The translations under genes and the position numbers were made by a program. Below, piece after piece: positions 1 through 40,598 of a DNA stretch of 40,598 nt. The first letter of the stretch is position 1, and each line of letters opens with the position of its first letter. Under the pieces are notes generated by a model. It was not told where the DNA came from. It saw only the letters and a list, made by a program, of their open reading frames with translations, and ran no database searches. The DNA is from an uncultured Eubacteriales bacterium (GTDB lineage: Bacteria > Bacillota > Clostridia > Oscillospirales > Acutalibacteraceae), in contig ONAX01000015.1 of NCBI GenBank assembly GCA_900315875.1, forward strand, positions 1 through 40,598, given 5' to 3'.

Positions 1-39
1 TGTTCCGGTGCTGCCATATTGAAAACTTATTGCTATTTG

Positions 40-69
40 AGAGGTCTGTTTCAGACCTCTTTTTCTTTG
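40..69 (+). terminator. Rho-independent terminator of a gene left of the window
   Basis: A perfect 9-bp stem (AGAGGTCTG, 40-48, with CAGACCTCT, 52-60) has a 3-nt loop and is followed by TTTTTCTTT. The T-run lies on the plus strand, so it ends a plus-strand transcript entering from the left. A short open frame ending in TGA at 20-22 could be the last six codons of that gene, but it is too short to identify. The hairpin is convergent with the pseudogene that ends at 106. Confidence 0.75.
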
Positions 70-105
70 TACTCTATCGCTGGTTTATTGGGCGGTTACC
101 TTCCT

Positions 106-1135
106 TCATTTTTTCTTGCATTCATACATTCTCTGATCTGCGAGAAGCTCTGTTTTTTCAAGCTCCTTTGTGGTATCATCACACACTGCGAAGCCATGTG
201 CAATTTCCATCCTTACGGGTGGATTTTCGTTTTTGTTGTATTCATCGGATTTGCGTTTCATTGTTTCAATTGCGTCAGTTGCGCCTTTTTCATCGCTGTA
301 GGGTGAAATTACGGTTATGAATTCATCTCCGCCAGTGCGGTAGCAGATACCGAATTCCCTGAAGCTTTCCTCGATAATGGCCGCTGCTGCACGTATGTGT
401 CTGTCACCCTCGGAATGACCGTATACGTCATTCACGAGCTTCAGATTGTTGATGTCAAGCTGGATTATGATGCAGTTGTTTTCCTTCAGCTTGAGCATTG
501 CTTTCTTTTCATTGAAGGCAAGCCTGTTGCTCAGCCCCGTCAGAGCATCGGTATATGCATATGCAGAAATCCGGCATTTCTTTTGAGAAAAACTCGCCCA
601 TATAATTTCCTGCATCAGCAATAACGGTATCAGCCAGCAGAGGGTTTTCTTTTTCGAACGCCGGAGTCAGTACAAGCCTCAGATTTTTCGTTCCCTCGTC
701 GAGCGGAACCATGTGCATGTTCCTGCCGTAGGATCAGCCTGATATCGGAGAAGTGTTTTTCTAGTATGAATAAATCTTGACTCCGTCGGCATAAATGTCA
801 AAATACGTATCTATGCTCTTGGTGCAAAAGCTCATATTTTTAAGCGGAATTCCGGAAATATCTTTTGTTAGTTCAGATTTTCCGTCAGGAAGGTGTTTCA
901 GGTCGTAAGTTTTGCCGTTATCAGCAGTCCAACCGTCAGACAGCATCGTTATCGAAGTGTCGTACTGACGGATGTCTGTATTATCATAAAAGATCAGGAA
1001 ACCGACAAAAACTGCAGCAGTAATTATTCCGATCAGAATAAGAGCGATACGTAGTTTATAGTGATCAATTTTCAATCTGACAACGCCTTTCGTAGAGAGT
1101 TTACATATGTGATTATAGCATAATTCAGTTATCAA
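106..1135 (-). pseudogene. Decayed membrane diguanylate cyclase (extracellular sensor plus GGDEF)
   Basis: Three fragments in different frames read as one broken gene. The 5' part (1135-761) has a short cytoplasmic start, one membrane helix (IALILIGIITAAVFVGF) and the start of an extracellular domain ending YADGVKIYSY, then TAG. The middle part (about 758-550) continues as SYGRNMHMVPLDEGTKN after a TGA at 734-736. The 3' part (about 570-106) is a GGDEF domain with YTDALTGLSNR, a GHSEGD-type stretch and an intact RTGGDEF active site. Proteins of this kind normally carry a multi-helix membrane core between sensor and GGDEF. Here MGEFFSKEMPDF runs almost straight into TDALTGLSNR, so that core appears deleted, with a frame change near 545-570. 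A probable original start is a TTG ahead of KIDHYKLRIA. At least two stops plus a deletion make loss of function more likely than sequencing error. Confidence 0.7.
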
Positions 1136-1192
1136 TTCAATTGAATTCTTATAAAACTGATTGGCAATAGGAGAATTATAAGAATTATTTCA

Positions 1193-1226
1193 TAAAAGAA
1201 AAATCCCCCGCGGGAACGAGGGATTT
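1193..1226 (-). terminator. Terminator of the kinase/zinc-ribbon operon
   Basis: On the minus strand an AAATCCCTCG arm pairs with CGCGGGGGATTT (one mismatch) around a short loop and runs into TTTTTCTTTT. It starts 11 nt after the stop codon of the zinc-ribbon gene, as expected for its terminator. Confidence 0.7.
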
Positions 1227-1237
1227 CATGCTTTTGA

Positions 1238-3553
1238 TTATCTGTAGTTTGAAATATATCTGTCTACTATGCGCTCGGATGTGAGAGCAAAGGAAGAAAC
1301 GTCGGTATCAATCTTTGATGATTTGCCGCCCTTGAAGCAGTAGAGGTCGCCCTCGCGGCTTTTTGTGCTGTAATCATACAGATAGACAACCGTTCCGTCG
1401 GGAAGTATCTGTGCTGAGTAAATATCGTCGTTGATCTTTTCAGACTTGTCGCCGTAGAAGATCTTGACAGTTGCCATATCATCGTTATAATCCTTGTAAT
1501 AGATGAACTGACCGTTTTCTGCTACCTGGGTCATTGTCAGAGCGTCGTCGTCAACCTTGACTTTATTTGCATACAGTGTGCCGGTTGTGTAAGAAGCTGA
1601 ATTATCGATATCTTTGAAGTATATGATCTTGTCGTCACCGTAGGTGAAGAAGTAGCTGCCGGAAACGTCTTTGTCATAAGCTTCAGGTTCGCCGATATTG
1701 TTTCCGGAAATATTTACTTTGTACAGGGTCTTTTCCTCGGGACTGCTTGTCAGATCCTCAGCCTCTTCCTTTGTTACTGCTGTGAAATAAAGAGAAGCGC
1801 CGTTTTTGCTGAATGAAGCTGCTGAGCAGAACTGCAGATCCAGGGTTTTTACAGTTTCCTTTGCAGCGATGCAGTACGTTTTTGCGCCGCTGTTTGCTTC
1901 TGTTATCTTGCCTCTGACATCAGAAGCATAAACGCCCTCTTTGTATACCTCGGAGAAACGAACCTTTGTGCTTGTGCTTTCAGAATAGGATACGAGCGGT
2001 GTCTCGTAGGAGCAGTTAACAGAGCCGGAAACGTTCTTGCTGATTGACTGCTCGGTGCCGTTGTAGTAATAAAGCTCGAGAGGAATATCATAGTAATAAT
2101 CGTTTTTCAGAGATTCACGAATGCGGTCTCTTGCTTCTTTCTGAGAATACTTCTTGTAGTCCTCTTCATATTTGTTATAAGCCTCGAGGTATTCGTCATT
2201 AGCCTTCTGATATTCGCTGTTTGATTTATAAGAGCTTCTGTAGGGTCTTGTGGGCATTTCGGGACGGCTGATGTTTTTATCAGCCTCAGCAAGGTCATCT
2301 TCAAGCATATCATAGTAGGTGGATTCACTGCCGCTGCCTGATGTTTTCTTTGTATAATATGCTTCGCCTGAAGAATAAACACCGACAAGGCTGTTTACGT
2401 CGTCAGAAACCTTAACCTTTTCCTGACCCATTGATTTCTTGTACAATGTATCGTCCTTGATATAATACATTGTGCGCAGGTAATCATCAGTAAAGCTGAC
2501 AGATACCACGTCGCTGTCAACCTTTTCCTTTTCCTTGCCTTTCTCCCAGAAATAGAAGGTGCCGTCTCTGTCAATATAAACAACTGTCTTGCAGTCTGCG
2601 GATACGGTGTAGTCAGCTACATCGGAGCCGATCTTTTCTCTGTCATCCTTTGACATTGAATAGGTGTAAAGGGAATTGTTGTTGTCCTTGAGGTATACTA
2701 CAGTGCTGCCGTTATCGTTGATACGATAAGAAATGACGTCGGAATCCATTTTGTGTGCTTCGTCATTACTGTTAAGACGTCTGTAGTAGATGTTGTAATA
2801 AGAGCCGCTGCCTGTAAGCTTGTCCGGGAAGAAGATGTATTTTTTGTCCTTTGTGATCTTTACTTTACCGGGAGTAAGATCTGATGCCCTTGAAGCAAGG
2901 TTACTTGTGCTCAGATCGGATGAGCCGGCAAAGTTTGATGTGATCTCCCAGCCTTCGGTACCGCTGTAATTCGGATAATACAGCTCATCATCCTTCAGGT
3001 ATATTGCATCTACAGTAGATGAACCGCCGGAAGTCGCAATAACGATTATAATAGTAATAACTATTGCGGCGATAACAAGCAGAGCGCCGAGTGCAGCCAC
3101 TGCTGCGATGATAATCGGGAACTTTTTCTTATCCTTCAGAATAGCGCCTACATCCGGTGTTGACTTCTTCGCAGGCTGTACGCTCTGGATGGATGTATTG
3201 CTGACGGGTGCAGCTGCCGGACCTGCAGGTGCAGCAGGATTTACAGGCTCTGCGGGATTAACGGGAGGCGCAGTGTACTGCGGAGCGGCAGGGGGAGCAA
3301 CATAGCTGTTCTGTACGTTTCCTGCATTATTCTCCTGAACGGTAGTGCCGGCGTTCTGTGCGTCTGCAGCCTTTGCATCGTCAAGGGCTTCACCGCAATT
3401 AATGCAGTAAACAGATGCTGATGAATTTTCTGCGCCGCATTTCAGACAATTGATAAGCTTTGGTGCTTCTTCGGTTCCGACAAGATAGCCGCAGTTGGAG
3501 CAGAATTTTTCTCCATCTTCAACTATTGCCTTACATTGTGGACAAATTCTCAT
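1238..3553 (-). CDS. Zinc-ribbon membrane protein with repeat-rich, propeller-like extracellular region
   Basis: 771 residues. Two zinc ribbons open the protein: CPQC...CSNC (residues about 4-21) and CLKC...CINC (about 36-53). A Pro/Ala-rich linker (about 75-125) follows, then one membrane helix (about 145-173). The remaining roughly 600 residues should lie outside the cell. They show a recurring unit of about 40 residues with aromatic/Asp motifs (YLKDDELYYP, VVYLKDNNNSLYTYS, VVYIDRDGTFYFWE, MYYIKDDTLYKKS), like DUF5050/TolB-type beta-propeller blades. A Tyr/Lys/Glu-rich predicted coiled segment (about 420-480) interrupts the repeats. The start is ATG with an AAGGAGG site. The gene lies 81 bp downstream of the kinase gene in the same direction, so the two are probably cotranscribed. 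The function is unknown; an envelope sensor or ligand-binding partner of the kinase is a reasonable inference. Confidence 0.8.
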   Translation of the reverse strand: MRICPQCKAIVEDGEKFCSNCGYLVGTEEAPKLINCLKCGAENSSASVYCINCGEALDDAKAADAQNAGTTVQENNAGNVQNSYVAPPAAPQYTAPPVNPAEPVNPAAPAGPAAAPVSNTSIQSVQPAKKSTPDVGAILKDKKKFPIIIAAVAALGALLVIAAIVITIIIVIATSGGSSTVDAIYLKDDELYYPNYSGTEGWEITSNFAGSSDLSTSNLASRASDLTPGKVKITKDKKYIFFPDKLTGSGSYYNIYYRRLNSNDEAHKMDSDVISYRINDNGSTVVYLKDNNNSLYTYSMSKDDREKIGSDVADYTVSADCKTVVYIDRDGTFYFWEKGKEKEKVDSDVVSVSFTDDYLRTMYYIKDDTLYKKSMGQEKVKVSDDVNSLVGVYSSGEAYYTKKTSGSGSESTYYDMLEDDLAEADKNISRPEMPTRPYRSSYKSNSEYQKANDEYLEAYNKYEEDYKKYSQKEARDRIRESLKNDYYYDIPLELYYYNGTEQSISKNVSGSVNCSYETPLVSYSESTSTKVRFSEVYKEGVYASDVRGKITEANSGAKTYCIAAKETVKTLDLQFCSAASFSKNGASLYFTAVTKEEAEDLTSSPEEKTLYKVNISGNNIGEPEAYDKDVSGSYFFTYGDDKIIYFKDIDNSASYTTGTLYANKVKVDDDALTMTQVAENGQFIYYKDYNDDMATVKIFYGDKSEKINDDIYSAQILPDGTVVYLYDYSTKSREGDLYCFKGGKSSKIDTDVSSFALTSERIVDRYISNYR

Positions 3554-3634
3554 TATAATTCCTCCTTGATAATAATTGTATATAACAAAAACTGATACGA
3601 TCGCATTTGCGGTCTGTATTTGTTTTTTCAGGCA

Positions 3635-5818
3635 TTAATCAGGCTTTTTGTACACTACGGGTGACACAAGCATTGTCGTAAGGTCCGGCGTCCTTAAACC
3701 GGTATTTGCATCCTTGACAACTTCTATTCGCAGGTAGCTTATTTCCTGAATATCAAGCTCGACGCTGATACCCTCGGTCCGGTAGTTTATCGGGTCGGAA
3801 GCATATATCTGCTTGTCGTCGCCGTAAATAATTATACGCGCGCCCTCGCTGTCGCTGATAATTCCCGTATCAAAGTTTTCCTCCGGAACGATGGTGCAGC
3901 AGAACCGGGAGTAGGATTTTCCGGTATAGAGTTCAAGCCACCCATGCTTCATGGACCAACCGACAAATTCATAATCCAGACAAAGCACATCATCGTATGT
4001 GTTCCCTCTCGGATCCTTTACCTGTGCGGTGTATCGGTAGCTTTCTCCCCGGGTTACTTTCAGTGCTTTAACGCTGACCGGAAGAGCAAGCTGATATTCC
4101 TTGAGCTTTTCGGTGAGCTTTTCGTCGCCCGGCAGTTTTTTCAGTCCATCGTTCAGCTTATCTATAGCAGCCGCAATATCATCGTCGCCGTACAGCATAG
4201 CTGCAGCGTCGAGTATCTGTTTGCGGTACAAGTCCACAAATGAATCGTACCACTTTGTATATTCTGCGCTGTTGTCCCAATGGCTCCATTCATCGCGGTT
4301 TTCGTCCATATATTCAATTGCTTCAAGATACTTTCCCGAGCTTTCGAATTCCTCGAGCTTGTCGCTGAACTGTTTTCTGCGAATAAGCAGACGCTTTTCG
4401 TCGATCCTGCTGTCGCTTCCGAGCCTTGCTTCAGCCTGAGCGAGAACTGCAGACGCATTGCTGTAGTCCTTTTTCTGCAAATATTCGTCAGCTTTGTCAA
4501 GATATTCCTTCATTGCAGCATCCCTTGATTGTTCGGGAGTCATCTCTGAGGATTGCTCCTTTGACGACTGCGCGCTGCTTTCACTATCCGGTGATTCATC
4601 TGAAGTCGTCTGCGATGAAGAATCTGTAATTGATTGCTCATTATATCCGTTTTGCGCGGATTTTGCAGCAAGTACAGCTGCTCCGACGCCGATAGATACG
4701 ACAAAAACTGAACTTAAAATCGCAATGAGCACAAGCAAAGTGCGGTTTTTCTTCGGCTTCGGCTCATACGGCTCTATAGGATAATCAGTTGCCCTGTAGT
4801 TGTAGGCTCCGCCGTTTGGCTCGGGAACTTTCATATCGGCAAATTCTGTAGCGCTGACATCTACCGTTGCGGCGGTGAAAATGCTGAACATTTTATATGT
4901 ATTGTTTGCAACGCTCTGAAGTGCATATTTCATTTCCGCTGCATTGAAAAAGCGTGAATTGGGGTCAAATGCACAAGCGCGCAGTATAAGGTTTGAAAAC
5001 TGTCTTGAAGCCTGCGTCGGCGGCGGCAGAAGCTCACCCTCAAGACGTCGCCTGATAGCTGAATTTCGTTCGGTCGGGCTCATCATCTGAGCTTCGGTAT
5101 TGATAAACGGCGGCCTTTTGTGGTTCATCATGCGGTACAGCACAAGACCGAGGGAATAGATGTCCACCCTTGCGTCATATTCGCCTCCGCGGACAACCTC
5201 CGGCGCCATATAGAACAGGGTTCCCTTCTGGGTCATGGAAACGCTCATGTTTTCAAGACTTCGGGCTATACCGAAATCACCCAGCTTGAAATTCCCGAAA
5301 TCGTTCACAAAGATATTTTCGGGTTTTATGTCCCTGTGTATGATATTGCATTTTTCGCAGTATTCGAGCGCTGTGCAGATATCGATTCCGAGCCTTATTA
5401 CGTCGGATTCCTTCATATCATTATTCATGATAAAACGATTGAAGGGTACAAGCAGCTCCATGCGTATCAGAATATACCATCCGATGTAATCCGGCTTTTC
5501 CACAACACGGTAATCCTCAACGCTTACGATATTCTGCATGCCCCTGAAGGACTGCATCAGCTGTATTTCTTTTACAAAGCCGTCAACGATCTCTTTATAA
5601 TATCTGCGTGAGCCGTCAACGGTGACACCCTCGGACATGAGCGAGCCGACATCCGAATTATTGCCAGGTACAGAAATCACCTTGATCGCGGAATAGCTTT
5701 TTACGTGGTAATCAGTGTCATCTCTTACCGCCTTGTAGACAGTGCCGTAGGAGCCTCTGCCGATTTCGGATTCTATTTTCCACTCGGGCCAAACCTGTTG
5801 AATTATTTCAACTGACAT
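3635..5818 (-). CDS. Transmembrane Hanks-type Ser/Thr protein kinase
   Basis: 727 residues. The N-terminal cytoplasmic kinase domain has the glycine loop GRGSYG (20-25), the ATP-anchoring Lys in AIKVIS (K46), the catalytic loop HRDIKPEN (about 160), DFG (about 182) and the APE motif MAPEVV, so all catalytic residues are present. After a linker comes one membrane helix (about 360-385), a Ser/Gln/Glu-rich stalk (about 390-425), a helical region with TPR-like spacing (about 430-560) and a C-terminal beta-rich domain. It lacks PASTA repeats, so it is not the standard PrkC/PknB muropeptide sensor. The ATG start follows GGGAGG. A TTGATT-17-TATAAT promoter and a structured 5' leader precede it. It heads the operon that includes the zinc-ribbon propeller protein, which may be its substrate or co-sensor. 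No partner PP2C phosphatase gene lies beside it. Confidence 0.88.
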   Translation of the reverse strand: MSVEIIQQVWPEWKIESEIGRGSYGTVYKAVRDDTDYHVKSYSAIKVISVPGNNSDVGSLMSEGVTVDGSRRYYKEIVDGFVKEIQLMQSFRGMQNIVSVEDYRVVEKPDYIGWYILIRMELLVPFNRFIMNNDMKESDVIRLGIDICTALEYCEKCNIIHRDIKPENIFVNDFGNFKLGDFGIARSLENMSVSMTQKGTLFYMAPEVVRGGEYDARVDIYSLGLVLYRMMNHKRPPFINTEAQMMSPTERNSAIRRRLEGELLPPPTQASRQFSNLILRACAFDPNSRFFNAAEMKYALQSVANNTYKMFSIFTAATVDVSATEFADMKVPEPNGGAYNYRATDYPIEPYEPKPKKNRTLLVLIAILSSVFVVSIGVGAAVLAAKSAQNGYNEQSITDSSSQTTSDESPDSESSAQSSKEQSSEMTPEQSRDAAMKEYLDKADEYLQKKDYSNASAVLAQAEARLGSDSRIDEKRLLIRRKQFSDKLEEFESSGKYLEAIEYMDENRDEWSHWDNSAEYTKWYDSFVDLYRKQILDAAAMLYGDDDIAAAIDKLNDGLKKLPGDEKLTEKLKEYQLALPVSVKALKVTRGESYRYTAQVKDPRGNTYDDVLCLDYEFVGWSMKHGWLELYTGKSYSRFCCTIVPEENFDTGIISDSEGARIIIYGDDKQIYASDPINYRTEGISVELDIQEISYLRIEVVKDANTGLRTPDLTTMLVSPVVYKKPD

Positions 5819-5869
5819 AGGTGCTGACCTCCCTTTTTTCCTTCATTTCTTTTTTACGAGAAGCCGGCG

Positions 5870-5911
5870 TTTTGCTGCACAGAAAGCGTTAATTCTGCTT
5901 TAGCAGCAAAA
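5870..5911 (-). promoter_or_regulatory. Long hairpin in the 5' leader of the kinase gene
   Basis: On the minus strand TTTTGCTGC pairs with GCAGCAAAA, enclosing a second stem AAAGC/GCTTT. It lies between the -10 box (5949-5954) and the ribosome binding site. No T-run follows it, so it is not a simple terminator. It could stabilise the mRNA or be a protein-binding site; no known riboswitch class was recognised. Confidence 0.45.
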
Positions 5912-5948
5912 CTGGTATTATTCAGTAAAATGCATACACTTATCATTT

Positions 5949-5977
5949 ATTATACCAAGTTCTTCCGAATAAATCAA
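5949..5977 (-). promoter_or_regulatory. Sigma-A promoter of the kinase operon
   Basis: On the minus strand TTGATT (5977-5972), a 17-bp spacer ending in TTGG, and TATAAT (5954-5949). This is about 130 nt upstream of the kinase start. The 283-bp gap 5819-6101 holds this promoter, the leader hairpin and the terminator of the next gene, and nothing else recognisable. Confidence 0.7.
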
Positions 5978-6054
5978 TAAGTTAGCATTATCTTTTCACT
6001 GTGATTGCTTGATATTGTTCTGATCAGGACCAGAATTAATCGACGCTTCTTATC

Positions 6055-6093
6055 AAAAAAGCGGCCACCCCGCGAATCGGAACGTGGTCGCTT
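6055..6093 (-). terminator. Terminator of the D,D-carboxypeptidase gene
   Basis: On the minus strand AAGCGACCAC pairs with GTGGCCGCTT (one G-T pair) and is followed by TTTTTTGAT. It lies immediately after the stop codon at 6102. Confidence 0.8.
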
Positions 6094-6101
6094 TATTGTT
6101 T

Positions 6102-7505
6102 TTATTCCTGAGTTTCTGCTGCGATACCGTGAGTGAAATTCAGGTTATAGAGCTTGAAGCCTTCTTCAAACAGTCTGTTGGCATCCTCATATTTTGCATA
6201 CATAGATACGCCCATCATAACTACGGCAATCATATTGTGATTGTTCATTGTTGCGGAGCAGACAACAGAGGTTCCGGCTTCATCGGTAAAGCCTGTCTTG
6301 ATTCCGTCGGAATATTTTGAATAATACTCTGAATCAGGATTAAGAAGGGCATTTGTATTGGTCCAGCTTAGTGTTGTTCCGAAGAAGTCAGGATCATATT
6401 CCTCCGGGATTTTGAATTCCTCCTCCTCGTCCTCACTATCCTCGTTTTCTTCGCTTTCGGAGGATGTTTCTGAAGATGTATCGCTTTGCTCCGAAGCATC
6501 CGAGGCTTTGCTGCTTTCAGCTTCGGAAGAGGGTTCTGAGCTTTCTGCCGAGCTTTCGTCAAGCGCGTTGAGCAGCTCCCAGCTTGCGGATGTTTTTGAC
6601 ATGGAATTGCGTACAATGTCAATTGTTCTTGCGTAAGCACCCATTCTTGCAAGGTCTGTCGCAGTTGTATAGTGATCGTCGTCGTGCCAGCCGTCAGGGG
6701 TTACATAATGTGTATCCTTGCAGCCGATATCCTTCAGAGCCTGGTTTACAAGATCCATGAATACCTTTACTGCGTCTTCGTTTGAAAGGCTGTCGTCGCC
6801 GGTATATTTCCTTGCGCTGTTTACCGCAATTGTATATGCTGCGTCATTTCCGGAGGGGAGAAGCAGGGCGTCAAGCAGCATTTCATAAGTCAGCTTCATT
6901 CCCTTGACAAGGCCTGCCGTGCTTGAATCCCAGTTGATAAGCTTTATCTCATCTCCGACGGTAATAACGTCGTCCTTGTCAAGGATCTGAGAGGAAACAA
7001 TGGCTGTCATTATTTTAGTTGTGCTTGCAGGGTAGCATTTCATGGTTCCGTTTTTCTGGAAAAGCACCTTGTCGGCTGTCGCGTCGTAAAGCACAACGTA
7101 TTTTGATGTTATTTCATCCGTAAGCTCCTGGCGTACTTCAGTCGGGAATTTGTTCAGATCGGCTTTGAATTCTCCTGTCGGAGCATATGTGGGTACAACA
7201 GGTGCGCTTTCTTCGGGCTCCTGAGAAACCACAGCGACTACTTCGGAAGCCTTGGAAACCTCAGATTCATCTGCAGGCTTTTTGCCTGTAAAGAAGCCTG
7301 CAGCCGCAGCAATTGCTACCGAACCGCAAAGCAGAACAAGAACAGAACAGATAATGACCGCTCTTGTGCCGACAGCCTTTCTTTTTTTGGCTTCAGCGCG
7401 TTTCCTTTTTTCCTGCGCAATACCGTTAAGCTTTACAGGGCTTTCGGAATCTGTTTTTCTTGTGTTTGTGCGGATGTCTTTGTCATTTCTGGAATTCTCC
7501 GACAT
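6102..7505 (-). CDS. D-alanyl-D-alanine carboxypeptidase, PBP5/DacF type
   Basis: 467 residues, S11 peptidase family. It trims the terminal D-Ala from peptidoglycan stem peptides on the outer membrane face. The three active-site motifs are present: STTK (about residue 160), SGN in LPSGND (about 217) and KTG in GIKTGFTDEAGT (about 402). The N-terminus is basic and cytoplasmic (about 1-48), followed by an uncleaved-looking signal-anchor helix (about 49-70) and a Pro/Glu/Ser linker. Between SGN and KTG lies an unusual Ser/Glu/Asp-rich insertion (about 315-368). The C-terminal stalk domain of classical PBP5 is absent, since the protein ends about 65 residues after KTG; the membrane anchor is therefore probably the N-terminal helix. 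The ATG start has AAGGATAGGA upstream. It is transcribed divergently from pgi; overlapping TATAAT boxes near 7535-7545 may be its -10, but no clear -35 is visible. Confidence 0.9.
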   Translation of the reverse strand: MSENSRNDKDIRTNTRKTDSESPVKLNGIAQEKRKRAEAKKRKAVGTRAVIICSVLVLLCGSVAIAAAAGFFTGKKPADESEVSKASEVVAVVSQEPEESAPVVPTYAPTGEFKADLNKFPTEVRQELTDEITSKYVVLYDATADKVLFQKNGTMKCYPASTTKIMTAIVSSQILDKDDVITVGDEIKLINWDSSTAGLVKGMKLTYEMLLDALLLPSGNDAAYTIAVNSARKYTGDDSLSNEDAVKVFMDLVNQALKDIGCKDTHYVTPDGWHDDDHYTTATDLARMGAYARTIDIVRNSMSKTSASWELLNALDESSAESSEPSSEAESSKASDASEQSDTSSETSSESEENEDSEDEEEEFKIPEEYDPDFFGTTLSWTNTNALLNPDSEYYSKYSDGIKTGFTDEAGTSVVCSATMNNHNMIAVVMMGVSMYAKYEDANRLFEEGFKLYNLNFTHGIAAETQE

Positions 7506-7682
7506 TTTATCCTATCCTTTCGGTTATTATATTATAACGTGCCTATCTATTATTACATTAAATAGGAGAATATGTCAACGGGAAATCTGTAAGAAATTTG
7601 GAGCTAATATCATAATAATTGGTGAATTTTTCGGTTTTTTGGAAGTCAGGAAAAAAATTCACTTAAAAAATCCAACAACCGG

Positions 7683-7711
7683 TTGCAAAAGAATGTAAAA
7701 TATAGTAAAAT
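7683..7711 (+). promoter_or_regulatory. Sigma-A promoter of pgi
   Basis: TTGCAA (7683-7688), a 17-bp spacer and TAAAAT (7706-7711), about 45 nt upstream of the pgi start. The divergent gap 7506-7758 is otherwise AT-rich and featureless. Confidence 0.7.
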
Positions 7712-7758
7712 AAGTTTATAGAATTTTTTGTGCACCGCACGGAACAAGGAGGATAATT

Positions 7759-9096
7759 ATGTCTGTTACATTAAGTGATAAGCATGTTAAACAATTTATC
7801 AGTGCTGAGGAATATACGGCTATAGCTCCCCAGATCGCTGCTTCCCATGATCTTCTTCACAGCAAGACCGGTCTCGGAAACGATTTTACGGGCTGGGTTG
7901 ATCTTCCCGTCGATTATGACAAGGAAGAGTTTGCAAGGATCAAAAAGGCTGCTGAAAAGATCAAGGGTAATACCGATGTATTTGTCGTAATCGGTATCGG
8001 CGGTTCGTATCTCGGTGCAAGAGCTGCTATAGAGTTCCTTCGTTCACCGAATTATAACGCTATAAAAAAGGATACGCCCGATATCTACTTTACAGGTAAT
8101 TCCATCAGCTCAACTGCTCTTTCTGAGCTTCTTTCAATCTGCGAGGGCAAGGATGTTTCCATTAACATGATCTCCAAGTCAGGCACAACTACAGAGCCGG
8201 CTATCGCATTCCGCGTATTCCGTGAGCTTCTTGAGAAAAAGTACGGCAAGGAAGGCGCAAAGGAGCGTATCTTCTGCACAACCGACAAGGCAAAGGGCAC
8301 ACTCAAGCAGCTTGCTGACCGCGAGGGCTATGAGACCTTCGTAGTACCGGATGATGTAGGCGGACGTTACAGCGTTCTTACAGCAGTTGGTCTTCTCCCG
8401 ATAGCAGTATCCGGCGCAGATATCGATGCTCTTATGAGCGGCGCAGCAAAGGCAAGAGAAGAGCTTATGAGCACTGATCTTGATAAGAATGACTGCTACA
8501 AGTATGCAGCTATCAGAAATATCCTTTACCGTAAGGGTAAGTCAATAGAGCTTCTCGTCAGCTATGAGCCGGCATTCACCATGATGAACGAGTGGTGGAA
8601 GCAGCTCTTCGGCGAATCAGAGGGTAAGGATCAGAAGGGTCTGTTCCCGGCAAGCGTTGTGTTCTCAACCGACCTTCACTCTATGGGTCAGTTCATTCAG
8701 GACGGCACAAGAACAATGTTCGAAACCGTTGTACAGATCGACAAGCCGAAGTATGAAATCACAATCGGCACAGATCCCGAAAATGTTGACGGACTGAACT
8801 TCCTTTCCGGCAAGACTGTTGATTTCGTAAACAAGAAGGCATTCGAGGGCACAGTTCTGGCTCATACAGACGGCAAGGTTCCGAATGTTATTCTGACAAT
8901 AGAAGAAGCAAGCGAAAGCGAGCTCGGCTACCTCATTTACTTCTTCGAGAAGGCATGCGCAATCAGCGGATATACTCTCGGAATCAATCCCTTCAACCAG
9001 CCCGGCGTAGAAAGCTACAAGAAGAACATGTTCGCTCTTCTGGGTAAGCCTGGCTATGAGGATCAGAAGGAAGCTCTTGAGGCAAGACTTCGCTGA
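7759..9096 (+). CDS. pgi: Glucose-6-phosphate isomerase
   Basis: 445 residues, the usual length for the short bacterial Pgi. It interconverts glucose-6-phosphate and fructose-6-phosphate in the cytoplasm (glycolysis/gluconeogenesis). Visible family motifs are [11 protein letters not shown] (about 75-86) and [14 protein letters not shown] (about 138-151) in the sugar-phosphate-binding SIS fold, GGRYSVLT (about 202) and the C-terminal [12 protein letters not shown] signature. The ATG start follows AAGGAGG with good spacing. Codon use is strongly biased, as in highly expressed genes. It is monocistronic by layout: its own promoter lies upstream and the next gene has a separate promoter 35 bp after the stop. 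Confidence 0.96.
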
Positions 9097-9131
9097 TTAA
9101 AATAATAAATTAATAATTATCATAAAAGCTG

Positions 9132-9160
9132 TTGACAGTTTGTTCAATTTAATATAAAAT
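9132..9160 (+). promoter_or_regulatory. Strong sigma-A promoter of the small P-loop gene
   Basis: Perfect TTGACA (9132-9137), 17-bp spacer, TAAAAT (9155-9160). Located 62 bp upstream of the 138-aa gene, with a near-perfect AAGGAGG ribosome binding site after it. Confidence 0.8.
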
Positions 9161-9222
9161 GATATATAGCAGATATCGTTTTTTGTTAAAAAAGATACAG
9201 CTAAAATAAGGAGGCAAAAATC

Positions 9223-9639
9223 ATGGTTAAACTTATCGTCGGCAAAAAAGGCACAGGTAAAACCAAGAAACTCATTGCTCTTGCAAATGAAGCAGTTGAA
9301 AGATCAAACGGAAATGTTGTAGTTATCGAAAAGGGCTCCAAGCTCACATATGACGTAACCCATAAGGCTCGTCTTATCGATACCGAACAGTATGCAATCT
9401 CCGGCTACGATGCATTCTTTGGTTTCCTCAGCGGTCTTTGCGCTGGAAACTACGATGTAACTGATGTACTGGTTGATTCCACATTCAAGATCGGTGGACC
9501 CGATCTGGAACAGTTCGCATCCTTCATCGAGAAGATCAACGCTCTTGCAGCAAAGACAGAGACTCAGTTTACCTTCCTTGTATCCGCTGATGAAAGCGAT
9601 CTGCCTGCGAGCCTCGCAGCAATAAGCGAAAAGATCTGA
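9223..9639 (+). CDS. Small P-loop ATP-binding protein of unknown role
   Basis: 138 residues. Walker A is GKKGTGKT (7-14). A possible Walker B follows a hydrophobic strand (VTDVLVDST, about 84-92), and a further strand appears near the C-terminus (FTFLVSADES). There is room for a single P-loop core only, with no oligomerisation or helicase motifs. Similar short proteins in Clostridia are often labelled twitching motility PilT-like or simply ATP-binding; that PilT label is probably misleading, as no PilT Asp or His boxes are visible. Strong promoter, ideal ribosome binding site and biased codon use suggest abundant expression. It is bracketed by its own promoter and terminator, so it is a stand-alone unit. 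Confidence 0.8.
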   Translation: MVKLIVGKKGTGKTKKLIALANEAVERSNGNVVVIEKGSKLTYDVTHKARLIDTEQYAISGYDAFFGFLSGLCAGNYDVTDVLVDSTFKIGGPDLEQFASFIEKINALAAKTETQFTFLVSADESDLPASLAAISEKI

Positions 9640-9701
9640 AACAGCGAAAAGCCTGTAATATGACTGTTTTTGCAGTATAATAGATCAAATCGGATGAAAA
9701 T

Positions 9702-9729
9702 AACCGTATCCCTGCGGATACGGTTTTTC
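9702..9729 (+). terminator. Rho-independent terminator after the P-loop gene
   Basis: A 10-bp perfect stem (AACCGTATCC, 9702-9711, with GGATACGGTT, 9716-9725) and a 4-nt loop, then TTTC. Confidence 0.85.
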
Positions 9730-9763
9730 ATTTAAAAAAACGTCAAATTTTTGCAAAAATATA

Positions 9764-9792
9764 TTGACAAAGCGGGCGTTAAGAATTATAAT
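9764..9792 (+). promoter_or_regulatory. Consensus sigma-A promoter of yceD-rpmF
   Basis: TTGACA (9764-9769), 17-bp spacer, TATAAT (9787-9792): both hexamers are perfect consensus. It drives the DUF177/L32 pair, fitting a ribosomal-protein operon. Confidence 0.85.
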
Positions 9793-9862
9793 AATACATG
9801 GCATTTTCGGATGCTGTGCGATTTTGTACGCTTCCGGAACAGTATTTTGTTGAGGTGAGCTT

Positions 9863-10354
9863 GTGGTTCTTGATCTGAAGAAGGTTTTTCTCAACGAAAA
9901 CGAACGGCTCAGCGCCGCCTGCGAATTTGAGATGGTTGATCCGTCAGGGGAGATAACATATACATCCCCCGTAAATGCATCGGTGACTGTTTCAAACCAC
10001 GCCGGAATGGTTGTTTACGAGTCTGAAGTTCGATTTTCGGGTCACATTCTTTGTTCTCGTTGCTGCGAGCCGTTTAACAAAGACTTTGCCTACAGGTTTA
10101 ATCATATTCTCGTCGCTTCGCTCCCGGAGGGACAGGACGACGATTATATTGAAGCACCGGACTATATGCTCGATACTGATGCTTTGCTCAGAGATGATAT
10201 TCTTTTGGAGCTTCCGTCAAAGTTCCTCTGTAAGGATTCATGTAAAGGCTTGTGTCCAAAGTGCGGTAAAAATCTTAATAAGGGCAAGTGCTCCTGCCCG
10301 GTGCGTGAGCCCGACCCAAGACTTGCAGCCCTGTCGGCGCTGCTTGAGGATTGA
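9863..10354 (+). CDS. yceD: YceD/DUF177 family protein (23S rRNA accumulation protein)
   Basis: 163 residues. The DUF177 signature is visible: a paired CSRC (about 65-68) in the middle and a C-terminal cysteine cluster CKDSCKGLCPKCGKNL (about 122-137) followed by CSCP. Family members are coupled to rpmF in most bacteria and are needed for normal 23S rRNA accumulation. The start is GTG at 9863, preceded by GAGGTGAG; no in-frame ATG fits. rpmF starts 30 bp downstream and is probably translated from the same message. Confidence 0.9.
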   Translation: MVLDLKKVFLNENERLSAACEFEMVDPSGEITYTSPVNASVTVSNHAGMVVYESEVRFSGHILCSRCCEPFNKDFAYRFNHILVASLPEGQDDDYIEAPDYMLDTDALLRDDILLELPSKFLCKDSCKGLCPKCGKNLNKGKCSCPVREPDPRLAALSALLED

Positions 10355-10384
10355 TTTTTTGTACTTTAAAGGAGGTTATCAGAA

Positions 10385-10567
10385 ATGGCAGTACCTAAGA
10401 GAAAGACTTCAAAAGCAAGAAGAGATAAGAGACGTTCATCAGTTTGGAAGCTCAGTGCTCCTGCGCTCGTTACCTGTCCTAACTGCGGCGAATACAAGCT
10501 CGCTCACAGAGCATGTGCAGCCTGCGGTATGTACAAGGGCAGAGTGGTGGTCAACACCGAGGCTTAA
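10385..10567 (+). CDS. rpmF: 50S ribosomal protein L32
   Basis: 60 residues, standard length. It begins [18 protein letters not shown], typical of bL32, and holds a zinc ribbon CPNC...CAAC (about 31-47), so this is the zinc-binding form. AAGGAGG precedes the ATG. A terminator follows 13 bp after the stop. Confidence 0.97.
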
Positions 10568-10580
10568 TCGCCTGATTGGG

Positions 10581-10611
10581 ATAGAGAAGGAGCAATCCTT
10601 CTCTATTTTTG
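10581..10611 (+). terminator. Rho-independent terminator of yceD-rpmF
   Basis: An 11-bp perfect stem (ATAGAGAAGGA with TCCTTCTCTAT) and a GCAA tetraloop, followed by TTTTG. Confidence 0.88.
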
Positions 10612-10636
10612 TTTCCGGCCTATGGAGGTTGATTAT

Positions 10637-11071
10637 ATGTCATATTATAACATTGATATGCTTTATAATAAATTGACAGAAGCTGACAGGTTTGAAAAAA
10701 TGAGTATTCTCGCACAGTTTTCGGCTGTATTCTACGGAAATATACCCGAAAAGAAAAGACCGGACTATATCACCGCCTTTATGACAGTACTTAATTGGAT
10801 GTCTGTTTCCGCGAGCAGCGGCGTTTGGGAATACTATGATAGCTGCCGGGAAAAGGATACCGGGGATACTATAGCCTATCTGAATAAAATCGGAGAAAAG
10901 GAAATTGCCGGAAAGCTTAAGCGCGGGCACTCTCTGTATAAATCAGATAATGATTCAATTGACAAAATTGACTTCTGGTGTGAAGAAAACGAACAGCGTC
11001 TGACAGCTTTTCTGGTGAAGCTTCTGCAGGATAATAAAGGAGAAATAAAATCTCTGTTTACAGAGGCTTGA
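10637..11071 (+). CDS. Uncharacterised acidic/helical protein
   Basis: 144 residues, not assigned to a family. The start is placed at ATG 10637 because a TGGAGG site (10623-10628) sits 8 bp upstream; an earlier in-frame ATG at 10622 overlaps that site. The protein is mostly predicted helix, with aromatic residues near the N-terminus (YYNIDMLYNKL) and a charged C-terminus (FWCEENEQRL, KLLQDNKGEIKSLF). No signal peptide or membrane helix. It lies between the rpmF terminator and der, separated from der by a palindromic repeat; no promoter of its own is clear, so it may depend on read-through. Confidence 0.65.
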   Translation: MSYYNIDMLYNKLTEADRFEKMSILAQFSAVFYGNIPEKKRPDYITAFMTVLNWMSVSASSGVWEYYDSCREKDTGDTIAYLNKIGEKEIAGKLKRGHSLYKSDNDSIDKIDFWCEENEQRLTAFLVKLLQDNKGEIKSLFTEA

Positions 11072-11126
11072 TACAATTCAAATCCTAAAACGGAGCAATT
11101 AATAGCAAAATTTTTAAAGTTTCGCT

Positions 11127-11193
11127 CAAGCCTTTTCAAAGGCTTGCAGGGTACAGGGGCGGCGCCCCTGTCAGGGTTCGGGGCAGCGCCCCG
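11127..11193. repeat. Triple-hairpin intergenic repeat element
   Basis: Three consecutive near-perfect palindromes fill the 145-bp gap before der: an A/T-centred one at 11127-11146 (9-bp arms, 2-nt centre), a GC-rich one at 11154-11170 (7-bp arms, GGC loop) and another at 11179-11193 (6-bp arms, AGC loop). From memory, this type of consecutive palindrome is a common dispersed intergenic element in Clostridia. The last two have the same stem-3-stem geometry as the hairpin cassettes elsewhere in this window. No T-run follows, so it does not look like a normal terminator. Confidence 0.75.
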
Positions 11194-11216
11194 ACAAAAG
11201 GAAAGGGGGAAAAAGA

Positions 11217-12545
11217 ATGTCAGCTCCCGTTGTGGCGATTGTCGGCAGACCTAATGTCGGCAAATCAACACTGTTTAATAAGCTGATCGGCGAGCGTGTT
11301 GCTATCGTCGATGATACTCCGGGCGTTACCAGAGACAGGATCTTCGGTGAGTGCGAGTGGAGAAACAGAAAAATAACCGTGGTGGATACAGGCGGTATTG
11401 AGCCGTATTCGGATGATATCATCCTAAAGCAGATGCGCCGTCAGGCAGAGCTTGCTATTGAAGCTGCGGATGTCATAGTGCTTGTTACCGACGTCAGAAG
11501 CGGCGTTGTCGCAACTGATGAGGAGGTAGCTTCCATGCTGCAGAAAAGCGGCAGACCGGTTGTGCTCTGCGTCAATAAGTGCGATAAGGTGGGCGAGCCG
11601 GAGCCTGAATTCTACGAATTCTATAATCTCGGTCTGGGAGAACCTATTCAGGTATCTTCCGTGCATGGTCACGGAACCGGCGACCTTCTGGATGCGGTTT
11701 TTGAATATCTGCCGCCACAGTCTGATGACGAATCCGACGACGACTTTATCCGCGTTGCCGTGATCGGCAGACCTAATGCCGGAAAGTCAAGCCTCGTGAA
11801 CCGTATCACGGGCGAAAACCGCTGTATAGTGTCTGATATTGCAGGTACTACACGCGATAGTATCGATACATATATCGAGAATAAATTCGGCAGATACTGC
11901 CTTACAGATACTGCCGGACTTCGCCGTAATAACAAGATAGACGAAGCAATTGAAAAATATATGGTCATTCGTGCGGAAATGGCTATTGAACGCAGCGATG
12001 TTTGTGTTATAATGATAGACGCACAGGCAGGCGTGACAGAGCAGGATACCAGAATAGCAGGTCTTGCACACGATTCCGGAAAGGCGTGTATTATCGCTGT
12101 AAATAAATGGGATGCCATCGAAAAGGACGGCAAAACCATGGATGAATTCCGCAAACGCCTCGAAACGGAATTTGCATATATGTCTTATGCACCCTTTATC
12201 TTCATTTCGGCTAAGACGGGGCAGAGGGTCGACAGACTGTTCGAGCTTATCAATACTGTGGTTGACAGCGCCGCAATGCGTATTACCACGGGAATGCTCA
12301 ATGACCTTCTTGCAGAAGCAACTGCAAGAGTACAGCCGCCTACAGATAAGGGCAGAAGACTGAAGATCATGTATGTGACCCAGGCGTCCGTAAAACCGCC
12401 GACATTTGTTTTCTTTGTCAACAGTGCCCAGCTGTTCCATTTTTCGTATCAGCGCTATCTTGAGAACCGCATCCGGGAGACTTTCGGAATGCAGGGAACA
12501 CCGATACGCTTTGTGATCCGCGAGCGCGGCGACGAAAATAAATAA
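11217..12545 (+). CDS. der: Ribosome biogenesis GTPase Der (EngA)
   Basis: 442 residues, normal for Der. Two tandem GTPase domains are visible: G1 GRPNVGKST (10-18) with DTPG and NKCD, then a second G1 GRPNAGKSS (about 183-191) with DTAG and NKWD. The C-terminal KH-like domain follows (from about 350). Der acts in late 50S subunit assembly. The ATG start follows AAAGGGGG. plsY begins about 40 bp downstream, a der-plsY order common in Firmicutes. Confidence 0.97.
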   Translation: MSAPVVAIVGRPNVGKSTLFNKLIGERVAIVDDTPGVTRDRIFGECEWRNRKITVVDTGGIEPYSDDIILKQMRRQAELAIEAADVIVLVTDVRSGVVATDEEVASMLQKSGRPVVLCVNKCDKVGEPEPEFYEFYNLGLGEPIQVSSVHGHGTGDLLDAVFEYLPPQSDDESDDDFIRVAVIGRPNAGKSSLVNRITGENRCIVSDIAGTTRDSIDTYIENKFGRYCLTDTAGLRRNNKIDEAIEKYMVIRAEMAIERSDVCVIMIDAQAGVTEQDTRIAGLAHDSGKACIIAVNKWDAIEKDGKTMDEFRKRLETEFAYMSYAPFIFISAKTGQRVDRLFELINTVVDSAAMRITTGMLNDLLAEATARVQPPTDKGRRLKIMYVTQASVKPPTFVFFVNSAQLFHFSYQRYLENRIRETFGMQGTPIRFVIRERGDENK

Positions 12546-12586
12546 GTCCCTGCTCAGTGCATATAATAACGGAAGGGTTGTTCAAT

Positions 12587-13303
12587 TTGCAGTTTCTCTC
12601 TACTTTTTTCAGCGATTTCTGGCTCTACGCCTTAATTTCGGCAGTTGCAGCATATCTGCTCAGCAGCATTAACACATCCATTATTGTGACCCGCATAGTC
12701 AAGCACGAGGATATCCGAAACCTTGGCAGCGGTAACCCCGGATTTACAAATGTTCTGCGCTGCGTTGGCAAGGTTCCCGCTGCGATAACCTTTATCGGGG
12801 ATTTCCTCAAGGGCGTTATTTCTTTGATTATCCCGTTTATCCTTACTATAAACGTTCAGCATCCGGATATCGACCTCTACCGCGGACTTATGATGTATAT
12901 AGCCGGACTTTGTGTTGTTTTCGGACATATGTTCCCGGTTTATTACGGCTTCAAGGGCGGAAAGGGCGTTGTTGCTTCTGCATCGGTTATGCTCCTTGTT
13001 GACTGGAGAATTCTTGTGCTGGAGCTTGTCATATTCGCTATCATGTTTGCGCTGACAAAAACTATTTCAAAATGCTCGCTTGTATGTGCGGTGTTTATTC
13101 CTGTTCTGACGGTATTTCTCCGCATTATGGATGCAGCCGGTGTTCTGTCCTTCATTGCGCCGACTCCTAACCCATCCATAGCGTTCATCTGCTGCATAGG
13201 TTTTATCACCCTTATCAATGCAGTAGCGGTCATCGTTAAGCATAAGGATAATATCAAGCGCATACTCAACGGAACAGAAAAGAAAATAACCGATAAGAAA
13301 TAA
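12587..13303 (+). CDS. plsY: Acyl-phosphate glycerol-3-phosphate acyltransferase PlsY
   Basis: 238 residues from the chosen start. A polytopic membrane enzyme that transfers the acyl group from acyl-phosphate (made by PlsX) to glycerol-3-phosphate. PlsY motifs are visible: SSINTSIIV, then GSGNPGFTNVLR (motif 1), GHMFPVYYGFKGGKGVV (motif 2) and a C-terminal motif variant with INAVAVIVKHKDNIKRILNGTE. At least five hydrophobic helices. The reading frame is open back to a GTG at 12557, but a GGAAGGG site at 12571-12577 best fits TTG 12587. It is somewhat longer than the usual 200 or so residues because of a longer loop near residues 160-190. plsX lies in the trmFO-smc run of this same window. Confidence 0.92.
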   Translation: MQFLSTFFSDFWLYALISAVAAYLLSSINTSIIVTRIVKHEDIRNLGSGNPGFTNVLRCVGKVPAAITFIGDFLKGVISLIIPFILTINVQHPDIDLYRGLMMYIAGLCVVFGHMFPVYYGFKGGKGVVASASVMLLVDWRILVLELVIFAIMFALTKTISKCSLVCAVFIPVLTVFLRIMDAAGVLSFIAPTPNPSIAFICCIGFITLINAVAVIVKHKDNIKRILNGTEKKITDKK

Positions 13304-13336
13304 TGTCTATTAACATCGGTTTTATATCTGTGAACC

Positions 13337-13366
13337 AAAGGCTGGCATGTCAGGTCAGCCTTTTTT
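13337..13366 (+). terminator. Terminator of der-plsY
   Basis: An 8-bp perfect stem (AAAGGCTG, 13337-13344, with CAGCCTTT, 13356-13363) running into TTTTTTG, 33 bp after the plsY stop. Confidence 0.8.
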
Positions 13367-13402
13367 GTTACCCGCCCCCCACAATAGGGAAAAACATTTT
13401 TC

Positions 13403-13446
13403 GTATAAAATAAAAACGCCGGTGAACTTTGATTCATCGACGTTTT
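13403..13446 (-). terminator. Terminator relic of the broken minus-strand gene
   Basis: On the minus strand AAAACGTCGATGAA pairs with TTCACCGGCGTTTT (a few mismatches) and leads into TTTTTATTTTAT. It sits downstream of the pseudogene ending at 13534 and is the likely former terminator. Confidence 0.6.
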
Positions 13447-13533
13447 ACTATTTGATATGTTTTTTTACAGCAACATTTGCTGAGCATTATCGGAACAAAC
13501 GGACAACAGCTGCTCCTGCGCAGGGCGAAACAT

Positions 13534-13937
13534 TTATTTCAGAGAATCAAGCTTTTTCTGCAGATCTATCATATGATTACGGCAGGCTGTGATCTCACCT
13601 GTGTATTTGTTGAACCATGCAATGTAGTTTTCGCCGTTGTGCGTGCCGTTTACCTGATCAACAGTAGGGGGATGTCCTCTCCACTGATATTGGTCATATT
13701 GTATACGATGTCTGCATTCAGAACTGACTTGCTGATATCGTAGTCCGGAGTTTCGGACAGCGTCAGTCCCTGCTTTACCATATCGTATTTATCAATCATG
13801 ACCGTAAAGCTGCCGAACTTATCGTAGAAGTATGATATCGCATAAGCTGCTGCGACTATCATGATGAGTATCAGGGCAATCAGCCCGAGAGTACGTATCA
13901 GGATCTTGTACCGCTTGGTTTCTTTGGCAGTTCGCCT
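13534..13937 (-). pseudogene. Broken gene for a single-pass membrane protein
   Basis: On the minus strand the frame reads KETKRYKILIRTLG, then a membrane helix (LIALILIMIVAAAYAISYF), then an extracellular stretch (DKFGSFTVMIDKYDMVKQ, then VYNMTNISGEDIP). At a run of five C residues near 13668-13676 the frame changes: it stops as LLLIR in one frame and continues as TVDQVNGTHNGENYIAW in the next. I recall similar extracellular sequences in Ruminococcus membrane proteins, where more beta-rich sequence would follow GENYIA. Here it jumps to an unrelated short tail (FNKYTGEITACRNHM) and stops, so the 3' part also seems lost. No start codon with a ribosome binding site is visible at the 5' end; an inverted repeat abuts it. 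The 840-bp gap 13304-14144 contains only this relic, two terminators, that inverted repeat and the promoter of the next gene. Confidence 0.6.
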
Positions 13938-13974
13938 ACACGGCAGAGCCCGATTCTGAGGAACTCTGCCGTGT
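13938..13974. repeat. Perfect 11-bp inverted repeat
   Basis: ACACGGCAGAG (13938-13948) and CTCTGCCGTGT (13964-13974) with a 15-nt loop. It directly abuts the 5' end of the membrane-protein relic. It resembles a terminator stem but has only a broken AT tail, so its role is unclear. Confidence 0.6.
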
Positions 13975-14061
13975 ATTATTTATCCGATAAACCTATCTGA
14001 CCCTTGAAGATAACCGCGGCTCGGGGCAACTTGGATAATTATCCTGTTCCACGACGGGTGA

Positions 14062-14090
14062 TTGTATTATGTAGGAATTTATGGTACAAT
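14062..14090 (+). promoter_or_regulatory. Sigma-A promoter of the rsmF-type gene
   Basis: TTGTAT (14062-14067), 17-bp spacer ending ATGG, and TACAAT (14085-14090). The TGG before TACAAT gives an extended -10 and recurs in three other promoters of this window. Confidence 0.7.
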
Positions 14091-14144
14091 ACAAACGACA
14101 GATAGCTACCGCTGCACCAAAATATGTACAAAGGATGTTGTAAA

Positions 14145-15479
14145 TTGGAATTACCATCAGAATATAAAAGTGAAATACGCCGGATTTTGAAGGACGACGC
14201 TGACAGATATTTTGAACTGTTTGACAGCGCTCCGTTTCGCGGAATAAGCGTCAACCGGCTGAAAATAACCCCCGAAAAGCTTCTGCCGCTGCTGCCGTTT
14301 GAGGCGACTTTGTCGCCGTTTTATGCCGACGGCTTCTATATTCCGTCAGATGCCGAGGGTATCGGCAGACATGCACTTCACCATGCCGGAGCCTTCTATG
14401 TGCAGGAGCCTTCCGCTTCCTGCGCAGCCGGACTGCTCGGAATAGAAGAGGGGGACCGGGTTCTCGACCTGTGCGCTGCTCCAGGAGGAAAAAGCTCGCA
14501 GATAGCGTCACTCCTCGGCGGAACAGGACTTATCTGGTCAAATGAGGTCGTTAAAAACCGCGCCGGGGTATTGCTCTCGAATTTCGAGAGAATGGGTATT
14601 TATTCCGGCGTGGTGTCAAGTGCACGTCCGGATGTTCTGTGCAGCGCTCTCGAGGGCTGGTTTGACAGGGTGCTTGTTGATGCCCCGTGTTCAGGCGAAG
14701 GAATGTTCCGCAAGGATAATTCCGCTGTCAATGAGTGGAGTCGCGAACATGTCTGCTCCTGTGCAGTGCGCCAGCTTGAAATACTGAAAAGCGCGGTTCT
14801 TGCTCTGAGAGAGGGCGGCGTACTTGTGTATTCGACATGTACGTTTTCTGAGGAGGAAAATGAAATGACCGTCAGCCGGCTGCTTGAGGAATGTCCGGAG
14901 CTTGAGCCTTATGATATCAGTGAGCCTTTCGGCCGCAGGACATCTCTTGCGAATGCCGCGCGCATTACTCCGCTTGAAGGCGGAGAGGGCCACTTTGCCG
15001 CACGCTTCAAAAAACGCGGCAATTCTCCCCGTCGGGAATTCACTTCCCCTGCCAGGCGCGGAAAACAAAGCGACTGCGAAAGCCTGGGCGAAGAAATGCT
15101 TAAGGATATATTTGTTGACCTTCCCAGCGGCCGCAGAATGTGTATAGGGGATAAATTCTATATCGTGCCGGAGGGACTTCCGGAACTTTCCGGACTTGGC
15201 GTGATTCGCGCCGGAGTGCTTGCCGGAGAAATGCACGGCCGCCGCATGGAGCCTGCACATTCACTCTTTACCTGTGCAAAACCGTCATCTTTGAAAAGAA
15301 CGATAGAGCTGTCCTCGTCGTCGCCGGAATGTGCAGCATTTCTTCACGGCGAGGAAATAGACTGCAGCGGTGAACCGGGTTATACCGGAGTTGTGATAGA
15401 CGGCATGACGACCGGATTTGGCAAATGTTCGGGCGGAAGGCTCAAAAACAAATACCCGAAGGGGCTTCGTAACTGTTGA
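14145..15479 (+). CDS. rsmF: NOL1/NOP2/Sun-family rRNA cytosine-C5 methyltransferase (RsmF-like)
   Basis: 444 residues. The N-terminal region (ISVNRLKITPEKL) is the family's RNA-binding part. The SAM-binding core has DLCAAPGGKSSQIA, and the two catalytic cysteines are in DAPCSGEGMFRKD and STCTFSEEENE. The C-terminal extension (about 290-444) with GDKFYIVPEGL, FLHGEEIDC and YTGVVIDGMTTGFGK matches the PUA-like tail of RsmF/YebU rather than RsmB. An m5C modification of 16S rRNA is the expected role; the exact position cannot be read from sequence. The start is TTG at 14145 (MELPSEYKSE), seven codons after an in-frame ATG, because AAAGGATG is well spaced before the TTG. Its TGA overlaps the -35 box of the next gene's promoter. 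Confidence 0.88.
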   Translation: MELPSEYKSEIRRILKDDADRYFELFDSAPFRGISVNRLKITPEKLLPLLPFEATLSPFYADGFYIPSDAEGIGRHALHHAGAFYVQEPSASCAAGLLGIEEGDRVLDLCAAPGGKSSQIASLLGGTGLIWSNEVVKNRAGVLLSNFERMGIYSGVVSSARPDVLCSALEGWFDRVLVDAPCSGEGMFRKDNSAVNEWSREHVCSCAVRQLEILKSAVLALREGGVLVYSTCTFSEEENEMTVSRLLEECPELEPYDISEPFGRRTSLANAARITPLEGGEGHFAARFKKRGNSPRREFTSPARRGKQSDCESLGEEMLKDIFVDLPSGRRMCIGDKFYIVPEGLPELSGLGVIRAGVLAGEMHGRRMEPAHSLFTCAKPSSLKRTIELSSSSPECAAFLHGEEIDCSGEPGYTGVVIDGMTTGFGKCSGGRLKNKYPKGLRNC

Positions 15480-15504
15480 TTTTTTACTTCGACTGTGGTA
15501 CAAT
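15476..15504 (+). promoter_or_regulatory. Promoter of the mutarotase-like gene, overlapping the rsmF stop
   Basis: TTGATT (15476-15481), 17-bp spacer ending CTGTGG, TACAAT (15499-15504). The -35 hexamer contains the upstream gene's TGA stop codon. Confidence 0.72.
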
Positions 15505-15570
15505 ACAATGTGTTTTTTAAAAAACGCAGGCAAATAAAAGAACCTGCCTTTCAGAGAAGGAGTATGACGG

Positions 15571-16449
15571 ATGTCACTTATTGTAAATGAGATAAACGAC
15601 AGCATATGCGGTCATGCTGCAGTTGTGTCCGACGGGGATATGGAGCTTATCGTATCTCTAGATTACGGTCCCAGAATCGTAAGCGTGACGAAGGGCGGCT
15701 CGAAGAACCTTATTTATAACGAGGTTGACGAGCAGTACGGCAGAAGCCACGGCCATAAAATGCGTATTACTCTTGAACGTTCCACTAACGGCATCTACTG
15801 CGACGATCTTCCCGTTCGCTACAGTCCTATGACTGACGGCGTGCGCTTTGTGCAGACTGCGGCTCAGCCTGTTGCACTTGAGCTTTCAATGGATATTACT
15901 AAAGCTCCGGAGGGCGGGATCATGATCGTTCATTCGGTGCTCAATAAGTCCGACGATTATGTAAAGCTGTCTATCTATACAGAAACACCATTTGATAACA
16001 GCGGATTTGTTTTTGTTCCGCAGAGCAATGTGCCGGAAACCGAAAAGCCCGGGCGCATCCTTACGCTGTGGCATGGTGTTAGCTGGACTGATCCCAGACT
16101 GCATTTTTTCAATCAGTATATATGCGTCGGAAATACAGAAAACGAGCTGCAGCACAGGCTGAAGCTCGGCTCCAATAATACAGCAGGCTGGTGCGGCTAC
16201 AGCGATGGCAGGTCGTGCTTTATAAAGCGCTATGTTCATTCGAGAAGTGCGCTTTATCCGTTCTATTCCTGTTCGACAATTGCGACATCGGAATTCAGGC
16301 ATATGAGTATTCAGACGACAAGCCCATTCTACCGTATAGCACCGGGAGAAAATGCAAGACATGTTGAATACTGGACTCTTCCGGAATCCGAAAAGGAGCT
16401 TTGTGCATCGGATGCAGCAGCTCTGGATGAATTCATCAATTCAATATAA
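15571..16449 (+). CDS. Galactose-mutarotase-like fold protein of unknown substrate
   Basis: 292 residues, all-beta. The opening (MELIVSLDYGPRIVSVTKGGSKNLIYNE, in part) resembles the first strands of aldose-epimerase/DUF4380-like proteins, where GPRI and a nearby NL(I)Y stretch are typical. Conserved-looking elements are a His-rich turn (GRSHGHKMRI), LWHGVSWTDPRLHFF and a C-terminal GENARHVEYW. No signal peptide, so cytoplasmic. It has its own promoter and shares a bidirectional terminator with the convergent membrane-protein gene. The sugar or substrate cannot be told; epimerase activity is only an inference. Confidence 0.7.
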   Translation: MSLIVNEINDSICGHAAVVSDGDMELIVSLDYGPRIVSVTKGGSKNLIYNEVDEQYGRSHGHKMRITLERSTNGIYCDDLPVRYSPMTDGVRFVQTAAQPVALELSMDITKAPEGGIMIVHSVLNKSDDYVKLSIYTETPFDNSGFVFVPQSNVPETEKPGRILTLWHGVSWTDPRLHFFNQYICVGNTENELQHRLKLGSNNTAGWCGYSDGRSCFIKRYVHSRSALYPFYSCSTIATSEFRHMSIQTTSPFYRIAPGENARHVEYWTLPESEKELCASDAAALDEFINSI

Positions 16450-16455
16450 AATAGT

Positions 16456-16503
16456 TACCGACCGGGTTGCCATTGCTGGCATGACTCCGGTCGGTATTTT
16501 TAT
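16456..16503. terminator. Bidirectional terminator between convergent genes
   Basis: A 10-bp perfect stem (TACCGACCGG, 16456-16465, with CCGGTCGGTA, 16487-16496). On the plus strand it leads into TTTTTATC; on the minus strand into a weaker AACTATTTTATA. It lies between the stops at 16449 and 16500. Confidence 0.8.
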
Positions 16504-17717
16504 CGAAGCTTATATAGTTTTGTATCGTTTTGACCGTAATATACGGCGAGTACCTTCTGACCTGCAGAAACCTTTGATGGCTTTCTGCTCATAAAAACAC
16601 GCTGACTGCCGTCAGGACCGACGCATGTATAAAAATAGTCGTAGTATGAGTATTTTCCGAATCGGTAACGAGAGCTGTTTGCCTGCTTCAGCATGAGGAT
16701 ATCGCACCGCAGAATTCCGGAGGAAAGCCTATTCAGCCTTTCGATTGCATCAATGCCGACAGCAAAAAATAAGAGTATCGAAAACACAAAAAGAATTGAG
16801 AAAAATATCAGTGTGGCCTGATTAGAAAGAATTATGACAATGATATTTCCTGCCATTGAAGAAAATACTCCGAATTTTGCCAGTACGCATAACAGCAGAA
16901 CTACACCAAAAAACAAAGTCAGGATCAGGGGCAGAATCAGCCTGGAACGTTCAATTCTCTTCAGTCTGAGATTTTCGTCCGGATACAGAAGCCTTCCGTC
17001 ACTCTTGTGTTCATCCAAAGCAGGTTCCGTTGATCTCCAGGACATTTTCTCGCCGTCAGGAGGCGTGGATTCTGAATGATCGCTGTCGCCTGAATAATGC
17101 ATCCGGTCATCAGGCATGCCGTAGGGGGAGGATATATCATATGTATTCCGGAACATGTTATCCCCGATCGGAGGTGAAGAACGATAATACTCGTCGCCGC
17201 TGTTAAGCTCGCTTTTCATAACTGCAACACATGTATGCGGATTTGCTGCATTTTCTCCCATCAGATCGACCAGCCAGACTTCTTCTCCAGTACAGCAAAG
17301 AGTAAAAACGTCCTGCGTTGCCTTAACCGTTAATTGCCGCCCTTCATACGATACGGTTACATCATATAGGTTAAGCTTTTTGTCGTCGCGGGGTCTTCGG
17401 CTTGTTCTTCCGTTTTTTTGCATCAGTCTTGCAGGGTATGCAAGCGCATTGTTATTCTCGCTCAGCTTTTTACCGATTTTTTTGTTTTTTGAAATGTAGA
17501 ATAACATTATACCGCCGATTATCGCGGTTAAAACCAGTGATACGACCGCTACAATCATATAAATGTCCTGACCTTGTATTCTCCTGAGTGATAGCGGCAA
17601 AGCCCAAAATCCCGTTGCGAGTGCTATGGCAAACGGAATGCCGAGGTGTGGTACGAAGCCGTCAGTTTTGGCATTGCGAAGGCGTTCGTACAGCTGTTTT
17701 GAAACCCTGTTTTGCAT
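16500..17717 (-). CDS. Four-helix membrane protein of unknown function
   Basis: 405 residues. Two membrane helices lie near the N-terminus (about 25-42 and 52-75), then a basic segment and a compact soluble domain (about 118-165). A long polar Ser/Pro/Asp-rich loop (about 170-240) follows, then two more helices (about 262-287 and 295-322) and a C-terminal domain. That domain (FGKYSYYDYFYTCVGPDGSQRVFMS ... GQKVLAVYYG, in part) has the beta pattern of DUF3592-like modules. Both soluble domains probably face the cytoplasm. The ATG start follows GGAAGGGAG. No operon partner is evident. Low-confidence TATAAA-like boxes exist upstream, but no clear promoter. Confidence 0.75.
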   Translation of the reverse strand: MQNRVSKQLYERLRNAKTDGFVPHLGIPFAIALATGFWALPLSLRRIQGQDIYMIVAVVSLVLTAIIGGIMLFYISKNKKIGKKLSENNNALAYPARLMQKNGRTSRRPRDDKKLNLYDVTVSYEGRQLTVKATQDVFTLCCTGEEVWLVDLMGENAANPHTCVAVMKSELNSGDEYYRSSPPIGDNMFRNTYDISSPYGMPDDRMHYSGDSDHSESTPPDGEKMSWRSTEPALDEHKSDGRLLYPDENLRLKRIERSRLILPLILTLFFGVVLLLCVLAKFGVFSSMAGNIIVIILSNQATLIFFSILFVFSILLFFAVGIDAIERLNRLSSGILRCDILMLKQANSSRYRFGKYSYYDYFYTCVGPDGSQRVFMSRKPSKVSAGQKVLAVYYGQNDTKLYKLR

Positions 17718-18112
17718 ATTGTGGTTCTCCCTTCCGGATTTGTTATGATTTATAGGAATTCCGAATCGCCAGAATCGAAAATAAGATTTTTATTTCTCAT
17801 ACGGATAAAATTTAGCATAAATATGTGAACTGCGTATGAATTTGTAAGATATAAGTTTTTTATCCTTCTGCCGTGTTATTTATCATGTTCCTTCTCTCTA
17901 CTGTAAACCAAGTTCACTAATCGCCGTCGCGGATTATAGTCAATGGAGTTTTTGTCGGATGTAATAGTAGGTTCATAACATTAACTACAGTCGCCCCATT
18001 AAAGTAAGCGAGCACGCCGTTTCGACAGCGCAGCGGCATAGAATAGCCAAGGAAGCGAGCACGCCGCTTGCGGCAGCGCAGCGTGGTCGACAGGGTTAAG
18101 GAAAAGGGGTTA

Positions 18113-18165
18113 CAAAGGGGAAAAACCTTAAGAGGGCGAAGCCTTCCTGTGGTTTTTCCACTTTG
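18113..18165. repeat. 15-bp inverted repeat with 23-nt loop
   Basis: CAAAGGGGAAAAACC (18113-18127) and GGTTTTTCCACTTTG (18151-18165) pair with one mismatch. It lies within the mosaic repeat block. It may be a small mobile-element remnant or a factor-independent stop for incoming transcripts, but no T-run follows the stem. Confidence 0.6.
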
Positions 18166-18200
18166 ACTGACAACTGACGTAACTACAAAAGCCATCCGGC

Positions 18201-18277
18201 GGCAGCCAGCAGAAACTCATGGTGATACAGAAAAAATAGATGTCGCTACAAAACCACTATCTCGGCTTGCGCCGGGC
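18201..18277 (+). repeat. 77-bp dispersed module, copy 1
   Basis: Same length as, and differing at 9 positions from, 20565-20641, with no gaps. It begins GGCAGCCAG and ends GGCTTGCGCCGGGC. No open reading frame is shared and the substitutions are mostly transitions, so a non-coding repeat is more likely. Confidence 0.85.
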
Positions 18278-18371
18278 TGATTTTGTAATAACCGATGGTT
18301 TTGTTATTGACACGGTAACGTCAGCGAGCCGCCGGTGCCGATTCGCGTTTGTCACTGCGCAGTGGTGGGGG

Positions 18372-18400
18372 TTGCTATTAATCGGGGAATGTGGTACAAT
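18372..18400 (+). promoter_or_regulatory. Sigma-A promoter of tmk-metY
   Basis: TTGCTA (18372-18377), 17-bp spacer ending ATGTGG, TACAAT (18395-18400). Extended -10 (TGG). It directly follows the repeat block. Confidence 0.75.
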
Positions 18401-18427
18401 AGGGAAGTAATTATATAGGAAAAGAGA

Positions 18428-19060
18428 ATGCTTATGGCAAAAGGAAAGCTTATTGTCTTTGAAGGGCTTGACGGCTCCGGTAAGGGTACGCAGATCAGAC
18501 TGCTCGCTGAAAAGCTGAGAGTACGCGGCGTGAAGGTATACGAAACTGCTGAACCTACCCAGTCTTCTACGGGCGGCATTGTCCGCGACGCTCTCGCAGG
18601 ACTGACCCCGAGGACAGCATACGAGCTGTCTGCAATGTTCCTTGCGGACAGGATTTTTCATAACGTCAATCCGAAAAACGGAATAGCGAAATATATCGAA
18701 GAGGGAGTGACTGTCATATGCGACAGGTATTATTATTCCTCCTTCGCATATCAGGGAATCGACGCTGACCTCGATTGGGTGATGGGCCTGAATCTTGACT
18801 GCCGGGAAATAATGCGCCCGGATATGTGCATATTCCTCGATGTTGATACAAAGGAATGCGATGAAAGAATTTCATCGGGAAGACTTTCCCGTGAAATATA
18901 TGAAAATGTGCAGGCGCAGGAAAAAATACGCCGGCGCTTTTTCGAGGTGTTCGACCGCCTGAAGGACAGAGAAAATATCAGAATTATCGATGCCTCAGGA
19001 GATGCTGAGAAAATCTCGCAGGAGATTTTAAAAATATATAACGAAATAGGAGAGAAGTAA
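18428..19060 (+). CDS. tmk: Thymidylate kinase
   Basis: 210 residues. It phosphorylates dTMP to dTDP. The P-loop is FEGLDGSGKGTQ (about 11-22), and the DRY motif is in ICDRYYYSSFAYQG (about 97-110). The lid region with SGRLSREIYE follows, and the Glu/Arg pattern fits the bacterial family. The first ATG (18428) has AGGA 7 nt upstream; the ATG at 18434 (MAKGKLIVFE) is also possible. The metY gene starts 2 nt after the stop, so the two are cotranscribed, an unusual partner for tmk. Confidence 0.95.
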   Translation: MLMAKGKLIVFEGLDGSGKGTQIRLLAEKLRVRGVKVYETAEPTQSSTGGIVRDALAGLTPRTAYELSAMFLADRIFHNVNPKNGIAKYIEEGVTVICDRYYYSSFAYQGIDADLDWVMGLNLDCREIMRPDMCIFLDVDTKECDERISSGRLSREIYENVQAQEKIRRRFFEVFDRLKDRENIRIIDASGDAEKISQEILKIYNEIGEK

Positions 19061-19062
19061 AA

Positions 19063-20331
19063 ATGTACCACATTAACACAAAATGCCTGCAGTCAGGCTA
19101 CGAACCGAAAAACGGAGAACCGAGAGTTATTCCGATAGTTCAGAGCACTACATTCAAGTATGACAGTGCCGCTACCCTCGGAAAGCTGTTCGACCTTGAA
19201 GAGGACGGATTTTTCTACACACGCCTTACAAACCCCACTCTTTCGGCTGTTGCTGCAAAGATCGCTGACCTTGAGGGCGGCGTCGGCGCAATGCTTACAT
19301 CCTCCGGTCAGGCTGCAAGCATGATATCCGTTACAAATATCTGCCACGCCGGCGACCATGTAGTATGTGCTGCGGCTATATACGGCGGAACCTTCAACCT
19401 TTTCAATAAATCCCTGCGTGAACTGGGAATCGATTTCGATTTCATTCTCCCCGACGCTACCGAGGAAGAAATCAACGCTGCTTTCAAAGATAATACAAAG
19501 GCAGTATTCATCGAAAGCGTTTCAAATCCGTCTCTCGATGTTGCAGATATTGAAACATATGCAAAATGCGCACACGCTCACGGCGTTCCGCTTATCGTAG
19601 ACAATACATTCCCGACACCTATCAATTTCAGACCTATCGAATGGGGCGCAGATATCGTTACGCATTCCACCACAAAGTATATGGACGGCCATGCAGTTGC
19701 TATCGGCGGCGTAATCGTAGACAGCGGCAATTTTGACTGGACAAACGGCAAGTTCCCCATGTTCACCGAGCCGGATGAATCCTACCACGGCGTTGTTTAT
19801 TCCGAGCGTTTCGGCAGAGCTGCGTATATCACCAAGGCTGTTACACATATCATGCGTGACTACGGCGCTCAGCAGAGCCCCCAGAACGCTTTCCTTCTCA
19901 ACCTCGGACTGGAAACACTGCACCTTCGCGTTCAGCGCCACTGTGAGAACGCTCTTGCAGTTGCAAAGTACCTCGAAGCAAGCGATAAGATCGAATGGGT
20001 AAACTACCCCGGCCTCGAAAGCAATAAGTATTATGAGCGCGCAAAGAAGCTCATGCCGAACGGTACCTGCGGTGTTATTTCATTCGGCGTAAAGGGCGGC
20101 CGCGAAAAGGCTATGCAGTTCATGGACAGCCTGCAGCTTACAAAGCTTGTAATCCACGTTGCAGATGCACGCACCTGTGCACTTCATCCGGCAAGCACAA
20201 CCCACCGCCAGATGAACGACCGTCAGCTTGAGGAATGCGGCGTAAAGCCCAACCTCATCAGAATGTCAGTCGGAATCGAATATGTTGACGATATCATTGC
20301 GGATATCGAGCAGGCACTTGCAAAAATCTGA
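19063..20331 (+). CDS. metY: O-acetylhomoserine sulfhydrylase-type PLP enzyme
   Basis: 422 residues, Cys/Met-metabolism PLP family. It probably makes homocysteine from O-acetylhomoserine and sulfide. Visible are the substrate loop FFYTRLTNPTLSAV, the cofactor Asp in VDNTFPTP and the Schiff-base Lys in HSTTKYMDGH (about 205). The length of about 420 and the insertion after the Lys (DSGNFDWTNGKFPMF) point to MetY rather than MetB/MetC, which are about 380-400. Codon use is biased towards C-ending codons, as in well-expressed genes. No SAM riboswitch or T-box precedes it, since it follows tmk directly. A strong terminator follows. Confidence 0.9.
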   Translation: MYHINTKCLQSGYEPKNGEPRVIPIVQSTTFKYDSAATLGKLFDLEEDGFFYTRLTNPTLSAVAAKIADLEGGVGAMLTSSGQAASMISVTNICHAGDHVVCAAAIYGGTFNLFNKSLRELGIDFDFILPDATEEEINAAFKDNTKAVFIESVSNPSLDVADIETYAKCAHAHGVPLIVDNTFPTPINFRPIEWGADIVTHSTTKYMDGHAVAIGGVIVDSGNFDWTNGKFPMFTEPDESYHGVVYSERFGRAAYITKAVTHIMRDYGAQQSPQNAFLLNLGLETLHLRVQRHCENALAVAKYLEASDKIEWVNYPGLESNKYYERAKKLMPNGTCGVISFGVKGGREKAMQFMDSLQLTKLVIHVADARTCALHPASTTHRQMNDRQLEECGVKPNLIRMSVGIEYVDDIIADIEQALAKI

Positions 20332-20339
20332 TAAATCCG

Positions 20340-20369
20340 ACGGCTCCCGGAACGTGGGAGCCGTTTTTG
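20340..20369 (+). terminator. Terminator of tmk-metY
   Basis: A 9-bp perfect stem (ACGGCTCCC, 20340-20348, with GGGAGCCGT, 20356-20364) followed by TTTTG. Confidence 0.88.
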
Positions 20370-20497
20370 TTTGGGAGCGGAGAATGAAAAATTATCAACC
20401 GCATACAACTTCCGCCGCGGCCAGTTAAGTATCGGCGCTCTTTACCTTCTCAGTCAGCTACGTTGACAGCTCCATCAGAGGGGTAACTCTTTTGCGC

Positions 20498-20563
20498 CGC
20501 GAATTGACAGCGCAGGCTCTGCGCCGGAGCGATTGTCACGAACATGGAGCGGCAGCTTGCCGC
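20498..20563. repeat. Two adjacent hairpin cassettes
   Basis: First: box CGCGAAT (20498-20504), 5 nt, then a 15-nt hairpin (20510-20524) with stem GCGCAG/CTGCGC and loop GCT. Second: variant box CACGAAC (20537-20543), 5 nt, then a hairpin (20549-20563) with stem GCGGCA/TGCCGC and loop GCT. The gap 20332-21163 holds no gene. It contains the metY terminator, these cassettes, the 77-bp module, a nested inverted repeat, a long module shared with 33021-33179, the 53-bp tandem repeats and the trmFO promoter. Confidence 0.85.
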
Positions 20564-20564
20564 C

Positions 20565-20641
20565 GGCAGCCAGTAGAAAATTACGGTAATACAGAAAAAA
20601 CAGATATCGCTGCAAAACTACTATCTCGGCTTGCGCCGGGC
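20565..20641 (+). repeat. 77-bp dispersed module, copy 2
   Basis: Ungapped partner of 18201-18277 with 9 differences over 77 positions. It directly follows the second hairpin cassette. Confidence 0.85.
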
Positions 20642-20673
20642 AGTACTTGTAGTGCCGCTACCTTGGTCACTGA

Positions 20674-20720
20674 CACGGGGGCGGGCCACAGGGCTGGCGC
20701 CCTGAGTTCTCTCCCCCGTG
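20674..20720. repeat. Nested GC-rich inverted repeat
   Basis: Outer arms CACGGGGG (20674-20681) and CCCCCGTG (20713-20720) enclose inner arms CAGGGC (20689-20694) and GCCCTG (20699-20704). A cruciform-like fold is possible. No T-run is present. Confidence 0.65.
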
Positions 20721-20782
20721 AACCCCCTCCCCTTACCTGCTTTCACCGCCCCGGTCTTAATAGCAACGCTACTCCGCCCCAT

Positions 20783-20930
20783 TGCGGTTTCAGGCCGACG
20801 ATTTTTTTGTAATTGTATGCACGGAATTTCTGACTTAGGACGTTGAAGATATTTTTTGAAATAACAGAACCGCTATTAACTAAGACCGCGATCAGCCAAC
20901 TTATGGTGCTGATTCAGAGCGAAGCGGAGC
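20783..20930. repeat. Long dispersed module shared with the yqeK upstream region
   Basis: Runs parallel to 33021-33170: TTGCGGTTTC then a CACGGAA box, CGCTATTAA and finally CAGAGCGAAGCGGAGCTGA. It is more diverged than the 77-bp module. A shorter third copy is at 40255-40330. No shared reading frame was seen. Confidence 0.65.
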
Positions 20931-21053
20931 TGAACGATTATCGCGAACAGGGTGCAGCGTCACGCTGCAGAGCGAAGCGGAGCTGAGCGATTATCGCGAA
21001 CAGGGTGCAGCGTCACGCTGCAGAGCGAAGCGGAGCTGAGCGATTGTCGCGAA
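20915..21053. repeat. 53-bp tandem repeat, two full units and one partial
   Basis: Units start at 20915, 20968 and 21021. The first two differ at one position; the third follows the consensus for about 33 bp and then switches to a different hairpin cassette. Each full unit contains a CGCGAAC box and a hairpin with stem GCAGCG/CGCTGC and loop TCA (20954-20968 and 21007-21021). Confidence 0.9.
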
Positions 21054-21074
21054 TCGACAGCGGAGGCACTCCGC
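21048..21074 (+). repeat. Hairpin cassette upstream of the trmFO promoter
   Basis: Box CGCGAAT (21048-21054), 5 nt, hairpin 21060-21074 with stem GCGGAG/CTCCGC and loop GCA. The identical 15-mer occurs in inverse orientation at 32892-32906. It ends 18 nt before the trmFO -35. Confidence 0.85.
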
Positions 21075-21092
21075 AGGTTGAGTAGAAAAATA

Positions 21093-21121
21093 TTGCTTAT
21101 TTATCAAAACTGTGGTACAAT
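21093..21121 (+). promoter_or_regulatory. Sigma-A promoter of the trmFO-smc-nadD run
   Basis: TTGCTT (21093-21098), 17-bp spacer ending ACTGTGG, TACAAT (21116-21121), 42 bp before the trmFO ATG. The same ACTGTGGTACAATA string occurs at the 15499 promoter. Confidence 0.75.
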
Positions 21122-21163
21122 AAAGTGGAATATCTGTATCGGGACGGAGGATAACGCTAAAAG

Positions 21164-22468
21164 ATGACAGTAAATGTGCTCGGCGCAGGTCTTGCCGGCT
21201 GCGAAGCCGCATGGCAGATAGCCGAAAGAGGAATAAAAGTCAGGCTTTATGAAATGAAGCCGCTGAAAAAGACCCCGGCGCATAAAAGCGATAATTTCTG
21301 CGAGCTGATATGCTCGAATTCGCTTAAGGCTGCAAGGGTGGAAAGCGCAGCAGGACTTCTTAAAGAGGAAATGCGCCGCACGGGTTCGCTTCTGATGCAG
21401 TGTGCCGACAAATGCAGCGTACCTGCAGGAGGTGCGCTTGCCGTTGACCGCGATATCTTTTCGTCCATGGTGACAGAAAAAATCCGCTCCCATCCCTTTA
21501 TCGAAGTGATAGGGGAAGAGGTGACAGAGCTGCCGCAGGAAGGTATAACCGTAGTCGCAACCGGACCGCTGACGTCTAACGCCCTTGCTGAAAAAATAGG
21601 CGGGCTTTGCGGAGAGGGTCTGCACTTTTTTGATGCAGCAGCGCCGATAGTTACCGCCGAAAGCATTGACATGAGCTGTGCGTTCACTGCCTCACGCTAC
21701 GATAAGGGCGGCGACGATGCATATATCAACTGCCCGATGAATAAGGAGGAATACGAAGCCTTCCACGCTCAGCTTGTCGCTGCAGAGCGTGCACCTCGCC
21801 ACGACGTGGATGTTATGAACCCGAAGGTGTACGAGGGCTGTATGCCGGTTGAAATACTTGCCGGAAGGGGACTGGATACCCTGCGTTTCGGACCTATGAA
21901 GCCCGTCGGACTGCGCGACCCGAGAACCGGACACCGTCCGTGGGCAGTGGTTCAGCTTCGTACTGAAAACGCTGAAAAGACCATGTATAACCTTGTGGGC
22001 TTCCAGACAAACCTTAAATTCCCGGAGCAGCGCCGTGTGTTCGGAATGATACCGGCACTTAAAAATGCGGAATATGTCCGCTACGGCGTAATGCACAGGA
22101 ATACATTCCTCGATTCTCCCCACCTGCTGAGCGCTGCTTACAGTATGAAGGAAAACCCGGATCTGTTTTTTGCCGGACAGATGACCGGCGTTGAAGGATA
22201 TATGGAATCCGCAGGCTCCGGACTTATCGCCGGAATAAATGCCGCAAGACGCGCGATGGGCGAAAGTATGCTCATCCTGCCGAAGGAAACCATGCTCGGC
22301 GCACTTGCCGACTATGTTGCAAATGCGGATACAAAGGATTTCCAGCCTATGGGCGCAAACCTCGGTATCCTGCCCCCGCTTGAAGTGCATATACGCGATA
22401 AGCGTGAGCGTGCCGCAGCCTATGCGGAGCGTTCGCTCAGTGCACTGAAAGAATTCGGGGTGAGCTGA
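21164..22468 (+). CDS. trmFO: tRNA (uracil-54-C5)-methyltransferase TrmFO (folate- and FAD-dependent)
   Basis: 434 residues, usual length. It makes m5U54 in the T-loop of tRNA using methylene-tetrahydrofolate and FAD. The dinucleotide-binding motif is [12 protein letters not shown] (7-18). The signatures LYEMKP and [11 protein letters not shown] follow; the latter includes the cysteine of the family. A C-terminal FAMILY-typical [18 protein letters not shown] is clear. AGGAGG-like GGAGG lies 12 nt before the ATG. The next gene (EFR1) starts one base after its stop, so translation is probably coupled. Confidence 0.96.
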
Positions 22469-22469
22469 T

Positions 22470-23207
22470 ATGATCCTCTATTTTTCTGCAACCGGAAACT
22501 GTAAATATGTTGCCGGTAGACTGTCGGAGGCTGCTGGAGATGAGGCTTTGTCCGTCGTGGACTGCATGCGCGAAGGCCGACGTGAGTTCGAGGATGATAT
22601 GATTGTTATTGTATCCCCGACCTATTACTGGGCGCTTCCTGCAATAATGAAACGTTTTCTGACGGGGGCAGAGTTTCGTGCGGATTATATCTGCCTTGTT
22701 GCGACCTACGGAACGACAACCGGAGCAATAAGACAGTATACGGAAAAAGCAATCGGCAGAAAGCTCGACGCCTTCTTTTCTGTCAGAATGGCAGACAGCT
22801 TTACTCCGATGTTTGATATTTCCACACCGGAAAAGCTTTTAAAATTCACTTCAACCACTGAACAGGAAATTGAGCAGGTAATTAATGCGGTATCAGAGCG
22901 TAAAAGGGTGAAAAGCCCGTCAATGCCGAAGCCGCTTGCAATGTTTTTTGCGCAGCCGCTGTATAATCTCAGCGCGAGGAAAACCTCAAAACTGTGGGTC
23001 AGGGACAACTGCACCGGCTGCGGCAAATGTGCGAGAAAATGCCCCGTTCAGGCAATTGAAATGAAGAATAACCGCCCTGTATGGGTTAAGGATAAATGCG
23101 AGATGTGCCTCGGGTGTCTGCACCGCTGCCCGGAATTTGCCATCCAGTACGGAAACGGCGTTTCGGAAAAGCACGGTCAGTATACAAATCCGAATGTCAC
23201 TCTCTGA
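22470..23207 (+). CDS. EFR1-type flavodoxin-ferredoxin fusion
   Basis: 245 residues. The N-terminal flavodoxin-like domain starts MILYFSATGNCKYVA, with the phosphate-binding loop TGN (8-10), and continues to about residue 150 with PTYYWALPAIMKRFL and ATYGTTTG. The C-terminal domain (about 175-235) has two 4Fe-4S motifs, CTGCGKCARKCP and CEMCLGCLHRCP. It should carry electrons between a flavin site and two clusters in the cytoplasm. The partner enzyme is unknown; its one-base spacing to trmFO suggests coupled expression with that flavoenzyme, but this may only reflect operon packing. Confidence 0.9.
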   Translation: MILYFSATGNCKYVAGRLSEAAGDEALSVVDCMREGRREFEDDMIVIVSPTYYWALPAIMKRFLTGAEFRADYICLVATYGTTTGAIRQYTEKAIGRKLDAFFSVRMADSFTPMFDISTPEKLLKFTSTTEQEIEQVINAVSERKRVKSPSMPKPLAMFFAQPLYNLSARKTSKLWVRDNCTGCGKCARKCPVQAIEMKNNRPVWVKDKCEMCLGCLHRCPEFAIQYGNGVSEKHGQYTNPNVTL

Positions 23208-23260
23208 AATATACAGTTTGCCTCTGTGCAGTGCAGAGAGGCCCGGAAGGAGTAATAACG

Positions 23261-24265
23261 ATGAAAATCATCGTAGACGCATTCGGCGGAGATAACGCTC
23301 CGCTGGAAATAATAAAGGGCTGCATACTCTCCCGTCAGGAAAATCCTGATGTTGAGGTTGCAATGGTAGGCTCTGAGGAGCTTATCAGAAAATGTGCCGA
23401 CGAAAACGGACTGGATATAACCCCGTTTGAGATATTCGACGCACCGGACATAATTACTATGGAGGATGAGCCTACATCCATCCTCAAGGAAAAGAAGGAC
23501 AGCTCCATGGCTGTGGGTCTGCGTCTTATTTCCGAGGATAAGGGCGACGCCTTTGTAACAGCCGGAAACAGCGGCGCAGTTGTAGTTGGCGCTACAATGA
23601 TAGTAAAGCGCATCAAGGGTATACTTCGCCCTGCGTTTGCTTCAGTTATGCCGACTTCCGCCGGACCCTTCATGCTTATCGATGCCGGAGCAAATGTCGA
23701 GGTCCGCGCCGAAATGCTGCGCCAGTTCGGCATAATGGGTTCAATTTATATGGAAAAGATCATCGGCGTCGAAAACCCGCGTGTCGGTCTTGCAAATGTC
23801 GGTACCGAGGATCACAAGGGCGGTCCGCTGCAGCATGAGGCTTTTGAGCTGCTGAAAAAGACTGACCTGAATTTCATAGGCAATATAGAGGCGAGAACCA
23901 TCCCTGCCGGCTGCGCGGATGTGGTTGTTGCGGACGGCTTTACGGGAAATGTCATTGCCAAGATGTACGAGGGCGCCGCAAAGGAGCTTATGAAGAAAAT
24001 CAAGGGTGTTTTCTACAAGAACGCCAAAACCAAGCTTGCGGCTCTTATGATAAAGAAGGAGCTTACGGAAATGAAGGCTTATTTCGACTATAACCGCTAC
24101 GGCGGCGCAGTCGTAATGGGTGTCAAGAAGCCGGTTATGAAAACCCACGGCAGCGCAAATGCCGTTGCGGTTTCTGCGGCTGTCCGTGCATGCGCCGAAT
24201 TCGTGCAAACCGGTGCTCTGGATACGATTACCCGCAAAATTTCCGATCTGAAAGCAGAGGAGTAA
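23261..24265 (+). CDS. plsX: Phosphate acyltransferase PlsX
   Basis: 334 residues, standard length. It converts acyl-ACP to acyl-phosphate for PlsY in phospholipid synthesis, peripherally bound at the membrane. It starts MKIIVDAFGGDNAP and has VTAGNSGAVVVGA, RPAFASVMPT and VVADGFTGNVIAK, all family signatures. The frame is open further upstream, but ATG 23261 follows GGAAGGAG and the upstream extension reads as non-family sequence antisense to the EFR1 end. A small hairpin (GCCTCT/AGAGGC, 23220-23242) precedes the ribosome site. The acpP gene that usually follows plsX is missing; rnc starts 3 bp after the stop. Confidence 0.96.
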   Translation: MKIIVDAFGGDNAPLEIIKGCILSRQENPDVEVAMVGSEELIRKCADENGLDITPFEIFDAPDIITMEDEPTSILKEKKDSSMAVGLRLISEDKGDAFVTAGNSGAVVVGATMIVKRIKGILRPAFASVMPTSAGPFMLIDAGANVEVRAEMLRQFGIMGSIYMEKIIGVENPRVGLANVGTEDHKGGPLQHEAFELLKKTDLNFIGNIEARTIPAGCADVVVADGFTGNVIAKMYEGAAKELMKKIKGVFYKNAKTKLAALMIKKELTEMKAYFDYNRYGGAVVMGVKKPVMKTHGSANAVAVSAAVRACAEFVQTGALDTITRKISDLKAEE

Positions 24266-24268
24266 GCA

Positions 24269-24943
24269 ATGAAGGAACTCGAAAAGAAAATAGGCTATAA
24301 ATACAAGGATATCTCATATCTTGAAAATGCGCTTACGCATTCAAGCTTTGCAAACGAATCCCGCCACGGAATACGCAGCAATGAAAGGCTGGAATTCCTA
24401 GGTGACGCTGTGCTGAGCATAGTTGTTTCGGATTATATATACAGAAACTGCCCGAAGCTTCCGGAGGGCGAGCTTTCAAAGCTGCGCGCAGCCCTTGTCT
24501 GTGAAAAAAGCCTTTGCCGCTTTGCATCAGACCTCGGCGTAGGCAGCTATCTGAAGCTCAGCCGCGGCGAGAGAAACCTCGGCGGGGCCTCACGTCCGTC
24601 AATACTTGCGGATGCATTCGAGGCAATAATCGCTTCCATCTATCTTGACGGCGGTATGGAGGAGGCTGCGAAATTCATTCTCCGCTATGTTGAGCCTGAA
24701 ATAAAGAACCCGAAGCCGCGTGCCTTCAAGGATTACAAGACTACGCTGCAGGAGATAGTGCAGAAAAACCCGGAGGAGCACCTGTCATATGTTCTGACCG
24801 GTGAGGAGGGACCTGACCACGATAAGCATTTTTCAGTGGAGGTTCACCTCAATAACAATGTAATCGGCAAGGGCGGGGGAAGAAGCAAGAAGGAAGCCGA
24901 ACAGCAGGCCGCAAGAGAAGCTCTGAAGCTGATGGGATACTGA
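24269..24943 (+). CDS. rnc: Ribonuclease III
   Basis: 224 residues. It cleaves double-stranded RNA, for example in rRNA maturation. The signature NERLEFLGDAVLSIV (about 38-52) carries the catalytic Glu and Asp. PSILADAFEAIIASIYLDGG (seen in part) supplies the second acidic pair. A double-stranded RNA-binding domain occupies about 155-224, with KDYKTTLQEIVQK and GRSKKEAEQQAAREAL. It lies in the conserved plsX-rnc-smc-ftsY block. Confidence 0.97.
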   Translation: MKELEKKIGYKYKDISYLENALTHSSFANESRHGIRSNERLEFLGDAVLSIVVSDYIYRNCPKLPEGELSKLRAALVCEKSLCRFASDLGVGSYLKLSRGERNLGGASRPSILADAFEAIIASIYLDGGMEEAAKFILRYVEPEIKNPKPRAFKDYKTTLQEIVQKNPEEHLSYVLTGEEGPDHDKHFSVEVHLNNNVIGKGGGRSKKEAEQQAAREALKLMGY

Positions 24944-25013
24944 ATTAACGAATAGTGAATTATTGCGCTTCATACCGTCCTGACTGGATAATGGAATACA
25001 GGGAGAGATCAGA

Positions 25014-26006
25014 CTGAGACACGCTAACATTTCTATATTCGTACCTCACATCGGCTGCCCGCACCGCTGCAGTTTCTGCAATCAGACGGAAATAACGGGT
25101 CAGACAAAAAGGGTGAGCGCTGCAGATGTTGACCTTGCCGTGCAGACGGCAATACGCTCTCTCGGGGACAGAACACGTGAGGCGGAAATAGCCTTTTTCG
25201 GCGGAAGCTTTACGGCAATAGAGCAAAGCTATATGCTCTCACTGCTGGAAGCTGCTTATAAATATGTGAAAAGCGGTACATTTTACGGGATAAGACTTTC
25301 CACCCGTCCGGATGCCGTTGACCGTGAAATACTCGGGCTTTTGCGTGACTATGGAGTAACCTCCGTAGAGCTTGGTGCTCAGAGTATGGACGACGATGTG
25401 CTTACGCTCAACCGCCGCGGTCATACTGCCGATGATGTAATCCGGGCGTCACACCTTATCAGGGAATACGGCTTTTCGCTCGGGCTGCAGATGATGACAT
25501 CCCTTTACGGCAGCAGCGACGAAAAGGATATCAGAACCGCGGAAAAGATAGCGCAGCTTGCCCCCGATACCGTCAGGATATATCCCACGGTGGTTATGAA
25601 AAACACCCGGCTTGACGAGCTTTTCAGCTTGGGGGAATACCGCCCGAAAAACGCTGAGGAAAGCGTCGGGCTGTGTGCGTATCTTCTGAGGTTTTTTGAC
25701 GATAAGGGTATAGACGTTATCCGTCTCGGTCTGCACGACAGTCCGTCTCTGCGCGAGAGCATGACGGGCGGCGCATTCCACCCGGCGTTCAGGGAGCTGT
25801 GCGAAAGCCGCATAATGCTCGAAAACGCACTTGAAATTATTAAAGCCGGAGGACTGTCCGGAGAAGTAGCGTTTTACGTTTCGCCCCGTTCGGTGTCACG
25901 ATTTGTGGGACAGAAACGCAGTAATATAAACGAGCTTGCAAAGCTCGGTATCAGGGCTGAAGTAAAAACGGATGCAGCTCTGGGAAAATACGATGTAAGA
26001 ATATAA
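25014..26006 (+). CDS. Radical SAM protein (Elp3-like), apparent CTG start
   Basis: 330 residues. The cluster-binding motif is CPHRCSFC (C-x3-C-x2-C), close to the N-terminus in NISIFVPHIGCPHRCSFCNQTE. Other radical SAM features are FFGGSFTAIE, STRPDAVDREIL, SVELGAQSMDD and RRGHTADDV, as in the Elp3/YhcC-like group; no C-terminal acetyltransferase domain is present. The ATG/GTG/TTG-only reading would begin at GTG 25113, which would remove the cluster motif. In frame, upstream of the motif and after the TGA at 24979-24981, there is no ATG, GTG or TTG. CTG at 25014 gives (M)RHANISIFVPH and has GGGAG 8 nt upstream, so it is the likely start. The gene lies between rnc and smc; the substrate is unknown. 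Confidence 0.85.
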   Translation: MRHANISIFVPHIGCPHRCSFCNQTEITGQTKRVSAADVDLAVQTAIRSLGDRTREAEIAFFGGSFTAIEQSYMLSLLEAAYKYVKSGTFYGIRLSTRPDAVDREILGLLRDYGVTSVELGAQSMDDDVLTLNRRGHTADDVIRASHLIREYGFSLGLQMMTSLYGSSDEKDIRTAEKIAQLAPDTVRIYPTVVMKNTRLDELFSLGEYRPKNAEESVGLCAYLLRFFDDKGIDVIRLGLHDSPSLRESMTGGAFHPAFRELCESRIMLENALEIIKAGGLSGEVAFYVSPRSVSRFVGQKRSNINELAKLGIRAEVKTDAALGKYDVRI

Positions 26007-26026
26007 AAAAGCAGGTTGGTAGAATA

Positions 26027-29000
26027 ATGCGACTGAAGGCATTGGAAATTCAGGGATTCAAAACCTTCCCTGATAAAACGAAACTGAATTTTACAGAGGG
26101 TATCACAGCGGTTGTCGGACCCAACGGCAGCGGCAAGAGCAATATCAGCGACGCTATACGCTGGGTTCTCGGTGAGCAGAGTGCAAAGGCTCTGCGCTGC
26201 TCCAAAATGGAGGACGTCATCTTCGGCGGCACTCAGCAGCGTAAGAAAACAGGCTTTGCCCAGGTTACGCTGTCATTTGACAATACGAATCGTGCGCTGT
26301 CCTTTGACGGCGACGAGGTAGCCGTTACAAGACGTTATTACCGCAGCGGCAACAGTGAATACCTTATCAATAATACAGCGGTCAGACTGCAGGATATCCA
26401 CGAGCTGTTCATGGATACCGGTCTCGGCCGTGACGGATATTCCATGATCGGTCAGGGCAAGATTGACGCCATTGTTGCGACAAAGGGCGAGGACAGAAGA
26501 GAAATATTCGAGGAAGCCGCAGGTATTTCGCGTTTCCGCTATAAAAAGGCCGAGGCTGAAAGACGCCTTGCGCGCACCGAGGAAAACCTTGTGCGTCTGC
26601 GTGACGTTATGGCGGAGCTTGAAAGCCGTGTTGGACCTCTGAAAATACAGTCGGAAAAGGCCAAGGCATATCTTGAATACGCCGAGGAAAAGCGCGGGCT
26701 TGAAATTGCACTCTGGCTGCGCACGCTTGACCGTTCGGCACAGTCGGTGCGCGAGCAGGAGGACAAGATCTCCGTTGCAAATTCGCAGTATGCCGATATC
26801 GAACGCAGCCTGTCCGATATTGAAAAGGAAAATAACGAAATATATGAAAATTCGCTGCAGTGCACCGCAAAGTCGGAGCAGCTGCGCCGTGATATATCCG
26901 AAAGGGAGGAAAAGGCTGCCGAAAGCCGTTCCGAAGCGGCGGTTCTCAGAAGCGAGATACGCCACAATGCCGAAAGTGCTGCACGTATACGTGACGAAAT
27001 CAAAGAGCTTTCACGCTCCGAGGAGGAACTCGGCGCTGCTATCGTAGAGAAAAACAGCCGCATTGAAAAGCTTGCTGAGGATATACAAAGCCGCCGACAG
27101 GATGAGCAGAAGCTTACGGCTCAGCTGCTTGACCTGAGAAGCGGAGAAAGCGAATCCGCGGACAGAATTGCAAAAATCAATGCAGAGCTTGCAGAGCTGA
27201 CCGCAAAGGCAGGGGATGCGAAGGTAGGCTATATTACCGCTTCAACTGCAATAACCGAGCTTGGCGAGCGGCAGGATGTAATAGAAAACAACATCAAGGC
27301 AAAGCGCTCACAGTGCGAAACGCTGGAGGGTATTATTGCCGATTACCGTAAAATGACAGACGACTGCGACAATGCCATTGCCGCAGCTCAGCACGAAAAA
27401 GACGAAATCAACTCTCATATTGCCGAGGGCGAAAAATACTGCGACAATATAAAGGCGCAGCAGGATACAGCCTCGCTTGCGTCACGCCGCCTCAGCGACA
27501 AGGCTCGTATGCTCGAGGAGCTTGAACGCAACCTTGAGGGCTTTGCGCAGAGCGTAAAGCTTGTTATGAAGAAATCCGCTTCCGGTGAGCTGCACGGAAT
27601 CCACGGACCCGTTTCAAGGGTAATTAAGACCGATCCGCAGTACGGCACGGCTATAGAAATAGCTCTTGGCGCCGCAATGCAGAATATCGTTACCGAAAAT
27701 GACGAGGATGCGAAAGCTGCCATCCGTTATCTTAAACAGCACGACGGCGGCAGAGCGACATTCCTTCCTATGTCCACCATCAAGGGCAGAAGCCTCAGCG
27801 AGCAGGGTCTCGAAAGCTGCCGCGGATTTGTCGGAATCGCTTCCGCACTTTGCTGTTGCGATGGCTGCTATGAGGGTATACTGTCAAACCTTCTCGGCAG
27901 GATCGTCGTAGCTGAGGATCTTGACTGTGCGGTTGAAATTGCTAAAAAGTATTCCTACCGTTTCCGCGTTGTAACGCTCGACGGTCAGGTTGTCAATACC
28001 GGTGGTTCGCTGACCGGCGGTTCCCTTGCAAAGGGAAGCGGACTTATGAAGCGTGCCGGTGAAATAGAAAAGCTTAAAAATGAAGCACAGGCTGAAAAGG
28101 ATAAGGCGGACGCACTTGCTGCAAAGCTTGAAAAGGGCAGGGAAAGACTGTCGGAGCTTTCCGGTCAGCTTGCTCGGGCGGAGGAAAAGCTCAGTATTGC
28201 CGGCAGCGACAAGATCAAGCTCGATTCCGAAATACGCAGCCGAAAAGCCGAGCTCGACAGCACGCGTCAGGCTCTGGAGGAAGTTACCGCGGAGCGCGAC
28301 GGAGCCGAAAAGAAGCTTGCTGAGCTGACTGAAACGATGGAACAGTCGAGAACTCAGCTTGACGAATACAGAAAGAAAATATCTGAAAACGAGCAGCAGG
28401 CACGTTCACTTACAGGCTCGAAGGATGAGCTTGCAAAGCAGCGCGAGCAGCTTGCTGATTCGCTTCAGGAAATAAAGCTCGGCATCATGGGACTCGAACA
28501 CGATATTTCCATGATAAAGAGCGAAATAGAGAGCACCTTCGCACAGAAAAGCAAGGCGCAGCAGAGAATAGAAGAGGGCAATGCCGAGCTGCAAAGACTC
28601 GGAAAGGAAAAGGACGAAACCGAGCAGAAGGCAAAAACCTGCGAGGAGCTTGCCGAAAGCCTGTCGGAAGAGGCAGCAGCAATGAAAGGCGAAATCGAAG
28701 CCCTTACTGCGAAAAAGCTTCAGCTTGACAGCAGACAGTCTCAGCTGCGGACCATTGAAAGAGAAAAAACTGCAGAACGCGAGCATATCAGCGGCGAGCT
28801 TGCAAGACTTGAGGAGCGCCGCGCAAATCTGCAGAAGGAATATGACAGCATTACCGAAAAGCTCTGGGAGGAGTATGAGCTTACCAGACGTGAGGCGGAA
28901 AAATGCGCAGCCGTTATTGAAGAGGTCGGAAAGGCTCAGAAAAGACTGTCCGAGCTGAAATCAAAGATAAAGGCCCTCGGAAATGTCAATGTTGCAGCAA

Positions 29001-29599
29001 TAGAAGAATATAAGGAGGTCAGCGAGCGCTACGAATTCATGAAGCGCCAGATAGGAGATGTAGAAAAGTCCAAAAACGAACTCATGCATCTCATCGGTGA
29101 CCTTACAAAGCAGATGCGTGAGATATTCATCGACCGCTTCAATATGATAAACAAGAATTTCGGGGCGACCTTTACGGAGCTGTTCGGCGGCGGTCAGGCG
29201 AGTCTTTCGCTGAGCGACCCGGAAAATGTTCTTACAACCGGAATAGAAATTTCCGTCGAGCCGCCTGGAAAGATAGTCAGCCATATCGAGCTGCTCTCCG
29301 GCGGAGAAAAGGCACTTGTGGCAATAGCACTGTACTTTGCCATCATGAAGGTCAGCCCGGCACCCTTCTGCGTAATGGACGAGATCGAAGCCGCACTCGA
29401 CGATGTCAATGTATACCGATTTGCGGAATATCTTCGCCGCATGAACGATAATACGCAGTTTATTTGTATTACCCACCGCCGCGGCACAATGGAGGAAGCA
29501 GACGTTCTTTACGGTGTTACAATGCAGGAGCAGGGCATATCAAAGCTTCTGGAGCTGCATGCAACCGAAATCGAGCAGAAGCTCGGTATGAAGGTCTGA
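26027..29599 (+). CDS. smc: Chromosome partition protein SMC
   Basis: 1190 residues, full length. An ATPase for chromosome compaction and segregation with ScpA/ScpB. The N-terminal Walker A is GPNGSGKSN (about 32-40). A long coiled coil (about 165-500), the hinge (about 510-680, with GGRATFLPM and VVNTGGSLTGGS) and a second coiled coil (about 685-1020) follow. The C-terminal head has LSGGEKALVAIAL (about 1088) and Walker B FCVMDEIEAALDD (about 1115). The ATG is preceded by a weak AGGTTGG site. It sits between the radical SAM gene and ftsY. Confidence 0.97.
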   Translation: MRLKALEIQGFKTFPDKTKLNFTEGITAVVGPNGSGKSNISDAIRWVLGEQSAKALRCSKMEDVIFGGTQQRKKTGFAQVTLSFDNTNRALSFDGDEVAVTRRYYRSGNSEYLINNTAVRLQDIHELFMDTGLGRDGYSMIGQGKIDAIVATKGEDRREIFEEAAGISRFRYKKAEAERRLARTEENLVRLRDVMAELESRVGPLKIQSEKAKAYLEYAEEKRGLEIALWLRTLDRSAQSVREQEDKISVANSQYADIERSLSDIEKENNEIYENSLQCTAKSEQLRRDISEREEKAAESRSEAAVLRSEIRHNAESAARIRDEIKELSRSEEELGAAIVEKNSRIEKLAEDIQSRRQDEQKLTAQLLDLRSGESESADRIAKINAELAELTAKAGDAKVGYITASTAITELGERQDVIENNIKAKRSQCETLEGIIADYRKMTDDCDNAIAAAQHEKDEINSHIAEGEKYCDNIKAQQDTASLASRRLSDKARMLEELERNLEGFAQSVKLVMKKSASGELHGIHGPVSRVIKTDPQYGTAIEIALGAAMQNIVTENDEDAKAAIRYLKQHDGGRATFLPMSTIKGRSLSEQGLESCRGFVGIASALCCCDGCYEGILSNLLGRIVVAEDLDCAVEIAKKYSYRFRVVTLDGQVVNTGGSLTGGSLAKGSGLMKRAGEIEKLKNEAQAEKDKADALAAKLEKGRERLSELSGQLARAEEKLSIAGSDKIKLDSEIRSRKAELDSTRQALEEVTAERDGAEKKLAELTETMEQSRTQLDEYRKKISENEQQARSLTGSKDELAKQREQLADSLQEIKLGIMGLEHDISMIKSEIESTFAQKSKAQQRIEEGNAELQRLGKEKDETEQKAKTCEELAESLSEEAAAMKGEIEALTAKKLQLDSRQSQLRTIEREKTAEREHISGELARLEERRANLQKEYDSITEKLWEEYELTRREAEKCAAVIEEVGKAQKRLSELKSKIKALGNVNVAAIEEYKEVSERYEFMKRQIGDVEKSKNELMHLIGDLTKQMREIFIDRFNMINKNFGATFTELFGGGQASLSLSDPENVLTTGIEISVEPPGKIVSHIELLSGGEKALVAIALYFAIMKVSPAPFCVMDEIEAALDDVNVYRFAEYLRRMNDNTQFICITHRRGTMEEADVLYGVTMQEQGISKLLELHATEIEQKLGMKV

Positions 29600-29667
29600 T
29601 AACCGGATAGTGAATAACTCAGGCGAGATGCATTTTACATCGTACATTTATAAACCCGGAGGTTATT

Positions 29668-29760
29668 ATGGGAATATTTGAAAAAATCAAACAGGGTCTG
29701 AAAAAGACGCGTGACGCGCTTTTCGGCAGGATAGACAGCCTGCTGATTCGAGGAGCTTGA
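29668..29760 (+). pseudogene. ftsY: Displaced 5' end of ftsY (out of frame)
   Basis: ATG 29668, with GGAGG 7 nt upstream, opens a frame reading MGIFEKIKQGLKKTRDALFG, which is the standard N-terminal helix of Firmicute FtsY. The frame stops at TGA 29758-29760 after 30 residues. The downstream frame resumes as FEELEELLVMGDVG from 29747. A segment of about 10 residues normally lying between (ending DEDLFEELEEL in relatives, from memory) is missing, so a deletion not divisible by three is the likely cause. A 9-bp tandem repeat, GAGGAGCTT twice (29750-29767), sits at the break. Confidence 0.75.
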
Positions 29761-29773
29761 GGAGCTTCTTGTT

Positions 29774-30820
29774 ATGGGAGATGTCGGCATGTATACAGCC
29801 GAGAAGATCTGTGACGAGCTGAAAAAGCGCGTCAAGGAGCAGGGTATCACCGACCCGTCCGAAATACGCGGACTTCTCGAGGAGGTCATCACAGAAATAC
29901 TCAGCGGCGGTCAGGAGCTTGACCTTTCCACAAAGCCGTCAATAATTCTTGTAATAGGCGTAAACGGCGTCGGCAAGACTACGACTATCGGAAAGCTTGC
30001 CGCACGCTTTACCAGAGAAGGAAAGCGTGTCACCCTTGCGGCTGCCGATACCTTCCGTGCCGCTGCTATTGACCAGCTCGAAATCTGGGCAGAGCGTTCC
30101 GGTGCCGATATAATAAAGCAGGGCGAAGGCTCTGACCCGGCAGCAGTTGTATTTGACGCTATCTCATCCGCAAAGGCAAGGGGCAGCGATGTTATCATTG
30201 CTGATACAGCAGGTCGACTGCATAACAAGAAAAACCTCATGGCGGAGCTTGCGAAGATCAACCGCATTATCGACAGAGAGCTGCCGGATTCCACAAAGGA
30301 GGTTCTGCTTGTACTCGACGCGACAACAGGCCAGAACGCCGTAAACCAGACAAAGGAATTCAAGAATGCTGCCGGAATCACCGGTATCGTTCTGACAAAG
30401 CTCGACGGTACCGCAAAGGGCGGCGTTGTCCTTGCTATAAAGGAGGAGCTTGACGTTCCGGTTAAATTCATCGGTGTCGGCGAGCAGATAGATGACCTGC
30501 AGCCCTTCGATCCGGAGGAATTCGCAAAAGCGCTGTTCTCCGACGAAAGCACGGATGCCGTGCAGGAGGAACCCGAAGCTGCAGCACCGGCACAGCCTGC
30601 CACAGAGGAGCCGGAGCGTCCGGCAACAGCCGATATATGGGCGCAGATAGACGCCGAAAACGAAGCCGAGCGCCAGAACCAGCTCACTGCCGACGAGAAA
30701 AGCGAAGAAGAGCTTGAAAGGGAAAAGGAGCAGGCAAAGCTTGAACGCCAGAAGGAGCGTGAGCGCCGCGCAGAGGAGCGCCGCGAGCGTGCCAAGAAAT
30801 ACAACTGGAGCACGGAGTAA
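29774..30820 (+). CDS. ftsY: Signal recognition particle receptor FtsY (N-terminally reset)
   Basis: 348 residues from the internal ATG. The SRP GTPase that docks ribosome-SRP complexes at the membrane. The NG domain is complete: G1 GVNGVGKTT (about 56), AAADTFRAAAIDQLE, DTAGR, TKLDGTAKGG and GVGEQIDDLQPFDPEEF. The first N-domain helix lies in another frame upstream. The GAGGAG at 29759-29764 is 9 nt before ATG 29774 and could serve as a ribosome binding site, so a protein lacking only that helix may be made. After residue about 255 comes an Ala/Pro/Glu linker and a highly charged Glu/Arg/Lys tail of roughly 60 residues ending KKYNWSTE; this C-terminal tail is not part of the standard fold. 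Confidence 0.85.
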   Translation: MGDVGMYTAEKICDELKKRVKEQGITDPSEIRGLLEEVITEILSGGQELDLSTKPSIILVIGVNGVGKTTTIGKLAARFTREGKRVTLAAADTFRAAAIDQLEIWAERSGADIIKQGEGSDPAAVVFDAISSAKARGSDVIIADTAGRLHNKKNLMAELAKINRIIDRELPDSTKEVLLVLDATTGQNAVNQTKEFKNAAGITGIVLTKLDGTAKGGVVLAIKEELDVPVKFIGVGEQIDDLQPFDPEEFAKALFSDESTDAVQEEPEAAAPAQPATEEPERPATADIWAQIDAENEAERQNQLTADEKSEEELEREKEQAKLERQKERERRAEERRERAKKYNWSTE

Positions 30821-30856
30821 GCGTGCATTTGTGACATACTAAAAGGAAGTGACGAT

Positions 30857-31447
30857 ATGTTCTGTGTTATCGCATCAAATAATAAGAAAAAAGTCGAAGA
30901 ACTGAAAAGAATACTTACACCGCTTGATATTATCGCCAAAACACCCGCAGAGCTGGGCGTTACCCTCGACGAGGTTGAGGAAACCGGCAGTACCTTCCGC
31001 GACAATGCCGAGCTGAAGGCAGTGGCTGCAATGAAAAAGACCGGCTTTGCCGCAATAGCCGACGACAGCGGACTTTGCGTGGATGCTCTCGGCGGCAGAC
31101 CGGGAGTGTTTTCGGCAAGATATGCTGAAACCGATGAGGAAAAAATAAATAAGATAGTTTCAGAGCTGAACGAGCTTGGAAACGTTCCGCGCACTGCGCA
31201 TTTCACATGCGTTATCTGCCTTGCATATCCGGACGGAAGGCGGCTGTTCGTTGAGGAACGCTGCGACGGAGAAATCGGCTTTGCCCCGAGGGGCAGCGGC
31301 GGCTTCGGCTACGACCCGATATTCTTTGTCGACGGCAACAAGACCTTCGCAGAGCTGACCGATTCCCAGAAGGACGCAATGAGCCACCGCGGACGCGCGC
31401 TGAGAAAGCTCAGTGAAATACTGACCGAGGAACGTCAGGCTGATTAA
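30857..31447 (+). CDS. rdgB: XTP/dITP diphosphatase (RdgB/HAM1 family)
   Basis: 196 residues, usual length. It hydrolyses non-canonical purine nucleoside triphosphates (XTP, dITP, ITP). Visible motifs are IASNNKKKVEEL (substrate-binding SNN), GSTFRDNAELKA, ADDSGLCVDALGGRPGVFSARY with the catalytic Asp, GFGYDPIFF and SHRGRALRKL. GGAAGTG precedes the ATG. It lies 36 bp after ftsY in the same run. Confidence 0.96.
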   Translation: MFCVIASNNKKKVEELKRILTPLDIIAKTPAELGVTLDEVEETGSTFRDNAELKAVAAMKKTGFAAIADDSGLCVDALGGRPGVFSARYAETDEEKINKIVSELNELGNVPRTAHFTCVICLAYPDGRRLFVEERCDGEIGFAPRGSGGFGYDPIFFVDGNKTFAELTDSQKDAMSHRGRALRKLSEILTEERQAD

Positions 31448-31464
31448 AAGGAAAGAGGGATAAT

Positions 31465-31773
31465 ATGCTTACAAGCAAGCAAAGAGCGTTTCTGCGCTCA
31501 CTGGCTACAACAGAGGATACAATAGTAATGGTCGGAAAGGGCGGCATGAGCGACCAGATAATAAATCAGGCTGACGATGCGCTGACTGCAAGAGAGCTTA
31601 TCAAGGGCAAGGTGCTTGAAACAGCGGATATAGATTCCCGCGAGGCTGCCGAGCTTATCGCTGCAAAAACGGGCGCCGATGTGGTACAGGTAATAGGCTC
31701 CAAATTCGTGCTTTTCCGCCGCAATACCCAGGCTCCGAAAATAGAGCTTCCCAAAGCGAGGAAAAAAAGATGA
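31465..31773 (+). CDS. yhbY: YhbY/CRM-domain RNA-binding protein
   Basis: 102 residues, a single CRM domain. It begins MLTSKQRAFLRSLA and contains MVGKGGMSDQIINQ (the GxxG RNA-binding loop) and VQVIGSKFVLFRRN. Family members bind pre-50S ribosomal particles. Its stop overlaps the nadD start (ATGA), a yhbY-nadD coupling common in Firmicutes. Confidence 0.94.
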   Translation: MLTSKQRAFLRSLATTEDTIVMVGKGGMSDQIINQADDALTARELIKGKVLETADIDSREAAELIAAKTGADVVQVIGSKFVLFRRNTQAPKIELPKARKKR

Positions 31774-32366
31774 AAACGGCAATGTTCGGCGGCAGCTTCA
31801 ACCCCGTGCATAAGGGTCATGTGCAGCTTGCGTCGGCGTTTATCGGGCAGCTGTCCCTTGACAGGGTGCTGATAGTCCCGAGCCTTATTCCGCCGCATAA
31901 ACAGGTGCACGACCGCATAGACCCGCAGCACAGGCTGAAAATGTGTGAGCTCGCCTTTGAGCACAGCGAGAAGATACAGGTCTGCGACATTGAGCTTCGC
32001 AGGCAGGGTGCCAGCTACACCTATGAAACCCTGCAGCAGCTGCATGAAATGTATCCGCAGGATGAGCTTTTCCTCATAACCGGCGCGGATATGTTCATGA
32101 CCATCGAAAGCTGGCGGCATCCGGAAATAATCTTTTCCCTTGCCACTGTATGCGGAGTCCCCCGGGACAGCGACAGCATAACACAGCTGCAGCAGCACGA
32201 GGACGTGCTTCATTCTCTCGGTGCACGCACAGCAGTGCTTGACGCCGGAGTGATGACTGTTTCTTCAACGGAGGTCCGACGCCGCATCAGGGCAGGGGAG
32301 GATATTTCCCCGCTGGTTCCGGCTGCGGTTGAGGAATATATAATTGGTAACGGTTTATACCGCTGA
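31770..32366 (+). CDS. nadD: Nicotinate-nucleotide adenylyltransferase
   Basis: 198 residues. It adenylates nicotinate mononucleotide to deamido-NAD in NAD synthesis. The nucleotidyltransferase motif is FGGSFNPVHKGH (6-17); VPSLIPPHK and the C-terminal VSSTEVRRRI (the ISSTxxR ATP motif) are clear. The family usually lies next to yqeK; here a 50-bp spacer, a 123-aa gene and a repeat block separate them. Confidence 0.96.
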   Translation: MKTAMFGGSFNPVHKGHVQLASAFIGQLSLDRVLIVPSLIPPHKQVHDRIDPQHRLKMCELAFEHSEKIQVCDIELRRQGASYTYETLQQLHEMYPQDELFLITGADMFMTIESWRHPEIIFSLATVCGVPRDSDSITQLQQHEDVLHSLGARTAVLDAGVMTVSSTEVRRRIRAGEDISPLVPAAVEEYIIGNGLYR

Positions 32367-32415
32367 CAAGCGGTAAAATATACGCGATAGTGAAACAATA
32401 GGGAGGACTAATGCA

Positions 32416-32787
32416 ATGAGTGAAGGATTAAAAATTGTATCGGATTATCTTTCAATGTCGAAGATCAATCTTCTGAAATTCCAGTTTCAGAACAGAGTTT
32501 CCAGGGAAAACGAGATCATGTCTGATATAGTCATGTATTTCGGACCGTTCCCATATCATGACGGAGACGAAATGCTTATGGTGCTGTTTGAAAACTGCAC
32601 CAATATCGAAATAAACAACGATCTTTTCGACGGTGTGCGCCGTCCGGCAATTCTTCTGTACGACGTGACCGACAAGAACAAGACGACCAATGTCTGTCGC
32701 GTTGAGGAGGATGCAGGTCTGTTCTCCTTCTGGTGCGAGGAAGTTACATACAAGAGAATAAAGAAGCTCACAGAAGAAAAAGAATGA
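32416..32787 (+). CDS. Uncharacterised small protein
   Basis: 123 residues, no family recognised. Soluble, with mixed alpha/beta character: an N-terminal amphipathic stretch, then MYFGPFPYHDGDEMLMVLFEN and RRPAILLYDVTDKNKTTNVCRV (each in part) with alternating hydrophobics, and a lysine/glutamate-rich tail. The ATG at 32416 has GGGAGGA upstream, so it is translated. It ends the trmFO-nadD run and directly precedes a repeat block; no clear terminator follows, unless the repeat hairpins serve as one. Confidence 0.7.
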   Translation: MSEGLKIVSDYLSMSKINLLKFQFQNRVSRENEIMSDIVMYFGPFPYHDGDEMLMVLFENCTNIEINNDLFDGVRRPAILLYDVTDKNKTTNVCRVEEDAGLFSFWCEEVTYKRIKKLTEEKE

Positions 32788-32807
32788 TTAATTTCCCCGG
32801 TGCAAAT

Positions 32808-33206
32808 TGGGTGCAGCGTTATCCCAAGGGCACTTCCTTCGGGCGCACGCTGCAGAGCGAAGCGCCGGCGAGCCGCCGGTGCCGATTCGCGGCGGAGTGC
32901 CTCCGCGGTCAATTCGCGTTTGTCGCTGCGCTTACGCTCCGCTCTGAGTGCGAGCCGTAAGCTCACTGGTCGCGGTCGTAGATTATAGTCAATTAAATTT
33001 TTTGTCAGGGTAACGCTTTTTTGCGGCTTCGGGCTGATAAGTTTATTCGTAATGGTACGCACGGAAGTTAAGACTTCAGACGTGGAAATTTATTGATAAA
33101 ATAGAATCGCTATTAAATATGGACGCGGCCCTTCCAAGTAGCGGTACGCAATCAGAGCGAAGCGGAGCTGAGCGATTGTCGCGAATCGGCGCCGGCGGCT
33201 CGCCGG
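32808..33206. repeat. Mosaic intergenic repeat block upstream of yqeK
   Basis: The 499-bp gap 32788-33286 has no gene. In order: a cassette with stem GCAGCG/CGCTGC and an enlarged 29-nt loop (32813-32853); a reverse cassette with stem CCGGCG/CGCCGG (32865-32879) and its box ATTCGCG (32885-32891); a second reverse cassette with stem GCGGAG/CTCCGC (32892-32906) and box 32912-32918; a 54-bp module (32960-33013) shared with 17911; a long module (33021-33179) shared with 20783; and a forward cassette (box 33180-33186, hairpin 33192-33206). It ends 13 nt before the yqeK -35. Confidence 0.85.
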
Positions 33207-33219
33207 TGATGGGGAAGGG

Positions 33220-33248
33220 TTGCAAGATTGAGTTAGTTGTTGTATAAT
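33220..33248 (+). promoter_or_regulatory. Sigma-A promoter of yqeK-rsfS-leuS
   Basis: TTGCAA (33220-33225), 17-bp spacer, perfect TATAAT (33243-33248), 38 bp before the yqeK start. Confidence 0.78.
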
Positions 33249-33286
33249 AGTTACTGCAAATTGATGAAAGGATAGGACTGATCGTT

Positions 33287-33865
33287 TTGACGGTAAAGGA
33301 TTACGAAAAGATAATTTCAAAGCGTATGAAGGAAGCACGACTACGCCACTCGAAAAACGTGGCAAAGGAGGCTGTGCGCCTTGCTAAAAAATATGGCGCC
33401 GATGTGCAGCGCGCCGAAATAGCCGGAATACTGCACGACGCTACTAAGGAAACACCGGAAGCGGAGCAGATGGAGCTTATCGAGCGCGCAGGAATCGTCC
33501 TGACCGATCTGGAAATGAGCAGCCATAAGCTATGGCATGCAATATCCGGCGCTGCTTTTGCAAAGGTGGAAATGGGTATAGACGACCCCGATATAATCAA
33601 TTCCATCCGCTATCATACCACCGGACGTGCAGATATGTCGCTGCTTGAAAGGGTTATTTTCATCGCGGATTTTACCTCTGCCGAGCGTGACTATGACGGC
33701 GTTGACAGAATGCGTAAGGTTGCCGATAAGGATCTGGACGATGCCTGCCTTGAGGGAATGTCGTTCACAATTGCAGACCTTGCACAGCAAAAGCTGACCA
33801 TTGCCCCGGATACCTTCTCCGGCTATAACTGGTTCGCAATGCAGAAGCTGAAAAAGAAGAAATAA
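33287..33865 (+). CDS. yqeK: YqeK-type HD phosphohydrolase (diadenosine tetraphosphatase)
   Basis: 192 residues. An HD-domain enzyme; family members hydrolyse Ap4A symmetrically. Metal-binding His/Asp are in LRHSKNVAKEA (His about 21), GILHDATKE (HD about 50), SHKLWHAISGA and RYHTTGRADMS, followed by IADFTSAERDYDGVD. The start is TTG 33287, with AGGA 9 nt upstream; no ATG is closer. It heads the yqeK-rsfS-leuS operon. Confidence 0.93.
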   Translation: MTVKDYEKIISKRMKEARLRHSKNVAKEAVRLAKKYGADVQRAEIAGILHDATKETPEAEQMELIERAGIVLTDLEMSSHKLWHAISGAAFAKVEMGIDDPDIINSIRYHTTGRADMSLLERVIFIADFTSAERDYDGVDRMRKVADKDLDDACLEGMSFTIADLAQQKLTIAPDTFSGYNWFAMQKLKKKK

Positions 33866-33881
33866 TAACGGAGGAAAACAT

Positions 33882-34223
33882 ATGACATCACTTGAAACAG
33901 CAAGACTTGCCGCAAAGGCTCTTGACTCAAAAAAGGGTCTTGATATAAAGATCATCCGTATTGACGATATATCTTCCATTGCTGATTATTTCGTAATCGC
34001 AACGGGAACGTCCAATACCCACGTCAAGGCTCTTGCCGACGAAACAGAATTCCGCCTTGATGAGGCAGGACTGTCCGTCAGCGCGGTTGAGGGTCAGAGA
34101 AATGACACATGGATACTGCTCGATTATATTGACGTAGTTGTCCACGTTTTTTCAGAGGAAGCAAGAGAGTACTATAACCTCGAGCGCCTTTGGGAGGACG
34201 GAGAAATAATCGGAAACGAATAA
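33882..34223 (+). CDS. rsfS: Ribosome silencing factor RsfS
   Basis: 113 residues. It binds uL14 on the 50S subunit and blocks subunit joining in starved cells. Family signatures are [23 protein letters not shown], here seen as [12 protein letters not shown] (about 43-54), then [30 protein letters not shown], seen in part. GGAGG precedes the ATG. leuS starts 32 bp downstream. Confidence 0.96.
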
Positions 34224-34255
34224 AGAAAAATCTTCAGAAAGAGGAGAGAAAAGCA

Positions 34256-36667
34256 TTGAAGTACGACCATAAATTAGTTGAACCCAAATGGCAGAAGGCA
34301 TGGGAGGACGCAGGTATCTTCCATGCAGAATCACAAAGCAGCAAACCGAAATTCTATACCCTTATCGAATTCCCGTATCCGTCGGGTCAGGGTCTGCATG
34401 TCGGACATCCCCGTTCATATACGGCACTCGATATAATCGCAAGAAAGCGCCGTATGCAGGGCTACAATGTTCTTTATCCTATCGGCTGGGACGCATTCGG
34501 CCTTCCGACAGAGAATTTCGCTATCAAGAACCACGTTCACCCCAAGGATGTAACAAAGAAAAACGTTGCACGCTTCAAGGGTCAGCTGCAGTCACTGGGT
34601 ATTTCCTTTGACTGGAGCCGTGAAATCAACACAACCGACCCGTCCTACTATAAGTGGACACAGTGGATATTCCTGCAGCTGTTCAAAAAGGGCCTCGCAT
34701 ATAAAAAGGAAATGGCTGTAAACTGGTGTACATCCTGTAAGTGCGTGCTTGCAAATGAAGAGGTAGTAAACGGCGTGTGCGAGCGCTGCGGCAGCGAGGT
34801 AGTGCGCAAGGTAAAGTCACAGTGGATGCTGAAGATAACAGCATATGCAGACAGACTTATCAATGACCTTGACCTCGTTAACTATCCCGACAGAGTAAAG
34901 GCTCAGCAGAAAAACTGGATAGGCCGCTCTACGGGTGCCGAGGTTGATTTCACAACCACGACAGGCGATACACTTACCGTATATACCACCCGCCCGGATA
35001 CACTCTTCGGCGCTACATATATGGTTATTTCTCCGGAGCACCCGATTATAGAAAAGCTCTCCGGCGTTATCGGCAATATGGACGAAATCAGGGCTTATCA
35101 GCAGGCTGCTGCAAGAAAGTCGGATTTCGAGCGTACAGAGGTTGCCAAGGATAAGACCGGCGTATGTATTTCCGGCGTTGAGGCTATCAACCCCGTAAAC
35201 GGCAGACAGATTCCGATATTCATCTCCGACTATGTACTCGTGTCCTACGGTACCGGCGCTATTATGGCTGTACCTGCGCACGATACCCGTGACTGGGATT
35301 TCGCAAAGAAATTCGGACTTCCCATAATTGAGGTCGTCAAGGGCGGCGAGGACGTTCAGAAGGAAGCCTTCACGGACTGCGCTACCGGCGTTCTTGTAAA
35401 TTCCGATTACCTCAACGGTCTGAGCGTGGAGGACGCAAAGAAGAAGATAATCGAAAAGCTGGAGGAAAGCGGCAAGGGTCACGCAAAGGTAAACTTCAAG
35501 CTGCGTGACTGGGTGTTCTCACGTCAGCGCTACTGGGGCGAGCCTATTCCGATAGTTCACTGCCCGTGCTGCGGCGCAGTTGCTCTGCCCGAAAGCGAGC
35601 TTCCGCTGGAGCTCCCCGATGTAGAAAGCTACGAGCCGACCGATAACGGCGAATCTCCGCTTGCAAAGATGACCGACTGGGTGAATACAAAGTGCCCGAA
35701 GTGCGGCGGCGACGCAAAGCGTGAAACCGATACAATGCCCCAGTGGGCAGGCTCCTCATGGTACTTCCTGCGCTATATGGATCCGCATAACGATACAGCC
35801 CTCGCTTCAAAGGAAGCTCTCGATTACTGGTCACCCGTTGACTGGTATAACGGCGGTATGGAGCATACCACGCTTCACCTGCTCTACAGCCGTTTCTGGC
35901 ATAAGTTCCTCTATGATATCGGCGTTGTTCCCACTCCGGAGCCATATGCAAAGCGTACAAGCCACGGCATGATCCTCGGTGAAAACGGCGAGAAGATGAG
36001 CAAGTCCAGAGGAAACGTAGTAAACCCCGACGAAATAGTCGATGTTTACGGCGCTGATACAATGCGTCTTTTTGAAATGTTCATCGGCGACTTCGAAAAC
36101 GCCGCTCCGTGGAACAGCTCCAGCATAAAGGGCTGCCGCAGACTGGTTGAACGCTATGTCGGCCTTACAAATATCCTGACGGACGAAGAGGGTATCCGCC
36201 CTGAGCTGGAAGGCTCTGTCCATAAGGCTATCAAGAAGGTAGGGGACGATATCGAGATACTGAAGTTCAATACCGCTATTGCGGCTCTGATGTCACTCAT
36301 CAACGACATTTCCGATACAGGCTCCGTTACCAAGGGCGAACTGAGGGTGTTCACAATCCTTCTGTCTCCGTTTGCACCCCATGCCGCAGAAGAGGTATGG
36401 CACGAGGCAGGCCTCGGCGAAGGCTTCGCAGCTTGTCAGAAGTGGCCTGAGTATGACGAGTCCAAGTGCGTTGAGTCTACTATCGAGATCGCTGTGCAGG
36501 TCAACGGCAAGGTCCGCGATAAGATAGTTGTTGCTGCCGATATAGATCAGGCAGGCGCAATTGAGGCTGCAAAGGCAAGCGATAAGATCAAGGCAAACAT
36601 TGAGGGTAAGAATATCATCAAGGAAATCTACGTCAAGGGTAAGCTTGTAAATATTGTTGCAAAATAA
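34256..36667 (+). CDS. leuS: Leucyl-tRNA synthetase
   Basis: 803 residues, normal for bacterial LeuRS. Class I synthetase: the HIGH-type motif is HVGH in [11 protein letters not shown] (about 45), and KMSKS is intact in [15 protein letters not shown] (about 580). The editing (CP1) domain has [15 protein letters not shown] and [16 protein letters not shown]. Cysteine pairs for zinc are CTSCKC...CERC and CPKCGG. The start is TTG 34256 ([13 protein letters not shown]), with GAGGAGAG 8 nt upstream; the frame is open back to 34190, but those codons overlap rsfS. No T-box leader lies upstream, unusual for a Firmicute synthetase, but it is an internal operon gene. Confidence 0.97.
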
Positions 36668-36675
36668 TATATGAC

Positions 36676-36705
36676 AGGGGTAGTTGAATAAAACTGCCCC
36701 TTTTG
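36676..36705 (+). terminator. Terminator after leuS
   Basis: AGGGGTAGTT (36676-36685) pairs with AACTGCCCCT (36692-36701, one T-G pair) and is followed by TTTGTATTTTT. The 314-bp gap 36668-36981 holds this terminator, about 190 bp in which nothing was recognised, and the promoter of the next gene. Confidence 0.8.
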
Positions 36706-36917
36706 TATTTTTCTACGGGAAAGATGCATATCTTTTCATCCGCTGTGAAAATGGTCATATCACGTCTGATAAGAAAAACGACATCCGGATACAGCACAGA
36801 ATCGCTGCCGTGTCCGGCTTTTGTCTGTGGAGATGTCAATTAATATTGTCTATTTAGCTAAGCATGAGTCTATTATTTGTGCATTTTGCGGAAAATTAAT
36901 CATAAAATAGTTTTTAA

Positions 36918-36946
36918 TTGACATAGCAAATACAATAGAATATAAT
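36918..36946 (+). promoter_or_regulatory. Consensus promoter of the DUF7668-like gene
   Basis: TTGACA (36918-36923), 17-bp spacer, TATAAT (36941-36946): both hexamers perfect, 35 bp before the ATG. Confidence 0.82.
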
Positions 36947-36981
36947 AAAACCGGAATTACTATTGTGTTAGGAGAGTTATT

Positions 36982-37359
36982 ATGGAAAGAGAGTCTTTGC
37001 TTGCAGCGTCGCTGGAAATTGTAAGACTGCTCAGTGAAAATGACTATGACGGACTCAGAAGTATCGGCGCACTTGAATATATGTCGGAGGACGCCGTCAG
37101 ATTTGCAATCAGCGATTACGGCGAAAATATCGACGGCTATAAGGGAGAGGTCGATCCCCCCGTCGGCGAGGTTGCCGAGGGCTATGCCGAGCATTTCAGC
37201 TATATCAGCTCCGAGGACGGCAAAACCTACTGGACATACCTCGATCTGTACCTTGACGGCATAATAAGCGAAAGAAGCGACCTTACGCTTATCTGCCTGT
37301 GCGAAACCGAAAACGACAAGGTAGTGCGCACAGTAATAGATGATATCCACGTGATGTAA
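36982..37359 (+). CDS. DUF7668-like small acidic protein
   Basis: 125 residues, very acidic. The pattern of an N-terminal helix (SLEIVRLLSENDYDGL), a central PP-containing turn, and the C-terminal strand pair RSDLTLICLCE ... IDDIHVM resembles DUF7668 as I remember it. No signal peptide or membrane helix. The ATG follows GGAGAG. Perfect consensus promoter hexamers suggest good transcription. It appears monocistronic. Confidence 0.72.
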   Translation: MERESLLAASLEIVRLLSENDYDGLRSIGALEYMSEDAVRFAISDYGENIDGYKGEVDPPVGEVAEGYAEHFSYISSEDGKTYWTYLDLYLDGIISERSDLTLICLCETENDKVVRTVIDDIHVM

Positions 37360-37469
37360 TGCAGATTGTTCGTCTGAAATGTGTTTATAATGACAAAATA
37401 TTCAAAAAATCAGCCAAAATTTGTGAATTATTACCATAGCTGGTGAATGTTTTTTATGCCATTTTTGTG

Positions 37470-37498
37470 TTGACAAAGTTACATCGATGATGTATAAT
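37470..37498 (+). promoter_or_regulatory. Consensus promoter of rpsU
   Basis: TTGACA (37470-37475), 17-bp spacer, TATAAT (37493-37498), 57 bp before the rpsU ATG. Confidence 0.82.
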
Positions 37499-37555
37499 AA
37501 TATGGTATCGTAATGACACAAACCCCTGCCTTTTGGCGGATGGGAGGGAAGATAA

Positions 37556-37732
37556 ATGGCTGAAATCAGAATCAAGGACAATGAATCTCTGGAGAGCGCG
37601 CTGAGAAGATTCAAGAAGCAGTGTGCAAGAGCCGGCGTTATCGCTGAGGTTCGCAAAAGAGAGGCATACGAGAAGCCTTCCGTAAAGCGTAAGAAGAAGT
37701 CTGAAGCTGCTCGTAAGCGCAAGTACAAATAA
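37556..37732 (+). CDS. rpsU: 30S ribosomal protein S21
   Basis: 58 residues, standard for bS21. It starts [20 protein letters not shown] and ends in the basic run [20 protein letters not shown] precedes the ATG with good spacing. It has its own consensus promoter and a large terminator, so it is a stand-alone unit. Confidence 0.96.
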
Positions 37733-37752
37733 TCTTGTACAAAGAACATTGG

Positions 37753-37811
37753 GGATATTTCCTTCGGGCGGCTGTGCCTTGGCACCTGCCCTGCGGAAAT
37801 ATCCTTTTTTT
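37753..37811 (+). terminator. Large composite terminator after rpsU
   Basis: Outer stem GGATATTTCC (37753-37762) with GGAAATATCC (37795-37804), followed by a run of seven T. The 32-nt loop can itself fold: GGGC/GCCC and GTGCC/GGCAC. yqeG starts 40 bp after the stem, so partial read-through into yqeG is possible. Confidence 0.85.
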
Positions 37812-37843
37812 ACAGCCAAAGATAATAAAAAGGTGGGATCGTA

Positions 37844-38377
37844 TTGAAATTGCTGTATCCGACTGTTACGCTCGAAAAAGTAACCGACATTACTCCGGAG
37901 CTGCTTCGTGAATTACAGATAGATGCTATTCTTCTGGATGTTGATAATACCCTTGCGCCGCCGACGGAAAAAACCCCGTTCGAGGGCGTTCAGGAATGGA
38001 TAGATGAAATAAAGGAAGCAGGTTTCTCCGTTGTGATCTGCTCCAATAACTATAATAAACGTATACGTCCGTTTTCGGATTCCGTCGGACTGGACTGCGT
38101 GGCAATGAGCCTCAAGCCCTTCCCGTTCGGCTTTAACCGCGCAAAGAAAAAGCTGCGCGAGCGCCCGAAATCCGTTGTCGTAGTCGGCGATCAGGTCTAT
38201 ACCGATGTTCTCGGTGCAAACCTTGCCGGAATGAAATCAATACTTCTGTCGCCCCGCTGCGAGGAGCACGGAGTGACTATCGCACTGCGCCGCAAAATGG
38301 AAAAGGGCGTGCGCAAAAAGCTCAGGGTAATGAAAAGAGGCGAAGCATATGTCGATAACAGATCCGAAGAAAATTGA
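37844..38377 (+). CDS. yqeG: YqeG-type HAD phosphatase
   Basis: 177 residues. A HAD hydrolase of subfamily IIIA. The nucleophile motif is LLDVDNTLAPP (DxD at about residues 33-35), motif II is ICSNNY, and motif IV-like sequence is VVVGDQVYTDVLGANLAG. The family is mitochondrial PTPMT1/Gep4-like, so a phosphatidylglycerophosphate phosphatase role is possible but unproven. The start is TTG 37844, with AAGGTGGG well spaced. Its 3' end overlaps the next gene by 29 bp. Confidence 0.92.
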   Translation: MKLLYPTVTLEKVTDITPELLRELQIDAILLDVDNTLAPPTEKTPFEGVQEWIDEIKEAGFSVVICSNNYNKRIRPFSDSVGLDCVAMSLKPFPFGFNRAKKKLRERPKSVVVVGDQVYTDVLGANLAGMKSILLSPRCEEHGVTIALRRKMEKGVRKKLRVMKRGEAYVDNRSEEN

Positions 38378-38666
38378 TACAATGGCGGACGGGGGAGATA
38401 CCCTCGTGCTTGCAGTAAGCGATCATCTCAGATGGGATATCGAAAGAGCAGCGCACCTTTCCATGCTGCAGGATAAGCTGAATACATATGTCCGTTTTTA
38501 CGAAAGCGGGGAATATATGCAGTATTTTGACGGAAAGAAATTCGAAAAATGCCGCATAGAGGTGCATTTTCTTCACGAATGGCACGAATGCTTCGACAAG
38601 ATGCTGGAGCTTGTGAAGGATAAGCTGGATGCTAAAAATATTACAATCAGATGTACTCTTAACTGA
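38349..38666 (+). CDS. DUF6572-like protein
   Basis: 105 residues. It resembles DUF6572 as I remember it: an opening SITDPKKIDTM, then LVLAVSDHLRWD, then LQDKLNTYVRFYESGEYMQYF and a C-terminal helix. The ATG start is inside yqeG, preceded by AGAGGCGAAG, so translation is probably coupled. aroQ follows 15 bp after the stop. Function unknown. Confidence 0.78.
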   Translation: MSITDPKKIDTMADGGDTLVLAVSDHLRWDIERAAHLSMLQDKLNTYVRFYESGEYMQYFDGKKFEKCRIEVHFLHEWHECFDKMLELVKDKLDAKNITIRCTLN

Positions 38667-38681
38667 TCGGGAGATGGGACA

Positions 38682-39131
38682 ATGAAGATCCTTTTTATAC
38701 TGGGACCGAACCTGAATATGGTGGGCATACGCGACAGGGCAACCTACGGAACGGAAACCGCAGAAAGCATAAATGCCGATGTTCAGCGCTTTGCGGATGA
38801 ACTCGGAGTGGAGCTTGAAATATATCAGTCCAACCATGAGGGCGATATAATTGATAAAATACACGCCGCATACGGCAATACTGACGGCATAATGATAAAC
38901 GCAGGCGCGCTTACGCATTACAGCTACGCTCTTGCTGACGCTATTTCCTCGGTGCATATCCCGACCGTTGAAACACATATGTCCAATATCGGGGCACGTG
39001 AGGAATTCCGCAGAAAATCCGTTATTTCGCCGGTATGTATCGGCACTATTGCAGGCTTCGGCAAAACGAGCTATTTTCTGGGGCTGAGGGCTCTTGAGGA
39101 CCACCTCGGCAAAAAGGAGAATGTAAAATGA
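38682..39131 (+). CDS. aroQ: 3-dehydroquinate dehydratase, type II
   Basis: 149 residues, usual length for the dodecameric type II enzyme of the shikimate pathway. Signatures are LGPNLNMVGIRDRATYG with the catalytic Arg and Tyr, EIYQSNHEGDIID and ETHMSNIGAREEFRRKS. The active-site segment INAGALTHYSYALADA departs from the usual INPGAYTHTSVALRDA-type sequence, but keeps the general pattern and the Glu/His residues in NHEG. Its stop overlaps the start of the peptidase gene (ATGA). Confidence 0.93.
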   Translation: MKILFILGPNLNMVGIRDRATYGTETAESINADVQRFADELGVELEIYQSNHEGDIIDKIHAAYGNTDGIMINAGALTHYSYALADAISSVHIPTVETHMSNIGAREEFRRKSVISPVCIGTIAGFGKTSYFLGLRALEDHLGKKENVK

Positions 39132-40207
39132 ATACTTTGTGCGAGATGCTTATTTCAATGCTGCCGGAAAGCGCCGACGCAGCGCTGATAATTTCAAAGC
39201 AGAACAAGCGCTATTTCGCAGCCTTTCCGTCAGACGACTGCTATCTTCTGATAACGAGGGAAAGTGCGTATCTGATAGTCGATTTCCGCTATACGGAGGA
39301 CGCCGAGGCAAAATCCGACGGCTGCAAGGTAATAACATACAAGGACCTGCGTGAAACGCTGGGCGAGCTTTGCAAAAGACACGCTCTGCAGAGCATTATG
39401 TTCGAGGGCTCAGCATTCTGCCTGAACGAAGCCGCAAGAATGGAGGATATGCTTTCATCTGCCGGATGCAGGGCAATAAAGACTGCGGAGCTTGACGGCA
39501 TTATCGAAAAGCTGAGAATAACCAAAACTGATAAGGAAATAGGCCATATACGCCGCGCTCAGTTCATTGCGGAGCAGGCGCTCATGCAGACGCTTCCTCT
39601 TGTAAAGGAGGGCGTGTATGAATCCGAGCTTGCACTGGAGCTTGAATACCGCATGCGAAAGCTGGGAGCCGAGGGCGTATCCTTCGACCTTATCGTTATT
39701 GCAGGAGCAAAGACCTCCATGCCGCACGGCGTTCCGGGCGACAACCGCATTATGCGCGGAGATTTCATCACCTTTGACATCGGCACGCGCTTTCAGGGCT
39801 ACTGCAGCGATATGACGAGGACATATGCATTCGGAGAGGTCAGCGAAAAGCAGAAGCGTATTTACGAAACTGTCCGTCAGGCGCAGCAGCTGGGACTTGA
39901 AGCAGTACGAGCAGGTGTGCGCTGCTGTGACGTGGACAGTGCCGCCAGAACATACATTACCCACGCAGGCTTCGGGGAATATTTCGGTCATTCCACCGGA
40001 CACGGGGTCGGACTTGACATTCACGAGGCTCCGGCTGTGTCGTCCAGAAACGAAGCCGAGCTTCAGAGCGGCATGGTTATTACCGTTGAGCCGGGCATAT
40101 ATCTTCCCGGCGAATTCGGCGTGCGCATTGAGGACATGGTTGTCGTTACGACAGACGGCTGCATAAATCTTGCAGCTCTTCCGAAGGAACTTACCGTCCT
40201 CGGGTAA
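39128..40207 (+). CDS. pepP: Xaa-Pro aminopeptidase (M24B family)
   Basis: 359 residues, typical of the short Firmicute PepQ/PepP type. It removes N-terminal residues ahead of proline. The N-terminal creatinase-like domain occupies about 1-125, the pita-bread catalytic domain the rest. The five metal ligands are visible: Asp in TFDIGTRF and CSDMTRTYAF, His in HSTGHGVGLDIHEAP, Glu in TVEPGIYLPG and GVRIEDMVVV. It usually sits before efp; here a tRNA follows instead, after a short repeat block. Confidence 0.95.
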   Translation: MNTLCEMLISMLPESADAALIISKQNKRYFAAFPSDDCYLLITRESAYLIVDFRYTEDAEAKSDGCKVITYKDLRETLGELCKRHALQSIMFEGSAFCLNEAARMEDMLSSAGCRAIKTAELDGIIEKLRITKTDKEIGHIRRAQFIAEQALMQTLPLVKEGVYESELALELEYRMRKLGAEGVSFDLIVIAGAKTSMPHGVPGDNRIMRGDFITFDIGTRFQGYCSDMTRTYAFGEVSEKQKRIYETVRQAQQLGLEAVRAGVRCCDVDSAARTYITHAGFGEYFGHSTGHGVGLDIHEAPAVSSRNEAELQSGMVITVEPGIYLPGEFGVRIEDMVVVTTDGCINLAALPKELTVLG

Positions 40208-40254
40208 CAAAATGAAATAACACCATCCCCGAAAGTTGATTTCCGCAAAGGCGC

Positions 40255-40348
40255 TTGATTTGATATTATTGCTCTGCTATTAACTATGGACGCGGCCATT
40301 CCAAGTAGCGGTACGCAATCAGAGCGAAGCGCCGGCGAGCCGCCGGTG
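40255..40348. repeat. Short mosaic repeat copy upstream of tRNA-Gly
   Basis: Its first part (TTAACTATGGACGCGGCC, from about 40280) matches the 33021-33179 module. It then ends with a 29-bp stretch (40320-40348) identical to 32853-32881, holding a reverse cassette (40332-40346, stem CCGGCG/CGCCGG, loop AGC) without its usual CGCGAAT box. The cassette ends 2 nt before the -35 box. Confidence 0.82.
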
Positions 40349-40377
40349 TTGACTTTTCAGGGGAATTGTGTTAGAAT
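40349..40377 (+). promoter_or_regulatory. Promoter of the tRNA-Gly gene
   Basis: TTGACT (40349-40354), 17-bp spacer, TAGAAT (40372-40377), 13 bp before the mature tRNA 5' end. Confidence 0.72.
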
Positions 40378-40390
40378 TATTTACCGATGA

Positions 40391-40461
40391 GCAGGTATAG
40401 TATAGAGGTAGTACATCAGCTTCCCAAGCTGAGTGGGCGGGTTCGATTCCCGTTACCTGCT
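40391..40461 (+). tRNA. tRNA-Gly (anticodon CCC)
   Basis: 71 nt. The acceptor arms GCAGGTA and TACCTGC pair fully. The anticodon arm is TCAGC / GCTGA around the loop TTCCCAA, giving anticodon CCC for GGG codons. The T arm is GCGGG-TTCGATT-CCCGT. The discriminator base is T, as expected for bacterial Gly tRNA. The 3' CCA is not encoded. Confidence 0.93.
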
Positions 40462-40466
40462 TTGAC

Positions 40467-40504
40467 GCACAGGATAGTCAGTTTCTGACCGTCCTGTGCT
40501 TTTT
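40467..40504 (+). terminator. Terminator after tRNA-Gly
   Basis: Outer stem GCACAGGA (40467-40474) with TCCTGTGC (40492-40499), inner stem GTCAG/CTGAC with a TTT loop, then five T. Confidence 0.88.
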
Positions 40505-40505
40505 G

Positions 40506-40598
40506 GTTTGCCCGAAATGGGCAGTAACTTGGCGGTGAAAGTCCGCTACACGCTTGGCAGTAGGAAGTGTTAGCTGATGGCAAGGGTGTCCATCGTGA
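40506..40598 (+). mobile_element. Probable 5' end of a group II intron (cut by the window edge)
   Basis: Right after the terminator T-run the sequence contains a GCCC-GAAAT-GGGC hairpin, then GGCGGTGAAAGTCCGC and later GCAAGGGTGTCCATCGTGA. As I remember it, these strings are typical of domain I of widespread Clostridia group II introns that encode a reverse transcriptase/maturase further on. The first bases would be GTTTG, a variant of the usual GTGYG. Insertion just behind a terminator recalls the class C habit. The maturase, if present, lies outside this window. Confidence 0.65.

Follow-up and report, generated by a model that had tools for sequence, protein, structure and literature searches.

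Why should a hairpin keep its geometry to the nucleotide while the sequence of its stem changes from copy to copy? This question is raised by the window analysed here, the whole 40,598-nt stretch of a contig from an uncultured Eubacteriales bacterium, in which the original prediction described eight intact hairpin cassettes, a ninth without its box and a decayed tenth. All eight were located (hairpins at 20510, 20549, 20954, 21007, 21060 and 33192 on the plus strand and at 32865 and 32892 on the minus strand), and each has the claimed geometry: after a box CGCGAAT, CGCGAAC or CACGAAC come 5 nt and then a 3-nt loop closed by a perfectly paired 6-bp stem, which gives a cassette length of 27 nt (box, 5 nt and 6-3-6 hairpin). 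The hairpin lacking a box at 40332 and the decayed cassette (18321..18347, minus strand, box at 18347) are likewise present.

On the plus strand ahead of trmFO, a cassette with box CGCGAAT, spacer TGACA and hairpin GCGCAG-GCT-CTGCGC (20498..20524) is followed by one with box CACGAAC and hairpin GCGGCA-GCT-TGCCGC (20537..20563). Further along the same strand lie an end module, CAGAGCGAAGCGGAGCTGAACGATTAT (20915..20941), ahead of a cassette with box CGCGAAC and hairpin GCAGCG-TCA-CGCTGC (20942..20968); a 26-nt end module (20969..20994), which together with a cassette makes a 53-nt repeat; a cassette with a stem identical to that at 20942..20968 (20995..21021); another 26-nt end module (21022..21047); and, outermost towards trmFO, a cassette with box CGCGAAT and hairpin GCGGAG-GCA-CTCCGC (21048..21074). 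Apart from these cassettes, a terminator-like hairpin with a T run (20339-20365) stands directly behind the O-acetylhomoserine sulfhydrylase gene. The stretch 32865..33206 is a complete paired element made of two inverted units, with cassettes pointing away from the middle part on either side. Its left end, on the minus strand, consists of two cassettes that follow each other in tandem at 27 nt, 32865..32891 (box CGCGAAT, hairpin CCGGCG-GCT-CGCCGG) and 32892..32918 (box CGCGAAT, hairpin GCGGAG-GCA-CTCCGC), and a left end module reading CAGAGCGGAGCGTAAGCGCAGCGACAAA on that strand (32919..32946); its right end, on the plus strand, consists of an end module (33153..33179) and a cassette (33180..33206; box CGCGAAT, hairpin CCGGCG-GCT-CGCCGG), the outermost one towards yqeK. 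Beside this element, the stretch 32811-32864 contains CCCAAGGGCACTTCCTTCGGGCGCACGCTGC, with near variants in relatives, and is perhaps another small GC-rich repeat family. A truncated element (40260..40346, no strand assigned) retains the right half, an end module ending after AGAGCGAAGCG and the box-less hairpin CCGGCG-AGC-CGCCGG, and lies ahead of tRNA-Gly at 40390.

The cassette predicted originally is thus a real unit, but that description missed the larger paired element at 32865-33206, the 27-nt tandems, and the position of the outer edge at promoters and, in certain genomes, at tRNA 3' ends. Most window copies are preceded by an end module, AGAGCGAAGCGGAGCTGAGCGATTGT or CAGAGCGGAGCGTAAGCGCAGCGACAAA, and the cassette is the terminal part of a unit of about 90 nt; an alignment of 34 rows from nine genomes has the end domain and the cassette in common. 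Units also occur as divergent pairs, found at several loci in the same genome with a spacing of 288-291 nt, and many are single. The two ends of the window element align, imperfectly, as inverted copies, that is, as terminal inverted repeats of the kind that characterize MITEs. As single-stranded DNA with DNA parameters, 32865-33206, the sole divergent pair that was folded, forms one long hairpin (-96.1 kcal/mol versus -60.5 for shuffled sequences, z -8.8). For its right half folded separately (33100-33206) there is no gain over shuffles (z 0.15), and for four individual cassettes, each with a short flank, the gain is modest (z -0.7 to -3.8). A search with the 261 nt that separate the inner cassettes of the window gave 60 matches, ranging from full length down to the end module alone and in many cases truncated on the left; a left-truncated copy of the right half of the middle, 74% identical to 33021-33177, lies at 20782..20939 on the plus strand. 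Because some elements have a second repeat of 92 nt (18196-18287 and 20560-20651, 85% identical) where the left half would be, the middle appears to be a mosaic of alternative modules. The end modules (20915-20941, 33153-33179 and those of relatives) are rich in GCGAAGC, GCGCAGC and GCGGAGC, the GNA mini-hairpin motif of unusually stable DNA hairpins. The sole aligned unit with box CACG, locus L079 of the window's own genome, also has CGTG for CGCG about 55 nt upstream, so that alignment columns 38 and 95 hold CG in 33 rows and UA in one; from the letters of this single case, a compensatory pair between end domain and box is possible.

The window's own genome (G000; 2.26 Mb, 104 contigs, 98.5% complete) contains many further copies. 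A covariance model built from the eight copies, the check proposed with the original prediction, gave 88 matches at E<=1 in these 2.26 Mb, nine of them within the window; since overlapping tandem copies can be missed by the model (32887-32923 is absent from its matches), arrays are undercounted. A 12-mer neighbouring the box, GATTNTCGCGAA, chosen without regard to the hairpin, matched 35 times versus none for the reversed pattern; a perfect stem followed at +5 in 28 of these, a stem with one G.T in three and with one mismatch in one, the remainder being unpaired (two) or cut by a contig end (one); the unit is therefore no product of chance. Called ORFs are overlapped by 12 of the 70 cassettes at the genome's own loci, and by 13 of 72 in the window plus 40 stretches from relatives, though 603 of about 705 kb (about 86%) of that sequence is called coding. 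The search extended to related genomes found matches at E<=0.01 in 49 of 61 genomes of the genus and none in 12; counts, which are lower bounds from up to 111 scored candidates per genus genome and up to 45 per other genome of the bacterial family, range from at least 1 to at least 114 in the 49. Outside the genus, two of 148 family genomes (G146 and G101) had matches at E<=1e-4, and an identical 27-mer was found in another genus with other flanks. By TrmFO, the closest named relatives are uncultured Ruminococcus sp. MAGs (best, RUG14860). Window positions 33093-33206 had no match in plasmid and phage collections, and an exact 30-nt pattern had none in a collection of genome contigs from which records very near the window's genome are possibly absent; a 14-mer searched against 150 family genomes matched the window's own genome only. 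None of four exact cassette or end-module strings, and no description of the family, was found in the literature, the coverage of which left subscription papers outside.

We scanned for sigma70-like promoters (-35 beginning TTG, at least 9 of 12 consensus positions, spacer 16-18, A2 and T6 of the -10) and found one reading away from the hairpin, its -35 starting 0-39 nt beyond it, at 25 of 50 terminal hairpins of the window's own genome, the other half having no such promoter. Controls gave three at 40-79 nt, three at 80-119 nt and two on the reverse strand, and 50 shuffles averaged 1.2 (maximum 3). In relatives of the genus the same arrangement occurred at 27 of 92 terminal hairpins and was missing at 65, with controls of 5 at 40-79 nt, 12 at 80-119 nt and 4 on the reverse strand and a shuffle mean of 2.3 (maximum 6). 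The offset in the own genome is 6-24 nt before the -35 box in 20 of 26 cases. Within the window, the promoter-like sequence TTGCAA-17-TATAAT (33220..33248, plus strand) lies ahead of yqeK, its -35 being 13 nt beyond the hairpin, and the probable trmFO promoter TTGCTT-17-TACAAT (21093..21121, plus strand) has its -35 18 nt beyond; the latter scores 8 of 12, below the scan threshold, and is retained because similar promoters precede trmFO in relatives. As the sequence from hairpin to promoter varies among copies, and cassette-less relatives have similar trmFO promoters, the promoter evidently belongs to the host. In genus g102, an array stops a few nucleotides short of a promoter-like sequence (by eye).

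Outside the window, 25 genes are docked in this way; Pfam searches with 20 of them (match in 17, none in 3 at 1e-10) revealed no common function, the genes including those for YebC, an EPSP synthase family protein, a TPP enzyme, MarR, TatD, PAP2, glycerol-3-phosphate dehydrogenase, UvrD, ribosomal protein S12, Obg and FeoB; a reading of the cassettes as a gene regulon was rejected for want of a theme among these 20. Orientation was also recorded. The hairpin side faces the 5' end of the gene in 55 of 68 own-genome cassettes with a called gene on that side, and of the 70 cassettes at own loci 27 lie in divergent gaps, 30 in codirectional and none in convergent ones, 13 having an uncalled neighbour. 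Among 37 placed cassettes in relatives, 12 lie in divergent, 17 in codirectional and 8 in convergent gaps; since convergent gaps are not avoided there, we make no claim about orientation.

A second kind of border is the 3' end of tRNA and tmRNA genes. Eight distinct genes, drawn from 28 tRNA/tmRNA calls in which overlapping loci were counted repeatedly, lie on the hairpin side of a cassette that is their nearest neighbour, at most 300 nt away, and all eight turn their 3' end towards the hairpin. Six of them have a gap of 0, namely tRNA-Val in the own genome, the tmRNA of G207, and tRNA-Thr, -Arg, -Gly and -Ser of G146; the gap is 2 for tRNA-Leu of G179, and -3 by ARAGORN for the tmRNA of G101, where the stem directly adjoins the CCA. 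A search pattern combining T-arm, CCA and hairpin had 19 occurrences, spread over 9 of 398 family genomes (5 of 135 genera), the reversed pattern none. At tRNA-docked sites the box is often altered, and in several a second hairpin with a T run is visible by eye on the tRNA strand; likewise by eye, the reverse strand behind tRNAs of genus g17 bears a second hairpin and T run. At such sites the module may therefore serve as a tRNA terminator or be joined to one. Hairpin modules touching the CCA occur in several genera of the family (L401, L404, L407, L408, L412, L352, L096 and L414-L425). Possibly the hairpins at tRNA ends are an older, vertically kept terminator module ancestral to the dispersed cassette, or the reverse.

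Such docking might mean that selection keeps arrays at promoter and tRNA edges as boundary or regulatory elements (insulators, supercoil sinks or protein sites), their spread being secondary. The narrow range of offsets ahead of the -35 box fits this view, as do the CCA-end sites, with their terminator-like hairpins in some genera, and a cassette found by eye at one orthologous promoter in both G000 and G179 with a compensated stem (GCACAG/CTGTGC versus GCGCAG/CTGCGC). Against this view, the 20 docked genes compared showed no shared function. In other genomes, the strict cassette stands upstream of trmFO in three of 28 and of yqeK in two of 28, being missing from the remaining 25 and 26, and any GC-rich 6-3-6 hairpin is found in seven and three, respectively; 12 of the 61 genus genomes do without a match altogether. 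We therefore regard maintenance by selection for a boundary function as unlikely to be the primary explanation.

The tandem arrays bear on how copies multiply. Successive same-strand cassettes 26-28 nt apart are spaced by exactly 27 nt in 11 of 12 own-genome pairs and in all 22 pairs from genus relatives. Adjacent cassettes have the same stem in three of the 12 and seven of the 22, so that 24 of 34 neighbours differ, and like neighbours do not significantly exceed the 18% expected at random (P 0.11, computed with a relatives' set that includes three own-genome loci, L249, L279 and L309, and with pairs that are not independent within an array). Chimeric stems such as GCGGCA/TGCCGG and CCGGCA/TGCCGC are present and suggest that recombination occurs. 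These features could be read as passive spread, in which slippage, gene conversion and switching of replication templates among GC-rich palindromes would both multiply and perfect the hairpins without a dedicated enzyme; the chimeras and the mosaic, truncated middles would follow naturally, and palindrome correction likewise yields perfect stems. Plain slippage, however, would make neighbours alike. That they are mostly unlike points instead to the addition of different cassettes in register, or to recombination between arrays, and docking at promoters and CCA ends finds no explanation in passive spread, which we accordingly consider distinctly improbable.

Whether the hairpin acts as RNA or as DNA can be approached through its stems. 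The original prediction was to be abandoned if other copies had unpaired stems or variable box-to-stem spacing; a few copies are unpaired, and the fixed geometry is the rule in many species. When GC-rich perfect 6-3-6 hairpins were collected blindly from the window and the 40 stretches from relatives, CGCG lay 12 nt before the stem in 67, the other offsets being 4 in 26 cases (taken as the neighbouring tandem cassette read on the other strand), 13 in eight, and every other offset in at most four. The letters after CGCG vary by species (AAT, AAC, TTT, TTC, TCG, ATG) and the spacing is constant. In the proposed covariation check, which used the 34-row alignment, 99.5% of stem cells were paired, a figure favoured by the choice of rows with at least five of six Watson-Crick pairs; 38 cells showed a change in both partners, and none in a single partner. 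None of 500 shuffles equalled the alignment in paired cells, in doubly changed cells or in covariation score, whereas 36 and 407 did on the two measures based on numbers of pairs or pair types, and shifting the partner by 1 to 3 columns lowered pairing to 33-68%. One wobble was allowed in these 34 rows and none is present. Among 183 distinct cassettes, 159 have a perfect stem; in the other 24 a single pair departs from Watson-Crick (6 G.T, 4 A.C and 14 other). Compensatory change without an excess of G-U points to DNA rather than RNA: judged from these sequences, the symmetry of the stem looks like a symmetry of DNA, since selection on RNA should leave more G.U.

Of the two possibilities offered originally, a selected structure or a recombination or mobilisation unit, the second has support, in that the geometry is fixed, the stem changes are compensatory and the module is dispersed like a mobile or recombining one; the reading as a selected RNA structure has not been borne out. 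A regulatory RNA, attenuator or stabiliser would account for the perfect stems, small triloops and covariation, and for the reverse-strand hairpins that directly follow tRNAs in some genomes. It is at odds with the absence of both a G-U excess and one-sided changes, with the result that among Rfam models only tRNA-Gly reached the gathering score in the window, and with the absence of a T run behind the window hairpins, on which ground intrinsic terminators were ruled out for the window cassettes. Moreover, a promoter that starts beyond the hairpin and reads away from it leaves the hairpin outside the transcript of that gene, and an RNA function is in our judgement highly improbable. A separate candidate, a peptide-coding repeat, was considered because the 27-nt unit corresponds to nine codons, often with no stop in the CGC-GAA frame, and because near tRNAs this frame reads similarly in several genera. 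It was rejected as a general reading because the frame contains stops (in 11 of 195 distinct cassettes, and in 95 of 191 once the 63 nt upstream are included) and because the 53-nt repeats break it.

The remaining alternative concerns the mobiliser. Y1 (RAYT-type) transposases number 0 in the own genome, where mobilisation by RAYT/Y1 was therefore rejected, and are present in 16 of 61 genus genomes, including one of the 12 without cassettes; the search for an autonomous partner or transposase covered the Y1 family, and none was found. A classical REP or REPIN moved by RAYT would fit the tag and short hairpin, the inverted pairs, the extragenic location and the higher median number of matches in genomes with Y1 (30.5 versus 15), but is scarcely credible given the lack of Y1 in a nearly complete genome and in 15 of 22 genomes with at least 40 matches, a difference in counts that is not significant (P 0.21), and the presence of a cassette within 1.5 kb of just one of 12 Y1 loci. 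The search for empty sites in the nearest genome, G179 (43 contigs or stretches and three other loci), revealed no insertion point, and because its stretches are only 66-85% identical, with spacers that cannot be aligned by eye, neither an empty site nor a target duplication is demonstrated; target-site duplications looked for by eye at two-ended copies were likewise not seen.

On balance it is probable, if far from certain, that the cassettes belong to a dispersed, non-autonomous intergenic family of DNA repeats of the REP/REPIN kind. Counted in favour of this reading are their presence on many contigs and in many genomes in variable number, their mostly intergenic location, the scarcity of occupied orthologous sites, the divergent pairs, the 27-nt tandem steps, the compensatory stem changes, the 27-mer shared with another genus, and docking. 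Weighing against it are the terminal hairpins that have no such promoter, the modest folding of single cassettes, and the failure of the searches to yield an empty site, a target duplication or a Y1-type partner. The basic unit is an end domain of about 60 nt with a run of 27-nt hairpin cassettes behind it, from one to at least four; units stand singly or as divergent pairs, of which the window pair folds as one long hairpin. The mechanism proposed with this structure would run as follows. The cassette would be the exchangeable part, arrays probably lengthening by 27 nt through the gain of cassettes with different stems, a process suggested by the pattern of neighbours. Stems of Watson-Crick pairs hint that recognition or correction may act on a hairpin of DNA, either single-stranded or in a cruciform. 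A candidate nuclease or transposase acting in trans, other than a Y1/RAYT enzyme of the own genome, would cut at the junction between hairpin and box. It would also set copies beside transcription-unit borders, for the most part immediately ahead of the -35; the position is observed, and its choice by an enzyme is presumed.

A bolder version of this REP/REPIN-like reading is that mobility is guided by shape and directed to transcription-unit edges: an enzyme would add 27-nt DNA hairpins singly and in register, on the upstream side of promoters and, most visibly in sister genera, at tRNA/tmRNA CCA ends. We put this forward only tentatively, as possible rather than probable; docking could also arise from selection after random insertion. 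Aimed insertion would make the family a bacterial counterpart to transposons that target promoters or tRNA genes. In integrons, gene cassettes with attC sites also combine structure-recognised hairpins of variable stem sequence with arrays of different cassettes in register. The cassettes described here are far shorter and contain no coding part, and the likeness may be taken as a resemblance rather than a test.

Among known repeats, the tagged REPs of the GTAG and CGTC super-families (Di Nocera et al. 2013, PMC3733652) are extragenic palindromes of 20-40 bp in which one end carries an unpaired tag; their loops are short, their stems mostly of 6-9 bp, and they form inverted dimers and are spread genome-wide; the CGTC families are described there as lacking a dedicated transposase, and the repeats mainly adjoin the 3' ends of ORFs. 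Our family shares the plan of tag and hairpin, the inverted pairs and the extragenic spread, and at 27 nt, with 88 matches in the own genome that are mostly intergenic, it has the size, copy number and location of a REP. It differs in its tag, CGCG(AAT) placed 5 nt from the stem instead of GTAG or CGTC, in its tandem arrays of mixed 27-nt cassettes, and in docking upstream of promoters and at tRNA CCA ends rather than at ORF 3' ends. It also resides in Clostridia, and the main text of PMC3733652 is without the words Firmicutes and clostridi. REPINs, according to Bertels and Rainey (2011, PMC3116915), are extragenic pairs of inverted hairpin units that fold with their spacer into one joint hairpin, some standing in ordered tandem clusters. 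The inverted pair at 32865-33206 similarly folds as one, but the end domains here are larger, each end may carry several cassettes, the own genome has no RAYT, and the genus shows no clear link to Y1. The BOX element of Streptococcus pneumoniae, as outlined by Croucher et al. (2011, PMC3049150), is an interspersed composite of constant ends and a variable number of tandem modules and is over-represented between convergent genes. The cassette family is likewise composite and interspersed, with a variable number of tandem modules, but its 27-nt hairpin modules lie at the outer ends and not between the ends.

The best reading is hence that the cassette family works most like REP/REPIN sequences, with another tag, tandem arrays, a missing RAYT and another position. 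REP-like repeats themselves are common; the mixed 27-nt arrays and the docking at promoters and tRNAs are what is new. How such repeats choose their sites and whether they act on genes is unsettled, and docking of this precision offers an unusually direct clue: since the positions are exact (less than 40 nt from a promoter-like -35 for half of the own terminal hairpins, no gap to the CCA for some), the question of repeat targeting becomes a testable one. Mixed 27-nt arrays in a genome that lacks the usual transposase, moreover, point to an enzyme that is not yet recognised.
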